Virus record (IMG/VR): IMGVR_UViG_3300032322_001385
Location: 1 to 50,653 of that record
DNA length: 50,653 bases
From: a virus
Direction: 5' to 3' (one strand)
The stretch's first letter is position 1; each line of letters begins with the position of its first letter. Below the pieces are notes generated by a model. It saw nothing but the letters and a program-made list of their open reading frames with translations, was not told where the DNA came from and did not search any database. This document shows, piece by piece, positions 1 to 50,653 of this stretch. Position numbers and translations under genes: made by a program.

Positions 1-123
1 AACCACAACGCGGTTTATGCCACAAGCATCAGCGCCACTAGCGGAACATTCATCGCCGCAGAGGGCACGATTGCAGGAACCAATTTCATAGGCGGCGGGC
101 AAGCTGCTCCAATTTTTACCAGA
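1..123. repeat. Terminal direct repeat, left copy (circular-genome overlap)
   Basis: Bases 1-123 are identical to 50531-50653. The reading frame of a tail-protein gene runs uninterrupted through the join, so this is best explained as the overlap left when a circular or circularly permuted molecule is written linearly. It is probably not a biological terminal repeat, because it lies inside a coding sequence. Confidence 0.9.
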
Positions 124-423
124 TCACGCGCATCGGCTGGCACTGCATTTGCGTCTAACCCAGTGGCAGGGTTAATCGGTACTTCCAGGGCGGCATCGGG
201 ATCGTACACAATACGATGCAACGGATCAAATGCCACTGGCTCGGTAGCATCCACCGCAACAGAATCGTCTTCTGTTCTGATATTCAGGAGAGGAAGCGTG
301 GCCAGCCCTACCTATGGCTCACACCGCTTAGCCTTCTACTCCATTGGCGAATCTCTAAATCTTGCTCTACTTGAATCGCGACTGATAACGCTGAGCAACG
401 CGTTTAATGCTGCTATCCCATGA
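1..423 (+). CDS. C-terminal part of fibre-like tail protein (gene spans the window ends)
   Basis: The frame is open from base 1 to a TGA at 421-423 and is the continuation of the gene beginning at 50174. Joined across the 123-base end repeat, the product is about 259 residues. The part here is rich in Ser, Thr, Gly and Ala and ends in a helical SIGESLNLALLESRL stretch. Small-residue-rich beta domains with such tails occur in phage adhesin-like proteins, and the gene follows a run of fibre-like genes, so a virion surface role is inferred. Its TGA overlaps the next ATG (ATGA at 420). GC is lower than in most of the genome, as is common for exchangeable receptor-contact parts. Confidence 0.7.
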   Translation, partial: NHNAVYATSISATSGTFIAAEGTIAGTNFIGGGQAAPIFTRSRASAGTAFASNPVAGLIGTSRAASGSYTIRCNGSNATGSVASTATESSSVLIFRRGSVASPTYGSHRLAFYSIGESLNLALLESRLITLSNAFNAAIP

Positions 424-1010
424 CCCACCCCCGCACCCAGCTACGCGCAGAGTTCGTCACTCGGCTGCTCAACGTCACAGCCGCAGCAGATCAAGTTCAC
501 AGCGGCCGGCTCATGCCGATCGAAGAACCCCTGCTGCCCGCGATCGTTATCCACACTCGCGAACCTGACGAGCTCCAGGAGCGAAGCCCCTCCGGCTGGA
601 ACGGTTTCGAGCGCCGTCGCTGCATCGTCTCCGTGGTCTGCATCGCGCAAAGCTTCGACGACATCGACGCGGAGCTTGACGCCATGGCCGACCAGGTGGA
701 GGTCGCGCTGCAGAGCTGGACCATCCCTGGGTTCGAGTCGAGTGATGCGCTCTACCTTGACACCAAGAGCGACGATCCGGAGTTCGACGGTGAGCTCACT
801 ACCGGCGCCACAACGCTGCGCTACGAGGTGATCTACCGCAAGCCTTACCGCGAATGCAGCAACCCCTACGTCATCAGCGGCGGCAGCCTGGAGCGCAGCG
901 GCGCCTATCCTGGTGGCCAGGTCACGCCGGGCTGTCCGGCTGGCAATACAGGCGAAGCCTGCCCCATTGGTGACGCCCAGCTGTTCAGCCAAGAGGAGCC
1001 GATTAACTGA
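420..1010 (+). CDS. Tail terminator / minor tail completion-like protein
   Basis: A 196-residue product starting at an ATG that overlaps the previous stop. The pattern of an N-terminal helix (TQLRAEFVTRLLN), a central strand PAIVIHTREPDE, an acidic helix DIDAELDAMADQVEVAL and a final strand TTLRYEVIYRKPY resembles proteins that cap the tail tube at the neck. The last 50 residues are Gly/Pro/Cys-rich (three Cys) and look like an added tail. It stands between fibre-like genes and a head-tail connector-like gene, which fits a neck or tail-completion role. The fold is inferred from the pattern only. Confidence 0.5.
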   Translation: MTHPRTQLRAEFVTRLLNVTAAADQVHSGRLMPIEEPLLPAIVIHTREPDELQERSPSGWNGFERRRCIVSVVCIAQSFDDIDAELDAMADQVEVALQSWTIPGFESSDALYLDTKSDDPEFDGELTTGATTLRYEVIYRKPYRECSNPYVISGGSLERSGAYPGGQVTPGCPAGNTGEACPIGDAQLFSQEEPIN

Positions 1011-1378
1011 TGGCCACTACCCGCAAACGCGCCCGCACCGAGGATGGCAAGTTCCAAGCGGACGACCCGGCGACGCCTGAGCGCAACGAGGCCTTCGCGC
1101 AAGACCTGCCGGTGAGCATCGACAGTCTGGCTGCCTTCATGGCGATCGATCAGCCGGACCGCGAGCGGCTCGGCCTCGCCCTCAACCTGGCCAAGGATGC
1201 TGCCCTGGCCGTCACCGGCCAGCCCGTTGGCGACACTGCCGCCCACAGCATCCGCCACGGCGTCCACATGCTCGCCGCGCAGTTGCTCATCAAGGATCAG
1301 CTCGAGGCCACGCCCCAGGGCGCCGAGATCCCGGGCGTGATCCGCTACCTGTGGAAGGCCGCTGATGCTGGGCGTTAA
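1010..1378 (+). CDS. Head-tail connector-like small protein (gp6-like)
   Basis: A 122-residue product overlapping the preceding stop (TGATG). After a charged N-terminus of about 25 residues the protein is almost all helical: IDSLAAFMAIDQPDRERLGLALNLAKDAALAVTG, then HSIRHGVHMLAAQLLIKDQLE, ending in GVIRYLWKAADAG. This 'address / helix / helix / short C-terminal helix' arrangement is typical of gp6-like adaptor proteins under the portal, which often end in a similar I-R-x-L-W motif. The neighbours (tail terminator-like before, spike after) agree with a neck function. Assignment is by pattern, so moderate. Confidence 0.5.
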   Translation: MATTRKRARTEDGKFQADDPATPERNEAFAQDLPVSIDSLAAFMAIDQPDRERLGLALNLAKDAALAVTGQPVGDTAAHSIRHGVHMLAAQLLIKDQLEATPQGAEIPGVIRYLWKAADAGR

Positions 1379-1889
1379 CCGCAGCGACCAGACCACCAGC
1401 GGCGTCGGCTCGGCGGAGAGCACCGACCACGCGCGGCGCCTCAGCAACGTCGCCCGCTACGGCACCGTGGCCGAAGCCGACTACACCGGCGCAACAGCAG
1501 GCTTCCCCGCGATCCGTGTGCAGCTGCAAGACGGTGAGATCCTCTCCGACTGGGTACCCTGGTTCTCCCCCCGCGCAGGCAAGGATCGGGTCTGGGATCC
1601 GCCTGAGGTCGGCGAGGTGGTCATGCTGCTGGCCCCGTCGGGCGAGCTTGCCAATGGCGTCGCCATCCCTGGCCTGTTCTCCAACGGCAACTCCAACGGC
1701 GACCGGGCCGGCCTGCAGCGCCGCACCTATGACGATGGCACGGTGATCGAATACGACCGCCAAGCCCACAAGCTCACGATCGACGCGACAGCATCCAGCG
1801 GCCAGGTGGTGGTGAAGGGCCAGGCGGTGCAGGTGCAGGCCACTGGCGCCGTCACGATCAAGGGCGCCACGGTCAACCTCAACCCCTGA
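1365..1889 (+). CDS. V: Baseplate assembly protein V / tail spike (gpV, gp45-like)
   Basis: A 174-residue protein overlapping the preceding gene by 14 bases. An OB-fold-like region (GTVAEADYTGATAGFPAIRVQLQDGEI, then DRVWDPPEVGEVVMLLAPSGELANGVAIPGLF) is followed by a repetitive beta segment ending in VTIKGATVNLNP. That is the layout of P2 gpV and Mu gp45, trimeric needles at the centre of contractile baseplates whose C-terminus forms a triple-stranded beta-helix. The PAAR protein that would cap this needle is encoded next. Order V-PAAR-W-J-I matches P2-type baseplate operons. Confidence 0.85.
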   Translation: MLGVNRSDQTTSGVGSAESTDHARRLSNVARYGTVAEADYTGATAGFPAIRVQLQDGEILSDWVPWFSPRAGKDRVWDPPEVGEVVMLLAPSGELANGVAIPGLFSNGNSNGDRAGLQRRTYDDGTVIEYDRQAHKLTIDATASSGQVVVKGQAVQVQATGAVTIKGATVNLNP

Positions 1890-1892
1890 GCC

Positions 1893-2150
1893 ATGCCCGT
1901 CATCATCCGCATCGGTGACCCCGGCAGCCACGGCGGCAGCATCACCACCGGCTCACCCGACACCTTTGCCAATGGTCTGAAGGTCGCGCGCGTGGGCGAC
2001 ACCTACAACTGCCCGATCCACGGGCCCAACCCGATTGCCACCGGCAGCCCCAACACCACCGCCAATGGTCAGGCTGTTGCCAGAGTGGGAGACACGACCA
2101 CCTGCGGCGCCACGCTGCAGACCGGCAGCCCTGATGTGGAGGTGAACTGA
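1893..2150 (+). CDS. PAAR-domain spike tip protein
   Basis: An 85-residue protein with two copies of the PAAR pattern: IRIGDPGSHGGSITTGSPDTFANGLKVARVGD and a second block HGPNPIATGSPNTTANGQAVARVGD, then CGATLQTGSPDVEVN. His and Cys residues (H in SHGG, C and H in NCPIHG, C in TTTCGA) are placed to bind a metal ion, as in known PAAR cones. Such proteins sharpen the tip of the gpV trimer and help pierce the outer membrane. Starts 3 bases after the spike gene and its stop overlaps the next start. Confidence 0.9.
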   Translation: MPVIIRIGDPGSHGGSITTGSPDTFANGLKVARVGDTYNCPIHGPNPIATGSPNTTANGQAVARVGDTTTCGATLQTGSPDVEVN

Positions 2151-2488
2151 TGGCTGGCATGAGCCGCACAACAGGCGAAGCGCTCGGCGGCTTCGACCAT
2201 CTGCGCCAATCCATTCAGGACATCCTGACCACACCGATCGGGACGCGGGTGCATCGCCGCGACTACGGCAGCCGCATCCCTCGGCTGGTGGATCGACCGA
2301 TCAACAACAGCCTGATCGCTGAGTTGGTGGCCGCCACTGCCGAGGCGCTGGAGCGGTGGGAGCCGCGGCTGAAGTTGGAGCAGGTGAAGATCGACAGCGT
2401 GACCGCCGAAGGTCAGATCAGCCTTAGCCTGGTTGGGTACTACCTGCTCAACGGGCAGCGTATCGAGATCGAGGGGTTGGTGATCTGA
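2150..2488 (+). CDS. W: Baseplate wedge protein W (gpW/gp25 family)
   Basis: A 112-residue protein with the hallmarks of the gpW/gp25 family: LRQSIQDILTTPIGTRVHRRDYGSRIPRLVDRP, then a helix LIAELVAATAEALERWEPRLKLEQVKI and a closing beta part ending in GYYLLNGQRIEIEGLVI. The family is the lysozyme-like-fold wedge subunit joining sheath to baseplate in contractile tails. The TGATG overlap with PAAR and the shared stop/start with J indicate tight translational coupling. Confidence 0.9.
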   Translation: MAGMSRTTGEALGGFDHLRQSIQDILTTPIGTRVHRRDYGSRIPRLVDRPINNSLIAELVAATAEALERWEPRLKLEQVKIDSVTAEGQISLSLVGYYLLNGQRIEIEGLVI

Positions 2489-3327
2489 TGGCGACGATCG
2501 ACTTCAGCGCCATTCCGGCACCAGAGATCATCGAAGCGCTCGACTTCGAGACGATCCTCGCGGAGATGATCGCCGACCTGCAGGCGCGTGACCCGTCCTA
2601 CACCGAGATCCTGGAGAGCGACCCAGGAGTGAAGATCCTGGAGGTGGCGGCAGCCCGGGAGCTGATCATCCGCCAGCGGATCAACGACGCGCTGAAGGCG
2701 ACGCTGCTGCGCTACGCGGAAGGCGGCGACCTGGACAACCTCGTAGCGTTCTATGGCGTCACCAGGTTGGCGGCTGAGGCTGATGCGGCGCTTCGCGCGC
2801 GGGTAATCGAGCGCATCATGGGCAGCAGCACGGCCGGCGGCGCCGCTTGGTATCGCTACCAGGCGCTGAGCGCGAGTGAGCTGGTGAAGGATGCAGCGGT
2901 CTCCAGCCCGGCCCCGGGGCAGGTGCTGATCAACATCCTCTCCACCCAAGGCGATGGCGCGGCCAGTCCGGCACTGCTGGTCTCCGTGAACGACGTGCTG
3001 CAGAGCGACAGCGTGCGAGTGATTACCGACGTGGTCACCGTGGCCGGCGCGACGATCAGCACAGTGCCGGTCACCGCGCAAGTGTACCTCTACCCCGAGA
3101 CACCGATCGAGGTGTTCAACGGTCTGCAGGCCAACCTGGCAAGCGCCTTCGCCGCGGCATCCGGCCTGGGTTGGGACGTCACCCGCTCGTGGCTGATTGC
3201 CCAGCTGCACCCGGCCGGCGTGCAGCGTGTGGTCTTGACGGCGCCTGCAGCTGATGTAGTGTGCGGCCCCAGTCAAGCTCCGGCCCTGGGCACGATCACG
3301 TTGACGATGGCGGGGCGTGACCGATGA
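2488..3327 (+). CDS. J: Baseplate protein J
   Basis: A 279-residue protein with the J-family signature near the start: DPSYTEILESDPGVKILEVAAARELIIRQRINDALKATLLRYAEGGDLDNLVAFYGVTRL. In the middle lies GGAAWYRYQALSAS, the usual 'position in wedge' helix, and the C-terminal third is beta-rich. J-type proteins build the wedge ring around the spike. Length is close to P2 gpJ. Gene order W-J-I is the P2 order. Confidence 0.92.
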   Translation: MATIDFSAIPAPEIIEALDFETILAEMIADLQARDPSYTEILESDPGVKILEVAAARELIIRQRINDALKATLLRYAEGGDLDNLVAFYGVTRLAAEADAALRARVIERIMGSSTAGGAAWYRYQALSASELVKDAAVSSPAPGQVLINILSTQGDGAASPALLVSVNDVLQSDSVRVITDVVTVAGATISTVPVTAQVYLYPETPIEVFNGLQANLASAFAAASGLGWDVTRSWLIAQLHPAGVQRVVLTAPAADVVCGPSQAPALGTITLTMAGRDR

Positions 3328-4169
3328 GCCGCCACGATCTCCTCCCCCCCAACGCAACGCAGCTGGAGCGTGATTTCAGCCGCGTCAGCTCCAGCCTGCA
3401 GCGTGCTGGCGCACCGGTGCCGATCATCCGCACGGCGAAGCGGGTCAATATCCCCGACTCGGTGGTGCCATGGCTGATCTACGAATACGGCCTCGGCGAG
3501 ATTCTGCCCTACCTGGGGAACAACCAGCGCCTAGCGCTTGAAGATGGGGTGCTGTGGCAGCGGATCCGGGGCACGCCCGAAGCGGTCCGCATCGCGCTGA
3601 GCTGGATCAACGTCACCGGCCTCATCGACGAATCCGAGGGCGGCTCCGCCCGCTGGGCTGAATACCAGCTCGGCCTGTCGGCCGGGACGTCAGGCGAGCA
3701 GATCATCGACGACATCGTCGGTGTTGCTCGCATTAGTTCTCCGGTGCGCAGCAGGCTGCAGCGCATCTACGCGGTCTACGACTTCCGTCGCTTTGTGCTG
3801 GATGACAGCCTGCTGAGCGACGGCGGGATGCTCAGTGATCACAGCGGCGTCAGGCCGCGGCCGGACTGGCCACAGATCAGCTACGGCCAGATCATCTCCA
3901 GCCTGGTCGAGGAGGATGCGACGGTGGCCAGCGCACACACCGACGTGATCGGCGTGCTGGTGAAGAACTTCGATCGATTCCAGCTGGATCACAGCCTGCT
4001 GGATGAGGAGTGGCACACGATTAACCACCCGAGTTTGCTCACCGAGCTTGAAGGTGTGAGCGGCAGATACCAGGGCCAGACCTGGGCGAACATCACCTGG
4101 CAAGCCACAACCACCTGGCTGACCACGAACGCAGTGGCATCGAGCACCGTCACAACGCAGACGGCGTAG
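3324..4169 (+). CDS. I: Baseplate/tail protein I
   Basis: A 281-residue protein beginning LLPPNATQLERDFSRVSSSLQR, followed by NIPDSVVPWLIYEYGLGEILPYL and RLALEDGVLWQRIRGTPEAVRIALSWI. This is the pattern of P2 gpI, where the last stretch reads 'transfer to an adjacent wedge and rotate'. It is longer than P2 gpI (176 residues); the extra C-terminal part (about residue 165 on) may attach the adhesins encoded next. Starts within the J stop (ATGA-type overlap). Confidence 0.85.
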   Translation: MSRHDLLPPNATQLERDFSRVSSSLQRAGAPVPIIRTAKRVNIPDSVVPWLIYEYGLGEILPYLGNNQRLALEDGVLWQRIRGTPEAVRIALSWINVTGLIDESEGGSARWAEYQLGLSAGTSGEQIIDDIVGVARISSPVRSRLQRIYAVYDFRRFVLDDSLLSDGGMLSDHSGVRPRPDWPQISYGQIISSLVEEDATVASAHTDVIGVLVKNFDRFQLDHSLLDEEWHTINHPSLLTELEGVSGRYQGQTWANITWQATTTWLTTNAVASSTVTTQTA

Positions 4170-4194
4170 CATGGGAAGCGACTAAGGGGCGAGC

Positions 4195-4680
4195 ATGGCG
4201 GCGATCCTTACAACGAGCGGGCGCATCGCCATCGCTACGGCGATCAAGGCGCGCACCGCGCACCTGGCCTGGGGGTCTGGTGATGCGGCCTGGGGCAACA
4301 CGCCTCCGGAGCCTGCAGCTAACAGCACAGCACTGCTCGCCGAGGTCGGCCGGCGCAAGGCCAGCCAGGTGGAGTACTGCGTGGCAGATGTGAACGGCGC
4401 GATCAGTGTGCCCGAGGGCAAGTTCAGCATCACCAGCACGCCGACCAACAACCTCTACTTCAAGTTTCACTTCGAGTTCACGGAAGCGGTTGGCTCCACC
4501 ATCCGCGAGCAGGCGATCTTTCTCGACACCGTTGCCGCCGCTGGTGTCCCTGCCGGGCAGTTCTACCTGACCCCGGCGCAGGTAGCGCAGCCTGGCACGC
4601 TGCTGGTGATTGAGCGGCGTGCGCCGATCGTGCGAGCGATTACAACCCGTCAGCTGTTCGAGTTCGTGGTGACCTTCTGA
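4195..4680 (+). CDS. Tail fibre/collar-like protein (N-terminal adaptor type)
   Basis: A 161-residue protein following I by 25 bases. MAAILTTSGRIAIATAIKARTAHLAWGSGDAAWG is like the N-terminal adaptor of P2-type fibre proteins, where a Trp-Gly-rich strand packs on the baseplate. The second half (FKFHFEFTEAVGSTIREQAIFLDT through TRQLFEFVVTF) is beta-rich. It most likely links adhesins to the baseplate. Its stop TGA overlaps the start of the DUF4815 gene (TGATG). Function is inferred from position and pattern. Confidence 0.55.
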   Translation: MAAILTTSGRIAIATAIKARTAHLAWGSGDAAWGNTPPEPAANSTALLAEVGRRKASQVEYCVADVNGAISVPEGKFSITSTPTNNLYFKFHFEFTEAVGSTIREQAIFLDTVAAAGVPAGQFYLTPAQVAQPGTLLVIERRAPIVRAITTRQLFEFVVTF

Positions 4681-6629
4681 TGACGCTGACCGGCTACTAC
4701 AACCGCTTCGACGCGGCCGACCGTTACGACGAGCTGCTCTTCCGCGCGGGCAAGGGCCTGCAGTCGGCTGAACTCAACGAGGTGCAGAGCACCGTCATCG
4801 ACCGACTGAAGCGGATCGCTGATGCGGTCTTCAAGGATGGCGCCGTGATCAGCGGCACACCGCCTGCGATCACCGGCACCACTGCCTCCTGCCCGCTCAG
4901 TCTGATCTACCTGCGCGGCGCAGTCCGTGAGGTGGCAGCTCGCAGCTTCACGATCCCCACGACAGGCTTGACACGGATCGGCGTCTACCTGCTCGATGCG
5001 GAGATCACCGAGGTCGATGACGCGACGCTGCGCGACCCTGCAGAGGGCACCCGCAACTACAACGAGCCCGGCGCCGGCCGCCTCCGCGTCACCGCGACCT
5101 GGGGCCGCGAGGGCGACGGTGGCACTGGCGTCTTCTATCCGGTTTACACCGTCATCGACGGCGCGCTGCTCAACCAAGGCGGCGGCAACGTCGGCGACTC
5201 CTTCTCCGAGGCGCTCGCCCGCTACGACCGCGAGAGCAACGGCAACTACATCGTCACAGGCCTCAGCGTCACCGCCCTGGGCCTCGCGGCTGGTGTCAAC
5301 GCCTTCTCGGTCAAGGACGGCACCGGCAACATCTTTGGCTACAAGATCGACAAGCTGGCCTCGACCCGGCTCAACTACACCGAGGACCCTGACCTCGAGG
5401 TGGTCGACTCGGAGCCTGACACCTTTACTGGTGCGACCGGCGGCAGCGCCACCATCCAGCTGAACCGCTTCCCGGCCGAGAGCATCCTGGAGGTGGTGAT
5501 CACCCAGGAAAAGACCGTCACCATCACCCGTGGCGGCGTGAGCGGCGGCCAGGACACGTTGCCCGACGTGTCGGTGCTGAGCATTCAAAGCATCACCCAT
5601 GCCAGCATCACTTATCAATCGCCTCGTGATTACTTCCTGAACGGTGACAAGGTGGACTGGAGCCCCTCGGGCGCCGGTGCCATTGAGCCCGCTCCCGGCT
5701 CGACCTACTCGATCACCTACCGCTACTTGGGGAACGCGACGCCTTCGGCGGTGAACCTTCAGGCTGGCACGTTCACGGTGACGGGCGCCGTCAACGGCAC
5801 CCTGGTGCTGACCGACTACCGGTGGAAGCTGCCGCGCTACGACCGGCTGTGCATCGACCGCGACGGCAACTTCTCTCGGGTGAAGGGGATCAGTTCTCGC
5901 TTCACCGCCCTGCCGCCCGCCGTGCCCCCCAATCTCTTGGGCCTGGCGACGATCGAGCAGCGGTGGGGGTTGACGCCAACCATCACCAACGACGGCATCC
6001 GGGCCATCCCGTTCGATCAGCTGGAGCGGATGCGCTCGCTGATCGTTGACCTCTTTGACCTGGTGGCGCTGGAGCGGCTGCGCAACGACATCAGCTCGCG
6101 CGAGCCGAGCAGCAAGCGCGGCGTGTTTGTCGATCCGTTCCTCGACGACGACCTGCGCGATCAGGGCATCACCCAAACCGCTGCGGTGGTCGACGGCACC
6201 CTGCAGCTGCCGATCGCGCCAACGGTCTATCAGGCGCCGACCAACAACGCCCAGGACTGGATGCTGGCCTACACCGAGGAGATCATCCTCGAGCAGACGC
6301 GCCAGACCGGCAGCAGCAAGATCAACCCATACCAGGCCTTCGATCCGATCCCCGCCGCCATCACACTGACGCCAGCCGTTGATCGCTTCACCGTGATCGA
6401 CACCATCTGGACGTCGCCGGCGACCCAGCAGATCCGTATCTTCATGGGTGGCACCGGTCGGTTCTCTGAAGGCAGCACTACCTCGACCCGCACCGAGCTG
6501 CTGAGCGAGACTCAGCGGCCAGCCGAGTTCCTGCGGCAGATTCAGATTGCCTTCACCCTCGCGGGCTTCGACCCCGGTGAGACTCTCACCGAGGTCAAGT
6601 TCGACGGGATCGACGTTACTCCCGCCTGA
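4680..6629 (+). CDS. DUF4815-type virion protein
   Basis: A 649-residue protein opening with TGYYNRFDAADRYDELLFRAGKGLQSAELNEVQS, the hallmark of DUF4815 proteins of contractile-tailed phages, including cyanobacterial ones. The N-terminal 130 residues would mediate assembly. The long beta-rich remainder (repeated Gly, Thr, Ser segments) ends with EVKFDGIDVTPA. Family members are virion structural proteins without a known enzymatic role; a baseplate-periphery or adhesin-holding role is inferred from the position between fibre-type genes. A long antisense open frame over this gene is a GC-bias artefact. Confidence 0.75.
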   Translation: MTLTGYYNRFDAADRYDELLFRAGKGLQSAELNEVQSTVIDRLKRIADAVFKDGAVISGTPPAITGTTASCPLSLIYLRGAVREVAARSFTIPTTGLTRIGVYLLDAEITEVDDATLRDPAEGTRNYNEPGAGRLRVTATWGREGDGGTGVFYPVYTVIDGALLNQGGGNVGDSFSEALARYDRESNGNYIVTGLSVTALGLAAGVNAFSVKDGTGNIFGYKIDKLASTRLNYTEDPDLEVVDSEPDTFTGATGGSATIQLNRFPAESILEVVITQEKTVTITRGGVSGGQDTLPDVSVLSIQSITHASITYQSPRDYFLNGDKVDWSPSGAGAIEPAPGSTYSITYRYLGNATPSAVNLQAGTFTVTGAVNGTLVLTDYRWKLPRYDRLCIDRDGNFSRVKGISSRFTALPPAVPPNLLGLATIEQRWGLTPTITNDGIRAIPFDQLERMRSLIVDLFDLVALERLRNDISSREPSSKRGVFVDPFLDDDLRDQGITQTAAVVDGTLQLPIAPTVYQAPTNNAQDWMLAYTEEIILEQTRQTGSSKINPYQAFDPIPAAITLTPAVDRFTVIDTIWTSPATQQIRIFMGGTGRFSEGSTTSTRTELLSETQRPAEFLRQIQIAFTLAGFDPGETLTEVKFDGIDVTPA

Positions 6630-6634
6630 TCGCC

Positions 6635-8062
6635 ATGCCACTCACCGCAAACGGATCTGGACAGATCACGGGGTCGTTCACGATCCCCGCCAACGTGCCC
6701 GTCGGCTCGAAGCGCGTCACCTTCCTGGGTAACCAGGGCAGCTTCGGCGCGGCCCGCTTCATCGGCTCCGGCACGATCCTCACGCGCACCCAGCGTCAGC
6801 TCACCACGATCGAGACCCGGTTCTGGGATCCGCTGGCGCAGACCTTCCGCCTGGATGAGTCGCGGCACGTCACCGGCGTCGACTTCAAGTTCACGGCGGT
6901 CGGCAACACCGCCAACAAGGTCTACCTGGAAATCCGCGAGACCGAGCTGGGCCTGCCCAACGCCACCACGCTGGCCGAGGGCGTGATTCAAGGCACGGCG
7001 ATCACTGTCAACGCCTGGAACAAGATCAGCCTGACGCGGCCCGTCTACCTGCAGGCCGGCGTCGAATACTCGATGGTGCTGCTGACCGATGACGCCAACC
7101 ACGCAGTTGGCCTGGCTGAGCTCGGCAAGTTCGACATCGCCGCCCAGCAGTTCGTCACCTCGCAGCCCTACACGATCGGCACGCTGCTCAAGTCGAGCAA
7201 CGCCTCGACCTGGACGCCTGTGCAGGAGTCGGACCTGACCTTCCGCATGTACGGGGCTCGCTTCACCAGCACCACGCGGACGATCAACCTGGGCCAGCTG
7301 CGGGGCACTGCAGTCGCAAGCCTCACCCGCTCTGGCGGGACTGCGACGCTCACCACCAGCACGCCGCACGGCTTCGTCACCGGCCAGAAGGTGGTGATCA
7401 GCGGCGCGACGCAGACCGACTACAACGGCGCTTTCACGGTCACCGTCACCGGCCCGACCGTGTTCACCTACACGGTGGCGAACAGCCCGGCGACGCCCGC
7501 CACCGGCACGATCCTGATCTCGGCTGGCGACATCACCGACCTGGTGGCGCTTGCAGGCGTTGAGCGGATCAGCTCGGAGACCGACGCCGAGTTCATCTTT
7601 ACCAAGCCCGACAGCAGCCAGATCCGCGGCGCCGACAACGCCCGCATCCAGCTGGCCGAGGATGTGAACGTGCCGCTGACCCTCTCGGCAGTACTGCGCG
7701 GCACTACCACCCTTAGCCCCTACCTGTTCGCTGGCAGCCAGGCGGTCTACGGCAACCTCGGCGAGACCGGCACCTACGTGAGCCGTGCGATCCCATGCGC
7801 CGCCAACGCTAAGGTCTCCTGCACCTTCGAGTCGCTGCTGCCCGGGGCATCAAGCGTGCTGGTGGAGTTTGAGACCAGCACCGGCACATGGCAAACGGTG
7901 TCGCTCACCAGCAGCTCGCCGGTTGGCGACGGCTGGATCGAGCAGATCCACACCGTCGCCTCCTTCGCCGCTGGTGGCACGACCACCCGCGTGCGCCTTA
8001 CCCTCACTGGAACGGCTGCCGCCCGCCCGCAGCTGCGCCAGCTCCGTCTCGTGGTGATCTGA
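6635..8062 (+). CDS. Fibre-like virion protein with SGGTATLTT-type module
   Basis: A 475-residue all-beta protein five bases after the DUF4815 gene. Residues of about 60-200 resemble a jelly-roll or carbohydrate-binding-like sandwich (DPLAQTFRLDESRHVTGVDFKF, VYLEIRETELGLPNATTLAEG). A short module near residue 225 (SGGTATLTTSTPHGFVTGQK, then YNGAFTVTVTGPTVFTYTV) recurs widely in phage and environmental tail proteins. DUF4815-type proteins and this gene may form one distributed adhesin complex. No catalytic motif was recognised. Confidence 0.6.
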   Translation: MPLTANGSGQITGSFTIPANVPVGSKRVTFLGNQGSFGAARFIGSGTILTRTQRQLTTIETRFWDPLAQTFRLDESRHVTGVDFKFTAVGNTANKVYLEIRETELGLPNATTLAEGVIQGTAITVNAWNKISLTRPVYLQAGVEYSMVLLTDDANHAVGLAELGKFDIAAQQFVTSQPYTIGTLLKSSNASTWTPVQESDLTFRMYGARFTSTTRTINLGQLRGTAVASLTRSGGTATLTTSTPHGFVTGQKVVISGATQTDYNGAFTVTVTGPTVFTYTVANSPATPATGTILISAGDITDLVALAGVERISSETDAEFIFTKPDSSQIRGADNARIQLAEDVNVPLTLSAVLRGTTTLSPYLFAGSQAVYGNLGETGTYVSRAIPCAANAKVSCTFESLLPGASSVLVEFETSTGTWQTVSLTSSSPVGDGWIEQIHTVASFAAGGTTTRVRLTLTGTAAARPQLRQLRLVVI

Positions 8063-8066
8063 TCCC

Positions 8067-10037
8067 ATGCCCATCGACGACCGCACAACGAACCGCAGCT
8101 ACAAACTGCCGAACGCTGGCAACCTTCTCAGCGACGACGTAACGCGTCTGCGCGAGTCGCTGACGGCGATCGACGCAGATGTCTTCGCTCGCTACACCAA
8201 GACCGAGACCGATCAGAAGCTGGCGGATCTGATCAACGGCGCCCCTGGCGCGCTCAATACCCTGCAGGAGCTGGCCACGGCGATGGGAAACGACCCCAAC
8301 TTCGCCACGACAATCACCAATGCGCTCGCTGGCAGGCCCGTCTTCGCCGACGTGTGGACCCGTACCCAGGCGGATGCGCGCTACGTGCAGGGGATTGCGC
8401 AGACCGAGAACATCTTCACTGGCACGGGCAGTCAGACGACCTTTGCGCTCAGCCAGACGCCACCCAGTCGCGAGTCGCTGCTGGTGACGGTCGACGGCGT
8501 GGTGCAGCCCGTCAGCGAGTACAGCCTGAGCGGCTCAGCGCTCATTCTGAGCGAGGCCCCGGCCAGCGGTTCAAAGATCCGCGTGCTCATGTTGGGCGTT
8601 GCAGGGCCGGTGCAGAGCGCGAGCACGCTGAACTTTGCGCATGCCGGCGCTGGAACCGTCACGCGAACGGTTGAGAGCAAACTGAGAGATGTGCTCCATG
8701 TCAAGGATCTTGGCTGCGCGTGCAACGGAATAGCAGACGACGGCGCAACACTCAACGCAGCGATTTATGCGAGATACAACGGCCTAGCAACCAGCCAAAG
8801 CCAAGAGTATGTAGAGATCCACGCAAGCCCAGGTGACGTTCTCAAGTTTGCTACCCCCGTCACGGTGCGCCAAAACCGGATTCGATTCATTGGCAATGGT
8901 GCCAAGATTGTCTGCACTGGGCAATACGCCTTTGACTTTACTCAAGACAGCAGCGGCAACATTAACGAAGACGGTGGGGTAATTGGATGGAAGATTACTG
9001 GTGCAACCCTTGCAGCCATTCGTGGCCGCGCATGTGCGTTTACCCGAATTGAGAATAACTGGTTCACTGGCAACAATGCTGCAATCGACCTGCAGGCAGT
9101 AGGTGCCATTATCCGTGATAACTACATCAGGGAGAACACTGGGGCAGGAATCACCCTGCTGTCTGCTATTGTCGTCGGAGGCGGCAGATCGGAAAGCCAG
9201 CGATGCGTTGTTGAGCATAATCGTGTTTACCTCAACGGCGGCATTGGCATATTCCTTAAAGACGGTGGCGGGCACTATCTTGGTGGCAACGACCTTGAGG
9301 TAAATACCTCGGTTGAACTGCTCGTCAGGTCTTCCTTTGGAAATACCATCTTCGGGTTGTACTCAGAGCCTACTGCTGGCATCCCGATCATTCAAATCGA
9401 CAACGCATCCACTGATGTTCCTGGGCGTAACTCAGAAAGCAACCAGATCATAGGTGGCACATTTGGTGGTGGAGCGGTTTGGGACATTAACATATCAGGT
9501 GGAAACAGCACGGTTGTATCGGGGGTGCGCTTTGGAACTGGAAACATCAACATCTCTGCGGGTGTTAATGGTACGGTTCTTCTTCCTTGTAATGGCAACA
9601 CTCCGACTGTCACAAACAGTGGCAACGGCACGTTGGATATGACAGCGCCGGGTAAGATCAAGATGTACTCAGGAACCTTCAACCGTATCCTGTTAGATGC
9701 AACTGACGCAAGTGGCGGCGTCATTAGTGGTGTTGACAACCTGCTGCACTTTGCGGGCATCAAAGGCATCAGCACATCACAAACAAAGTCTAAAAATCTT
9801 TTCGGCTTTGTTGACATTACCGGCACAGCTACTACGGCAGCGGTCACGTTTGGCACAGCGGAAACCGATGCGGCATACGGGACGTTTTTCGGCGTGTGGC
9901 ATGCTGCCGGGACACCTGCTAGTGGGTCGGAAGCTGTCTACATGACAGCACGGGCCACATCTGGATTCACGATCAACCTGCGAGCCGCACCAGGCGCCGG
10001 GAATACGGTGCGAGTGCATTGGATGATTGTTCGATAG
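8067..10037 (+). CDS. Tailspike with predicted right-handed beta-helix (possible depolymerase)
   Basis: A 656-residue protein. The N-terminal 90 residues carry YTKTETDQKLADLINGAPG and LNTLQELATAMGNDPNFAT, a fibre attachment pattern. After about residue 200 comes a pectate-lyase-3/tailspike-like entry, LRDVLHVKDLGC then CNGIADDGATLNAAI. A repetitive beta-helix follows (ENNWFTGNNAAIDLQA, DNYIRENTGAGITLL, EHNRVYLNGGIGIFLKDGG). Such proteins bind and often cleave surface polysaccharide, but catalytic acids cannot be assigned from sequence alone. DNA composition becomes visibly less GC-rich from about 8690 to the end of the gene, suggesting exchange of the receptor-binding part while the N-terminal anchor stayed. 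Confidence 0.75.
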   Translation: MPIDDRTTNRSYKLPNAGNLLSDDVTRLRESLTAIDADVFARYTKTETDQKLADLINGAPGALNTLQELATAMGNDPNFATTITNALAGRPVFADVWTRTQADARYVQGIAQTENIFTGTGSQTTFALSQTPPSRESLLVTVDGVVQPVSEYSLSGSALILSEAPASGSKIRVLMLGVAGPVQSASTLNFAHAGAGTVTRTVESKLRDVLHVKDLGCACNGIADDGATLNAAIYARYNGLATSQSQEYVEIHASPGDVLKFATPVTVRQNRIRFIGNGAKIVCTGQYAFDFTQDSSGNINEDGGVIGWKITGATLAAIRGRACAFTRIENNWFTGNNAAIDLQAVGAIIRDNYIRENTGAGITLLSAIVVGGGRSESQRCVVEHNRVYLNGGIGIFLKDGGGHYLGGNDLEVNTSVELLVRSSFGNTIFGLYSEPTAGIPIIQIDNASTDVPGRNSESNQIIGGTFGGGAVWDINISGGNSTVVSGVRFGTGNINISAGVNGTVLLPCNGNTPTVTNSGNGTLDMTAPGKIKMYSGTFNRILLDATDASGGVISGVDNLLHFAGIKGISTSQTKSKNLFGFVDITGTATTAAVTFGTAETDAAYGTFFGVWHAAGTPASGSEAVYMTARATSGFTINLRAAPGAGNTVRVHWMIVR

Positions 10038-10075
10038 CCATGAACATCTCCGCGACCTATCACTCCCACTGACCC

Positions 10076-10738
10076 ATGCCACTCCAAAGGATTCCCGGCG
10101 CCATGGTGTCGGACTCGACGATTACCTCAGCCGACGTTCAAGACGGCACGCTGACCGGCGCTGATGTGCAAGACGGCAGCATCGGCACCGCCGATGTTCA
10201 AGACGGCTCGCTAACCGGCGGTGACGTTCAGGACGGCACCATCGCTCAAGTTGATCTGGCAGATGGCGCGGCATCGCCGCGACAAGGCACCAGCGTTAAC
10301 ACCACAAGCGGCACATCTCAGCCCTTCAACATTCCAGCCTGGGCAAACAGAATCACGATCAACCTGGCAGGCGTGTCGCTCAGCGGCACTGCGCTCCTGC
10401 GCTTCCAGCTGGGTACCAGCGGAGGGTTCGTCACCAGCGGCTACAGCGGCGCTGGATCGGTGTTCAGCTCCGGCGCCGCAACCGTCAACCAGACCGCCGG
10501 ATTCGACGTTTACACCAACGTCCCCGTCGCCACCTACACCTACACCGGCACGCTCACCCTGAACCGGCTGACTGGCAACACCTGGGTGGCCAGCGGCGTG
10601 TTCTCCGCATCGATCGGGTGGACCCACACGGTCGCCGGCTCAATCGCCCTGGCAGCCGCGCTCACCCAGGTGCGATTGTTCACCAGCAACGGCACTGACA
10701 CCTTCGACGCCGGTTCCATGAACGTGCAGTTCGAGTAA
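10076..10738 (+). CDS. Virion protein with decapeptide repeats and C-terminal beta domain
   Basis: A 220-residue protein. Residues 15-64 are five units of ten residues with core ADVQDGT/S-L/I. The Asp positions 20, 30, 40, 50 and 60 are exactly periodic, as expected for a stacked fibrous coil. Residues 75-220 form a beta-sandwich-like domain (FNIPAWANRITINLAG, then LLRFQLGTSGGFVTSGY) ending in DAGSMNVQFE. A short shaft with a globular tip is the likely form, so a small tail fibre is inferred. The stop overlaps the next small gene (TAATG). Confidence 0.6.
   Translation: MPLQRIPGAMVSDSTITSADVQDGTLTGADVQDGSIGTADVQDGSLTGGDVQDGTIAQVDLADGAASPRQGTSVNTTSGTSQPFNIPAWANRITINLAGVSLSGTALLRFQLGTSGGFVTSGYSGAGSVFSSGAATVNQTAGFDVYTNVPVATYTYTGTLTLNRLTGNTWVASGVFSASIGWTHTVAGSIALAAALTQVRLFTSNGTDTFDAGSMNVQFE
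10118..10267 (+). repeat. Five-copy 30-bp in-frame repeat (decapeptide coding)
   Basis: Five consecutive 30-base units encode TxxADVQDGx decapeptides in the fibre-like gene at 10076. The first four units keep ADVQDG or GDVQDG while the fifth is degenerate (VDLADG). Codons vary between units at third positions (GACGTTCAAGAC, GATGTGCAAGAC, GATGTTCAAGAC), so the repeat is old and kept by protein selection. Confidence 0.85.
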
Positions 10739-10875
10739 TGGCAGTCCGTTCCAAGACCGGCGTCGCCCGCATTGACCACCAGCCCGGCCCGCCCAAGACC
10801 ACCAGGCAAGGCCAAGGCCAGCGTTCACGCCCCCGCCGCCGCGGCCGCAAAAAGCTGCGCGGTCAAGGCCGCTAG
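10738..10875 (+). CDS. Small very basic protein upstream of tail sheath
   Basis: A 45-residue frame whose ATG overlaps the previous stop (TAATG). It reads MAVRSKTGVARIDHQPGPPK, continues with an R/K/G/Q-rich half and ends KKLRGQGR. About one third of residues are Lys or Arg and none are Cys. The coupled start, the coding-like composition and the place directly before the sheath support a real gene. I recall similar tiny basic genes before structural genes in cyanophages, but this needs a search. Function unknown; nucleic-acid or virion-interior binding would fit the charge. Confidence 0.6.
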   Translation: MAVRSKTGVARIDHQPGPPKTTRQGQGQRSRPRRRGRKKLRGQGR

Positions 10876-10887
10876 ACTCAACCCGAC

Positions 10888-10901
10888 AGGAGGACTCTCC
10901 T
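10888..10901 (+). promoter_or_regulatory. Hairpin enclosing the sheath-gene ribosome-binding site
   Basis: AGGAG at 10888-10892 and CTCCT at 10897-10901 are perfectly complementary with a GACT loop. AGGAGG is also the Shine-Dalgarno sequence of the sheath gene starting at 10906. The site would be partly hidden until ribosomes finishing the preceding 45-codon gene (stop at 10873-10875) open the hairpin, so coupling of the two genes is inferred. Confidence 0.45.
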
Positions 10902-10905
10902 ACCC

Positions 10906-12321
10906 ATGACAACGACTTTTCTCCACGGCGTAGAGGTCCTCCAGATCGACACTGGGGCCCGGCCTATCCAGACCGTTCGATCATCCGTGATCGGCATCGT
11001 CGGCACCGCACCGGCCGCTGATCCGCTGGCGTTCCCTATCAACACCCCGGTGTTGGTGACCACCCGCTCTGAGTGGGCATCGCTCGGCGCGACCGGCACT
11101 CTGCCTGCCGCGCTCGATCTGATCTACGACCAGGCCGGCGCAGTTGTCGTCGTGATCCGCGTCACAGCAGGCGCCGACGACGAGGCGACCATCACCAACG
11201 TCGTCGGTGGCGTGAACCCCACCACCGGCGCCTATGAAGGCATCCACGACTTCCTCGCCGCTGAGAACATCGTCGGGTTCGCGCCTCGCGTTCTCATCGC
11301 TCCGGGCTTCACCCATCAGCGGCACACCAACGGCATCCTCTCGATCGCCGTCACCACCCAGGGCAGCGGCTACACCACTGCCCCTGCCGTCACGATCGCC
11401 GCCCCTGGTGCCGGTGGCGTTCAGGCCACAGCCGTGGCAGTGCTCGGTACCGGCGCCAACGCCGGCAAGGTGCTCAGCATCACCATCACTAACCCTGGCC
11501 AGGGTTACGCCACCAACCCGACCGTCACGATCGCAGCGCCCACCTCTGGCACGCAGGCCGTTGCCGGCACCGTCACCCGCGGCACCGTGCGCAACCGCGT
11601 GCTGGCGGAGCTGGTCGGCATCGCTCAGCGCCTCCGCGCCGTGATCATCGCCGATGGCCCCAACACCACCGACGCTGACGCGATCCAGCTGAAGAACGAC
11701 TTCGGCTCTGACCGCATCTACGTTGTCGATCCTTGGGTGATCTCCAACGGGGTAAGCATCCCCGCCTCATCCGCTGTCGCCGGCCTGATCAACAAGGTCG
11801 ACAATGAGCGCGGCTTCTGGTGGAGCCCCTCGAACAACGAGATCAATGGCATCCAGGGCACTGCCCGCGCCATCGACTTCGCCCTGGGCGACTACACCTC
11901 CCGCGCCAACCTGCTCAACGAGCAGAAGATCGCCACCATCATCCGCGAGCAAGGCTTCCGCCTCTGGGGCAACCGCACCCTCGCCACCGATCCGCTCTAC
12001 GCCTTCCTGTCAGTGCGGCGCACCGCTGACATGATCAACGAGTCGATCCTCCGCGGCCACCTCTGGGCCGTCGATCGCTGCATCACTGCCACCTACCTGG
12101 AGGAAGTGCAGGAGTCGGTGCGCGGTTATCTGCGCAGCCTCAAGGCCCGGGGCGCAATCCTCGGCGGTGATGTCTGGGTGGATCCCGAGCTCAACTCGCC
12201 CACCAGCATCGCCAATGGCCAGGTCTTCTTCGACTTCGAGTTCACACCGCCCTATCCCGCAGAGCGCGTGACCTTCCGCAGCCACCTGGTCAACTCCTAC
12301 GTTGTCGATCTCTTCCGTTGA
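10906..12321 (+). CDS. FI: Tail sheath protein (FI-like) with inserted beta domain
   Basis: A 471-residue sheath protein. The N-terminus (FLHGVEVLQIDTGARPIQTV, VIGIVGTAPAADP) and the C-terminus (ARGAILGGDVWVDPELNSP, FDFEFTPPYPAERVTFRSH) are typical of P2/T4 sheaths. Residues of about 141-225 form an insertion with two copies of a GSGYTTAPAVTIAAP / GQGYATNPTVTIAAP motif. It separates VLIAPGFTHQ from LVGIAQRLRAVIIADGP, which are contiguous in P2 FI. The insertion should project outward from the contractile core. A strong Shine-Dalgarno (AGGAGG) precedes the ATG. The tube protein follows by 11 bases, as in P2. Confidence 0.93.
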   Translation: MTTTFLHGVEVLQIDTGARPIQTVRSSVIGIVGTAPAADPLAFPINTPVLVTTRSEWASLGATGTLPAALDLIYDQAGAVVVVIRVTAGADDEATITNVVGGVNPTTGAYEGIHDFLAAENIVGFAPRVLIAPGFTHQRHTNGILSIAVTTQGSGYTTAPAVTIAAPGAGGVQATAVAVLGTGANAGKVLSITITNPGQGYATNPTVTIAAPTSGTQAVAGTVTRGTVRNRVLAELVGIAQRLRAVIIADGPNTTDADAIQLKNDFGSDRIYVVDPWVISNGVSIPASSAVAGLINKVDNERGFWWSPSNNEINGIQGTARAIDFALGDYTSRANLLNEQKIATIIREQGFRLWGNRTLATDPLYAFLSVRRTADMINESILRGHLWAVDRCITATYLEEVQESVRGYLRSLKARGAILGGDVWVDPELNSPTSIANGQVFFDFEFTPPYPAERVTFRSHLVNSYVVDLFR

Positions 12322-12332
12322 GGACCTGACCC

Positions 12333-12842
12333 ATGGCACAAATCCCCCGCGTTCTAAAGAACTTCAGCCTGTTCGTTGACGGTCGCGGCCTTGCCGGCAC
12401 CATCTCAACGCTGACCTTGCCCACCCTTACCACCAAGATGGAGGAGTTCCGTGGCGGCGGCATGGACGCCCCCGTGGACATCGACATGGGCATGGAGAAG
12501 CTGGAAACCAGCTTCGAACTGTTCGACTACGAGGAGAACGTCCTCAGCCTCTACGGCCTGGCCGATGGCGCCGCCACCCAGGTGACTGCCCGGGGTGCTC
12601 TCCGTCGTGATGGCGAAGCCGCTGTGCCGATGATCGTCAACATGACCGGCGTCATTAAGGAGATGGATCCCGGCGACTGGGCTGCCGGCGATCAGACCTC
12701 GATGACCTGCTCGATGTCGCTCCGCTACCTGAAGATCACGATCGGCGGCCGCGAGGTTGTCGAGATCGACAAGGTCAACATGATCCGCCGCATCAATGGC
12801 GCTGATCAGCTCGAGTCCATCCGCAACGCAATCGGAGTCTGA
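12333..12842 (+). CDS. FII: Major tail tube protein (FII-like)
   Basis: A 169-residue protein starting MAQIPRVLKNFSLFVDGRGL with LPTLTTKMEEFRGGGMDAPVDIDMGMEKLE, the classic P2 FII pattern. The C-terminal part (TSMTCSMSLRYLKITIGGREVVEIDKVNMIRRING) is the conserved tube-assembly strand. Tube subunits stack as hexameric rings inside the sheath and form the DNA channel. It sits immediately after the sheath, matching P2 order and length. Confidence 0.95.
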   Translation: MAQIPRVLKNFSLFVDGRGLAGTISTLTLPTLTTKMEEFRGGGMDAPVDIDMGMEKLETSFELFDYEENVLSLYGLADGAATQVTARGALRRDGEAAVPMIVNMTGVIKEMDPGDWAAGDQTSMTCSMSLRYLKITIGGREVVEIDKVNMIRRINGADQLESIRNAIGV

Positions 12843-12847
12843 TCTGA

Positions 12848-13123
12848 ATGGCTGGCAAGAACCTGCACCCGAACACCGCCAAGATCGACCTTGACTTCCC
12901 GATCACTGTGTCGGGCGTCGAGGTGTCTCACCTGATCATGCGCCGCCCCAAGGTGCGCGATGACCTGGCGGCATCCAAGTCTGGCGGCAGCGACGAGGAC
13001 AAGGCGGTGTTCCTGGTAGCCAACCTCTGCGAGGTGGCGCCTGAAGACTTGATGGATGTCGACGCTGCTGACTGGAGCAAGCTGGAGCGGCAGGTCCAAA
13101 CTTTCAGACAGGCCAGGTCCTAG
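12848..13123 (+). CDS. E: Tail assembly chaperone E (0-frame product)
   Basis: A 91-residue protein between tube and tape measure, where P2-type phages encode E. IDLDFPITVSGVEVSHLIMRRPKVRDDLAA then DEDKAVFLVANLCEVAPEDLMDVDAADWSKLERQ fits the 'tail assembly protein E' family. Such chaperones coat the tape measure during tube assembly. The frame ends at TAG 13121, but a -1 frame continues past it with family-like sequence, so this short product is probably one of two. Confidence 0.85.
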   Translation: MAGKNLHPNTAKIDLDFPITVSGVEVSHLIMRRPKVRDDLAASKSGGSDEDKAVFLVANLCEVAPEDLMDVDAADWSKLERQVQTFRQARS

Positions 13124-13278
13124 AAGACCGGCTGAGGCAGGCGATCATCGTCCTGTCGAAGCTGACCAACTGGGGCCTGGCCGAAGTGCTCGACCTGGAG
13201 ACAGATGAGTTCTGGGCCTACTTCAAGCAAGCCCAGATCGTTCAGACTGAGATCAACAAGCAGGTGGCAAGCAAATGA
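13072..13278 (+). CDS. E' extension read by -1 frameshift from E
   Basis: The -1 frame relative to E is open from 13072 to TGA 13276-13278 and encodes LEDRLRQAIIVLSKLTNWGLAEVLDLETDEFWAYFKQAQ, the typical second half of P2 E+E' proteins. No ATG or well-placed GTG starts it. The shift must occur between 13072 and TAG 13121, giving a fusion near 143 residues. The best candidate is CAAACTTTC (13097-13105), where tRNA-Phe on TTC can re-pair with TTT. It is not a canonical X-XXY-YYZ heptamer, so the exact slip point is open. The tape-measure start ATG overlaps the stop. Confidence 0.75.
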   Translation: MEQAGAAGPNFQTGQVLEDRLRQAIIVLSKLTNWGLAEVLDLETDEFWAYFKQAQIVQTEINKQVASK

Positions 13279-15266
13279 TCGGCGGCGGTGCGCAGAAGAT
13301 CACGGTTGAGATCGGCGGCAAGATTGCCGCCAGTCTCGGCGCGTCGCTCCGTTCCGCTCAGACTCAGGTCAGCAGCTTCGGGCGGAACGTTAACCGCAAG
13401 CTGAATGATGCGGCGATCGCTGGCCGCAAGGGCTTCAAGGGGATCTTCGACAATGCGCTCTGGCAGCAGGCCGCGGCCGGCGCTGCAGCGATCGGTGTCG
13501 GCATGGCGGCCAGCGTGCGCGTGGCGGCCACCTTCGAAGGCGTGCTGACGGAGATCGGCAAGACCGCCAACGCCAGCCAGGGTGAGCTAAAGACGCTGAG
13601 CGGCGAGATCCTCAAGCTCTCCAGCCGGAGCACCACCAACCTGGGCCCGGCCAAGCTGGCCGAGGGCATCCAAGACCTGGTTGCCCAGGGCCTGGAGTTG
13701 AAGGACGCAACCGCGTCGATCGAGACGCTCGGGCGAGTGGCGACCGCCACCGGGTCAGATCTGCTCGACGTGACCAAGACCGGCTTCCAGCTGCAGAACG
13801 CGCTGAAGATCCGTCCGACGGAGCTCAAGGCGACGTTCGATGCGCTGGCCTTCGCCGGCAAGCAGGGCGCCTTCGAGCTGCGGGACATGGCGCAGTTCAT
13901 GCCGACCATCGCTGCAGCTGCCGGCAGCCTGGGGATCCAGGGCCGCGAGGGTGCGGTGAGCCTGGCGGCGATGATGCAGATGGTGCGAAAGGATGCGCCT
14001 GACGCGGGCCAGGCCAGCACCAGGCTGACCGACGCAATGCTGAAGCTGACCGCGCCGGATGCGGTGAAGCGGTTCGCCAAGTTCGGCGTCAATATCGAGC
14101 AGGTGCTGAAGGACGCGCGGAAGAAGGGCGTCAACCCGATGGAGGCTGCACTGGATCAGCTGCAGCGCGTCACCGGCGGCGACGTGTTCAAGCTCTCGCA
14201 GATTTTCGGCGACAAGGAAGCCAAGTTGGCCCTGATGTCGCTGATGAAGTATCGGAAGGAGTACGAGAAGCTGAAGGGCGAAGCAGGCGGATCGGCCGCG
14301 GCCGGCACCGTCGACAAGGACTATGAGCGCTCGATCAAAACCTTTGCCGGCACGCTCGCGAGCTTCCAGAACTCATCGCAGCGGCTTGGCATCGCGGTCG
14401 GCAATGCACTCCTGCCACCCCTGACGCGGATGGCCGAGGTCATCACGCCGATTGTTGAAGGCATCGCCAACTGGGCAGCGGTCAACCCCGGCCTGGCCAA
14501 GAACATCGTCGCGATCGGCGCGGTCCTTTCCGGCCTAACCCTGGCGCTGCCCGTGATCGCTGGCGTGGTCGGCGCGATCGGCGTACTCGGGGGGCCTGTC
14601 ACGTGGACAATCCTCGGGATCGGCGCAGCGATCGCTTTGGTCGTCGCCAACTGGGGCACGATCAAAACCGCAGCAGCTGCAGCATTCCAAGGTGTGACCT
14701 CACTCTGGGGCAGCTTTACAACCTGGATCGGCAACGTCTTCAAGCAAGCGGTGGGCATCATCCGTCAGTGGGGGCCCAAGGTGCTCGGCGTGATGTTCCC
14801 GATCCCGGGGATGATTATCCGGATGTTCAGCGGCAGCAACATCGGGCAGCGGATCATCACCTCGATCATCGATGGCCTCAAGGCCAGGTTCGGCGCGCTG
14901 GTTGGCTGGGTCCGTGGCGCATGGAGCAACATCTCCGGCATCTTCGGCGGCACTGCGCCGGCCGCTTCTGCTACTGGTCAGCCGGCTACACCCCCCGGCC
15001 GCGCAGCTGGCGGCAAGGTCAACGCCGGCCAGCCCTACGTCGTCGGCGAGCGGCGCCGTGAGCTGTTCGTGCCCGGCATGGATGGAGCGATCATCCCCCG
15101 CATCGCCAGGCCCGCCACGGGCGGCGGCGGTGTCACTATCCACGCTCCCGTTACGATCCATGCAGGCGGCGGCGACGCAATGGCGATCCGCGATCAGGTG
15201 CGCATGGCCTTCGAGGATCTGATCGCTCGCGCCTACGGCGACTACCGGGTGGCGCTCAATGACTAA
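13275..15266 (+). CDS. T: Tail tape measure protein
   Basis: A 663-residue protein with the TP901-type core: SVRVAATFEGVLTEIGKTANASQGELKTLSGEILKLS, VAQGLELKDATASIETLGRVA, then FELRDMAQFMPTIAAAAGSLGIQG. Hydrophobic stretches around residues 410-470 (NIVAIGAVLSGLTLALPVIAGVVGAIGVLGG, ILGIGAAIALVVANWG) could cross the host membrane during DNA ejection. The C-terminus is Gly/Pro-rich with RRRELFVPGMDGAIIPR. The protein sets tail length, and its size suggests a tail of ordinary myovirus length. Starts inside the E' stop (ATGA). Confidence 0.93.
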   Translation: MIGGGAQKITVEIGGKIAASLGASLRSAQTQVSSFGRNVNRKLNDAAIAGRKGFKGIFDNALWQQAAAGAAAIGVGMAASVRVAATFEGVLTEIGKTANASQGELKTLSGEILKLSSRSTTNLGPAKLAEGIQDLVAQGLELKDATASIETLGRVATATGSDLLDVTKTGFQLQNALKIRPTELKATFDALAFAGKQGAFELRDMAQFMPTIAAAAGSLGIQGREGAVSLAAMMQMVRKDAPDAGQASTRLTDAMLKLTAPDAVKRFAKFGVNIEQVLKDARKKGVNPMEAALDQLQRVTGGDVFKLSQIFGDKEAKLALMSLMKYRKEYEKLKGEAGGSAAAGTVDKDYERSIKTFAGTLASFQNSSQRLGIAVGNALLPPLTRMAEVITPIVEGIANWAAVNPGLAKNIVAIGAVLSGLTLALPVIAGVVGAIGVLGGPVTWTILGIGAAIALVVANWGTIKTAAAAAFQGVTSLWGSFTTWIGNVFKQAVGIIRQWGPKVLGVMFPIPGMIIRMFSGSNIGQRIITSIIDGLKARFGALVGWVRGAWSNISGIFGGTAPAASATGQPATPPGRAAGGKVNAGQPYVVGERRRELFVPGMDGAIIPRIARPATGGGGVTIHAPVTIHAGGGDAMAIRDQVRMAFEDLIARAYGDYRVALND

Positions 15267-16209
15267 GCCGCTCTTCCAGCTCGGCAGCTTCCAGTTCGAT
15301 CTGCCGAACGGCGTCCCGCAGACGCTCGACCGCACGGCCGAGTTCCGCTGGGAGAGCCAGGAGCGGCTGCTGCGCGATCCAGCGGTGCAGTTCCTCGGGC
15401 CCGGCAGCCAGGAGATCACCCTCGACGGCCAGCTGTTCCCCGGCTTCTCCGGCCGCCAGAGCACGATGGAGACGCTGCGCGAGCTCGCCACCCAGGGCCA
15501 GCCGCAGATGCTCACCGACGGCCTTGGCCGCGTCTACGGCAAGTGGGCGATCAGGCAGATCCGCGAGGGCCTCGGCACCTTCGCCCCTGGCGGCGGCGCC
15601 AGACAGATCGGCTTCAGCATCAGCCTGGTCCGCTACGTCGAGGACAACCCGGGCCAGTCCGCCAGCCCACTGGCGCTGGCGTTCAGTTCCGCACCAGACT
15701 TTGGCATCAGCTCAGCACTCTCTAGCGGATTTACCGGCATTGGTTCAGCATTCGATGTCGCAGCATGGGCAAAGACCAACCCGTTGGCAGTAACCGCGCA
15801 GAACGCTGGGTTCAGCCTGGGGCAACTCGGCGGCATCGCTCGATCAGTTGGTAACGGCAACTACGTGAGCGCTGCATTAGGAGCCTTCGGCATCGCTGGC
15901 CTTAACCTCAATCAGAGCAACGCATGGACGCAGCTCGGCATCGATACCGTTGGCATCCTCAGCAACATGGCCCAAGGCCGCGGCGCACCGACCATGGCAG
16001 TGCTGTTGGAGACGCTCCGGCCCGTGAGCTACCAGACCATGCAACAGCTGGCCGGCAGCGTCGGTGGTGCTGACGGCATTCAGAACCTGGCGCGTGATGC
16101 GGCAACCATCGTCACCATGCTGGACGTTGATCCATTCGTGACGGCTGACGTGCGGCAGGTGCTGCAGGGCGTCTCCGTGCTCAGCTCGTCCTATGCCGTG
16201 ACGCCATGA
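15259..16209 (+). CDS. U: Tail protein U with long C-terminal extension
   Basis: A 316-residue protein. Its first 140 residues match P2 gpU: PLFQLGSFQFDLPNGVPQTLDRTAEFRWESQERLLRDPAVQFLG, then QEITLDGQLFPGF and YGKWAIRQIREGLGTF. P2 gpU is about half this length. The remaining 175 residues (SSGFTGIGSAFDVAAWAKTN, VSAALGAFGIAGLNLNQSNAWTQLG) are helical and hydrophobic-rich with slightly lower GC, so an added domain is likely. Overlaps the tape-measure end and the X start, as in the P2 T-U-X-D order. Confidence 0.85.
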   Translation: MTKPLFQLGSFQFDLPNGVPQTLDRTAEFRWESQERLLRDPAVQFLGPGSQEITLDGQLFPGFSGRQSTMETLRELATQGQPQMLTDGLGRVYGKWAIRQIREGLGTFAPGGGARQIGFSISLVRYVEDNPGQSASPLALAFSSAPDFGISSALSSGFTGIGSAFDVAAWAKTNPLAVTAQNAGFSLGQLGGIARSVGNGNYVSAALGAFGIAGLNLNQSNAWTQLGIDTVGILSNMAQGRGAPTMAVLLETLRPVSYQTMQQLAGSVGGADGIQNLARDAATIVTMLDVDPFVTADVRQVLQGVSVLSSSYAVTP

Positions 16210-16451
16210 GCCAGCTCTACGTCACCCGCCAGTTCGACGAGCTCGATGAGATCTGCTGGCGCTACTACGGCCGCACGCAGCAGACCGTCGAGGCGGTGAT
16301 GCTGGCGAACCCCAACCTCGCCGAGCTCATGCCGATCCTGCCCGGCGGCGTGACGATCCTGCTGCCTGATCTGCCGGCGCCGAGCACCAGCGAGACGGTC
16401 CGCATCTGGGATCCGAGCCCGACCGCAACCCCTGGCACTGGAGCAGCATGA
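16206..16451 (+). CDS. X: Tail protein X (LysM-like)
   Basis: An 81-residue protein. SQLYVTRQFDELDEICWRYYGRTQQTVEAVMLANPNLAELMPILPGGVTILLPDLPAP is the standard Phage_tail_X/LysM-like fold of P2 gpX. In P2-type particles it lies at the baseplate hub next to D and U. Both ends overlap the neighbouring genes by four bases. Confidence 0.92.
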   Translation: MSQLYVTRQFDELDEICWRYYGRTQQTVEAVMLANPNLAELMPILPGGVTILLPDLPAPSTSETVRIWDPSPTATPGTGAA

Positions 16452-17842
16452 GCACGCCAGGCTTCAGGATCGAGGCGAACGGCGGCGACATCACCCAGCT
16501 GGTCGCGGATCGGCTCGTCAGCCTGCGCATCACCGACCAGGCGGGGCAGCAGAGCGACAGCCTCGAGATCACCCTCGACGACCGCGACAAGCGCATCCCC
16601 GTCGCCAACAGCGGCACCTGGATCCGCGTCTGGCTGGGCTACAGCACCGGCGGCCGCACGCCCGTCTACATGGGCGCCTTCGCCGTCGATGAGGTGGAGC
16701 TCAGCATGGGCTCGCGCTCGATGGTGATCAAGGCGACCGCGAGCAACACCGCGCCAACGCTGGTCAAGGAGCAGAAGACGAAGAGCTGGCACAACACCAC
16801 GCTCGGGCAGATCGTGCAGGAGATCGCCCAGCGCAACAACCTCACCACGGTCCTCAAGGGCAACTTAGCCAGCACGCAGATCAAGCACGAGGACCAAACC
16901 AACGAGAGCGACCAGAGCTTCCTCACCCGCCTGGCCGAGAAGTACCGCGCGACCATCAAGCCCGCCGACGGGCGCCTGGTGGTGGTGCCCCGGGGCAGCA
17001 ATGACAACGCCGGCAACGTCACCATCAAGCAGGAGGAGGTCACCAGCTGGCGCGCGACGCTGAAGAACCGTGGCGCCTATGGCGCGGTGAAAGCGAAGTG
17101 GCTCGATCGATCCGTCAACAAGGAGAAGGTCTACACCGCTGGCGAGTCGGGCGGCTCGCTGCCGGCCTTCGAGGAGAAACAGCTGTTCAAGACCCAGGCC
17201 GAGGCGCAGAAGGCGGCCGACAGCCGGCTGCAGTCGCTGCGCGCGGGCGAGGTGCGCATCAGCCTGCAGATGCCAGGATGGCCGGATGTGAACGCCGAGG
17301 GCCTGGTGACGCTCACCGGCTTCCGCGAATATGTCGACGGCACCTGGAACGTGAAGACCGTCACGCACGACCTCACCGGCTCCGGCTATGTGACGACCGT
17401 CGACTGCGGCACGCAGGGCGAAGAGAGCAGCGACTGGAGCACCGGCCGCGACAGCCAGGGCCGCTTAATTGCAGGCGGCACAAAGGGCGTGATCGCGCGC
17501 ACCGGCAGCAGCGGCGACAGCACCGGACCACACCTAGATGCACGGTGGGCAGACAAGCGACGTATCACCGCAGCTGATGCCGATCGATACCTGCGCATCA
17601 ATGGCAGGGCCCCCAGTTCCTTCGGCGTCACCAGCGGTTACGGGCCCCGCAATTTGTTTGGCCGCACCTTCCACTACGGCATTGACTTCGGCACTCCAGC
17701 AGGTTCATCTATCACCCTGATCAACGGCGCGACCTATACCAGCAATCTTGGATACACCGGCGCCGGCGGCTATGCCGTTCAGATCAATACCCCCGAAGGA
17801 CCTATGCGGCTACTGCACCTGCAGGCAGGGTCCGCCAAGTGA
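16448..17842 (+). CDS. D: Tail hub protein D with truncated M23-like C-terminus
   Basis: A 464-residue protein. Residues 1-330 are P2 gpD-like (FRIEANGGDITQLVADRLVSLRITDQAGQQSDSLEITLDD, then LGQIVQEIAQRNNL, GRLVVVPRG). gpD forms the baseplate hub that connects tube to spike. Residues of about 385-464 look like an M23 (LytM) peptidase: SSFGVTSGYGPRNLFGRT, HYGIDFGTPAG with the H-x3-D metal motif, and GGYAVQINTPEGPMRLLHL. The protein stops right after LLHLQAGSAK, before the HLH motif that completes the zinc site. The domain is thus incomplete and probably binds, rather than cuts, cell wall. Composition becomes less GC-rich toward this end. Confidence 0.85.
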   Translation: MSTPGFRIEANGGDITQLVADRLVSLRITDQAGQQSDSLEITLDDRDKRIPVANSGTWIRVWLGYSTGGRTPVYMGAFAVDEVELSMGSRSMVIKATASNTAPTLVKEQKTKSWHNTTLGQIVQEIAQRNNLTTVLKGNLASTQIKHEDQTNESDQSFLTRLAEKYRATIKPADGRLVVVPRGSNDNAGNVTIKQEEVTSWRATLKNRGAYGAVKAKWLDRSVNKEKVYTAGESGGSLPAFEEKQLFKTQAEAQKAADSRLQSLRAGEVRISLQMPGWPDVNAEGLVTLTGFREYVDGTWNVKTVTHDLTGSGYVTTVDCGTQGEESSDWSTGRDSQGRLIAGGTKGVIARTGSSGDSTGPHLDARWADKRRITAADADRYLRINGRAPSSFGVTSGYGPRNLFGRTFHYGIDFGTPAGSSITLINGATYTSNLGYTGAGGYAVQINTPEGPMRLLHLQAGSAK

Positions 17843-17854
17843 ATGCTTTGCATT

Positions 17855-17884
17855 TGCAGTTGAACTGCAGCTAAACTGCAGTTT
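17855..17884. promoter_or_regulatory. Paired palindromes (TGCAGTT-G-AACTGCA and AAACTGCAGTTT)
   Basis: In the short gap after D, 17855-17869 is a 7-bp inverted repeat with a single central base. 17873-17884 is a perfect 12-bp palindrome built from the same CTGCAG word. They could be an operator or an mRNA structure before the lysis cassette. No matching promoter was recognised. Confidence 0.4.
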
Positions 17885-17899
17885 GCGGAAGCCTTGCAT

Positions 17900-18181
17900 G
17901 TGGCAGATCCAAGTGGCGGCAATACTGGCTGGAAAGGCCGACTTGGTGATCTGTCGGTCGAATTGATTGCTGTCGGCACTATCGCATTGGTCGGCACCTG
18001 CATCCGGGTGTGGGCTGGAATGGATGTAATCCAAACGCAGATCAACAACCTAGTTAAGAACGACAACCAGCAGGACACACGGATCGAGACTGTACGAGGC
18101 GAGGTAAACAACCTAAGGATTCAGGTTGGCATCATCCGTGCTCAAATGGGCTCAGGTCCATCGGGATATGGCCGGCCATGA
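17900..18181 (+). CDS. Small membrane/coiled-coil protein (lysis cassette)
   Basis: A 93-residue protein from GTG 17900, which has GGAAG eight bases upstream (a TTG at 17894 is an alternative). One transmembrane segment lies near residues 20-40 (VELIAVGTIALVGTCIRVWAG). A heptad-like helix follows (VIQTQINNLVKNDNQQDTRIETVRGEVNNLRIQVGII). A membrane anchor plus coiled coil just before lytic genes recalls holin-associated or XhlA-like proteins, but with reversed order of parts. Its end overlaps the next ATG. Role in lysis is inferred from position. Confidence 0.6.
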   Translation: MADPSGGNTGWKGRLGDLSVELIAVGTIALVGTCIRVWAGMDVIQTQINNLVKNDNQQDTRIETVRGEVNNLRIQVGIIRAQMGSGPSGYGRP

Positions 18182-18879
18182 TTAATGACCTGATCCCTTA
18201 CTTCCAGCACTGGAAGGATCTGCCGCATCAACGTGCCGCCATCACGCAGCTGTGGCAGGCAGTACCTGAGAGCCTGAAGCAACCTGAAAGCAACTGGGTG
18301 CAGACCTGGAAAGCAGCCGGGAAACAAGAGCAGCCGCGCACGCTGAGCAACCCAATCCAGGTGCGCTATTTCAGCCAGCGCGACAGCAGCACTGAGCACG
18401 CGCTTCGGATGTGCTTCAGCAGCTCCTGCGCCATGCTGCTCGAAACGCTCAAGCCTGGGACGTTGGCCGGGCCCAACGGCGACGATGCCTACCTGGGCCG
18501 CGTGCTGCGCTACGGCGACACCACTGAGGCGACGAGCCAGATCAAGGCGCTGCAGAGCTACGGCGTCGAAGCGCACATGGTGCGCAACGCCAGCTGGAAG
18601 ACGATCGAAAGCCAGATCGACCAGGGCATCCCGGTGCCGATCGGCATCCTTCACAAGGGCCCCGTTGGCGCACCGACTGGCGGCGGCCACTGGATCTGCG
18701 CCATCGGCTACACCGACGACGCGATCATCGTCCACGATCCTTTCGGCGACCTGGATCTGCTCACCGGCCGCTACGTCAACAACTGGGGCGCCCGGCTGCG
18801 CTACTCCCGCCGCAACCTCGGCCCGCGGTGGATGGTTGAAGGGCCCGCAACCGGCTGGGCCATAGTGGCCGAACCCTGA
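18178..18879 (+). CDS. C39-like papain-fold peptidase
   Basis: A 233-residue protein. From residue 62 it follows the C39-like pattern: VRYFSQRDS with Gln67 for the oxyanion hole, MCFSSSCAM with candidate nucleophile Cys79, GGGHWICAIGY with His171, and IIVHDPFGD with Asp187. A spacing of about 90 residues from Cys to His is normal for the family. The N-terminal 60 residues are helical and may bind wall or substrate. There is no signal peptide, so release would depend on a holin. Its place between membrane proteins and the lysozyme suggests a lysis-linked hydrolase; a virion-processing role is the alternative. Confidence 0.65.
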   Translation: MINDLIPYFQHWKDLPHQRAAITQLWQAVPESLKQPESNWVQTWKAAGKQEQPRTLSNPIQVRYFSQRDSSTEHALRMCFSSSCAMLLETLKPGTLAGPNGDDAYLGRVLRYGDTTEATSQIKALQSYGVEAHMVRNASWKTIESQIDQGIPVPIGILHKGPVGAPTGGGHWICAIGYTDDAIIVHDPFGDLDLLTGRYVNNWGARLRYSRRNLGPRWMVEGPATGWAIVAEP

Positions 18880-18889
18880 GAACACATCC

Positions 18890-19441
18890 ATGCGCCTGGC
18901 TGATCTCGTGATGGTCTATCCCGATCGACTGCCGCCGGCGCAATGCCAGGAGCTCATCCAGGGCTTCGAGGCCCGCGCTGCTGATCAGGTGATCCGCCAG
19001 GGTGAGGGCAACGCGCCACGGTTCACCGAGCTCAACCTGACGCAGTGCTGGCCGGAGGGCCATGAGCTGGCGTTCGGCGCCATCTTGCCGGTGTTCGAGA
19101 CCTACAGCCGCGACCTGCAGATCAACACCGTGCAGTGGCCGGCAGAGCTGGCGTTCGAGGAGCTGCGGATCAAGCGCTACTGGCCCGGCGGCGAGGACGA
19201 GTTCCCCGACCATGTGGACGTGGGCGATCACGCCAGCGCCAGGCGGTTCGTGGCAGCGATGCTCTACCTCAACGATGTCGAGGATGGCGGCGCCACCGAG
19301 TTTCCGCTGTGGGGCCAGCAGATCCAGCCACGCGCTGGATCGGTGGTGGTGTTCCCGCCGCTGTGGCCCTGGCTGCACGCCGGCCGGCCGCCGCAGTCGG
19401 GCCCGAAGTACATCCTCAGCACATACCTCCACTACACCTAA
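18890..19441 (+). CDS. 2-oxoglutarate/Fe(II)-dependent oxygenase (prolyl-4-hydroxylase type)
   Basis: A 183-residue protein of the P4H-like 2OG-Fe(II) family. Fe ligands are visible as His108-x-Asp110 (FPDHVDVGDH) and His163 (WLHAG), and Lys173 (GPKYIL) is placed to hold 2-oxoglutarate. The core FVAAMLYLNDVEDGGATEFPLWGQQIQPRAGSVVVFPP is diagnostic. These enzymes hydroxylate proteins or modify nucleobases and are frequent accessory genes in cyanophages. Here the gene lies in the lysis cassette, 10 bases after the peptidase gene. Its target cannot be told from sequence. Confidence 0.88.
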   Translation: MRLADLVMVYPDRLPPAQCQELIQGFEARAADQVIRQGEGNAPRFTELNLTQCWPEGHELAFGAILPVFETYSRDLQINTVQWPAELAFEELRIKRYWPGGEDEFPDHVDVGDHASARRFVAAMLYLNDVEDGGATEFPLWGQQIQPRAGSVVVFPPLWPWLHAGRPPQSGPKYILSTYLHYT

Positions 19442-19456
19442 CCTGGAGAGAACGAC

Positions 19457-19651
19457 ATGATCTCAATGGAACACCTTCCTCAATACGTCGCCCTCGCTGT
19501 CGCCATTCACAGCGTGGCGCTGATCATCGTGAACCTCACCCCCACCCCGAAGGACGACGAGGCGCTCGGGACCATCAGCGCCCTGGCGGTGAAGGCCTAC
19601 CGCGCGCTGGAGATCGTCGCCGGCATCGTCACCCCCCTGGCGAAGCGCTGA
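19457..19651 (+). CDS. Small membrane protein, candidate holin
   Basis: A 64-residue protein. One clear transmembrane helix spans about residues 9-26 (YVALAVAIHSVALIIVNL), followed by TPTPKDDEALG. A second amphipathic helix (ISALAVKAYRALEIVAGIVTPLAKR) ends in a basic tail. The size, the membrane segment and the direct coupling to the lysozyme gene (its TGA overlaps the lysozyme ATG) suggest a holin or pinholin. GGAGAG lies upstream of the ATG. Confidence 0.6.
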   Translation: MISMEHLPQYVALAVAIHSVALIIVNLTPTPKDDEALGTISALAVKAYRALEIVAGIVTPLAKR

Positions 19652-20088
19652 TGATCAACCGCGCCGCGATGACGCGCCAGCTCCGCCTCCACGAGGGGGA
19701 GCGGCTGAAGCCCTATCGCTGCACCGCCGGCAAGCTGACGATCGGCGTGGGCCGCAACCTCGAGGACCGTGGCATCACGGCAGAGGAGTCGGCCTACTTG
19801 CTCGCCAACGACATCAGCCGGGAGGAGCGCGAGCTGCTCCGGGCACTGCCCTGGGCGGCGACGCTGGACGAGGTGCGCCAGCGGGTACTGCTCGACATGA
19901 GCTTCAACATGGGACTGGGCACGCTGCTGACGTTCAAGCGGACGCTGGCGGCGGTGCAGGGCGGCGAGTTCACGAAGGCCGCGGCGATGATGCTGGAATC
20001 GCGGTGGGCGGGCCAGGTGGGCGAGCGCGCGCAGCGGCTGAGCCGAATGATGGCGACAGGGCAAAATCCGCGCGAACTGCTCTCGTAG
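19651..20088 (+). CDS. T4-type lysozyme / endolysin (GH24) with E-C-T triad
   Basis: A 145-residue muramidase. The catalytic loop is HEGERLKPYRCTAGKLTIGVGRN: Glu15, Cys24 at the place of T4 Asp20, and Thr30, with the family spacing E-x8-D/C-x5-T. The helical part DEVRQRVLLDMSFNMGLGTLLTFKRTL and the C-terminal SRWAGQVGERAQRLSRMMATGQ are the normal GH24 second lobe. It cuts the peptidoglycan sugar backbone. No signal peptide or SAR domain is seen, so it needs a holin. I start it at ATG 19651, overlapping the holin stop, although the frame stays open further upstream. A terminator follows after 20 bases. Confidence 0.92.
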   Translation: MINRAAMTRQLRLHEGERLKPYRCTAGKLTIGVGRNLEDRGITAEESAYLLANDISREERELLRALPWAATLDEVRQRVLLDMSFNMGLGTLLTFKRTLAAVQGGEFTKAAAMMLESRWAGQVGERAQRLSRMMATGQNPRELLS

Positions 20089-20107
20089 CATGATGCAGGG
20101 ACTACTG

Positions 20108-20142
20108 AGCCCCCGGGACTGGTGGACCGGGGGCTTTTCTTT
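20108..20142 (+). terminator. Rho-independent terminator ending the late operon
   Basis: A perfect 9-bp stem AGCCCCCGG (20108-20116) / CCGGGGGCT (20127-20135) with a 10-base loop is followed by TTTTCTTT. It lies 20 bases after the lysozyme stop and points with the late + strand genes. The same stem sequence is reused at 22202. Confidence 0.92.
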
Positions 20143-20149
20143 GCGGCGC

Positions 20150-20416
20150 TCAGCCAGGGTGGCGCGCGGTGATGTTGGGCCCAGGGCCGCCGGGCCGCTC
20201 CTCGACCTTGACCCCTTCGATTCGGGTTACGTCGAACCACTGGCTGTAGGGCATGCCATTGGCGTCCCGTGCCGCCAGCTGGATCTGATCGCAGCCGGTG
20301 AGATAGGTGGCCGATGCGACGGCAGTTCCTTCGATGCCTAGGACTGTGTCGCGGTACTTTTTGCCCAGCGTGAACTGGGTGCCGTTCAGGATGACGGTGC
20401 GGTTTTCAAGTGCCAT
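20150..20416 (-). CDS. Conserved-looking small phage protein (GF/IEG…WFD type)
   Basis: An 88-residue protein starting MALENRTVILNGTQFTLGKK. KYRDTVLGIEGTAVASATYLTGCDQIQLAARDANGMPYSQWFDVTRIEGV has a beta pattern I associate with short phage proteins of the type 'G-x-x-G-x-A-x-x-x-x-Y-L-T-G-C…Q-W-F-D'. Their function is unknown to me; a KOW/SH3-like barrel seems likely. It is transcribed toward the late terminator, convergent with lysozyme. The 5' extension of the open frame beyond this ATG is low-complexity and was not used. Confidence 0.6.
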   Translation of the reverse strand: MALENRTVILNGTQFTLGKKYRDTVLGIEGTAVASATYLTGCDQIQLAARDANGMPYSQWFDVTRIEGVKVEERPGGPGPNITARHPG

Positions 20417-20475
20417 TGCAAGATGCGGATGAGGGGTGATGCCGGATTGGGTGCGGCTCCGGCGTGCCGCGGCGG

Positions 20476-20664
20476 TCAAGCCGCCAGCAGCCGGCGCACC
20501 GTGGTGCGCGAACAGCCGAGGCGATCGGCGATAACCTGCTGGGTCATGCCGGCGCGGCGCCAGCGGCGGGCACGGGCCTGGCGATCCTCCGTGGCCCAGA
20601 GCAGGACCAGCAGGGGGAGCAGTAGCAGGGCGACGGCCCAGGCGGTGAGGCAAGCGATGGACAT
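20476..20664 (-). CDS. Membrane-anchored helix-turn-helix microprotein
   Basis: A 62-residue protein. Residues 5-24 form a very hydrophobic segment (CLTAWAVALLLLPLLVLLWA). A basic stretch RQARARRWRRAG follows, which would keep the rest in the cytoplasm. Residues 37-60 read AGMTQQVIADRLGCSRTTVRRLL, a resolvase-type HTH. It thus looks like a DNA-binding helix-turn-helix tethered to the membrane. It is divergent from no gene and lies between the integrase and the terminator-facing small gene, all leftward. No clear ribosome site precedes the ATG, so confidence is moderate. Confidence 0.55.
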   Translation of the reverse strand: MSIACLTAWAVALLLLPLLVLLWATEDRQARARRWRRAGMTQQVIADRLGCSRTTVRRLLAA

Positions 20665-20767
20665 GGGGCGAAATGCGATGGGGTGGTGATCGGCGGCGCG
20701 CTCGGCCGGCCGATGAACCCAAAGTAAGGGCGCAACCGTGGGGGTGCTGCGCTGGCGTAATAATCCT

Positions 20768-21931
20768 TCACACTTCCAGATCGTCGCTCACCCTCGCCAC
20801 GGCCCGCCGCGCTGCGTCGTCGATCAGGTGCGCATACCGGCTCGTCGTCTGCGTGCTCCGGTGCCCCAACAGCTGGCCCACCGTGCCCAGCGTCTGGCCG
20901 CCACTGAGCGCATAACTGGCGAACGTGTGCCGCAGGTCGTGGATCCGCAGGTCGCTCACACCAGCCTCCTGGAGCAGCGCCAGCCACAGCCGCCGGTAGC
21001 CCACCAGCGGCTTCTCTCCACTCTCGCCGGGGATCACCCACCGATTTTCGGGGAGCTGCCCCCCGATTTTCGATCGCAGCTCCCCGATTATCGCCAGCGC
21101 CCGATCGCTCAGCTGCACCTCGCTGGCCCCGGTCTTACCTCGCTCTGCCGGCACCCGCAGCACGCCCCGGGCCCAGTCGATCTCCGACCACTCAGCGCAC
21201 ATCACCTCCCGCAGCCTGGCCCCAGTCAGCAGCAGCAGCCGCACCAGCTGCGCGAACCGCCACCGCATCGACAGCGGCCCCTGGGCCTCCCACCGGGCCA
21301 GGGCCGCCCGCAGCTGGGTCAGCTCCTGTGCGCTCAGGTATCGCCGCCGCGCCGTCTCCCGATGCGGCTTCACCCCCTTGCATGGGTTGCTGTTGTGCGG
21401 CCGCCACCCCCACTGCTCCGCCAGTCGCATCGCGACGCTCAGCGTCCGCAGCGCACGGTTGGCGGTGATCGGCTGCCGGTGCGCGGCGTGCCACTTGGCG
21501 ACGTCCTCATGCCTGACGGCCGCCACCTTCGTGGTGGGCCCCAGGGCCGGCAGCAGATGCACTCGCCAGTTCGCCTCGTCGCATCCTCCGCTGCGCTTCT
21601 TCGAGGCGTGACGCTCCATGTGCTCGCGCGACAGATCCGCCAGCGTGGCGGCCAGCCGTGTGGCGCGTCGTTCCTCCGTCGGCCGCCTTCCCTCCCGCAC
21701 CTGGGCGAGGGCCTCGCGCGCGAGGCGCCGCGCATCATCTGGGGTGAGCTCTACCGGCGTGCCCAACTTCATCTCCAGCTGGCGGCCGTCCAGCTGCCGG
21801 AACCGCAGGTAATAGGTGCGGGCCCCCGAGGGCAGCACCAGCAGGCAGAGCCCGGGCACCAGGCTGTCGTTCAGCCGGTAGCGCTGGGCCCGGGGGGCGG
21901 CTCCCTCAACGAGCGTCTTGGTCAGCTTCAT
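20768..21931 (-). CDS. int: Tyrosine integrase (P4/DUF4102-type)
   Basis: A 387-residue site-specific recombinase. The N-terminal arm-binding domain has the DUF4102 look (LPSGARTYYLRFRQLDGRQLEMKLGTPVELTPDDARRLAREALAQV). The catalytic part shows Arg239 (LLTGARLREV), His331-x-x-Arg334 (HDLRHTFASYAL), His357 (LLGHRSTQTTSRYAHL) and the nucleophile Tyr367. I chose ATG 21931 (MKLTKTLVEG); the frame is open to 22057, but that part runs through the attP region and has no family match. An arm-type repeat lies only one base before the ATG, suggesting that integrase binding also controls its own expression. Confidence 0.96.
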   Translation of the reverse strand: MKLTKTLVEGAAPRAQRYRLNDSLVPGLCLLVLPSGARTYYLRFRQLDGRQLEMKLGTPVELTPDDARRLAREALAQVREGRRPTEERRATRLAATLADLSREHMERHASKKRSGGCDEANWRVHLLPALGPTTKVAAVRHEDVAKWHAAHRQPITANRALRTLSVAMRLAEQWGWRPHNSNPCKGVKPHRETARRRYLSAQELTQLRAALARWEAQGPLSMRWRFAQLVRLLLLTGARLREVMCAEWSEIDWARGVLRVPAERGKTGASEVQLSDRALAIIGELRSKIGGQLPENRWVIPGESGEKPLVGYRRLWLALLQEAGVSDLRIHDLRHTFASYALSGGQTLGTVGQLLGHRSTQTTSRYAHLIDDAARRAVARVSDDLEV

Positions 21932-21932
21932 T

Positions 21933-21953
21933 GTTCCCACACCTTTCCCACAA
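21933..21953. promoter_or_regulatory. Putative integrase arm-type site (int-proximal arm)
   Basis: Two TTCCCACA words 11 bases apart (21934 and 21945), about one helical turn. The 21-base block differs at one position from that at 22175-22195 on the other side of the attP core, in the same orientation. Paired direct repeats flanking a tRNA-like core are the usual arm sites of tyrosine integrases. Confidence 0.7.
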
Positions 21954-22053
21954 AACTCCGGGAGCGGGAGGGATACCACGGGAAGCGGCGTGAGGCCATG
22001 CTCAGCAAAATCAAGGGGAAAGGAAAGCGCGGGATCCCCGAGGATAGCGGAAC

Positions 22054-22104
22054 GCATGACTTTTAATCAGGGGGTCCTGGGTTCGAGTCCCAGCGCGCTC
22101 ACCA
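22054..22104 (+). other. attP core: 3' half of a tRNA-Lys(UUU) gene
   Basis: The sequence contains the anticodon loop CTTTTAA (22060-22066), a T-arm (CTGGG-TTCGAGT-CCCAG, 22077-22093), acceptor strand CGCGCTC (22094-22100), A73 and CCA. It lies just upstream of integrase. The 5' half is not a normal tRNA: the D-arm is absent and the anticodon stem has a mismatch. Integration into a host tRNA-Lys gene would restore its 3' end. The crossover probably lies in the anticodon region. Confidence 0.8.
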
Positions 22105-22174
22105 CCCAAAAGCCATCCACGTCAACGACTTACAGCCGCGACAGCGTGACAGGCCTGCCGGCCTTGGCAGGATC

Positions 22175-22195
22175 GTTCCCACACCATTCCCACAA
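22175..22195. promoter_or_regulatory. Putative integrase arm-type site (distal arm)
   Basis: Second copy of the doubled TTCCCACA block (22176 and 22187, period 11), matching 20 of 21 bases of the copy at 21933. It stands about 70 bases beyond the attP core, against about 100 bases for the other arm. Confidence 0.7.
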
Positions 22196-22201
22196 GCCCA
22201 C

Positions 22202-22233
22202 AAAAAAAGCCCCCGGTCATCACTCCGGGGGCT
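22202..22233 (-). terminator. Rho-independent terminator of the leftward early operon
   Basis: On the minus strand the stem AGCCCCCGG/CCGGGGGCT (22225-22233 with 22208-22216) with an 8-base loop is followed by a run of seven T (plus-strand A at 22202-22208). It lies just after the stop at 22260 and shields attP and int from early leftward transcription. The stem equals that of the terminator at 20108. Confidence 0.92.
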
Positions 22234-22259
22234 GCCGCTTTCTCGTCTGCTCATCCATT

Positions 22260-22466
22260 CTATCTTTGGCGGAACTCGATCTCGGCTGCCATCTCAACAG
22301 CCACCTGGTGTGCCACCTGCTGATCATCCTGAGCAAAGCCCCAGTGCACCACCCGGCCGTCATGCACGAACGGCATGAACCGGGTGGTCTGCCCCCAACC
22401 AATCGGCTGCACGCCGAAGCATGGCCAGGTCTGCCCGGCGTAGCGAGGCACTTCAGCCAGGATCAC
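22260..22466 (-). CDS. Small hypothetical early protein, last gene of leftward operon
   Basis: A 68-residue protein read from GTG 22466, which overlaps the preceding stop (GTGA). Trp/Phe-rich core YAGQTWPCFGVQPIGWGQTTRFMPFVHDGRVVHWGF, followed by an amphipathic helix DDQQVAHQVAVEMAAEIEFRQ. The upstream part of the open frame is low-complexity and antisense-like, so the coupled GTG is preferred. I do not recognise a family. The terminator at 22202 follows. Confidence 0.55.
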   Translation of the reverse strand: MILAEVPRYAGQTWPCFGVQPIGWGQTTRFMPFVHDGRVVHWGFAQDDQQVAHQVAVEMAAEIEFRQR

Positions 22467-22720
22467 AGCTCCAGCCCCCGCATGTGCTGTTCCACCAGGT
22501 CGAGCAGGTCCTGGGGCACGATCGGGAACCGGGGCACCCACCGGCTCGGGTCCCACCCGAAGATGGTCCAACGCGAGGTCTGGTTCAGCAGGGTGCGGAT
22601 GTTGTTCCGCTTCCGCCAGTGCACCAGCATCGGGTCGATGGTGCCCGCCGGCTGCCGCGTGATCGTCCACCGTGGGCTGGCCTGAGGATCTGTGTCCTCG
22701 TGGATGAGGTGCTGCATCAT
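22463..22720 (-). CDS. Small hypothetical early protein
   Basis: An 85-residue protein starting MMQHLIHEDTDPQASPRW, with GGAG five bases before the ATG. Contains WRKRNNIRTLLNQTSRWTIFGWDPSRWVPRFPIVPQDLLDLVEQHM, rich in Trp and Arg. No known domain was recognised. Its stop overlaps the downstream GTG, and its start overlaps the stop of the gene upstream, so it belongs to a coupled chain. Confidence 0.65.
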   Translation of the reverse strand: MMQHLIHEDTDPQASPRWTITRQPAGTIDPMLVHWRKRNNIRTLLNQTSRWTIFGWDPSRWVPRFPIVPQDLLDLVEQHMRGLEL

Positions 22721-22947
22721 TCCAACTCCTGCAGAGGCAAGCGGCTGAGGTGCATCTGCGGCAGATCCCAGCTCACTCCGTCGCCATCGAGGACGTAGTA
22801 GTGCGGGCAGCCATTGGCCATAAAGGTGCCGACCACCTTCCCGGTGTGACCTTCAGGCCACCCCTGCACTAGCGCTGTGTTGCGCACATACACCGTGTCG
22901 CCTGGCACGAACCGCCACGGCTGCGCATTCAGCAGTCGCGTGTTCAT
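22717..22947 (-). CDS. Small KOW/SH3-like early protein
   Basis: A 76-residue protein. PGDTVYVRNTALVQGWPEGHTGKVVGTFMANGCPHYYVLDGDGVSWDLPQMHLSRLPL has the alternating strand pattern of a KOW or SH3-like barrel (Gly-Lys-Val-Val after a turn, closing strand YYVLDGD). Such barrels bind RNA, DNA or protein. Both ends overlap neighbouring genes by four bases. The functional guess is structural only. Confidence 0.65.
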   Translation of the reverse strand: MNTRLLNAQPWRFVPGDTVYVRNTALVQGWPEGHTGKVVGTFMANGCPHYYVLDGDGVSWDLPQMHLSRLPLQELE

Positions 22948-23150
22948 CGGATTGCCCTCACCTCAGTGGTCAGACCGAACGCCATGCGCAGCAGCTGCTG
23001 ACGTTCGATCGCTTCATCAATCGTCGGCACCACCCAGGCGACGTCGCGGTCGCTGTCGGCAGCGAGCACCGGCGGCACCACCTGACCGGGTTGGCCGAGG
23101 CCTTGCGGTGCGGTGATCCACTGCTGGCCGCGGCGGAGTGCGTAGCTCAC
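22944..23150 (-). CDS. Small hypothetical early protein
   Basis: A 68-residue protein from GTG 23150, which overlaps the preceding TGA. MSYALRRGQQWITAPQGLGQPGQVVPPVLAADSDRDVAWVVPTIDEAIERQQLLRMAFG has a strand-rich N-terminal half and a C-terminal helix. The frame is open further upstream, but that stretch is occupied by the small secreted-type gene on another frame. Family unknown. Confidence 0.55.
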   Translation of the reverse strand: MSYALRRGQQWITAPQGLGQPGQVVPPVLAADSDRDVAWVVPTIDEAIERQQLLRMAFGLTTEVRAIR

Positions 23151-23305
23151 AGCTTCACCCCGTCCTTCTTGAGCTGAGCGCAGGCGCTGAGCGCGCCGGC
23201 CTTGCAGTCCCTGATCGTCAGGTCGGTCAGGGTGCTGGTGAGCGCGTACCAGAACCCGGCAAGCAGGGTCGCGCATAAGGTCGCGCTGATAAAAGTCGTC
23301 CGCAT
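23147..23305 (-). CDS. Tiny protein with N-terminal membrane/signal segment
   Basis: A 52-residue frame: MRTTFISATLCATLLAGFWY, then ALTSTLTDLTIRDCKAGALS and ACAQLKKDGVKL. An N-terminal basic residue, an 18-residue hydrophobic core and three Cys suggest a membrane or exported peptide. Its stop overlaps the next GTG (GTGA), which supports translation. No family recognised; accessory envelope function possible. Confidence 0.5.
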   Translation of the reverse strand: MRTTFISATLCATLLAGFWYALTSTLTDLTIRDCKAGALSACAQLKKDGVKL

Positions 23306-23356
23306 GGTAGATGGGTGGATAGTGGACAGGAAGGGCCCCGAAGGGCCCGTAATGGA

Positions 23357-23587
23357 TCAGTCCGCCTTCAGGTAGGCGAAGCTCATGTCGAGCTCGGCGT
23401 CGTACACCGTGTCGTCTTCAATCCGGCAGAGGTTGTGCTCGATGCAGAAGAGCACCGCGCGATTGACTGACACGCAATCGCCGCTGATCGTGAAGCGATC
23501 GGCAGTGCGGAAGGTCCACTCGATCACGACGCCGCAGCCTTTGCGAATCTCAGCTTCGATCTCAGTGCCGAGTTGCTGGAGGTTCAT
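23357..23587 (-). CDS. Small hypothetical early protein, first after leader element A
   Basis: A 76-residue protein: MNLQQLGTEIEAEIRKGCGV, then EWTFRTADRFTISGDCVSVNRAVLFCIEHNLCRIEDDTVYDAELDMSFAYL. Acidic, with a mixed alpha/beta pattern and three Cys. It is the first gene of the restarted leftward unit after the HNH gene. Its start overlaps the stop of a possible 16-codon leader peptide that begins at the ATGATT of the upstream element. Function unknown. Confidence 0.6.
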   Translation of the reverse strand: MNLQQLGTEIEAEIRKGCGVVIEWTFRTADRFTISGDCVSVNRAVLFCIEHNLCRIEDDTVYDAELDMSFAYLKAD

Positions 23588-23597
23588 GGCCTATTCC

Positions 23598-23680
23598 GGG
23601 GTGGTGGGCGTCTCCGCCCTTGCCTTGCAATCATCCCCCCGCCAAACCCCAACCGTTATGCTGTTGTAACAATCGTTCAC
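23598..23680 (-). promoter_or_regulatory. Leader/regulatory element A (GAGA hairpin, related to 27688-27769)
   Basis: On the minus strand: GTGAA-N5-GTTAC (23666-23680), then TTTGGCGGGG, ATGATT and the hairpin GGGCG-GAGA-CGCCC (23606-23619), then ACCACCCC before the ATG at 23587. The same order of TGGCGGGGG, ATGATT, hairpin and CCACCCC is found at 27688-27738, where the stem is GGCCG-GAGA-CGGCC, so the third pair is flipped but kept. A shared promoter/leader controlling two leftward transcription units is inferred. Confidence 0.6.
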
Positions 23681-23721
23681 ACACTCGCAGCCGCTACGAT
23701 CGCCTTAGCGGCTCCTCTCGG

Positions 23722-24021
23722 ATGCAGGCACGGATCGATGGCACCGAGTTCATCCCAGCCCGCACCGCACGCATCCGATTCCGGCAGGCCATCTTCGAGG
23801 CCTGGAACTGGCGCTGCGCATACTGCGGCGACACCGCCGAGAGCCTCGATCACATCCAGCCAAAAACACACGGCGGCATGACGGTGTCGCGCAACCTGGC
23901 GCCCTCGTGCCTTCCTTGCAACCGTCGCAAGGGGCACAGGGAGGTGTTCAGCTGGTGGCGGGAGCAGCCCTTTTGGACCGAGATCGGTCAAGCTCAGCTC
24001 ATCGACTGGCTCACCTTGTAG
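23722..24021 (+). CDS. HNH endonuclease, on the opposite strand inside the early operon
   Basis: A 99-residue protein. HNH motif in order: CAYCGD (first Zn Cys pair), SLDHIQPKTHGG with the DH catalytic pair, NLAPSCLPCNRRKG with the second Cys pair and closing N. HNH proteins nick or cut DNA; small free-standing ones often are mobile. I start it at ATG 23722 (MQARIDGTEF), since the upstream frame is not protein-like. It is the only rightward gene between 22.2 and 31 kb. Its end overlaps the convergent gene at 24011 by 11 bases, so it looks inserted into the leftward unit. Confidence 0.9.
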   Translation: MQARIDGTEFIPARTARIRFRQAIFEAWNWRCAYCGDTAESLDHIQPKTHGGMTVSRNLAPSCLPCNRRKGHREVFSWWREQPFWTEIGQAQLIDWLTL

Positions 24022-24400
24022 AGGTCGCAGTCGGCGGCGCATCAACGTGAGCCCAAATCTTGCGGTTGACGATGCGAGAGACATGGGCCGGGTGGACGCC
24101 GTACACAGCAGCGATGGCGCGGTGGGACGCACCGTCCTTGGAGAGGCGGCGCATATCACGGATGTTTTGTTCAGTGAGAACGGCGCATCCGTTGCGCTCA
24201 CCTTGCGTGGATGGCAGCTTGCGTCCGGGTTCCGGCCCAGGCTTGGGCTTGGACTTGGGCTTGGGGAAAAAAAGGCTCTCCAGGGTGCGCTGAGCAAACT
24301 TGCAGCTGATGCACCGCCGCCAACGGTGGGTGCCATCGGCGCGGTGTTCAGTCACTACAACCCGGAGCGTGCGGCGTCCGTTGCATTTAGGGCAGTCCAT
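24011..24400 (-). CDS. Zn-ribbon and HTH protein
   Basis: A 129-residue protein. The N-terminus MDCPKCNGRRTLRVVVTEHRADGTHRWRRCISC is a four-Cys NrdR-like zinc ribbon. A Lys-Pro-rich linker (FFPKPKSKPKPGPEPGRK) follows. The C-terminus (LTEQNIRDMRRLSKDGASHRAIAAVYGVHPAHVSRIVN) is a helix-turn-helix of the type seen in phage HNH-associated and regulator proteins. It may be a DNA-binding regulator. I start at the ATG giving the zinc ribbon; the open frame upstream is Ala/Pro-rich filler. It is the last gene of the unit before the HNH gene. Confidence 0.7.
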   Translation of the reverse strand: MDCPKCNGRRTLRVVVTEHRADGTHRWRRCISCKFAQRTLESLFFPKPKSKPKPGPEPGRKLPSTQGERNGCAVLTEQNIRDMRRLSKDGASHRAIAAVYGVHPAHVSRIVNRKIWAHVDAPPTATSTR

Positions 24401-24518
24401 CAAATTGAGGTAATAGTTGCTGGGCCTCCGATGCCTCACGCTGCGGCAGCCGCCCACCCCTGGCGCGGTTGCGGAGACGCTCGCCCTTACGGGTGGAGCC
24501 GACCCGGTGGTGGTCAAA

Positions 24519-25097
24519 TTACTGGGGTAGGCGGCTGGCCTCGTGTTCAAGCCACGCGGCAGCTTCCCATGCGGTGTTGACCACGTGGTCGGAGTATTGC
24601 CGCCCCTTCAACCATTTCGCCACCTCGCGGATTACATCGCAAGATGTTTCCTCCCAAGTGCCTCCTAATCCCTTGATCAACCGATGCTTGACCCGCTCCA
24701 CCAGCGAGCCGGCGGGGACTGGGGTGGTGGCTTCGGGCATGAGGTCGTCGCGGTACTGCTTTGCGGCCTGAATCTGATCTTCCGTCATCCGCTCAAATTG
24801 ATCCATCCCGAGGTATTGCCGGATGGGCTGCCCTATTGGGCTGCTGCCGCCCAGGTGATTCCACAAAACCCAAAGCAGCGGGGCGGTATTTGCCAGGTCG
24901 TGCGTGACCGGCGCTGGTATGAACTCGCGGACTTCCGTCATCGGCTCCAGCGCCCTGGGCATCGCCGCCTCCAGCAGATTCAGCCGGTGATCCTGCTCCA
25001 TGCGCCAATCCACGGCGGTGTTGTGCATGGTCTGCAATTCATGGGTCAGCGCCTGCAGCGCCTCGACGCGGGCGCGGAGTTCTTCAATCTCGGTCAT
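24519..25097 (-). CDS. Coiled-coil hypothetical early protein
   Basis: A 192-residue protein with an N-terminal heptad-like helix (TEIEELRARVEALQALTHELQTMHNTAVDWRMEQDHRLNLLEAAM). A helical middle (MDQFERMTEDQIQAAKQYRDDLM) and a C-terminal part follow (VKHRLIKGLGGTWEETSCDVIREVAKWLKGRQYSDHVVNTAWEAAAWLEHEA). I recognise no family. Its ATG overlaps the stop of the upstream 38-residue gene. About 118 bases separate its end from the next start; they hold no clear gene. Confidence 0.65.
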   Translation of the reverse strand: MTEIEELRARVEALQALTHELQTMHNTAVDWRMEQDHRLNLLEAAMPRALEPMTEVREFIPAPVTHDLANTAPLLWVLWNHLGGSSPIGQPIRQYLGMDQFERMTEDQIQAAKQYRDDLMPEATTPVPAGSLVERVKHRLIKGLGGTWEETSCDVIREVAKWLKGRQYSDHVVNTAWEAAAWLEHEASRLPQ

Positions 25098-25210
25098 GGC
25101 TTCAAGTTCGAGTGAAATACAGGATGTTGCTGGCACCGCCGCTGGCCATCATCGGCAGCAGCAGCGGAGATCAAGGCCAGGGTGAGCAGCAGGACGATGG
25201 AGCGGGTCAT
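25094..25210 (-). CDS. Tiny exported-type peptide
   Basis: A 38-residue frame beginning MTRSIVLLLTLALISAAAAD with a textbook signal-like start (Arg, then 15 hydrophobic residues, then AAAA-D). Its tail is short and hydrophilic (DGQRRCQQHPVFHSNLKP) with one Cys. Both start and stop overlap neighbours as ATGA. It may be exported or membrane-held. No family recognised. Confidence 0.5.
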   Translation of the reverse strand: MTRSIVLLLTLALISAAAADDGQRRCQQHPVFHSNLKP

Positions 25211-25593
25211 GGCTGAGCCTCTGCCCGTAGGTGCAGCGCCTTGCCAGTGCCGTCACAGGAGACGCACTGCCGGTAGGTTGTGCCGCTAATTCCAATTGAC
25301 TGGGGCTGTTGGCCGCTGCCGCCGCAATAACTGCATAGGCCGGTTTCGTTCTCCCACTGAATGCGCGCTTGGCGCACTTCATCGGCAGTGATAACAACGC
25401 GCTGCAGCTCGGCCAGCCGTGGCCATTTCGGACGGCCTTTGCGTGGTCCGCGTGAATAGGTGCCGATCGGCACTGATCCGCGAAGTTCAAACCCTAGCCC
25501 GCGATCTAGGGATGAATAGATCCGTGGCTGCCAGTTGTCGGGTAGTCCGTGAACCCGCCGTGCAGCCAATGTGTGGATGTCAGGCGCTGTCAC
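25207..25593 (-). CDS. Protein with DnaJ-like zinc-ribbon end
   Basis: A 128-residue protein from GTG 25593 (overlaps TGA as GTGA). The first part has PRIYSSLDRGLGFELRGSVPIGTYSRGPRKGRPKWPRLAELQRVVITADEVRQAR. The C-terminus carries CSYCGGSGQQPQSIGISGTTYRQCVSCDGTGKA, two CxxCxGxG motifs as in DnaJ zinc fingers. Such short modules occur in phage early proteins and may hold partner proteins. Specific function unknown. Confidence 0.65.
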   Translation of the reverse strand: MTAPDIHTLAARRVHGLPDNWQPRIYSSLDRGLGFELRGSVPIGTYSRGPRKGRPKWPRLAELQRVVITADEVRQARIQWENETGLCSYCGGSGQQPQSIGISGTTYRQCVSCDGTGKALHLRAEAQP

Positions 25594-25739
25594 GCCTGCA
25601 CCTCCGCCAGCTCATGCAGCAGGCGTTTGATCAGGCAGGTGAACCCCTCGTCCTCACGCAGCAGCGGCCTAAGGCGCTCCACGTCGGACGCTGGTAACAC
25701 GATGGTGAGCTTTCGGGTTTCGTGGGAGGGGGGGTTCAT
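25590..25739 (-). CDS. Small RHH-like protein
   Basis: A 49-residue frame: MNPPSHETRKLTIVLPASDV, then ERLRPLLREDEGFTCLIKRLLHELAEVQA. A short strand (KLTIVLP) followed by two helices fits a ribbon-helix-helix DNA-binding dimer, though the length is minimal. Start and stop both overlap adjacent genes (ATGA and GTGA). A regulator role is a structural guess. Confidence 0.5.
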   Translation of the reverse strand: MNPPSHETRKLTIVLPASDVERLRPLLREDEGFTCLIKRLLHELAEVQA

Positions 25740-26050
25740 GGCAAAAAGTCCTCACGGATAAGCCGTGGTGGCGGGAATTGTGGTTTGGGGATGATGTTTG
25801 GCTTCGACGTAGCAGGGCCGCTGCTGTAGCTGTCACCGCTTCGCCTGAGCTTCAGTGGCGGTTCACCCGTGGGGCGGTTGATGTTTTCGTGGGTGAAGCT
25901 GCGGCGCCAGTCGGGGTCGAGGTCGCGGCGATACGGCGGCGCTGGTGGCCGGCTGAGCGCACCCCTAGCCCGCCAGCCAGCCCAATAGGACAGCAGTGCG
26001 CCAGTGCCGCCGACAATGGAGCCAAGCAAGATCTGTAATTCGGGGGTCAT
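25736..26050 (-). CDS. Small membrane-anchored early protein
   Basis: A 104-residue protein. TPELQILLGSIVGGTGALLSYWAGWRARG gives one N-terminal transmembrane helix ending in Arg. The rest is a Pro/Arg-rich soluble tail (RDLDPDWRRSFTHENINRPTGEPPLKLRRSG, then PKPQFPPPRLIRED). Such topology suggests a host-interaction or exclusion protein, but no family is recognised. Overlaps on both sides (ATGA). Confidence 0.6.
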   Translation of the reverse strand: MTPELQILLGSIVGGTGALLSYWAGWRARGALSRPPAPPYRRDLDPDWRRSFTHENINRPTGEPPLKLRRSGDSYSSGPATSKPNIIPKPQFPPPRLIREDFLP

Positions 26051-26343
26051 GGCTGCACCTCCGCATCAGTTGACGGTTTCATGCCCTTAATCCGGCCGTG
26101 GTCGCCTTGCGCACGCTCAAGCTCCCGGCGGTAGTAAGCCAGCTTGTCCTCGGCCCGCGCTAAAGCCGCCTGATGCGCCTCCTCCCATGTTTCGTAGTAG
26201 CTGTGCCGATCAGAAGCGCGTGCCTCTCTGCCGCCCCAGCTGCGGGGATCTGCCGGCCACACGTAGCAAGCGGTGACCTTGGTGCATTCAACTCGCTCGA
26301 TTTCGCCCCATTTAAGGCGCCACATGATGATCGGCTGTGTCAC
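26047..26343 (-). CDS. Small hypothetical early protein
   Basis: A 98-residue protein. The first half is strand-rich (MTQPIIMWRLKWGEIERVECTKVTACYVWPADPRSWGGREARA). The second half is a long charged helix (YYETWEEAHQAALARAEDKLAYYRRELERAQGD). Unknown family. Coupled to both neighbours by start/stop overlap. Confidence 0.6.
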   Translation of the reverse strand: MTQPIIMWRLKWGEIERVECTKVTACYVWPADPRSWGGREARASDRHSYYETWEEAHQAALARAEDKLAYYRRELERAQGDHGRIKGMKPSTDAEVQP

Positions 26344-26618
26344 GCCACCACCTCCACCACCATCCGGCGCAGGGTGGTGAGCACTTGGTGGCTCACTGAG
26401 CTGGCCTGCAGATATGTCATTTGGTGATCGATCAGGGCAACCACCTTCCAGCGCATCGCCTCGCCGCCTGGCAGCAAGGCGGCGAGGCCCTCGGTAGTAG
26501 TGGTGAGCCGCTCAAATGCTCGCGCCACGACCGCGGCCTCCGCATCAACTGCCGCGCGATCGGCGATCAGCTCATCCAGCAGCGAATCCAGCTGCTGGCG
26601 GGTTTCGGTGAGGGTCAT
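26340..26618 (-). CDS. Small helical early protein
   Basis: A 92-residue, almost entirely helical protein (TLTETRQQLDSLLDELIADRAAVDAEAAVVARAFERLTTTTEGLAALL, then MRWKVVALIDHQMTYLQASSVSHQVLTTLRRMVVEVVA). Acidic N-terminal half. No family recognised. Its start directly overlaps the methyltransferase stop. Confidence 0.6.
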   Translation of the reverse strand: MTLTETRQQLDSLLDELIADRAAVDAEAAVVARAFERLTTTTEGLAALLPGGEAMRWKVVALIDHQMTYLQASSVSHQVLTTLRRMVVEVVA

Positions 26619-27169
26619 CAGAACGGCACCGCACCGGGCCGGCTGCCCGGCTTGGTAAGCCGGACCATGCCGATCTCGCAGCGGGTGGTGCGCTCGGCGT
26701 CCTCGAACACTGGGCCCAGGTTCTGGCCGTTGCCATAAGCCGAGATCAACGTGCGCAGCTCCCGGCTAGCCCTGGAGCTCCAGCGGTCAGTGGAGATGGT
26801 GTTCCAGTTGCACAGCGCCACGATCTCGCAGCCGGCCGGGGCCACCTTCCAGGCATGGAGGATGTGGTGCTCGTCGGCGCTGAAGGGCGGGTTCATCACC
26901 ACTAGGTCAGCGTGGCTGATCTGGTCGGCGGTGACCTTGAGCCAGTCGGCGCTGATCAGGCGGCTGTCGGAGATGCCGGCCAAGATCGACCTGAGCTTCG
27001 GTTCGGGCTCCACCGCCAGCACTTCAGCGGCGCCGCGCTCGAGGCAGGCCTTGATCAGGTTGCCGCTGCCAGCGGATGGCTCGACAACGGTGCGGCCGCG
27101 CAGATCGAGCGGGTCGAGCATCATGGCCGCCACCAGCTCAGGCGTGGGGTAGAAGTCGGGGTTGAACAT
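26618..27169 (-). CDS. DNA N6-adenine-type methyltransferase
   Basis: A 183-residue methyltransferase. Motif X/I region FYPTPELVAAMMLDPLDLRGRTVVEPSAGSGNLI (S-adenosylmethionine loop EPSAGSG at 30-36), acidic turn VEPEPK, and motif IV NPPF at 93-96 (VVMNPPFSADEHH). NPPF marks amino-methyltransferases acting on adenine or cytosine-N4, or on a protein Gln. There is no recognition domain and no restriction partner nearby, so an orphan methylase protecting phage DNA or marking it for regulation is likely. I start at ATG 27169 (MFNPDFYPTPE) because the upstream frame lacks family sequence. Confidence 0.87.
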   Translation of the reverse strand: MFNPDFYPTPELVAAMMLDPLDLRGRTVVEPSAGSGNLIKACLERGAAEVLAVEPEPKLRSILAGISDSRLISADWLKVTADQISHADLVVMNPPFSADEHHILHAWKVAPAGCEIVALCNWNTISTDRWSSRASRELRTLISAYGNGQNLGPVFEDAERTTRCEIGMVRLTKPGSRPGAVPF

Positions 27170-27456
27170 CAGGCCACCTCCCGAGGCTTGCCCAGGAGTT
27201 CCAATCGGTCGAGCCACACGATGGTGTGCGCCTGCTGCTCTTCGATCGGCCGCAAGGTGCCGATCACGCCAACGAGGCTGTCCTCGTCCATCGACTCAAA
27301 GCTTTCGATGTCGGTTTGGCGGTGCGCGTGGCACTCGACAACAAGCTCAGGCCGCTGGTCCTTGTCATTGAAGGTCAGCAGAAACGAGACGTGATCGGAG
27401 TGGCATTGCAGCCGCGAGGCGCGGCCGACGAGGGTGATGCTGAAGCGCTTGGCCAT
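27169..27456 (-). CDS. Small OB-fold-like early protein
   Basis: A 95-residue protein. RFSITLVGRASRLQCHSDHVSFLLTFNDKDQRPELVVECHAHRQTDIESFESMDEDSLVGVIGTLRPIEEQQAHTIVWLDRLELLG follows the strand spacing of an SSB-like OB fold (…LVGVIGTLR… resembles 'v-v-G-r-l'). This is a pattern guess. Its stop overlaps the methyltransferase start (TGATG), suggesting co-translation. Confidence 0.55.
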   Translation of the reverse strand: MAKRFSITLVGRASRLQCHSDHVSFLLTFNDKDQRPELVVECHAHRQTDIESFESMDEDSLVGVIGTLRPIEEQQAHTIVWLDRLELLGKPREVA

Positions 27457-27492
27457 GGTGCTGATAGCGATGAGGTGAAGATGGGCTGCCGC

Positions 27493-27678
27493 TCAAGCAG
27501 CGAACAGAACTGACTCGCAGCAAGGGCAATGGGTGTCAGGGTCTACTTGCACAAGGCTGATCACCGCGTCAGGGCGGGCATCGCGAGCTTGATCGGCTGC
27601 CTTCATGGCACGGCCGTGGCTCATGTCACGGCTGGCAGCCATGCCGTTGACGCGGATGAAATATTTGGTGCGGGGCAT
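27493..27678 (-). CDS. Small Cys-tailed early protein
   Basis: A 61-residue protein, MPRTKYFIRVNGMAASRDMS, then RAMKAADQARDARPDAVISLVQVDPDTHCPCCESVLFAA. The end has a CPCC motif. An in-frame ATG at 27723 inside leader element B would add 15 residues (MIHSRPETATHPIKQ); the shorter form begins where protein-like sequence starts. No convincing ribosome site precedes either, so the start is unsettled. Function unknown. Confidence 0.5.
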   Translation of the reverse strand: MPRTKYFIRVNGMAASRDMSHGRAMKAADQARDARPDAVISLVQVDPDTHCPCCESVLFAA

Positions 27679-27687
27679 TTGCTTAAT

Positions 27688-27769
27688 GGGGTGGGTGGCC
27701 GTCTCCGGCCGTGAGTGAATCATCCCCCGCCACACCCCCGCCCGAACAGCGTCGTTCACACGCTGTAAC
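27688..27769 (-). promoter_or_regulatory. Leader/regulatory element B (related to 23598-23680)
   Basis: On the minus strand: GTTAC-N5-GTGAA (27755-27769), TGTGGCGGGGG, ATGATT, then the hairpin GGCCG-GAGA-CGGCC (27697-27710) and ACCCACCCC. It matches element A in order and spacing and differs by a compensatory change in the hairpin stem. The GTTAC word overlaps the stop codon of the winged-HTH gene. It stands before the gene at 27493 and probably controls the 27.7-24.0 kb leftward genes. Confidence 0.6.
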
Positions 27770-28217
27770 AATCCATTGGTGTGGAGACGAGCTGCCACTG
27801 CTTTCGCATCACCAGCTGCCTGCCGATCAGAAAGCTCTTCATCGTTGCTTGCGGAATCTTCCGCCTTCGAGCCCACTCCCATCGGTCGCTGATCGGCACC
27901 CTGTAGTGGATACGGCAGCGGATGTTCTTCACCACCCAGGCGGGCTCATCGTCCGGCCGCGGCCGATCGCCCTCGGCCTTCTTCACCCACCAAATCCAGG
28001 TGCCATTGCTGACGAGCGTCGATCGCCGCAACAGGCCCATGGACTCCAGCTTCAGGATGCTGTTGTTCAGCGTCTCCCGTTCGGTGCCCAGCTGCTCAGC
28101 CAGGTCGCCCAGCGTCGGCCACCACCCTGGGCACAGCTGCTCGATCTGAACCAGGACAAGTAACAGTTCAGACCGGTGGCGCCGCCGCAGCGACGCCAGA
28201 AACTCCGGTTCGATCAC
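27756..28217 (-). CDS. Winged-helix regulator-like protein
   Basis: A 153-residue protein from GTG 28217, 3 bases after the SSB stop. WWPTLGDLAEQLGTERETLNNSILKLESMGLLRRSTLVSNGTWIWWV is a clear winged helix: HTH, recognition helix, wing strand. The C-terminal half (PAWVVKNIRCRIHYRVPISDRWEWARRRKIPQATMKSFLIGRQ) is basic. It may be a transcription regulator or replication-linked protein; no family name can be given. The element B operator-like word overlaps its stop codon, compatible with control of the next unit by a nearby regulator. Confidence 0.6.
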   Translation of the reverse strand: MIEPEFLASLRRRHRSELLLVLVQIEQLCPGWWPTLGDLAEQLGTERETLNNSILKLESMGLLRRSTLVSNGTWIWWVKKAEGDRPRPDDEPAWVVKNIRCRIHYRVPISDRWEWARRRKIPQATMKSFLIGRQLVMRKQWQLVSTPMDCYSV

Positions 28218-28220
28218 GGC

Positions 28221-28787
28221 TCAGAACGGCGGGTCGTCGTATCCGCCGGCCGGGGGCTGGCTGTTCCACACCGGCGGCGGCTGGAGCGCCGGCTGCCCTT
28301 GAGGCTGTTGCTGCTGTGGAGGGGCTGCTGCTGCCGCGATCTCTGCAGGGCTGTATGCCCGGGTGAGGTCGTAGCCACCGTTGGCCGCCGCCGCTTGAGC
28401 TGGAGCGGCTGCAGTCGCCGGGGCCGCGGCAGTCTGCTGCTGGCCCTGCTGCTGCTGGCCGCTCTCGCCCAGCTTCTCGAACGCCTCCACCGTGAACTTT
28501 TCCGCCAGACCCTGTTGACCATCACGCCGCGTGAACAGCTCCGGGGCCTCCACCCTGCCCACCAGAAACACCTTGTCCCCCTTCCGGAGGATGTCCGTGA
28601 TGATCTCCGCCGTCTTGCCCCAGGCCGTGCACTTCACCCACCGTGCTGGCTGCTCACTCCCCTGGCGGCGCGGCTGTCGCACCGCCAGGGAGAAGTCGAC
28701 TACCACCCGTGGTTGACCATTGATCTCCAGCGTCCTCAGCTCGGGGTCTCGGCCGAGGTTGCCTGTGAGTTGTCCGATGAAAGCCAT
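28221..28787 (-). CDS. ssb: Single-stranded DNA-binding protein
   Basis: A 188-residue SSB. The OB-fold N-terminus reads FIGQLTGNLGRDPELRTLEINGQPRVVVDFSLAVRQPRR, then WVKCTAWGKTAEIITDILRKGDKVFLVGRVEAPE. A Gln/Ala/Pro-rich disordered linker (runs of Q at 28430-28460 and 28300-28320) leads to the tip GGYDDPPF, the partner-binding acidic-hydrophobic tail. It binds ssDNA in replication and RecT-type annealing. Its start overlaps the end of the AlpA-like gene by 52 bases. Confidence 0.95.
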   Translation of the reverse strand: MAFIGQLTGNLGRDPELRTLEINGQPRVVVDFSLAVRQPRRQGSEQPARWVKCTAWGKTAEIITDILRKGDKVFLVGRVEAPELFTRRDGQQGLAEKFTVEAFEKLGESGQQQQGQQQTAAAPATAAAPAQAAAANGGYDLTRAYSPAEIAAAAAPPQQQQPQGQPALQPPPVWNSQPPAGGYDDPPF

Positions 28788-28960
28788 GATGAATCGAGTT
28801 TCTCGTATGCGTGAATCCCCTCTGCGGGGTAGAGCACCCGGCTGCCAACCCGGATGAATGGCGGGCCCTTGCCCGCATAGCGCCAGTTGGCCAACGTCTG
28901 GTCACTAAGCCGCCACCGATCGGCGACTTCCTTACTCGTCAGATACGCACGTTCAGCCAT
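28736..28960 (-). CDS. AlpA/excisionase-like HTH protein
   Basis: A 74-residue protein: AERAYLTSKEVADRWRLSDQTLANWRYAGKGPPFIRVGSRVLYPAEGIHAYEKLDS. This is a winged MerR/AlpA-type helix-turn-helix (helix, Trp in 'TLANWRYAGKGPPFI', wing 'RVGSRVLY'). The family includes phage excisionases and P4 AlpA-type activators, so Xis or a regulator of int are the best guesses. I prefer ATG 28960, with GGAG eight bases upstream, over GTG 28969, which would sit on the ribosome site itself. Confidence 0.85.
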   Translation of the reverse strand: MAERAYLTSKEVADRWRLSDQTLANWRYAGKGPPFIRVGSRVLYPAEGIHAYEKLDSSWLSSDNSQATSAETPS

Positions 28961-28972
28961 AGGCCGCACTCC

Positions 28973-29881
28973 TTAGAAGGGGTCATCAGCAACCACTTCT
29001 GGCTGCAATACTTTCTGCTCCGCAACATCCGCGACAGGCGAGGTTTCGTCAGAATCCGCCGGCGACACTGCAACGGTTTCGTTGGCAGCTGCGATCTGAC
29101 GGTTGAGCGCCGCCACTGTCACCGGCTCCGCCTCAAGCGCGGGCTGCGCGGGCTGCGCGGGCTGCGCGGGCTGCTCATCGACCACCGCCACCTGCGTCAC
29201 ACCCTGGCTCAGCGCGTTGTCGCTCTGCAGCACCTGGTCGAGGTCGTTGCTGCTCGGCAGACGCTTCGCCAACCTGCGGATCACGGTCTTCTTCGCCATC
29301 TCGCCCCACTCGCTCGCCCAGCAAGCCTTGCCGATGCCCGTGGCCTTCGCGCGGATCTTCTCCACCTGCGCCACGCTCATCACCTCGCGCTGGATGTCGC
29401 CATCCCGAAATTTGGCAATGGCGTAGACGCACAGTGACTTGCCCCCCTGCTGGGCCAGGTTTGGCTTGTGGTGGATCCGCTCGTTGTCGCCCAGCTCGAA
29501 GTCGAACTCATCGCCTTCGTAGACGACGTGGGCCCTGATGCTGCTGATCTCGCCCGACTGACGGATCTTTTTCAGGATGCCTCCCACCATCGGCAGGTAA
29601 GCCACCGTTTTCCCGCCGCTCTGGCGGTCGTTGTAGACGCTCAGGCCGGCCTCACGGCCATCGAGCAGCAGGCCATCCTGAGCAGCCTTCATGCAGGCGC
29701 TCATCAGCGTCCGCCGGTCTGCTCCCAGCAGGTCCGGCTGCATCTGCACCGCCGTGACGACAGTGCGAATGAAACGGTCGGCAGGGATCGCAGACGGCAG
29801 GGCCGTCTCGAACTCCCGGGTCATGCGGCCCAAATCAGCGCGAAGCTGACTTACCTGGGCTGGTAGTTGAAGCTGGCTCAT
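28973..29881 (-). CDS. recT: RecT-family single-strand annealing protein
   Basis: A 302-residue RecT. Core motifs: DRFIRTVVTAVQMQPDLLGADRRTLMSACMKAAQDGLLLDGREAGLSVYN, then YLPMVGGILKKIRQSGEISSIRAHVVYEGDEFDFELGDN and CWASEWGEMAKKTVIRRLAKRLP. The C-terminal third is disordered, with four PAQ-type repeats and DDPF at the very end, like the SSB tip. RecT anneals the strands made by the exonuclease encoded next. This gives phage recombination independent of RecA. Confidence 0.95.
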   Translation of the reverse strand: MSQLQLPAQVSQLRADLGRMTREFETALPSAIPADRFIRTVVTAVQMQPDLLGADRRTLMSACMKAAQDGLLLDGREAGLSVYNDRQSGGKTVAYLPMVGGILKKIRQSGEISSIRAHVVYEGDEFDFELGDNERIHHKPNLAQQGGKSLCVYAIAKFRDGDIQREVMSVAQVEKIRAKATGIGKACWASEWGEMAKKTVIRRLAKRLPSSNDLDQVLQSDNALSQGVTQVAVVDEQPAQPAQPAQPALEAEPVTVAALNRQIAAANETVAVSPADSDETSPVADVAEQKVLQPEVVADDPF

Positions 29882-29918
29882 TGCAAATGGTTCTCAGGAA
29901 CGAATGGTGTGATGGTGC

Positions 29919-30734
29919 TCAGTCTTTGTTCCAGCCGGGGAGATCGATCGGCTCTTGGATCTGGTCGCCGTAGCCCGGCCACAGGTTGTTCTTCCAGCAC
30001 TCGGCCAGCAGCGTCATGCCGGCAGCGATCCGACGGCGGCCGGCGTCGAGCAGGGCCTCGGAGGCGGGGTAGACCGCGACCCCATAGGGGCGTGCGTTCT
30101 CAACCACCAGGCTGAGGAACAGCTCCCCGCCCTGGGCGTCCAGGTTCCAGGCTGCTTGCACGTGGTAGTCGTAGTTGCTGATCGATCGGCAGAACTCCGC
30201 CCGGCTGGCGTCGGTTGCCGTCTTCACGTCGACCACGATCCGCCGATCCTCGCTGTGCCAGTCCGGCCGGGTCTTGCACTCCAAAGTCGTAGCCTCATCG
30301 GTCCACGTATAGGAGGCCTCACGGCGGCCAGGCAGCTCCAGCAGGAAGGCCGCGGCAGGATGCTTGCGCACCGCATCAGCCATCCGGCGCACTTCGTCCG
30401 CATCGTCGGGCGTCAGCACGATCTTGCCTTTGCTCTCGGCTTCGAACTCTGCAGCCAGTTCCTTGCCCACCTTGGTGCGGCGGTCGAAAGTCTGCTTCGG
30501 CACCGCGATGGTGCTGTCCCAGAGCTGCGGCTCCAGGATCGCCGTGTGGAGGGCTGTGCCCTTGAGCATGGCGTCGGTGGGCGGCTTCTTCTCTCGATCC
30601 TCAGCGAGGAAGCGATCGAAGTAATGAAGCGGGCTGCGCTTCAGCTCTTTGATCTGGCTCGGGCTGACGGCCTTGAGGTGGTGGTAGTCCTCATTGCTGA
30701 GGTCGGTGTGATGAATGAGCTTCGGGGCCATCAA
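29919..30734 (-). CDS. RecE-like PD-(D/E)XK exonuclease
   Basis: A 271-residue nuclease of the RecE C-terminal/DUF3799 type. LKAVSPSQIKELKRSPLHYFDRFL, MLKGTALHTAIL, ECKTRPDWHSEDRRIVVDVKTATDASRAEFCR and the Gln of HVQAAWNL give the active site: H of TALH, acid Asp, D-x-K in VVDVKT, and Gln. It would chew 5' ends so that RecT can anneal. The ATGA-type overlap with the gene upstream and the RecT gene downstream define a recombination operon. Confidence 0.9.
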   Translation of the reverse strand: MMAPKLIHHTDLSNEDYHHLKAVSPSQIKELKRSPLHYFDRFLAEDREKKPPTDAMLKGTALHTAILEPQLWDSTIAVPKQTFDRRTKVGKELAAEFEAESKGKIVLTPDDADEVRRMADAVRKHPAAAFLLELPGRREASYTWTDEATTLECKTRPDWHSEDRRIVVDVKTATDASRAEFCRSISNYDYHVQAAWNLDAQGGELFLSLVVENARPYGVAVYPASEALLDAGRRRIAAGMTLLAECWKNNLWPGYGDQIQEPIDLPGWNKD

Positions 30735-30949
30735 ATGAGCCCCTCCTGCACACGACGAACCAGCTCTTGATTCACGTCGTTCAGGCGGGAAAGCAGCTGG
30801 TGCGTGGTCAACGCACGCTCAGACATCAGCGGGCTTCCACGCAAAGACTCGGCCTGCGCTTTCAGCAGTTCAGTCTTGGCTTTAAGGTGCTCCAGCTCGG
30901 CTTGGTCAATGTCCATACCCTGTGAATAGCGGGGGTCGCTTTGAACCAT
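30731..30949 (-). CDS. Small coiled-coil protein, first gene of leftward operon
   Basis: A 72-residue protein starting at ATG 30949 with GGGAGG five bases upstream. MVQSDPRYSQGMDIDQAELEHLKAKTELLKAQAESLRGSP has a strong heptad helix. The rest (LTTHQLLSRLNDVNQELVRRVQEGL) is also helical. No family is recognised. An upstream start at 30967 is possible but lacks a site. It heads the exo-RecT-SSB operon, divergent from the helicase operon. Confidence 0.65.
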   Translation of the reverse strand: MVQSDPRYSQGMDIDQAELEHLKAKTELLKAQAESLRGSPLMSERALTTHQLLSRLNDVNQELVRRVQEGLI

Positions 30950-30990
30950 AACTGCCTCCCTGCCCATACTTCCGCCTCCCGCTGAATCCC

Positions 30991-31053
30991 GTTACATACT
31001 GTGACAAAGCATTGATTTCGGCTGATAATCTGCGATCCTTGACGCTACGTCAA
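30991..31053 (+). promoter_or_regulatory. Promoter of the helicase operon with operator-like words
   Basis: A sigma-70-like pair GTGACA (31001-31006) and GATAAT (31024-31029) with a 17-base spacer. The -35 lies inside GTTAC-N5-GTGAC (30991-31005), a word related to those at 23666, 27755 and 32921. A perfect dyad TTGACG-CTA-CGTCAA sits at 31039-31053, about at +5 to +20 from the expected start. A repressor bound to either site would block the rightward early operon; the region also separates it from the leftward operon. Confidence 0.65.
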
Positions 31054-31075
31054 CCGCCAACCTCTCGCCTCTCGC

Positions 31076-32554
31076 ATGCTCGCGCTCAGGCCCTTTCAGG
31101 TCACCGCAACAGAGGAGATCCGCCATGCCTACAGGCTCGGGCATCGCACCCTCTTGTTCGTGCTGCCCACCGGCGGCGGCAAGACCTTCACCTTCGTCCA
31201 CGTCGCCGAGCGGGCCGCCGCGCGCAACAACCGCACGCTCATCCTCGTGCACCGTCAGGAGCTGGTCGATCAGGCTTCACGCGCTATCGATGCCGTCGGC
31301 TGCCCCCATGGCGTCATCGCCTCCGGCTACCGCATGGACCTGCGCTTCCCCGTGCAGGTCGCATCCGTGCAGACACTTGTGAAGCGGCTGCACCTCATCC
31401 CACCGGACTGGTTCCAGCTGGTGGTCGTCGACGAGGCCCACCACGCCGTCGCCGGCACCTGGGCCACCATCCTCACGGCCATGCCCAACGCCCGGGTGCT
31501 TGGCGTCACCGCCACGCCAGAGCGGCTCGACGGGAAGGGCCTCAGCGGCATGTTCCAGGTGATGATCCTCGGCCCCGACGCCGCATGGCTCACGGACGAG
31601 GGCTTCCTTACCCGCGCGAAGATCTACCACCCCAAGGGCCTCGACCTGTCGATGGTCAAGCGGGTCGACAGTCGCAAGGGCAAGCAGGAGGCCGGCGAGA
31701 TCCTTCGCCGCCGGCAGTTCATGGGCGATGCCGTCACCCACTACCGACGCACCATCGCCCCGCTCCACAACGGCACCGCCATCGCCTTCACGCCCAACCT
31801 GGAGGTGGCCACCACGCTCTCCGAGGCATTCCGGGATGCTGGCATCACCTCGGCCGTCATCGACGGGAAGCTCGATCGTGGGCACCGCCGGCGCATGATC
31901 CGCGACCTCGGCGATGCTTCCCTCAAGGTGCTCGTCAGCGTCGACGTGATCTCAGAGGGCACCGATATTCCCTCCGTCGCTGGCGCGATCCTCTACAGGC
32001 CCACCGACTCGCTCACCCTCTTCCTGCAGCAGGTCGGCCGCGTGCTCAGGCCTATCTACGCACCAGGCTTCGATCTCGACACCACCTCCGGCCGCCTGGC
32101 CGCCATCGAGCGCGGAGGCAAGCCCTTCGCCGTCATCAACGATCACGTCGGCAACAGCTACATCGGCGACGTCCTCAAGCACGGCACACCCACCGACTAC
32201 CGCCCCTGGTCTCTCGAAGGGAAGGTGGCCCGCGAGAAGTCACAGTCCGCAGCGCCACCGATCAAGATCTGCCCGTCTTGCCTTTGTCAGATCCCAGCGA
32301 TCTCCAACCCCTGCCCTGAGTGCGGACATCAGTTCCAAGTGGTCGTCCGAGAGATGCAGGTCGTCGAAGGTGACCTTGAAGAGCTCGATCCCGAGCTGGC
32401 CAAGCGCCAAAGTCGACGCGAAGTGGCCCAGGCCCGCACCAAGGAAGAGCTCGAAGCGATCGCCAAGGAGCGCGGCTATAAGGCAGGCTGGGTTACTCAC
32501 ATGCTCAACGCCCGAGGGGGCCGTAACAGTTATGCCCAAGCGCAGTTCCGATGA
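31076..32554 (+). CDS. SF2 DNA helicase (DEAH) with C-terminal zinc ribbon
   Basis: A 492-residue helicase. Walker A PTGGGKT at 31-37, DEAH at 119-122, VTATPERLDG (motif III) and QQVGRVLRP (motif VI) are all present in RadD/UvsW-like order. A zinc ribbon (ICPSCLCQIPAISNPCPECGHQF) and a helical tail follow. It likely unwinds replication or recombination intermediates. First gene after the promoter at 31001; it overlaps the nuclease gene by 23 bases. A long second frame in the region is an artefact of GC bias. Confidence 0.94.
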   Translation: MLALRPFQVTATEEIRHAYRLGHRTLLFVLPTGGGKTFTFVHVAERAAARNNRTLILVHRQELVDQASRAIDAVGCPHGVIASGYRMDLRFPVQVASVQTLVKRLHLIPPDWFQLVVVDEAHHAVAGTWATILTAMPNARVLGVTATPERLDGKGLSGMFQVMILGPDAAWLTDEGFLTRAKIYHPKGLDLSMVKRVDSRKGKQEAGEILRRRQFMGDAVTHYRRTIAPLHNGTAIAFTPNLEVATTLSEAFRDAGITSAVIDGKLDRGHRRRMIRDLGDASLKVLVSVDVISEGTDIPSVAGAILYRPTDSLTLFLQQVGRVLRPIYAPGFDLDTTSGRLAAIERGGKPFAVINDHVGNSYIGDVLKHGTPTDYRPWSLEGKVAREKSQSAAPPIKICPSCLCQIPAISNPCPECGHQFQVVVREMQVVEGDLEELDPELAKRQSRREVAQARTKEELEAIAKERGYKAGWVTHMLNARGGRNSYAQAQFR

Positions 32555-32924
32555 AGGCAAGGTCTCGGCTGACATCGCCCTGGCCTTTGGCCACGGAGAC
32601 TGCCGCCTGCTCCGCAACAACGTCGGCGGGCTCTACGCCAAGGATGGCCGCTTCGTCGCCTACGGCCTCGGCTCGATGGGCGGGAAGATCTTGCCCGGCA
32701 CCCTCGACTGGATCGGCTGGCGCACCATCACCATCACGCCCGACATGGTCGGCCGTCGCGTCGCGATCTTCGCCGCCATCGATGCCAAGGATCTGGCGAA
32801 GCCGCGGACCGAGCAGATCACCTTCACCAACAACGTCATCGCCGCCGGCGGCCTGGCCGGCTTCGCGCACAACGTCGAAGAGGCCCGGGCCATCCTCTAC
32901 CCCAGCTGGCTGCCTCCTGCGTAA
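32532..32924 (+). CDS. VRR-NUC-type nuclease
   Basis: A 130-residue nuclease starting MPKRSSDEGKVSADIALAFG. LLRNNVGGLY, LPGTLDWIGW with Asp, VAIFAAIDAKDLAKPRTEQITFTNNVIAAGGLAGFAHNVEEA match VRR-NUC, with D, D-x-K and the conserved Gln. Family members act as structure-specific or Holliday-junction-like nucleases in phages. The preceding in-frame stretch is not protein-like, so the internal ATG is used. It overlaps the helicase, and its TAA lies inside an operator-like word. Confidence 0.88.
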   Translation: MPKRSSDEGKVSADIALAFGHGDCRLLRNNVGGLYAKDGRFVAYGLGSMGGKILPGTLDWIGWRTITITPDMVGRRVAIFAAIDAKDLAKPRTEQITFTNNVIAAGGLAGFAHNVEEARAILYPSWLPPA

Positions 32925-32935
32925 CGCATTGTTAC
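32921..32935. promoter_or_regulatory. GTAAC-N5-GTTAC perfect dyad
   Basis: GTAACGCATTGTTAC is a perfect inverted repeat with a 5-base centre, ending the VRR-NUC gene and preceding the small genes at 32995. It is the most symmetrical of four related words in early intergenic DNA (others at 23666, 27755, 30991). No convincing promoter hexamers follow, so its role is open. Confidence 0.45.
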
Positions 32936-32994
32936 CACCGACGTGCAGCAGGGACACTCTGCCCGTAGCGTTCATGGGCACCAACGCACGCCCC

Positions 32995-33246
32995 ATGACA
33001 CTCTCCCTCGAAACCGCTCAGCATCGCCTGCGCAAGCTCTACCGCGACGCTCACCACTGCGAACCACCCTCCGAAGGGCACCTCTACAACTGGGCCGGCA
33101 AACCCGAACTCTGGGCTGAGCATCAGATCCGTTTCCGCGGCTGGTCCTACCACGCCACCGAGGCCACCGTCCGGGAGGCCCGCCGGCTCTTCAATCGCGT
33201 CAGCGTCATCACCCTCCCCCAGGAGCAAGACGAGCCCACACCATGA
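32995..33246 (+). CDS. Small hypothetical early protein
   Basis: An 83-residue protein: MTLSLETAQHRLRKLYRDAH, then YNWAGKPELWAEHQIRFRGWSYHATEATVREARRLFNRVSVITL. Helix-strand-helix with several aromatic residues. An in-frame ATG at 32974 would add 7 residues. No ribosome site decides. No family recognised. Its stop overlaps the next ATG. Confidence 0.55.
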   Translation: MTLSLETAQHRLRKLYRDAHHCEPPSEGHLYNWAGKPELWAEHQIRFRGWSYHATEATVREARRLFNRVSVITLPQEQDEPTP

Positions 33247-33428
33247 CCGCCCCCAGGCTGCTCGCCTACACCGTCACTGCGCACCGCCAGGGCCGGCCCA
33301 CCCCGGCCCGCTACACCTTCATGGCAACCGGGCCCGCTGCCGCCATCACCATGGCGCAGGAGCTGCTCCCTGATCACCTCATCTCCACCGCCCTGCTCCA
33401 CCCCGACTGGGACGACGAACTCGCATGA
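33243..33428 (+). CDS. Small hypothetical early protein
   Basis: A 61-residue protein, TAPRLLAYTVTAHRQGRPTPARYTFMATGPAAAITMAQELLPDHLISTALLHPDWDDELA. A beta hairpin followed by a helix. Start and stop overlap both neighbours (ATGA). Function unknown; the tight coupling supports reality. Confidence 0.5.
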   Translation: MTAPRLLAYTVTAHRQGRPTPARYTFMATGPAAAITMAQELLPDHLISTALLHPDWDDELA

Positions 33429-33616
33429 GCACACCCGGCGTTCAAGCATTCCGCGACTCGGTCACCTTCACCGCCGGCATCGGCTACGAGCGCCGACGCA
33501 TGACCGAGCGACTCCTCCAGCGGGCCGCCGATCTGCGCGACCTCCCAGGCCCTACCTCACGCTCCGTTCAGGCAGAGCTTCGCCGCCTGGCCGATGAGCT
33601 GGAGGCCATGCCCTGA
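33425..33616 (+). CDS. Small helical early protein
   Basis: A 63-residue protein: STPGVQAFRDSVTFTAGIGYERRRMTERLLQRAADLRDLPGPTSRSVQAELRRLADELEAMP. Mostly basic helices with an acidic end. Its TGA overlaps the primase ATG (TGATG). It could be a small partner of the primase-helicase, but this rests only on position. Confidence 0.5.
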   Translation: MSTPGVQAFRDSVTFTAGIGYERRRMTERLLQRAADLRDLPGPTSRSVQAELRRLADELEAMP

Positions 33617-35886
33617 TGGATCTGCTGCAGGAGCTCGGCCGCCTCCCAGATCACTGGGCCTTCGTCGCCATCGGCCCTAACAAGCGCCCCTACATCAAGG
33701 ATTGGGACTGGGCAGAGCAGCCCATGACCAAGGCGCAGATGGCTGCAGAGATCACCGCTGGCCGCGCACAGGCCATCGGCGTCGTGGCAGGCCCCGCATC
33801 AGGCGTCCTCTTCGTCGATCACGACGGGATCTCCGCCACCACCCAGCTGGAGCGCCTCGGCATTCCCCTGCGCTCCCTCCCCAAGTCCTGGGCCATGACC
33901 TCAGGCCGCGACGGCCGCTTCCAAATCATCTATTCCGTCCCTGAGCAGTTCTGGCCCGCGCTTCGCAACCGCCGCTACTGGCACACAGGCGACCCCGACC
34001 CGACCACCGGCAAGCCCACCAAGGTGCTCGGCCCCGATGGCAAAGCCGAGCAGATCGACCTTCGTTGGGCGCGTCACTATTCCGTCGTCGCCGGCCGCCA
34101 CCCCGAAACCTCCGGCTACCGCTGGCTCAAGGACCGCGGCCCCGGTGAGCAAGACCTGGCCACCGCACCCACAGAGCTGATCGAGCTGCTCCTCAACGAG
34201 CCCGAGCCCGATCCAACTCCTCTCCTCACACCCGCGCCATTGGTCGCCACACCAATGCCACCACCACCTGGCCCCGGGAAGCTCCCCTTGCTCGACTTCG
34301 TCTGCAAGGCCTCCCGTGAACTGATCGATTCCGGTGGCACCCCCGGCTCATGGAACGACGATCAGCTCAAGCTCTCACTCGACCTTCGCGGCACCGAGGA
34401 ATGGATCCGCTCACAGGGCCACCAGTCCGACATCACCGCATCGCAGGCCTTCGCTCTCCACATCCAGGCCGCAGCGGCCAAAGCCAAAGACTTCGATGAG
34501 CGCAAAGCCTGGCGGCGCTTCGATGGCGCTGATGACCGCACACCCAGGCCGTCGACGCCCGTCGAAAAGCTCGAGGAGCGGCTGCGCTACCACAACCGCC
34601 ACTCGCTCCCGATCCTTCCACCGCCGCCGCGCGAGCGCTCAGCCAACCATCTGGAATCGCCAGGGAGTTCCCGCACCACAGCAGCATCACCACAGCAGCT
34701 GGACAACCAGCAGCACCAGCAGTCCTACGCACCAACCCTCGGCAAGCCCATCAAGCTCGAGTCGGCTGAGGTGCTCGCCATGCTCCGCGCACAGGCCGCT
34801 GGCGGACGCCTTCGCTACAACACCTTCTCCCAGCTCATTGAGCTTGATGGATCAGTGCTAGACGGCGTTGAGCGCTTCTACCTCACCCTCGCTGATCAGG
34901 GCTTCAAGGTCGGCAAGGAGAACGCACTTGACTGCCTCGTGCACGTCGCCAACGAAAATCCCTACGACCCCGTGCGCCTCTACCTCGAACACGTCGAGGC
35001 CACCGTTCAGCCCGCCTACATCGGCGGCCTTGCATCTGCCTACCTCCGGCCCGAAGACACCGCCCTGGGCCAACCCACCCTCTACGACCACATGCTTCGC
35101 TGCACGCTCATCGCAGCCGTTCGCCGCGCCTTCATGCCCGGCTGCAAGCACGATGAAGCCTGCGTCCTCACCGGCGGCCAGGGCCTTCGCAAGTCATCCT
35201 TCTGGAAAGCCCTCGGCGGGCCATTCTTCTCCGATTCCCTCGGCGACCTCTCCTCGAAGGACGACCTGATGGTGCTCCACCGTTCATGGGTAATGGAGTG
35301 GGCCGAGCTCGATCAGGTCACCTCAAAGAAGCACGCCGGCCACATCAAAGCCTTCCTCAGCCGCTCTACCGACACCTTCCGCGTGCCCTACGGCAAAGCT
35401 ACCGAAGAGCACCCACGCCGCGGCATCATCGTTGGCTCCGCAAACCGCCAGCACGGCCTCCTCGTCGACGACGAAAACCGCCGCTTTTGGATCATCCCCG
35501 TCACCAAGACCAAAGCTGATCCGATCGACACCGGCGCACTCATGCACGAGCGCGACGCGATCTGGGCCGGCGCTATGGCCGCCTTCCGCGCCAATGAGCC
35601 CGATCACCTCCCCAGCGATCTTCTCGACCTGGTGGACCAGGAGAACGAGGCCTACGTCATCACCAACCCATGGGAGCCCGCCATCACACAATGGCTCAAC
35701 CAGCGCATTCCGGGCGAGCAGATCACCACCGAGCGCATTCTCGTCGAGGCCGTGGAGAAGCCCGTCGAACGCCAGACGCGCATTGACCAGATGGCCGTGG
35801 CCGACATCCTCCGCTCCTTGGGCTACGAGCGCCGAAGGGTCATGAGCAACGGGCAACGCGCCTGGCGGTGGTTCCACACCGGCTGA
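33616..35886 (+). CDS. Primase-polymerase / VapE-type helicase
   Basis: A 756-residue replication protein. The N-terminal 180 residues are a bifunctional primase/polymerase domain with the metal motif D-x-D in GVLFVDHDGISATTQLERLG and histidine GRHPETSGYRW. A linker region (about 190-385) is Pro/Gln-rich. The C-terminal half is VapE-like SF3/AAA+: CVLTGGQGLRKSSFW (Walker A), SWVMEWAELDQVTSKKHAGHIKAFLSRSTDTFRVPYGK, then RGIIVGSANRQHGLLVDDENRRFWIIPV (sensor and Arg finger). It should start and drive phage replication. The terminator at 35941 follows. Confidence 0.94.
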   Translation: MDLLQELGRLPDHWAFVAIGPNKRPYIKDWDWAEQPMTKAQMAAEITAGRAQAIGVVAGPASGVLFVDHDGISATTQLERLGIPLRSLPKSWAMTSGRDGRFQIIYSVPEQFWPALRNRRYWHTGDPDPTTGKPTKVLGPDGKAEQIDLRWARHYSVVAGRHPETSGYRWLKDRGPGEQDLATAPTELIELLLNEPEPDPTPLLTPAPLVATPMPPPPGPGKLPLLDFVCKASRELIDSGGTPGSWNDDQLKLSLDLRGTEEWIRSQGHQSDITASQAFALHIQAAAAKAKDFDERKAWRRFDGADDRTPRPSTPVEKLEERLRYHNRHSLPILPPPPRERSANHLESPGSSRTTAASPQQLDNQQHQQSYAPTLGKPIKLESAEVLAMLRAQAAGGRLRYNTFSQLIELDGSVLDGVERFYLTLADQGFKVGKENALDCLVHVANENPYDPVRLYLEHVEATVQPAYIGGLASAYLRPEDTALGQPTLYDHMLRCTLIAAVRRAFMPGCKHDEACVLTGGQGLRKSSFWKALGGPFFSDSLGDLSSKDDLMVLHRSWVMEWAELDQVTSKKHAGHIKAFLSRSTDTFRVPYGKATEEHPRRGIIVGSANRQHGLLVDDENRRFWIIPVTKTKADPIDTGALMHERDAIWAGAMAAFRANEPDHLPSDLLDLVDQENEAYVITNPWEPAITQWLNQRIPGEQITTERILVEAVEKPVERQTRIDQMAVADILRSLGYERRRVMSNGQRAWRWFHTG

Positions 35887-35940
35887 TTGCCTCACCCCCC
35901 TACTTGATGCCCCCATCTCCTGGAGAGGTGAGGCACCCCG

Positions 35941-35967
35941 AAACCCCAGGCCACACCTGGGGTTTTC
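35941..35967 (+). terminator. Rho-independent terminator of the rightward early operon
   Basis: A perfect 10-bp stem AAACCCCAGG (35941-35950) / CCTGGGGTTT (35956-35965) with loop CCACA is followed by TC and a T-rich stretch. It ends transcription after the primase gene, 55 bases from its stop. Confidence 0.9.
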
Positions 35968-36225
35968 TACTTGCTGCCACCTTTGCCAGGTGTCCTACCT
36001 ATGTCGCAAAACTCTCTCGCGCCCTTACCCGCACCCCCTGCTATGGCCTCTCCTCCCCTTCTCTTTCTTTATTACTTCTTTAGAGGGTAGGTAGGGTAAT
36101 AGATAGAAAGGCCAGTCGTGGGCAGGGTTTTCGGCCTGCCTCACCCCCTCAGACGTGGGGCAATACTTGGGGGCAGGTGGGGCAGCGCTCTCCAGACCTA
36201 CCCTGGACCCCAGGAGGGCTCACCC
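35968..36225 (+). other. Gene-free stretch with AT-rich island and small hairpin
   Basis: 258 bases without a supported gene. 36055-36115 is a pyrimidine run (CTTTCTTTATTACTTC) then a purine/AT-rich block with TAGGTAGGGTAATAGATAG, unusual in this GC-rich genome. A promoter for the tail gene at 36226 could lie here (possible -10 TAATAG at 36099-36104), but spacer lengths to -35-like TTACTT are off (19). A 6-bp hairpin GGCAGG…CCTGCC is at 36121-36140. Confidence 0.35.
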
Positions 36226-36837
36226 ATGGCATCCATCGACATCAGCGCCAAAATCATTGGGGACAAGGAGCTCTCTGCTGCCCTCGCCCGCCTCTCCAGC
36301 CACGACATCCCCAAGGCCATCACTGCCGGTGTGCGCCTTGCTTCCCGCGGCGCCAAGACCGCCCTGGGCAAGAACATCAGCGCCATCACCCCGATCCCTT
36401 CCGCCCGCATCAAGCAAGACGTCTTCGTCTCCATCGCTGGCGATGGGCAAAGCGCCAAGGTCTACACCGCAAGCGATCCCATCTCGGCCCTGCGCTTCAA
36501 GCCCAAGCAGACACGCACAGGCCTTCAGCTCACCCTCTACAAGGGCGAGCGCACCGTCATCCGCTCAGGGTTCATGCAGACCAACCGTGCTCAGTCCGGT
36601 CGCGGCAAGCTGCCCTTCAAGCCCACCTCTGAGCGCCCTTACTCCTACGACGGCCGACGCAAGAACAAGCGCAAAGGCATGCAGTTCGTCTTCGGTCTCT
36701 CCATCGCATCCATCTACCTCGGTGGACGTCACAGCTCACGCCTGCAGAAGCTCACCGAAGCACGCGTCGAAGAGCAGCTCGTCAAGGGCATTCTCCAGCG
36801 CCTGGGGGCCATGGGGAGGGGCTTTGGCAACGCCTGA
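36226..36837 (+). CDS. GpZ-like minor tail protein, displaced from the late operon
   Basis: A 203-residue protein with AGGAGG eight bases before ATG 36226. DISAKIIGDKELSAALARLSSHDIPKAITAGVRLASRGAKTALGKNISAITPIPSARIKQDVFVSIAG resembles the lambda/P2-like 'minor tail protein Z' family, including the basic C-terminus (RRKNKRKGMQFVFGLSIASIYLGG). In lambda, Z finishes the tail for head joining. Other tail genes sit after 48 kb and before 18 kb, so this one is isolated between the primase operon and the ParB gene, with its own terminator-insulated start. Confidence 0.6.
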   Translation: MASIDISAKIIGDKELSAALARLSSHDIPKAITAGVRLASRGAKTALGKNISAITPIPSARIKQDVFVSIAGDGQSAKVYTASDPISALRFKPKQTRTGLQLTLYKGERTVIRSGFMQTNRAQSGRGKLPFKPTSERPYSYDGRRKNKRKGMQFVFGLSIASIYLGGRHSSRLQKLTEARVEEQLVKGILQRLGAMGRGFGNA

Positions 36838-37140
36838 CCGGCACTGCACCGGGGCCCAACCCCCCCCCACAGCTTTGGGTCCTCCTGGCGCTACCTACCT
36901 GCGCGCCACCGCGCCCCGATTTTTCGCTAGAGCCAGCCTGAAAAGCGGGTTCCCAAAGCCTTACGGGGACAGGGTTTCTCAATAGCCCGGCGTTATTGCG
37001 ACAAGTCAGCGCGAGTGCGACGAGTCTCACGAAACGTTTTTTGATCGCAAAGGAGCCGCCGGTAGTTGCGCAACCGGTTGCGCACCCAGCGCTACCGTGG
37101 CCCAATCAGGGCCTGTCCCTCGTGAGACTGCAGACGCCGC
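36838..37140 (+). other. Gene-free stretch before the late operon with palindrome and repeats
   Basis: 303 bases with no supported gene. They contain an 18-bp perfect palindrome TGCGCAACCGGTTGCGCA (37067-37084) and two direct copies of GCGACRAGTC (36998-37007, 37017-37026). A nearby GGTAG…CTACC dyad (37061-37065 with 37092-37096) and a C-run are also present. No sigma-70 promoter was recognised. It should hold the late control region, and possibly the packaging-initiation or ParB-binding site. Confidence 0.5.
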
Positions 37141-37860
37141 ATGACTTCTTCCAAGATCCCGGCGATGGCCAAGCGCATCGAGCTCTGGCCCGTCGAGAAG
37201 CTGGTGCCGTACGAGCGCAACGCACGCACGCACTCTGAAGCGCAAATTGCGCAGCTGGCAGCGAGCATCGTCGAGTTCGGCTTCCTCAATCCGATCCTGG
37301 TGGACACCTCGGCCGGGATCCTGGCGGGCCATGGCCGGCTGGCCGCGGCGCAGCAGCTGGGCCTGGCGAAGGTGCCGGTGGTGGTGCTCGACCACCTGGA
37401 TGAGCGGCAGCGCCGCGCCTACGTGCTGGCGGACAACAAGCTGGCGGAGAACGCGGGGTGGGACCTGGAGCTGCTGCGCCAGGAGATCAACGCGATGGAG
37501 ATCGACCCGGCGGTGCTGGGCTTCGGCGAGGACGACCTGAAGCGACTGCACGACGGGCTGGAGCTCGAGGCGTTCGAGGGCATGGCGGAGGCCGGCACGG
37601 AGCGGGCGGAGCCTGAGCACCAGCAGGGCCTGGGGCTGCCGGATGGCGACGACGAGGATGAGGCTGCAGACGCGACAGCGGAAAGCGGCGAGGTGGAGGA
37701 GCGGCACATCTTCAGCGTGAACCTGCTGTGGGATCACCGCGAGGTGGTGCTGGCTGCGGTGCGCGCGGCGAAGGAGCGTCATGGGCTGGAAGGAACGCCC
37801 GAGGCGCTGGTGCAGATCTGCAGGGAGTGGCTGGATGAGCAAGACGCTGGAACTGATTGA
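37141..37860 (+). CDS. ParB/Srx-type nuclease-domain protein
   Basis: A 239-residue protein. RIELWPVEKLVPYERNARTHSEAQIAQLAASIVEFGFLNPILVDTSAGILAGHGRLAAAQQLGLAKVPVVVL is the ParB N-terminal/Srx fold (GHGR loop for nucleotide or CTP/ATP binding). After about residue 160 comes an acidic linker (GDDEDEAADATAESGEVEE), then a helical end. No HTH is seen, unlike chromosomal ParB. In phages such domains occur in modification or regulation genes. It heads the late region and overlaps the cupin gene by 26 bases. Confidence 0.85.
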   Translation: MTSSKIPAMAKRIELWPVEKLVPYERNARTHSEAQIAQLAASIVEFGFLNPILVDTSAGILAGHGRLAAAQQLGLAKVPVVVLDHLDERQRRAYVLADNKLAENAGWDLELLRQEINAMEIDPAVLGFGEDDLKRLHDGLELEAFEGMAEAGTERAEPEHQQGLGLPDGDDEDEAADATAESGEVEERHIFSVNLLWDHREVVLAAVRAAKERHGLEGTPEALVQICREWLDEQDAGTD

Positions 37861-38539
37861 GCTGGCCCATGGGCTGCTGCGCGACCTGCCGGATTGCCGG
37901 TTGTGGGGCGTGGATGACGGGGCCCTGGTGCTGGGTGAGGACGCGACGCAGTTTGTGTTCTGCTGGCACGGTGCGCTGACGATTCGTCAGCAGGGGTGCT
38001 GGCCGCATGTGCTGACGGCGGGGATGTATGCGGCGGCCCCGGGCAGGTGCGAGGTGCGGCCGGTGGGCACGGATCTGAGCCGGGGCATCGTGATCAGCCG
38101 ACATGGGTGGCTGGGGATGATGTCGATCGGCGGCCCGCTCGAGGAGCGCGGTCGGCTGCGGTACATCGACGGCTGCACCGACAGCCTGCTGGTACCGCCG
38201 GTGCGACTGGGCGATCCCTGTCTCAATGGGCTGTGGTTCCCGATGGGCACCGAGCAGACGATGCACACGCATCCGAGCGTGCGTGTTGGGATGGTGGTGC
38301 ACGGGCGTGGATGGTGCGAGACGCCAGAGGGCGAGTTCGAGCTGCGGCCTGGGATGGTGTTCGTGATCCACCCGCACGGCGAGCACCGGTTCAGGACGGG
38401 GCGTGATGCAGGGCTGACGGTAGTGGCGTGGCACCCGGACAGCGACACGGGCCCAACGGACGTGGATCACCCGATGGTGAGGAAGACGATGGTTGCGGGC
38501 GTGTCGGCGGCGACGATCCCGGAGCTGCAGACGCGATGA
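37835..38539 (+). CDS. Cupin-domain protein
   Basis: A 234-residue protein from ATG 37835 (GGGAG seven bases upstream). The C-terminal part has a cupin signature: GTEQTMHTHPSVRVGMVVHGRGWCETPEGEFELRPGMVFVIHPHGEHRFRTGRDAGLTVVAWHPDS, with metal ligands His in THPS, Glu in TPEGE and His in HPHGEH. The N-terminal 110 residues (LELIELAHGLLRDLPDCRLWGVDDGALVLGEDATQFVFCW) are another domain. Cupins act as dioxygenases or small-molecule sensors. Coupled to the PAPS-reductase-like gene (ATGA overlap), so it probably serves the same pathway. Confidence 0.75.
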   Translation: MSKTLELIELAHGLLRDLPDCRLWGVDDGALVLGEDATQFVFCWHGALTIRQQGCWPHVLTAGMYAAAPGRCEVRPVGTDLSRGIVISRHGWLGMMSIGGPLEERGRLRYIDGCTDSLLVPPVRLGDPCLNGLWFPMGTEQTMHTHPSVRVGMVVHGRGWCETPEGEFELRPGMVFVIHPHGEHRFRTGRDAGLTVVAWHPDSDTGPTDVDHPMVRKTMVAGVSAATIPELQTR

Positions 38540-39708
38540 CGCTGCGTCCGACGACCACCGATCAGGACGTGATGAGTGCAGCGCTGGATCGGATCCGGCG
38601 GATCTACGACCTGTTCGACCGCGTGGTGGTGAGCTTCAGCGGGGGGAAGGACTCGACGACGGTGCTAAACCTGACGGCGATGGTGGCGCGCGAGCGCGGC
38701 CGGCTGCCGCTCGATGTCTACTTCGTCGATGAGGAGGCCTGCTACCCGGAGACGATCGAGTATGTGGAGCGGGTGCGCGCGCGTGATGAGCTGAGGTTTC
38801 TGTGGTGCTGCTTGCCGATCAAGCATCGGAACGCCTGCGCGCGGTCGCAGCCGTGGTGGAACTGCTGGGATCCGGCGGCGCGTGACCGGTGGATCCGACC
38901 GCTGCCGGCCGGCGCGGTGACGGTGAAGGATGCGCCGCGGTTCCGGATGGGGATGCAGCTCGACGATGTGGGCCCGGTGCTGTTCGGGCCGGAGTGCGGG
39001 ACGGTGGCCGACCTGACAGGGATCCGTGCGCAGGAGTCGGTGCGGCGGCTGCAGACGGTGACCAAGAAGGTGCGGGACAACTACATCGCTGGCGCGCGCG
39101 AGGGCTACTACTTCAACTGCAAGCCGATCTACGACTGGAAGGCTGAGGACGTGTGGGTGGCGGCGAGCCGCGAGGGGTGGGACTACAACCGCGCCTACGA
39201 CGTGCAGGCAATGATGGGCACGAGCGTGAGCCTGCAGCGGGTGACGCCGCCGTTCGGCGAGGAGCCGCTGGGCGGGCTGTGGAAGTATCCGCAGGGATGG
39301 CCGGAGCTGTGGGAGCGAATGCTGCGGCGTGTGGAGGGTGTGAGCACGGCGGGCCGCTATGCGCGCACGGATCTCTACGGGGCGGCGATGAATGAGCCGC
39401 CGCCAGGAATGACCTGGCAGCAGTGGACGCGGAGCCTGCTGGATCTGTATCCGGCGAAGGAGCGTGCGGAGATCGCGAAGAGCATGGCGGGTGTGATCCG
39501 GATGCACCAGAAGAAAACGCACCGGCCGATCCACGAGACGAAGGACGACGTGATGTCGGGGCTGAGCTGGAAGTACATCTGCCAGATGGTGAGCCGTGGT
39601 GATCTGAAGGGCCGGAAGAAGGGCCAGCTGACGCAGCGCGCGATCACGGCGGCGAAGAAGGCGGGGCTGACGTTCGACGAGGTGAAGGCGCTGGAGGCGA
39701 AGCGATGA
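38536..39708 (+). CDS. PAPS-reductase/IbrA-like PP-loop protein
   Basis: A 390-residue protein. The PP-loop SFSGGKDST (34-41) is the ATP-pyrophosphatase motif of PAPS reductases and DndC/IbrA-type proteins. Further parts: YFVDEEACYPETIEYVERV, LTGIRAQESVRR, YNCKPIYDWKAEDVWVAA-like block, and a C-terminal helical extension. The sequence shares features with phage IbrA-like proteins rather than sulfate-assimilation enzymes (no Cys tail). In E. coli IbrA works with ParB-like IbrB to control other genes; the pair here may do the same or modify DNA. The gene lies between a cupin and the ParB-HTH gene, each overlapping. Confidence 0.85.
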   Translation: MTLRPTTTDQDVMSAALDRIRRIYDLFDRVVVSFSGGKDSTTVLNLTAMVARERGRLPLDVYFVDEEACYPETIEYVERVRARDELRFLWCCLPIKHRNACARSQPWWNCWDPAARDRWIRPLPAGAVTVKDAPRFRMGMQLDDVGPVLFGPECGTVADLTGIRAQESVRRLQTVTKKVRDNYIAGAREGYYFNCKPIYDWKAEDVWVAASREGWDYNRAYDVQAMMGTSVSLQRVTPPFGEEPLGGLWKYPQGWPELWERMLRRVEGVSTAGRYARTDLYGAAMNEPPPGMTWQQWTRSLLDLYPAKERAEIAKSMAGVIRMHQKKTHRPIHETKDDVMSGLSWKYICQMVSRGDLKGRKKGQLTQRAITAAKKAGLTFDEVKALEAKR

Positions 39709-40229
39709 GCGTGGCGGAGCAGCCGGTGTCGAGAGTGCGATGGCTGCCGCGCGAGCAGCTGCGGGGCAATTCCTACAACCCGAACCATGTCGCGGCTCCG
39801 GAGCTGGAGCTGCTGGTGGTGAGCATCCTGGAGGATGGCTGGACCTCGGCGATCGTGACGCTGCCCGAGGACAAGGACGGCAGCTTCCAGATCGTGGATG
39901 GGTTTCACCGGTGGACGGTGAGCGCGGATCCGCGATTGCTGGCGCTGACCGGCGGCCAGGTGCCGACGGTGCAGGTGCGGTTGGATCCGGTGCACCGGAT
40001 GATGAGCACGATCCGGCACAACCGTGCGCGTGGCACTCATGCGGTGCTGAAGATGGCGGGCATCGTGCGGAGCATCGCCGATGATGGCGTGCCGCAGCGA
40101 CAGATCCAGAAGCGCCTCGGGATGGAGTCGGAAGAGGTGGTGCGGCTGGTGAATCGGGCAGGGATGCCTACCCAAGTGCGCAAGGTGGCGCCAGGATTGA
40201 ACAAGGCCTGGGTGCCCGGAAAAGGATGA
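39705..40229 (+). CDS. IbrB-like ParB-domain HTH protein
   Basis: A 174-residue protein. VRWLPREQLRGNSYNPNHVAAPELELLVVSILEDGWTSAIVTLPEDKDGSFQIVDGFHRWTVSAD is a ParB/Srx fold with DGFHR in place of GHGR. A helical HTH-like part follows (HNRARGTHAVLKMAGIVRSIADDGVPQRQIQKRLGMESEEVVRLVNRAG). Such IbrB-like proteins are encoded beside PAPS-reductase-like IbrA. The four-base overlap with the PP-loop gene gives strong linkage. Confidence 0.82.
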   Translation: MSVAEQPVSRVRWLPREQLRGNSYNPNHVAAPELELLVVSILEDGWTSAIVTLPEDKDGSFQIVDGFHRWTVSADPRLLALTGGQVPTVQVRLDPVHRMMSTIRHNRARGTHAVLKMAGIVRSIADDGVPQRQIQKRLGMESEEVVRLVNRAGMPTQVRKVAPGLNKAWVPGKG

Positions 40230-40597
40230 TCCTGCAACTCACCTGGGCCGGCTTCGATGCAGCGGTTGACCTGCTGGCGGCGCAGTGCCCACGCGATCGC
40301 GTTGGCGTGCATGGCGTCGATCGCGGCGGCCAGCTGCTGGCGTGGGCGCTGAGCGAACGGCTGGGTGTGGAGCTGATGCGCCGGCCCGGGGCCGGGATGC
40401 TGCAGCTGCATGGCGTGATGGTGTCGCAGCCGCGGTTGCTGTGGGGCGATGCGCTGGTGCTGGCATGGATCGATGCGACGCCCGGGCAGAACCTGATGGC
40501 GGTGTGCAAGGCGACGCCGGGCACCACGGTGCTGATGCCCTGGCAGAATGCGAGAGGGTGCCGCCCACGTCCGTTTGTCCCCGGGTTCGATGATTGA
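40226..40597 (+). CDS. PRTase-like protein
   Basis: A 123-residue protein. FDAAVDLLAAQCPRDRVGVHGVDRGGQLLAWALSERLGVELMR, then GDALVLAWIDATPGQNLMAVCKATPGTTVLMPWQNA resembles a phosphoribosyltransferase fold. The usual PRPP loop (VDDI-DTG) is only partly matched (LVLAWIDATPGQ), so activity is doubtful. A sensor or a divergent transferase would fit the adjacent nucleotide-handling genes. Overlaps its neighbours. Confidence 0.55.
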   Translation: MILQLTWAGFDAAVDLLAAQCPRDRVGVHGVDRGGQLLAWALSERLGVELMRRPGAGMLQLHGVMVSQPRLLWGDALVLAWIDATPGQNLMAVCKATPGTTVLMPWQNARGCRPRPFVPGFDD

Positions 40598-40874
40598 GGT
40601 CGCCAGCATCCGATATGGCTGTGAGTGGGACGAGCGGGGGCACGTGAGAGCGTGGCCGATGCGAATCGAGTTCGGCCCCACTGGCGCTGAGGTGACGGTT
40701 GATCAGATGCTGGAGGGCCGCGGCCACACGGTGATGCTGACCGACCAGTTGGTTGAGCTGGTGAACGGGATGACGCCGCAGGAGACGCCGATCCAACTGG
40801 TGTGCCCTGCGCCGCCAGGTCTGGCGCGCAAGCTGATTGAGCGCGGTTTCTACGTCGAGTTGCTCCATCACTGA
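40590..40874 (+). CDS. Small hypothetical protein before terminase
   Basis: A 94-residue protein from ATG 40590 (overlapping the previous stop by 8 bases). MIEVASIRYGCEWDERGHVRAWPMRIEFGPTGAEVTVDQMLEGRGHTVMLTDQLVELVNGMTPQETPIQLVCPAPPGLARKLIERGFYVEL. Two-layer alpha/beta pattern, no family recognised. It stands between the PRTase-like and terminase small subunit genes. Confidence 0.55.
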   Translation: MIEVASIRYGCEWDERGHVRAWPMRIEFGPTGAEVTVDQMLEGRGHTVMLTDQLVELVNGMTPQETPIQLVCPAPPGLARKLIERGFYVELLHH

Positions 40875-41440
40875 TGCTGATCAAGCTGGCCGACTACGCC
40901 GAGCGCCATGGGGTGAGTCCGCAGGCGGTGCGAAAGGCGATCAACACGGGCCGTCTGCAGCGGAGTGTGCAACGCGAGGGGAAGCTCTACTGGATCGACC
41001 CGGAGGTGGCGGACATCGAGTGGGGGCGCAACACAGCGCCGGAGCAGCAGCGCAGCAAGGATGCGATCAAAGCGGGAAAGAGCGCAGCGCGCGGCGAGGG
41101 TGAGCCGCTGCCGCCAATGGGCCCGCCGGTTGGAAAGGGCGGCGCCACCTATGCGAGCGCCAAGGCAGCGGCCGAAGGCTACAAGGCGATGCTGCTCAAG
41201 CTCGATTACGAGGAGCGGGCTGGGAAGCTGGTCGACAAGTCAACGGCTGAGCGTGGGTTCGCTGCTGCTGGGATGCAGGTGCGCGATGCTGTGATGCGCA
41301 CGAGTCAGCAGATGGTGGGTGATATTGCATCAGCGGTGGGCGGGCTGAGCCAAGAGCAGCGAGCAGCGGTGATGCAGGTGATCGACCGGCATCATGTAAG
41401 GGCCCTCGAGGAGTTGGTGCGTGCAGCTGGCGTCAGCTGA
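40874..41440 (+). CDS. Terminase small subunit (Nu1-like)
   Basis: A 188-residue protein. N-terminal winged HTH: LADYAERHGVSPQAVRKAINTGRLQRSVQREGKLYWIDPEVADIEW. Then a linker and a helical C-terminus (ASAKAAAEGYKAMLLKLDYEERAGKLVDKSTAERGFAAAGMQVRDAVMRTSQQMVGDIAS), matching the Nu1-type small subunit that recognises the packaging site. It overlaps the large terminase by 20 bases. Confidence 0.85.
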   Translation: MLIKLADYAERHGVSPQAVRKAINTGRLQRSVQREGKLYWIDPEVADIEWGRNTAPEQQRSKDAIKAGKSAARGEGEPLPPMGPPVGKGGATYASAKAAAEGYKAMLLKLDYEERAGKLVDKSTAERGFAAAGMQVRDAVMRTSQQMVGDIASAVGGLSQEQRAAVMQVIDRHHVRALEELVRAAGVS

Positions 41441-43337
41441 AGAAACGCTGAAGGCGTTCTGGCGGACGCTGCGGCCCGACCCGCTGTTGACGGTGAGCGA
41501 GTGGGCGGATCAGCGGCGAGTGTTGAGCAGCAAGGCGAGCAGTGAGCACGGGCCGTGGAGAACGGCGCGAACCCCTTATCTCCGCAAGGCCATGGACGAC
41601 CTTTCGGCGACGAGCACGGTGCAGGAGGTGGTGCTGGTGTTCGGGGCGCAGATGGGAAAGAGCGAGATGCTGAACAACTGGATGGGCTACGTGATGGACA
41701 TCCAGCCCGGGCCAGCGCTGTTCGTGCAGCCGACGATCGACATGGCGAAGCGCTACTCGAAGATGCGCATCGCGCCGATGATCGAGGCAACGCCGAGCCT
41801 GCAGGAGAAGGTGAAGGCGCCGCGCGAGCGCGACTCGGGCAACACGCAGCTGATGAAGGAGTTCACCGGCGGCTTCCTGATCTTGGGCGGCGCCAATGCA
41901 GCGAGCGGGCTGGCGTCGATGCCGATCCGCTTCCTGGGCGGCGACGAGATCGACCGCTGGCCTGCGGACGTTGATGAGGAAGGCAGCCCCCTGGCGATTG
42001 TGAGCGCGCGGACGCGGACGTTCGGCGTGCGGAAGAAGCAGGCCTGGACGAGCACACCGACGCTGGCGGGGCGGAGTGCAATCTGGGGCAAGTGGGAGGA
42101 CAGCAACCAGCAGCGGCTGCTGTTGCCCTGTCCGCACTGCGGGCACCGGCAGATGATCGAGTGGGACCGGATCCGGTACGACCCGAAGGATCCGGGCCTG
42201 CCGAACACGCTGCGGCAGCCACCGGTGCTGATCTGCGAGGAGTGTGGCGTCGGGATCGAGGAAGACGCGAAGGCCTGGTGGTACGACCCGGATGTGTTTG
42301 ACGACGACTGGTGGGAACCGCTGTTCCCTGATCGCCAGGCGCAGGGGTACCACTGCTCTGCGCTCTACAGCCCGCTGGGTTGGTTCAGCTGGACTGATGC
42401 AGCGGTGGATCACGAGAAGGCGAAGGACAATCCGGCGGAGCTGAAACCGTGGACCAACACGGTGTTGGCCGAGTGCTGGAACGACGACGGCGAAGCGCCG
42501 GATTGGGAGGCGCTCTACAACCGGCGGGAGCTCTACGAGCTGGGCACGGTGCCTGAGCAGGTGGCGTTCATCACCTGCGGGGTGGACGTGCAGATGGATC
42601 GCCTCGAACTGGAGGTGGTGGGCTGGGGCCCTGGGATGGAGAGCTGGAGCCTGGATTATCAGGTGCTGGCGGGCGACACGGCGCAGCCGGCAGTGTGGCG
42701 CGAGCTGACGAAGTTCGTGCGGTCGGAGTTCGGCCGCGGCGATGGGCAGCGGCTGCCGATCAGGATGACGGCGATCGACTCGGGATTCAGGAGCCAGGAG
42801 GTCTACCGGTGGGTGCGTGGCCAGGCCGGTAACCGTGTGATTGCGATCAAGGGCGGCGGCGACAGCCAGACCTCGATCATCGGCACACCGGGGCGGGTGG
42901 AGGTGCTGCGGAACGGCAAGGCGTTAAGAGGTGGCGTGAAAGTGTGGCCGGTGGGGGGCAGCACGGCGAAGAGCGAGCTCTATGGCTGGCTGCGGCGGCC
43001 GATGCCTGATGACGGTGACGGGCTGCCGCATGGCTGGTGCCACTTCCCGCAGTATGGCGAAGAGTGGTTCCGGCAGCTGTGCGCCGAGCGGCTGACGAAC
43101 ACGATCGACCGGCGGGGCTATAACCGGTTCGAGTGGATCAAGACGCGGCCGCGCAACGAGGCGCTCGACTGCAGGGTGTATGCGCGGGCGGCAGCAGCGC
43201 TGGTTGGCGCTGATCGGTGGAGCGATGAGCGGTGGGATGAGGAGCGAAGCGGTAGTGCGGTGCGTGACGTGCCACGACCTGCGCAGGTGCAGGATGACAG
43301 CGCGCCAGCGCCATCAGGGGGAAGCTTCTGGGACTGA
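41421..43337 (+). CDS. A: Terminase large subunit (GpA-type)
   Basis: A 638-residue packaging ATPase/nuclease starting at GTG 41421 (GAGGAG upstream). Walker A-type FGAQMGKSE at 74-82, acid motif LGGDEIDRWP, and a CPHCGH / CEECG zinc cluster as in lambda GpA. The nuclease part has GVDVQMDRLELEVVGWG (Asp), AIDSGFRSQEVYRWVRG and RNEALDCRVYA. It cuts at the packaging site and pumps DNA. The GpA type suggests cos-like ends. The C-terminal tail is Pro/Ser-rich. Confidence 0.94.
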   Translation: MQLASAEETLKAFWRTLRPDPLLTVSEWADQRRVLSSKASSEHGPWRTARTPYLRKAMDDLSATSTVQEVVLVFGAQMGKSEMLNNWMGYVMDIQPGPALFVQPTIDMAKRYSKMRIAPMIEATPSLQEKVKAPRERDSGNTQLMKEFTGGFLILGGANAASGLASMPIRFLGGDEIDRWPADVDEEGSPLAIVSARTRTFGVRKKQAWTSTPTLAGRSAIWGKWEDSNQQRLLLPCPHCGHRQMIEWDRIRYDPKDPGLPNTLRQPPVLICEECGVGIEEDAKAWWYDPDVFDDDWWEPLFPDRQAQGYHCSALYSPLGWFSWTDAAVDHEKAKDNPAELKPWTNTVLAECWNDDGEAPDWEALYNRRELYELGTVPEQVAFITCGVDVQMDRLELEVVGWGPGMESWSLDYQVLAGDTAQPAVWRELTKFVRSEFGRGDGQRLPIRMTAIDSGFRSQEVYRWVRGQAGNRVIAIKGGGDSQTSIIGTPGRVEVLRNGKALRGGVKVWPVGGSTAKSELYGWLRRPMPDDGDGLPHGWCHFPQYGEEWFRQLCAERLTNTIDRRGYNRFEWIKTRPRNEALDCRVYARAAAALVGADRWSDERWDEERSGSAVRDVPRPAQVQDDSAPAPSGGSFWD

Positions 43338-43365
43338 GTAGCATGACCACGAGGAGGTGGCCGGA

Positions 43366-43575
43366 ATGAGCACGTTTACGCAGGCGCATCTGGCGGCCAT
43401 CGAGGAAGCGATCGCCGGCGGCTACCTGGAGGTCAGGTACGACGACAAGGTGGTGCGCTACCAGTCGATGAGCGACCTGATGAGGGCGCGGAATCTGATC
43501 GCCAGCAGCCTGGCGGCCGCCACCGCGCCGGTCGTGCGGATCGACTACCCGGCCGTGGTGCGGGACTACGAATGA
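43366..43575 (+). CDS. Head-tail joining protein GpW
   Basis: A 69-residue protein, same length class as lambda gpW (68). TFTQAHLAAIEEAIAGGYLEVRYDDKVVRYQSMSDLMRARNLIASSL has the helix-hairpin-helix pattern of the family. GGAGG lies upstream of ATG 43366; GTG 43357 is possible but falls within the ribosome site. It should bind under the portal. Confidence 0.88.
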   Translation: MSTFTQAHLAAIEEAIAGGYLEVRYDDKVVRYQSMSDLMRARNLIASSLAAATAPVVRIDYPAVVRDYE

Positions 43576-45125
43576 ACCCATTTGAGCAGCTGCTGGCCGC
43601 TATCTCCCCGCGCGCGGCGCTAAAGCGTCACGCGGCGCGAGTCCAGCTGGACCAGATGCGCCGGTATGACGCGGCGGCGCGCGGCCGGCGGACTGATGCG
43701 TGGGTGACGCAGGGCAGCAGCGCTGATGCAGCGAGCGCGCGTGGGTTCGGCATTCAGCGTGATCGTGCACGCGACCTGGTGCGCAACAACCCCTATGCCA
43801 AGAAGGCGATCGAGTCGTGGGTGAGCAACCTGATCGGCGCGGGGTGGAGCTTCAAGGCGAAGCAGAGCCGGCGCAACGGTCGCCAGGGCGAGCGCGTCAC
43901 GGAGGTGATGCGGGCGTGGATGGCCGACCCGAAGCAGTGCGACTACAACGGCCTGCTGAGCTTTGACGGCTTGATGGCCCAGGCGGTGCGCTGCTGGAAG
44001 GAGTCTGGCGAGGTGCTGATCCGGATGCGGACGCCGAGCGAGGCGAAGATGCGCGGGCTGAAGCTGGTGGTGCCGCTGCAGCTGCAGGTGCTGGAAGGCG
44101 ACTGGATCGACGAGACGCACGACACCCCAGGGGTGACCGGCAATGGCTGGACGAAGCGCGGGATCGTCTATGACGACGAGGGCCAGCGGGAGAGCATCTG
44201 GCTTTACAACTACCACCCAGGTGAGTCTGCGGTGCAGGCGACGAGCATCGTGAGCAACACGGTGCCGGCGGAGCAGATCATTCACTTATTCACGCCAGAG
44301 CGGCCCGGGATGACGCGGGGCGTCAGTTGCCTGGCGCCGGTAATGATCAGGCTGCGAGACCTGGGCGATCTGCTCGACGCCCGGCTGATGAAGGAGAAAG
44401 TCGCGGCCTGCTTGGCAGCGGCGGTGGTGGACCTGGATGGCACGAGCGACCAGAAGAGCACGATCGGCGATCGGATCGAGCCGGGCGGGATTGTGCGGCT
44501 GGGCCCCGGCCAGGACATCAGGACGATCAACCCGCCGGCTGCGGGTGAGATCGACCGAGTGATCAAGACCTACCTGTTGGAGATCGCGGCGGGGATCGGC
44601 ATCACCTACGAGGAGCTGACGGGCGACTATTCGGGCGGCAGCTTCACCCAGGGCCGGATGGGCTGGATCGGGTTCCAGCGGCGACTGCAGAGCGACACGT
44701 GGCAGATCTTGGCGCCGATGGCGTTCGACCGGATCGCGGGCTGGGCGTTCAACGCCATGAGCGCGGCGGGGATCCCCACCGATGGGCTGAGCGCCGATTG
44801 GACACCGCCGCGTCGTGAGCTGTTCGACCCCCAGAGCGAGACGAACAGCACGATCTCGCGGGTACGTGCCGGCCTGCTGCCGCCGCAGGAAGCAATCCGC
44901 GCTGATGGGTATGAGCCCGACGAAGTGATCAGGCTGATCGTGGAATGGAACAAGCTGCTCGATGCGGCCGGCATTGTGCTCGACACCGATCCTCGGAAGG
45001 TGTCGGCGGCTGGTCTGACGCAAGCCAGGCCGATTGGATCAACCATGCCACCGGTAGGCGAACCACCGGCTGAAGCCGAGCAACCGCCGGCCCCTGCGGC
45101 GCCAAGGCCCGCTCCTGCCGGCTGA
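43572..45125 (+). CDS. Portal protein (lambda GpB type)
   Basis: A 517-residue portal. ARGFGIQRDRARDLVRNNPYAKKAIESWVSNLIGAGWSFKA, LSFDGLMAQAVRCWKESGEVLIRM, LQVLEGDWID, IIHLFTPERPGMTRGVSCLAPVMIRLRDLGDLLDARLMKEKVAACLA and ITYEELTGDYSGGSFTQGRMGWIGF are typical of lambda-family portals. The dodecamer ring is the DNA entry point. It overlaps gpW by four bases. Confidence 0.95.
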   Translation: MNPFEQLLAAISPRAALKRHAARVQLDQMRRYDAAARGRRTDAWVTQGSSADAASARGFGIQRDRARDLVRNNPYAKKAIESWVSNLIGAGWSFKAKQSRRNGRQGERVTEVMRAWMADPKQCDYNGLLSFDGLMAQAVRCWKESGEVLIRMRTPSEAKMRGLKLVVPLQLQVLEGDWIDETHDTPGVTGNGWTKRGIVYDDEGQRESIWLYNYHPGESAVQATSIVSNTVPAEQIIHLFTPERPGMTRGVSCLAPVMIRLRDLGDLLDARLMKEKVAACLAAAVVDLDGTSDQKSTIGDRIEPGGIVRLGPGQDIRTINPPAAGEIDRVIKTYLLEIAAGIGITYEELTGDYSGGSFTQGRMGWIGFQRRLQSDTWQILAPMAFDRIAGWAFNAMSAAGIPTDGLSADWTPPRRELFDPQSETNSTISRVRAGLLPPQEAIRADGYEPDEVIRLIVEWNKLLDAAGIVLDTDPRKVSAAGLTQARPIGSTMPPVGEPPAEAEQPPAPAAPRPAPAG

Positions 45126-45155
45126 CCTTAGAATCGTGACGATGAAGGAGTGCAC

Positions 45156-47045
45156 ATGAGCGACGGTCTCCTACAGACCAGGGCAATGTTTGCCCCCGAG
45201 ACGATCAACGTCGAGGAGCGAACTGTTGAGCTGGTCTGGTCGACCGGCGCCCAGGTGCGGCGCGCCAGCTGGTCGCGCGGCGACTACATCGAAGAGCTAA
45301 GCATGGCGCCCGGCGCTGTGCGCATGGAGCGTCTGAACAAAGGCGCACCGCTGCTCGATGCGCACGACTCCTTTTCGCTGCGCAGCCAGATCGGCGTGGT
45401 GCAGCGAGCATGGCTGGATGGCAACGAGGGCCGCGCCCTGGTGAAGTTCAGCCGGCGTGATGACGTGGAGAGCATCTTCCAGGATGTAATCGACGGCATC
45501 TACCGCAACGTGTCTGTGGGCTACAAGGTCCACAAGACCGAGCGTGATGAGACTGGCGCAGTGCCGGTTGAGCGCGCAGTGGACTGGGAGCCTTACGAAC
45601 TCTCGCTGGTCCCGATCCCGGCTGATGCCGGAGCCCAGGTGCGTTCTGAGGAACCGCCTGCAACCCAACCTTCCGAACAGGAACGATCCATGACCCTTCC
45701 CGAGAATGGGGTGCAGGCTCCCGAGCCCACCCAAGAAAACCAAACCCGAGCTGATCTCAGCATGGCTGTTTCGGTGGTGAATGCCGACGAGGTGCGCGCT
45801 GAAGAGCGCCGCCGCGCCGCCGGGATCCTCGACGCTGCCAGCAAGCTGCAGGTGAGCGACGAGCTGGCGCACAAGCTGATCGCTGACGGCGTGGCGCTTG
45901 ATGACGCCCGCATGGCGCTGATCGACGCACGCTCAACTGAAGAGCGCAAGACCCCGGCCCATAGCCGCGTGGAGGTGACTCAGGATCACGGCGAGAAGCG
46001 CGCCGCGGCCAAGCTGGATTACCTGAAGGTACGCGCCAACCTGGCCAGCCTTGATGACACTCCTGGCGCTCGCGAGTATCGCGGCACCACGCTGCTGGAC
46101 ATGGCCCGCGAGTCGCTGGACATGGCCGGCATTAACTGCCGCGGCATGGACAAGAGCGAGATCGCAGTGCGTGCTCTGCACAGCACCAGCGACTTCCCGC
46201 TGCTGATGGCGAGCATCCAGCGCGTGACGCTGAAAGCTGCCTACGGCGAAGAGGTGCAGACCTGGCGGCCCTTAGCGGAGCAGCGCAACCTGCCCGACTT
46301 CCGCGAGATGAAGGAGATCGAAGTAGGCGGCCAGATGCTGCCTGAAGAGATCAAGGAAGGCGGCGAGTACAAGACCGGCACGCTGCAGGAGCAACAGGGC
46401 GCCTGGAGCCTCACCGAGTACGGCAAGAAGCTGGTGATTGGCCGCCGGCTGATCATCAACGACAACCTGGGTTACATCACTCGCGCTGTGCAGGTGCTGG
46501 CCCGTGGCGTCTCGGTGCTTGAAGCCAACCTGATGTGGGGTCTGATCACCGGCAACGCCAAGTGCATGAGCGACGGCGCAGTGCTGTTCAGCTCTGGGCA
46601 CAAGAACATTGGCACCGGCGTGATCGGCGAGACGTCGATCTCGGAAGCGCGTCAGAAGATGCGCAACCAGACGGACTTCACCGGCAAGAATCCGCTCTAC
46701 GTGGTGCCGCAATACATCCTGCTGCCGACCACGCTGGAGACGGCGTTCGACAAGTTCAACGCGACGATCACTCCTGCTCAGACCACCAACGTCAACATCT
46801 TCTCGGGCTACCTGCAGAAGATCGTTGAGCCCCGGCTGGACGTGAGCAGCACTGCGCAGTTCTACATCGTGGGCAACTACCCCGGCGTGGACAAGCTGGT
46901 GTACGGCTATCTGGAAGGCGAAGCAGGGCCCACCATCGAGAGCGAGATCAAGCGCGACCCTGATGGCATCACGACTTACCTGCGGCATGACTTTGGCTGC
47001 ATGGTGAGCCAGCACCAGGCGTTCTACCGCTCCACCGGCGCCTGA
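45156..47045 (+). CDS. Fused prohead protease and major capsid protein
   Basis: A 629-residue polyprotein. Residues 1-175 are a U35-like prohead protease (LLDAHDSFSLRSQIGVV with His, DVIDGIYRNVSVGYKV with Ser, DWEPYELSLVPIPADAGAQVR). A linker/scaffold-like part (175-300) leads to the capsid region (VTLKAAYGEEVQTWRPLAEQRNLPDFREMKEIEVGG, YGKKLVIGRRLIINDNLGYI, HDFGCMVSQHQAFYRSTGA). AAGGAG five bases before ATG 45156 sets the start. A second start at 45690 (AGGAA upstream, MTLPENGVQ) may give scaffold-capsid alone. Confidence 0.9.
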   Translation: MSDGLLQTRAMFAPETINVEERTVELVWSTGAQVRRASWSRGDYIEELSMAPGAVRMERLNKGAPLLDAHDSFSLRSQIGVVQRAWLDGNEGRALVKFSRRDDVESIFQDVIDGIYRNVSVGYKVHKTERDETGAVPVERAVDWEPYELSLVPIPADAGAQVRSEEPPATQPSEQERSMTLPENGVQAPEPTQENQTRADLSMAVSVVNADEVRAEERRRAAGILDAASKLQVSDELAHKLIADGVALDDARMALIDARSTEERKTPAHSRVEVTQDHGEKRAAAKLDYLKVRANLASLDDTPGAREYRGTTLLDMARESLDMAGINCRGMDKSEIAVRALHSTSDFPLLMASIQRVTLKAAYGEEVQTWRPLAEQRNLPDFREMKEIEVGGQMLPEEIKEGGEYKTGTLQEQQGAWSLTEYGKKLVIGRRLIINDNLGYITRAVQVLARGVSVLEANLMWGLITGNAKCMSDGAVLFSSGHKNIGTGVIGETSISEARQKMRNQTDFTGKNPLYVVPQYILLPTTLETAFDKFNATITPAQTTNVNIFSGYLQKIVEPRLDVSSTAQFYIVGNYPGVDKLVYGYLEGEAGPTIESEIKRDPDGITTYLRHDFGCMVSQHQAFYRSTGA

Positions 47046-47085
47046 TCGCGCTGACGATTCCAACTAATCATCTGAGGATTGATCC

Positions 47086-47412
47086 ATGAAGAACTTCGTT
47101 CAGACCGGGCACTACGTGGAGGTGACGCTCCCGTACGCCCGCCTGTCAGGTGAAGGCGTACTGGTCGGCCAACTGTTCGGCGTGTGTGTGGTGGACGGCG
47201 CCCTTGGCGCTGTCATCAACGTTCACCGAGAGGGCGTGTATGACCTGACTGCCGCCACTGGCGCCGGCACTGATGCCACGGCCTGGGCTATCGCCTACTG
47301 GGACAACACCAACCGGCGCGTGACACCTGTGGCGACGAGCAACACCCGGATCGGGCTGTTTGCCGCGGCCAAGGCCACCGCTGATGCAGTGGCCCGTGTG
47401 GCGCTCGACTAA
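47086..47412 (+). CDS. Capsid decoration-like protein (DUF2190)
   Basis: A 108-residue protein. MKNFVQTGHYVEVTLPYARLSGEGVLVGQLFGVCVVDGALGAVINVHREGVYDLTAAT, then AIAYWDNTNRRVTPVATSNTRIGLFAAAKATADAVARVALD is the DUF2190 pattern. Family members lie next to the capsid gene and reinforce or decorate the shell. Its stop overlaps the next start (TAATG-type). Confidence 0.85.
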   Translation: MKNFVQTGHYVEVTLPYARLSGEGVLVGQLFGVCVVDGALGAVINVHREGVYDLTAATGAGTDATAWAIAYWDNTNRRVTPVATSNTRIGLFAAAKATADAVARVALD

Positions 47413-47804
47413 TGAGACCTGACCTGGCGGGCATTGCTCTCCGGGCGGTGGTGAAGGTGATGGGGGAGCGATCCCCTATCACCTACCGCCGAGGAGCTGC
47501 TGTCTACCAGGTGGGCGGCGTGTTTCAGGCGAGCCATGTTGGGCTTGATCCTGAGAGCGGGATTCAGGTGCGATCAACGCAGCCGGTGCTGCTGATTGAT
47601 GGGCGTGACCTGGCGGTTACTCCGAAGCCGGGTGACGAGCTGGAAGTGCGCGACGGCCTATTCAAGGTGCGTGATGCGCAGTCTGATGGGCACAGCGGGT
47701 GGCTGCTGATGCTGCATCGCCTGCCGTCCGCAGCTGAAACGATTGGGATGATCTACGGCAACACAGTCATCCGGGCGAACACGATGATCACGGCGGGAAC
47801 ATGA
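47412..47804 (+). CDS. Head-tail attachment-like protein
   Basis: A 130-residue protein: MRPDLAGIALRAVVKVMGERSPITYRRGAAVYQVGGVFQASHVGLDPESGIQVRSTQPVLLIDGRDLAVTPKPGDELEVRDGLFKVRDAQSDGHSGWLLMLHR. Beta-barrel pattern like lambda gpFII-type/phage attachment proteins. Its position after the capsid decorating gene suits a connector that joins the neck. Assigned by pattern. Confidence 0.65.
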   Translation: MRPDLAGIALRAVVKVMGERSPITYRRGAAVYQVGGVFQASHVGLDPESGIQVRSTQPVLLIDGRDLAVTPKPGDELEVRDGLFKVRDAQSDGHSGWLLMLHRLPSAAETIGMIYGNTVIRANTMITAGT

Positions 47805-48217
47805 CGACGATTCCGGCTTTACCGTTTAGTGGGCAGCAGCTGCGGGACACGCTTGCAGCGCTGGATGCTGCGATTGATGAAATCGCTCTGACGCCCGGCG
47901 ATGATGGCCGTGAGGTGCAGCTGCAGGCCAACTCGACGCACATCCAGTGGCGTTACGTCGGGGATGCAGCATGGACCGATCTGCTGCCGCTGAGCGCGAT
48001 TACAGGCCCGCCCGGTGGGCCCACGATCGTCTATGTGCACACGCAATCCACACCATCGACGACATGGACGATCAACCACAACCTTGGTTATCGCCCCAGC
48101 GTCGAGCTGCTTAACAGTGGAATGCAAGAGATCGACGCAGAGATCGCGCATCCAAGCGTGAATCAAGTCGTCGTTACACTTAATCCAGCAACTGCGGGTC
48201 TTGCCCGCCTGATCTGA
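47801..48217 (+). CDS. Small fibre-like structural protein
   Basis: A 138-residue protein. A helix (SGQQLRDTLAALDAAIDEIALT) is followed by GDDGREVQLQANSTHIQWRYVGDAAWTDLLPLSAITGPPGGP, a phage-fibre-type segment. A C-terminal domain YVHTQSTPSTTWTINHNLGYRPSVELLNSGMQEIDAEIAHPSVNQVVVTLNPATAGLARLI follows. The same C-terminal module occurs in the next gene. Likely part of an adhesin. Confidence 0.6.
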   Translation: MTTIPALPFSGQQLRDTLAALDAAIDEIALTPGDDGREVQLQANSTHIQWRYVGDAAWTDLLPLSAITGPPGGPTIVYVHTQSTPSTTWTINHNLGYRPSVELLNSGMQEIDAEIAHPSVNQVVVTLNPATAGLARLI

Positions 48218-48224
48218 GGAACCC

Positions 48225-49016
48225 ATGGCCCGCAACATTTTCACCGACTTCGACTTCCAGGGGACATCCAAGGTCACTGGCCTGCCTGCGCCGACGGCGA
48301 GCGGTGATGCAGCGAACAAAGGCTATGTGGACTCGGCGGTTGAAGGCCTGGCGTGGAAGGACAGCTGCCGCGTTGCGACGCAGGCGAACCTGAACCTGGC
48401 CAGCCCTGGCGCGACGATCGACGCCATCACGATGGCGAGCGGTGATCGGGTTCTGGTGCGTGCGCAGACCGCAGGCGCTGAGAACGGCATCTACATCTGG
48501 AACGGCGCCGCGTCGGCGATGACCCGGGCGCTTGATGCCAACACCTTCCCCGAACTGGAGCAGGCCACCACCACGGCGGAAGAAGGCACCAGCGCCGGTG
48601 TGACGTATCGCCAAACAGCGGTGAATGGCACGCTGGGCAGCACGGCGGTGAGCTGGACGGTGATGGGCACCAGCGCCCCGACGGCGAGCACGACGCAGTC
48701 CGGCATCATGCGCCTGGCAACGCAGGCCGAGGTTGATGCTGGCACTGCCGCCGACCTGGCAGTTTCCCCGCAGACGCTGGCGGGCTGGTCTGGGCGGATG
48801 CGGAAGTTCTCTGCGAACGTGGGCGATGGCAGCGCCACCAGCTACACGGTCACGCACAACCTCAACACCCGTGACGCGCTGGTGCGGGTCTTCCCTAACT
48901 CGGGGCAGTTTGATGATGTGGAAGTGGACGTGCAGCGCACCAGCGTGAATGCGGTGACGGTGATCTTTGCGACGGCTCCTGCGGCTAACGCGTTCCGTGT
49001 GGTGGTGATGGGCTGA
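48225..49016 (+). CDS. Fibre-like structural protein
   Basis: A 263-residue protein. FDFQGTSKVTGLPAPTASGDAANKGYVDSAVEGLAWKDSCRVATQANLNLASPG is a common phage fibre start. Middle IDAITMASGDRVLVRAQTAGAENGIYIWNG. The end YTVTHNLNTRDALVRVFPNSGQFDDVEVDVQRTSVNAVTVIFATAPAANAFRVVVMG is related to the end of the previous gene. It probably presents a small beta-sandwich tip. Confidence 0.7.
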   Translation: MARNIFTDFDFQGTSKVTGLPAPTASGDAANKGYVDSAVEGLAWKDSCRVATQANLNLASPGATIDAITMASGDRVLVRAQTAGAENGIYIWNGAASAMTRALDANTFPELEQATTTAEEGTSAGVTYRQTAVNGTLGSTAVSWTVMGTSAPTASTTQSGIMRLATQAEVDAGTAADLAVSPQTLAGWSGRMRKFSANVGDGSATSYTVTHNLNTRDALVRVFPNSGQFDDVEVDVQRTSVNAVTVIFATAPAANAFRVVVMG

Positions 49017-49522
49017 TGGCAAGAGAGTTCCTGACTGATGTAGACCTGAAGGCGAGGTTGCTGCTCGGCGGCTCAGCCGGCATTGCAGGGCAGCAGCCAA
49101 TCAGTCAGGGCCCCGGACAGCCTGCGGCGTGGGGCACCCCGACGATCGGCGACGGCATGATCCTGGTGATCAGCAACCGTGGCGAAACCGCGACTGCTGG
49201 CACTAACTATGCGGAGGTGCCGGTGCCAGTGCCGTCAGGCAACTTCACTCTGGTGGCAGTGCGGTTCGGCTGCCACATCGACACGACTGGCAGCAGCAGC
49301 ACGACGTTTAACGCCTATCGCCGCACGGCAGCGGGCGTGAAGACGAGCGTGCTGACGGGCAACGCCACGTTGGTATCAGGCGCGAGCCTGATTGATGTGT
49401 CGGCCAACATTACCGGCGGAACATTCACCGCTGGTGATCGTATCGGCGTCGATCTGGTTGGCCTGGGCACTGGTGCCCAGGGCCTGTTCGCTCAATTTCT
49501 GTTCACCCGTTCTGCAGTCTGA
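49016..49522 (+). CDS. Fibre-like structural protein
   Basis: A 168-residue protein, overlapping the previous gene (TGATG). The start REFLTDVDLKARLLLGGSAG resembles that of the 48225 product (RNIFTDFDFQGTSKVTGLP), suggesting a shared attachment segment. The rest is a beta-rich domain (TNYAEVPVPVPSGNFTLVAVRFGCHIDTTGSSSTTFNAYRR). Together with its neighbours it makes a fibre array. Confidence 0.6.
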   Translation: MAREFLTDVDLKARLLLGGSAGIAGQQPISQGPGQPAAWGTPTIGDGMILVISNRGETATAGTNYAEVPVPVPSGNFTLVAVRFGCHIDTTGSSSTTFNAYRRTAAGVKTSVLTGNATLVSGASLIDVSANITGGTFTAGDRIGVDLVGLGTGAQGLFAQFLFTRSAV

Positions 49523-49524
49523 TC

Positions 49525-50139
49525 ATGGCCGACAACATCAAGACCAATCCCGAAACCGGCATCCGGTATTACGAAGAGCAAGGTCCGCTTGAGGGCCAGA
49601 GCGTCGATCTGTTTGTGCCCATGAGGGGCGATGTGCCGACGAATCCAGGCGGCAGGCGGTGGCCGAATCTGTTCGGGCTGCCGTATGACGGTACGGACCT
49701 GAAGTTCTACCTGAAGGGTCAGTCGAAGGTGCGGGAGTACGACCCGAATATGTTCTTCGAGGAAGCGACATGGGGCCCGGTTGAGTACGCGAACCCGAAG
49801 GCGGGCGGCCCTGCGGGGACGTGGGAAGAGACGCTGGAGGTGAAGCGGCGGCCACTGGAAGAACTGCTGAATCAGGTGGAGGCGGCACGGCTACAGGCCA
49901 ATGCGCGGCTGTATCCGAGCAACGAGGATCCGATGCTGGGCGTGCTGCTCGCTGAGGCGATCCGGCGCGATCAGGAGGGCACCGCGACGCCGTTCATGAT
50001 CGCGCTGCTGCAGCGTCATCAGGCGCTAGTGCAGGCGGGGTTCCAGAATATGGAGCGTGCGGCGGAGCTGCGTACGCAGATCGAGGCAGGGCAGCCGTTT
50101 GACCTGAACGCAGGTTGGGTCACTGCGGTTTCGTCATGA
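49525..50139 (+). CDS. Hypothetical structural or assembly protein
   Basis: A 204-residue protein. NIKTNPETGIRYYEEQGPLEGQSVDLFVPMRGDVPTNPGGRRWPNLFGLPYD is a soluble N-terminal part, and a long helical C-terminus follows (KRRPLEELLNQVEAARLQANARLYPS, LIAEAIRRDQEG-like, FQNMERAAELRTQIEAGQ). It could be a fibre chaperone or a virion protein; no family recognised. It lies directly after fibre-like genes. Confidence 0.5.
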   Translation: MADNIKTNPETGIRYYEEQGPLEGQSVDLFVPMRGDVPTNPGGRRWPNLFGLPYDGTDLKFYLKGQSKVREYDPNMFFEEATWGPVEYANPKAGGPAGTWEETLEVKRRPLEELLNQVEAARLQANARLYPSNEDPMLGVLLAEAIRRDQEGTATPFMIALLQRHQALVQAGFQNMERAAELRTQIEAGQPFDLNAGWVTAVSS

Positions 50140-50173
50140 CTGGAGACGCGGCCCGTATGCGGGAGGGAGCCGG

Positions 50174-50653
50174 ATGCTGATTGTTCCGAGGAGGAGAGTT
50201 GTGTCGTCCGACTACGACAGCGACGCCCAGGCGTATATCACTGCTGTTGAGACTGCCGACACGCAAGCGCTAGAAACTGGCGTAACGGATGCGATCAACG
50301 CCTTTGTGGTTGGCTGCAAGGCTGACGGAATCTGGGCCGCAATTAAGGCAAGCTGCATCCTATCCGGCGCCCGCACGTTGGCCGGCGCATTGGTGCCGCT
50401 GGTAGGTGGAGCGCCAACTAATTTTAGTTTTGTATCTGGCGACTACAACCGCAAGACGGGGCTGGTAGGTAACGGAACCACAAAATACTTGAGCAGCAAC
50501 AGAGCAAATAATGCCAATCCGCAGAACAGCAACCACAACGCGGTTTATGCCACAAGCATCAGCGCCACTAGCGGAACATTCATCGCCGCAGAGGGCACGA
50601 TTGCAGGAACCAATTTCATAGGCGGCGGGCAAGCTGCTCCAATTTTTACCAGA
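50174..50653 (+). CDS. N-terminal part of fibre-like tail protein (continues at base 1)
   Basis: The gene starts at ATG 50174 (GGAGG seven bases upstream); GTG 50201 has an even better AGGAGG, so the start is uncertain by nine codons. The reading MLIVPRRRVVSSDYDSDAQA, YITAVETADTQALETGVTDA is followed by a hydrophobic beta-rich part. Codons 120-160 lie in the end repeat and read on at base 1 in the same frame to TGA at 421-423, total about 259 residues. Part of the adhesin gene group; function inferred from position. Confidence 0.7.
   Translation, partial: MLIVPRRRVVSSDYDSDAQAYITAVETADTQALETGVTDAINAFVVGCKADGIWAAIKASCILSGARTLAGALVPLVGGAPTNFSFVSGDYNRKTGLVGNGTTKYLSSNRANNANPQNSNHNAVYATSISATSGTFIAAEGTIAGTNFIGGGQAAPIFTR
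50531..50653. repeat. Terminal direct repeat, right copy
   Basis: Identical to bases 1-123. The reading frame of the fibre-like gene crosses it unchanged, so it is the overlap of a circular sequence. Removing one copy gives 50,530 bases. Confidence 0.9.

Follow-up and report, generated by a model that had tools for sequence, protein, structure and literature searches.

IbrA and IbrB act as a gene activator in Escherichia coli, and the pair of strain ECOR-9 turns on prophage eib genes. Hundreds of phage records contain genes of the IbrA/IbrB type, and E. coli K-12 carries such a pair as ybdNM; we know of no report of their chemistry. The phage enzyme CmoY, an asparagine-synthetase-type ligase that often has a ParBc neighbour, amidates carboxymethylcytosine in DNA (PMC12783734). 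The ParB-like ATPase DpdB serves the insertion of preQ0 into DNA (PMC12839542), and DndB is a protein of the ParB superfamily (PMC10853773).

We analysed a stretch of viral DNA of 50,653 nucleotides (IMG/VR record IMGVR_UViG_3300032322_001385, hereafter the window), in which an earlier note had described an IbrA/IbrB-like pair within a five-gene cluster. The note proposed that two ParB proteins, a cupin, a PP-loop protein and a PRTase-like protein form one system, a nucleotide-using regulator or DNA modifier placed directly before the terminase.

The cluster and its position

All five overlapping ORFs were found on the plus strand where the note had placed them, with overlaps of 26, 4, 4 and 4 bp from the ParB1 gene to the PRTase-like gene. 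The families claimed for the first four were borne out. ParB1 (37141..37860) showed a ParB/Srx-fold domain without an HTH (ParB_N; PF02195, E = 3e-9), and the cupin (37835..38539), a bicupin of 234 aa, matched PF02311/PF07883 (AraC_binding/Cupin_2). The IbrA-like PP-loop ATP pyrophosphatase (38536..39708, 390 aa) showed a PAPS_reduct domain with SGGKDS at residue 35 together with DUF3440, and ParB2 (39705..40229), an IbrB-like protein of the ParB/Srx type whose C-terminal part is HTH-like, matched phrog_2159 (E = 1e-53). The fifth gene (40226..40597) encodes a degenerate PRTase-like protein of 123 aa.

The cluster does not lie directly before the terminase, since a sixth small gene (40590..40874) intervenes. 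This gene is lineage-specific; tblastn matched it in those close relatives whose sequence extends that far, and its product showed no Pfam match. The gene overlaps continue through it into the genes for the terminase small subunit (TerS, 40874..41440; phrog_57, E = 4e-21) and large subunit (TerL, 41421..43337). TerL was assigned to the GpA type through its orthologue in contig L003, which is 90% identical and matches GpA_ATPase and GpA_nuclease. The gene order was preserved in 22 related viral contigs, as far as these extend. This, together with the presence of a four-gene core in far more distant contigs, excludes a cluster formed by chance.

Co-conservation of four genes

ParB1, the bicupin, the IbrA-like PP-loop protein and the IbrB-like ParB2 form a genuine conserved module. 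Among the contigs listed, 71 non-redundant viral ones had the cupin; 68 of these also carried ParB1, the PP-loop gene and ParB2, and the remaining three were cut off by contig ends. A viral cupin without the PP-loop gene and ParB2 was seen, again among the contigs listed, only where the contig ended or the locus was broken, and in L038, L100 and L271 the members were lost jointly (mis-assembly is possible). The order of the module genes was rearranged in some contigs with membership constant, and this speaks for a functional link over simple adjacency. The four-gene set occurs across many unrelated bacterial viruses, and also in prophages of different phyla (Bacteroidota and Paraburkholderia). 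The prophage of Paraburkholderia adhaesiva ZD32-2 (L168) has an intact module, with ParB1 at 7174..7941, the cupin at 7917..8696, the PP-loop gene at 8696..9895 and ParB2 at 9861..10451, and TerS- and TerL-like genes at 14220 and 14671. The four core genes therefore travel together, and are not the rare companions that would have spoken against the note's single system.

The PRTase-like gene does not share this pattern. Of the 114 non-redundant contigs listed with the PP-loop gene, 6 had it, all from the window's lineage. The ORF is real and its family match is weak: phrog_8995 gave E = 0.008 for the window protein, 7 of 13 relatives matched weakly (best E = 0.002), no PDB match was obtained, and no PRPP motif was seen by eye in the alignment. 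Since it is confined to the window's close relatives, we excluded it as a fifth member and judge the boundary at five genes to be wrong; the proposed single system held for the four genes and failed for the PRTase-like one.

A tblastn search of 50,697 records of isolated phages showed no match to the cupin or the PRTase-like gene. The sole plasmid match, in Paraburkholderia caribensis (L326), had the cupin and lacked the module. A quick cupin tree, which addressed whether the module was assembled once or not, interleaved phage and cellular cupins with poor backbone support. PADLOC gave no system match for the cupin, ParB2 or the PRTase-like protein and partial matches for the other module proteins. 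The IbrA/IbrB pair is already known; we found no description of the four-gene unit in the literature, and searches on these genes in mycobacteriophages or in combination with ectoine synthase returned nothing relevant.

Protein families and the predicted active site

The PP-loop protein matched PF01507 (E = 6e-13, 49.5 bits) and PF11922 (DUF3440; E = 2e-12, 47.9 bits), both over the curated cut-offs, and its model (pLDDT 89) had FAD synthase and PAPS reductase as best Foldseek matches. Phage proteins annotated as IbrA match it. In the tree, however, the window clade (84 rows) was sister to YbdN plus phage IbrA (24 rows), each branch with support of 99. The tree thus indicates a sister clade of IbrA/YbdN rather than IbrA proper, so that the description as an IbrA/IbrB-like pair holds for families and motifs and not for membership of the true IbrA clade. 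A role as PAPS/APS reductase in sulfate assimilation was ruled out: the ECGLH motif of sulfate reductases, present in E. coli CysH at position 238, is absent from the window protein, and CysH models scored it far below their cut-off. Lacking ECGLH and carrying DUF3440, it does not group with the sulfate-assimilation enzymes.

ParB1 matched phrog_620 (E = 2e-52) and phrog_498, a DNA methyltransferase family (E = 3e-49), and its residues 9-137 matched MTase_II in PADLOC (E = 7e-40). These matches place it in a ParB subfamily that elsewhere forms part of fusions with phage DNA methylases. Phage AcaML1 has two methylases upstream of its terminase, one of them matched by ParB1. ParB1-like genes adjoin the terminase in many phages without other module genes, so ParB1 could be positional. 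ParB2 matched ParB/Noc structures by profile and has conserved VDGFHR and RHNRARG motifs, which E. coli YbdM shares; with a ParB/Srx domain, both motifs and an adjoining IbrA-type gene, it is by its sequence a protein of the IbrB/YbdM type. No ParA was noticed among the annotated genes of the window, which is annotated in part.

The bicupin fold was modelled with a pLDDT of 95, and bicupins topped the structure-comparison list. Its invariant residues, H144, H146, R150 and H184 plus Y110, C114, D116, C129, N131 and Q141, form a predicted active site of metal type, retained across homologues of which about 165 are viral and 75 cellular. VIA gave Z of 18-20 against the ureidoglycine aminohydrolase family. 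Since VIA and Foldseek score many cupin enzymes closely (dioxygenases, isomerases and BacB), the reaction cannot be read from the fold. (S)-ureidoglycine aminohydrolase (AllE) itself was rejected despite the likeness of fold. Its C-terminal cupin has metal ligands that we take to be E-x-H-x3-H ... Q, and its ETHVQEH aligned to HTHPSVR of the window (E to H, H to R) in a weak alignment (hhalign probability 3.7) that leaves out Q/H184; the ligand set was unmatched. Homologues on bacterial chromosomes lie close to PP-loop proteins (AsnB-type or other) or to NeuB/SpsF sugar genes, and since their active site is identical the cupin may act on a diffusible sugar or amino acid.

The slot before the terminase

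Module, slot enzyme and terminase type were surveyed from the matches listed (up to 80 loci). In 51 of the contigs listed, the next large gene was almost always the terminase large subunit, and the terminases following the module belong to at least four Pfam families. The cupin slot can instead hold other cupins, an amidotransferase with a second PP-loop protein, an aldehyde dehydrogenase, a glycosyltransferase or methylase genes. The swapped or added genes encode mostly tailoring enzymes: a class-II glutamine amidotransferase with a second PP-loop protein (contigs L237 and L281), an aldehyde dehydrogenase, an SDR, a GT25, an AdoMet decarboxylase, an N6/N4 methylase-like protein and a radical SAM protein with an extra ParB. 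Some slot genes are uptake-like rather than DNA enzymes (an SSF symporter and a TctC binding protein). At least three unrelated cupin families are joined to the PP-loop protein and ParB2: the bicupin, a Cupin_2 of small size and a domain resembling ectoine synthase. The third occurs in mycobacteriophage Gaia (as a fusion) and in phage XCL1123, either beside IbrB or fused to it. Cupins of different families were each recruited independently. The module is a conserved unit upstream of the terminase with an exchangeable tailoring enzyme.

Proposed function and alternatives

We put at about even the chance that the four genes are a phage cassette for hypermodification, lodged in the slot before the terminase, whose likeliest target is viral DNA. 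ParB1 and ParB2, as NTP-binding proteins of the ParB/Srx fold, would deliver the target on DNA or activate it there, with the role of ParB1 modelled on its methylase-fused form. The PP-loop enzyme would adenylate the target or the incoming group with ATP, and the cupin, or its replacement in the slot, would make or trim the added group. The product would most likely be a modified base of viral DNA, formed late in infection, either ahead of packaging or while it proceeds, which may shield the DNA from host nucleases or mark it for packaging; a small molecule or the backbone is a possible target instead. CmoY and DpdB are precedents for this reading; the bacterial contexts of the cupin, the activator role of IbrA/IbrB, the uptake-like slot genes and the frequent adjacency of ParB1-like genes alone to the terminase speak against it. 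More tentatively, the genes may represent a novel modular class of phage DNA hypermodification in which an IbrA-like PP-loop protein and two ParB/Srx NTPases are the fixed core and a tailoring enzyme is plugged in. The plug-ins of such a class would be the bicupin, another cupin, the amidotransferase, the aldehyde dehydrogenase or the glycosyltransferase, and its place ahead of the terminase in phages whose packaging systems are unrelated would couple modification to packaging.

Swapped tailoring enzymes and a methylase-type ParB1 favour modification over regulation, so that the DNA modifier proposed earlier now appears the better half of that proposal and the regulator the weaker. We see a small chance that the module is a transcriptional co-activator comparable to IbrA/IbrB of ECOR-9, in which the PP-loop protein and ParB2, together with ParB1 and the cupin as ligand sensor, would switch on late genes, the surrounding terminase operon first. 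The IbrA/IbrB homology of the PP-loop protein and ParB2, the HTH-like region in ParB2, the coupling to the terminase operon and the match of the cupin to the ligand-binding domain of AraC in Pfam agree with this, and in annotations these proteins are named as co-activators that turn on prophage genes. However, the cupin has an invariant metal-type site and no DNA-binding domain, tailoring enzymes occupy its slot in relatives, and the classic IbrA/IbrB pairs that we looked at are not beside a terminase, whereas module-type loci are. A modest chance goes to an enzyme of counter-defence or metabolism that modifies or destroys a nucleotide messenger or other host small molecule by means of the PP-loop protein, the cupin and the NTPase activity of the ParB/Srx proteins, its place before the terminase being incidental. 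The identical cupin active site in bacterial small-molecule contexts and the SSF and TctC genes in some contigs point that way, and unrelated cargo can occupy the slot; but such an enzyme needs no DNA partner, yet both ParBs, one of methylase type, are always kept, and counter-defence genes would be expected early rather than late.

Phosphorothioation of the Dnd/Ssp type, in which the PP-loop protein would act as the sulfurtransferase and one ParB protein would stand in for DndB, is very improbable. It draws on the ParB-superfamily membership of DndB (PMC10853773), on the weak similarity that the PP-loop protein showed to DndC, BrxP and SspD, and on C92 and C101, which most of the clade keeps (76/84 and 73/84) and which are therefore not universal. 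However, the DndC matches span the PP-loop only, and the DndC model scored 22 bits against a cut-off of 290. The window and eight related viral records (9 records) gave no match to DndD, nor to DndE in a search that had no positive control. Membership of the Dnd system was rejected on the DndC score and the absence of DndD. Least probable of all is that the slot is a cargo hot spot whose genes are positional neighbours and no functional unit. Varying slot contents and the ParB1-like genes that precede the terminase in many phages without the rest fit this reading, whereas the constant company of the PP-loop gene and ParB2 with the viral cupin in the unbroken loci listed, the constant membership under changing order, the separate recruitment of cupin families and the Bacteroidota and Paraburkholderia prophages argue against it. 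The hypermodification cassette remains the reading that we prefer. If it is true, it would add a new route of DNA modification, and a family often read as sulfur metabolism would have to be re-annotated. With the module, the role of phage 'PAPS reductase' and 'ParB' pairs becomes a concrete question about a module-dependent modified base.

Comparison with known systems

The leftmost genes of the B3 mycobacteriophage Phlyer (gp1 ParB, gp4 PAPS reductase-like, gp5 IbrB, gp6 terminase) have a layout like that of the module. The Phlyer locus differs in lacking a cupin and in the long branch of its PP-loop protein, and its function was unreported in the literature searched. Psychrobacter phage Y8A, with ParB and PAPS-reductase annotations, was rejected as a relative; its PP-loop protein is weakly related and encoded elsewhere in the genome.

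The CmoA/CmoX/CmoY system of Synechococcus phage S-B43 (PMC12783734) resembles the module in a PP-loop ligase acting on phage DNA, often with a ParBc neighbour. In contrast, the module PP-loop protein is of the PAPS-reductase/DUF3440 type and is joined by a cupin. A CmoX/CmoY-type system was rejected, with the C5-methylase PF00145 in 0 of 10 related viral records (the window's own record not counted). The Dpd system (DpdA and DpdB, with Gat-QueC in phages) likewise uses a ParB-like NTPase in DNA modification, and its amidotransferase with a PP-loop protein recalls L237 and L281; DpdA/TGT and preQ0 genes, however, were not noticed among the annotated neighbours in the partly annotated window. 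Dnd/Ssp shares with the module a PP-loop component (DndC) and a ParB-superfamily component (DndB), but the module's PP-loop protein shows no DndC similarity over the whole length, and DndD and DndE gave no match in the records discussed above.

A further close likeness is to IbrA/IbrB of E. coli ECOR-9 and YbdN/YbdM of K-12, in which a DUF3440 PP-loop gene likewise adjoins a ParB gene; YbdN/YbdM and the window proteins have the SGGKDS, GIRxxES, PIYDW and RHNRARG motifs in common. The classic pairs mostly have neither ParB1 (3/17) nor the cupin (2/17; flank-complete contigs, score 300-450). In contrast, the window PP-loop clade is nearly always accompanied by ParB1 and usually by the cupin. The module links IbrA/IbrB-type genes to a cupin with a fully conserved active site, a methylase-type ParB and a fixed place before the terminase.

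Four genes before terminase form a conserved module

The window phage has a contractile tail (a tail sheath gene is annotated) and a GC content of 0.644. The earlier note had suggested that five genes before terminase may form one system, and all five open reading frames were found on the plus strand, with successive overlaps of 26, 4, 4 and 4 bp. They encode ParB1 (37141-37860), a ParB_N protein without HTH; a cupin protein (37835-38539); a PP-loop protein in which PAPS_reduct and DUF3440 are matched (38536-39708); ParB2 (39705-40229), a second ParB-like protein (phrog_2159); and a PRTase-like protein of 123 aa with a weak PRTase match (40226-40597). The overlapping run extends through a small unnamed gene (40590-40874) to TerS (40874) and TerL (41421). 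Elsewhere in the window are a tRNA-Lys (ttt) gene (22025-22104) and, distant from the module, a methylase-like protein with weak PADLOC mad2 and MTase_II matches (26618-27217, minus strand).

In 22 IMG/VR contigs whose PP-loop protein is 77-97% identical to that of the window, the gene order was the same as far as the contigs reach, but these say little on function because all belong to one terminase lineage. A cupin profile scan reached at least 100 viral contigs, at identities down to about 40%. HMMs of the five genes on these loci showed the cupin flanked nearly everywhere by ParB1, the PP-loop gene and ParB2; the PRTase-like gene was restricted to the window's own lineage and was dropped as a fifth member.

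The cupin scan was combined with PP-loop and ParB2 profile scans and made non-redundant at 85% identity. Since the contig lists are best matches to the window, not random, and the same contigs contributed to the profiles, the counts describe the near family: the cupin occurred in 71 viral contigs, and ParB1, PP-loop and ParB2 all lay within 5 kb in 68 of them, which bears out the expected co-conservation of these four. The other three were cut by the contig edge. The order ParB1-cupin-PP-loop-ParB2 was found in 54 contigs, with the cupin at the end in about seven and at the start in two. With the PP-loop gene as anchor, flank-complete contigs held ParB2 in 69/69, ParB1 in 55/69 and the cupin in 42/69; at PP-loop scores of at least 450, ParB1 was present in 46/46 and the cupin in 40/46.

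The cupin end, the entire PP-loop gene and the ParB2 start were jointly absent from L038, L100 and L271, as true deletions or assembly chimeras, and in L016 an ORF of roughly 170 aa starting AAWLAGIIDGEGSIGI (2378-2905), homing-endonuclease-like by eye, lay between the PP-loop and ParB2 genes.

The PP-loop protein and the bicupin have conserved active sites

In a 120-sequence tree, the window PP-loop protein belonged to a clade with the cupin in 68 of its 84 rows. E. coli YbdN and phage IbrA, together with other pairs of this two-gene kind, formed a separate clade of 24 rows (support 99 on both branches). A third clade of nine rows had ParB1 with other enzymes. SGGKDS and the GIRxxES and PIYDW motif residues were conserved in nearly all tree sequences. 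Within the cupin clade, C92 was present in 76/84 and C101 in 73/84 sequences; C101 was missing from the classic IbrA/YbdN clade. A motif check found no CysH ECGLH motif in the window protein, and its model (pLDDT 89) showed structural likeness to FAD synthase and PAPS reductases.

The cupin model (pLDDT 95) is a bicupin, with the (S)-ureidoglycine aminohydrolase family and BacB as best structural neighbours (Z 18-20). Y110, C114, D116, C129, N131, Q141, H144, H146, R150 and H184 were near-invariant across about 165 viral and 75 cellular homologues. The ETHVQEH segment of E. coli AllE reads HTHPSVR in a weak alignment, which suggests that the aminohydrolase metal site is lost.

Among 80 bacterial loci, the chromosomal cupin mostly occurred without IbrA/IbrB, module PP-loop genes being found only at L104, L122, L126 and L168. 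Asparagine synthetase was nearby at 24 loci, another SGGIDS-motif protein (by motif only, with no Pfam match) at 10, and NeuB/SpsF-type sugar genes at about 10. These neighbourhoods make cupin-PP-loop pairing a recurring theme. About 22 bacterial genomes (Planctomycetota, Verrucomicrobiota, Acidobacteriota and others) have a chromosomal operon of bicupin, Toprim/zinc-ribbon-like protein and asparagine synthetase (L121:7902-11313 and similar loci).

The module precedes terminase and its cupin slot is exchangeable

Pfam was run on the first gene of at least 330 aa downstream of ParB2 in 51 module contigs. This gene matched GpA terminase in 17, Terminase_6N in 20, Terminase_3 in 11 and TerL_ATPase in 8, classes that may overlap, and was a portal protein in one. 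Contig L014 was omitted, its first large gene being an inserted radical SAM gene with TerL behind it. In eleven further contigs gene calling gave no candidate of this size within range; BLAST identified TerL in two of them.

Module operons lacking the bicupin carried other genes in its stead. An unrelated small cupin filled the slot in L219, L221, L230, L236 and L237, joined by an aldehyde dehydrogenase in L221 and by a second small PP-loop protein and a class-II glutamine amidotransferase in L237; the latter two stood beside the bicupin in L281. Phage contigs had a sodium:solute symporter (SSF; L222:4587-6020, L226:4578-6020, L308:919-2340) or, between ParB1 and PP-loop, a solute-binding protein of TctC type whose start resembles a signal peptide (L189:2756-3595, L193:5121-5975). 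Other occupants were, in L285, a GT25 glycosyltransferase and a small PP-loop-like protein; in L311, AdoMet decarboxylase and a SET domain; and in L313, a methylase-like gene. Mycobacteriophage Gaia and phage XCL1123 have an ectoine-synthase-like cupin adjoining the PP-loop gene, either as a fusion with the IbrB protein or immediately ahead of it. Three window relatives had an additional ParB. In L022 it was fused to DUF4417; in L007 (5388-7258) and L014 (9708-11565) a stand-alone copy, with a radical SAM protein (CGHACTYCF) behind it, was inserted downstream of ParB2 and ahead of the PRTase-like gene.

Discussion

The best reading of the module is a modular hypermodification cassette. As we infer its chemistry and target, the ParB proteins would act on DNA or deliver it, the PP-loop protein would carry out an adenylation step, and the cupin or its substitute would provide or trim the added group. 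The ParB1 subfamily is the ParB type fused to phage DNA methylases; Acidithiobacillus phage AcaML1 has two methylases upstream of terminase, one bearing a ParB1 match, and other phages have solitary ParB1-like genes there. The pre-terminase slot thus looks like a site for DNA-modifying genes. ParB1 alone is frequent there, however, and position accounts for part of its association with the module. That the module is mere cargo of a hot spot is an unlikely rival reading. The best evidence for a functional link is that at least three cupin families were recruited independently.

Another explanation is a transcriptional co-activator resembling E. coli IbrAB, which reportedly acts in this way in the eib work on strain ECOR-9. 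The proposed IbrA-like identity of the PP-loop protein held as family likeness, given its domains, but not as grouping with YbdN/IbrA. A small-molecule or counter-defence enzyme is a further rival. Phosphorothioation is an unlikely one; neither DndD nor DndE was matched in the window and eight related viral records, the DndE search having no positive control.

Earlier work had already described the IbrA/IbrB pair as well as fusions of ParB with methylases. Our literature search, with subscription journals outside its scope, found no paper describing the four genes as a unit, the exchange of genes in the slot or the placement before terminase; that the module is a distinct class of modification system we suggest only tentatively. 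Known systems offer two precedents. CmoY, an AsnB-type ligase with ParBc neighbours, amidates carboxymethylcytosine in phage DNA (PMC12783734), a PP-loop-type ligase acting on phage DNA, and DpdB, which serves preQ0 insertion, is a ParB-like ATPase in DNA modification (PMC12839542).
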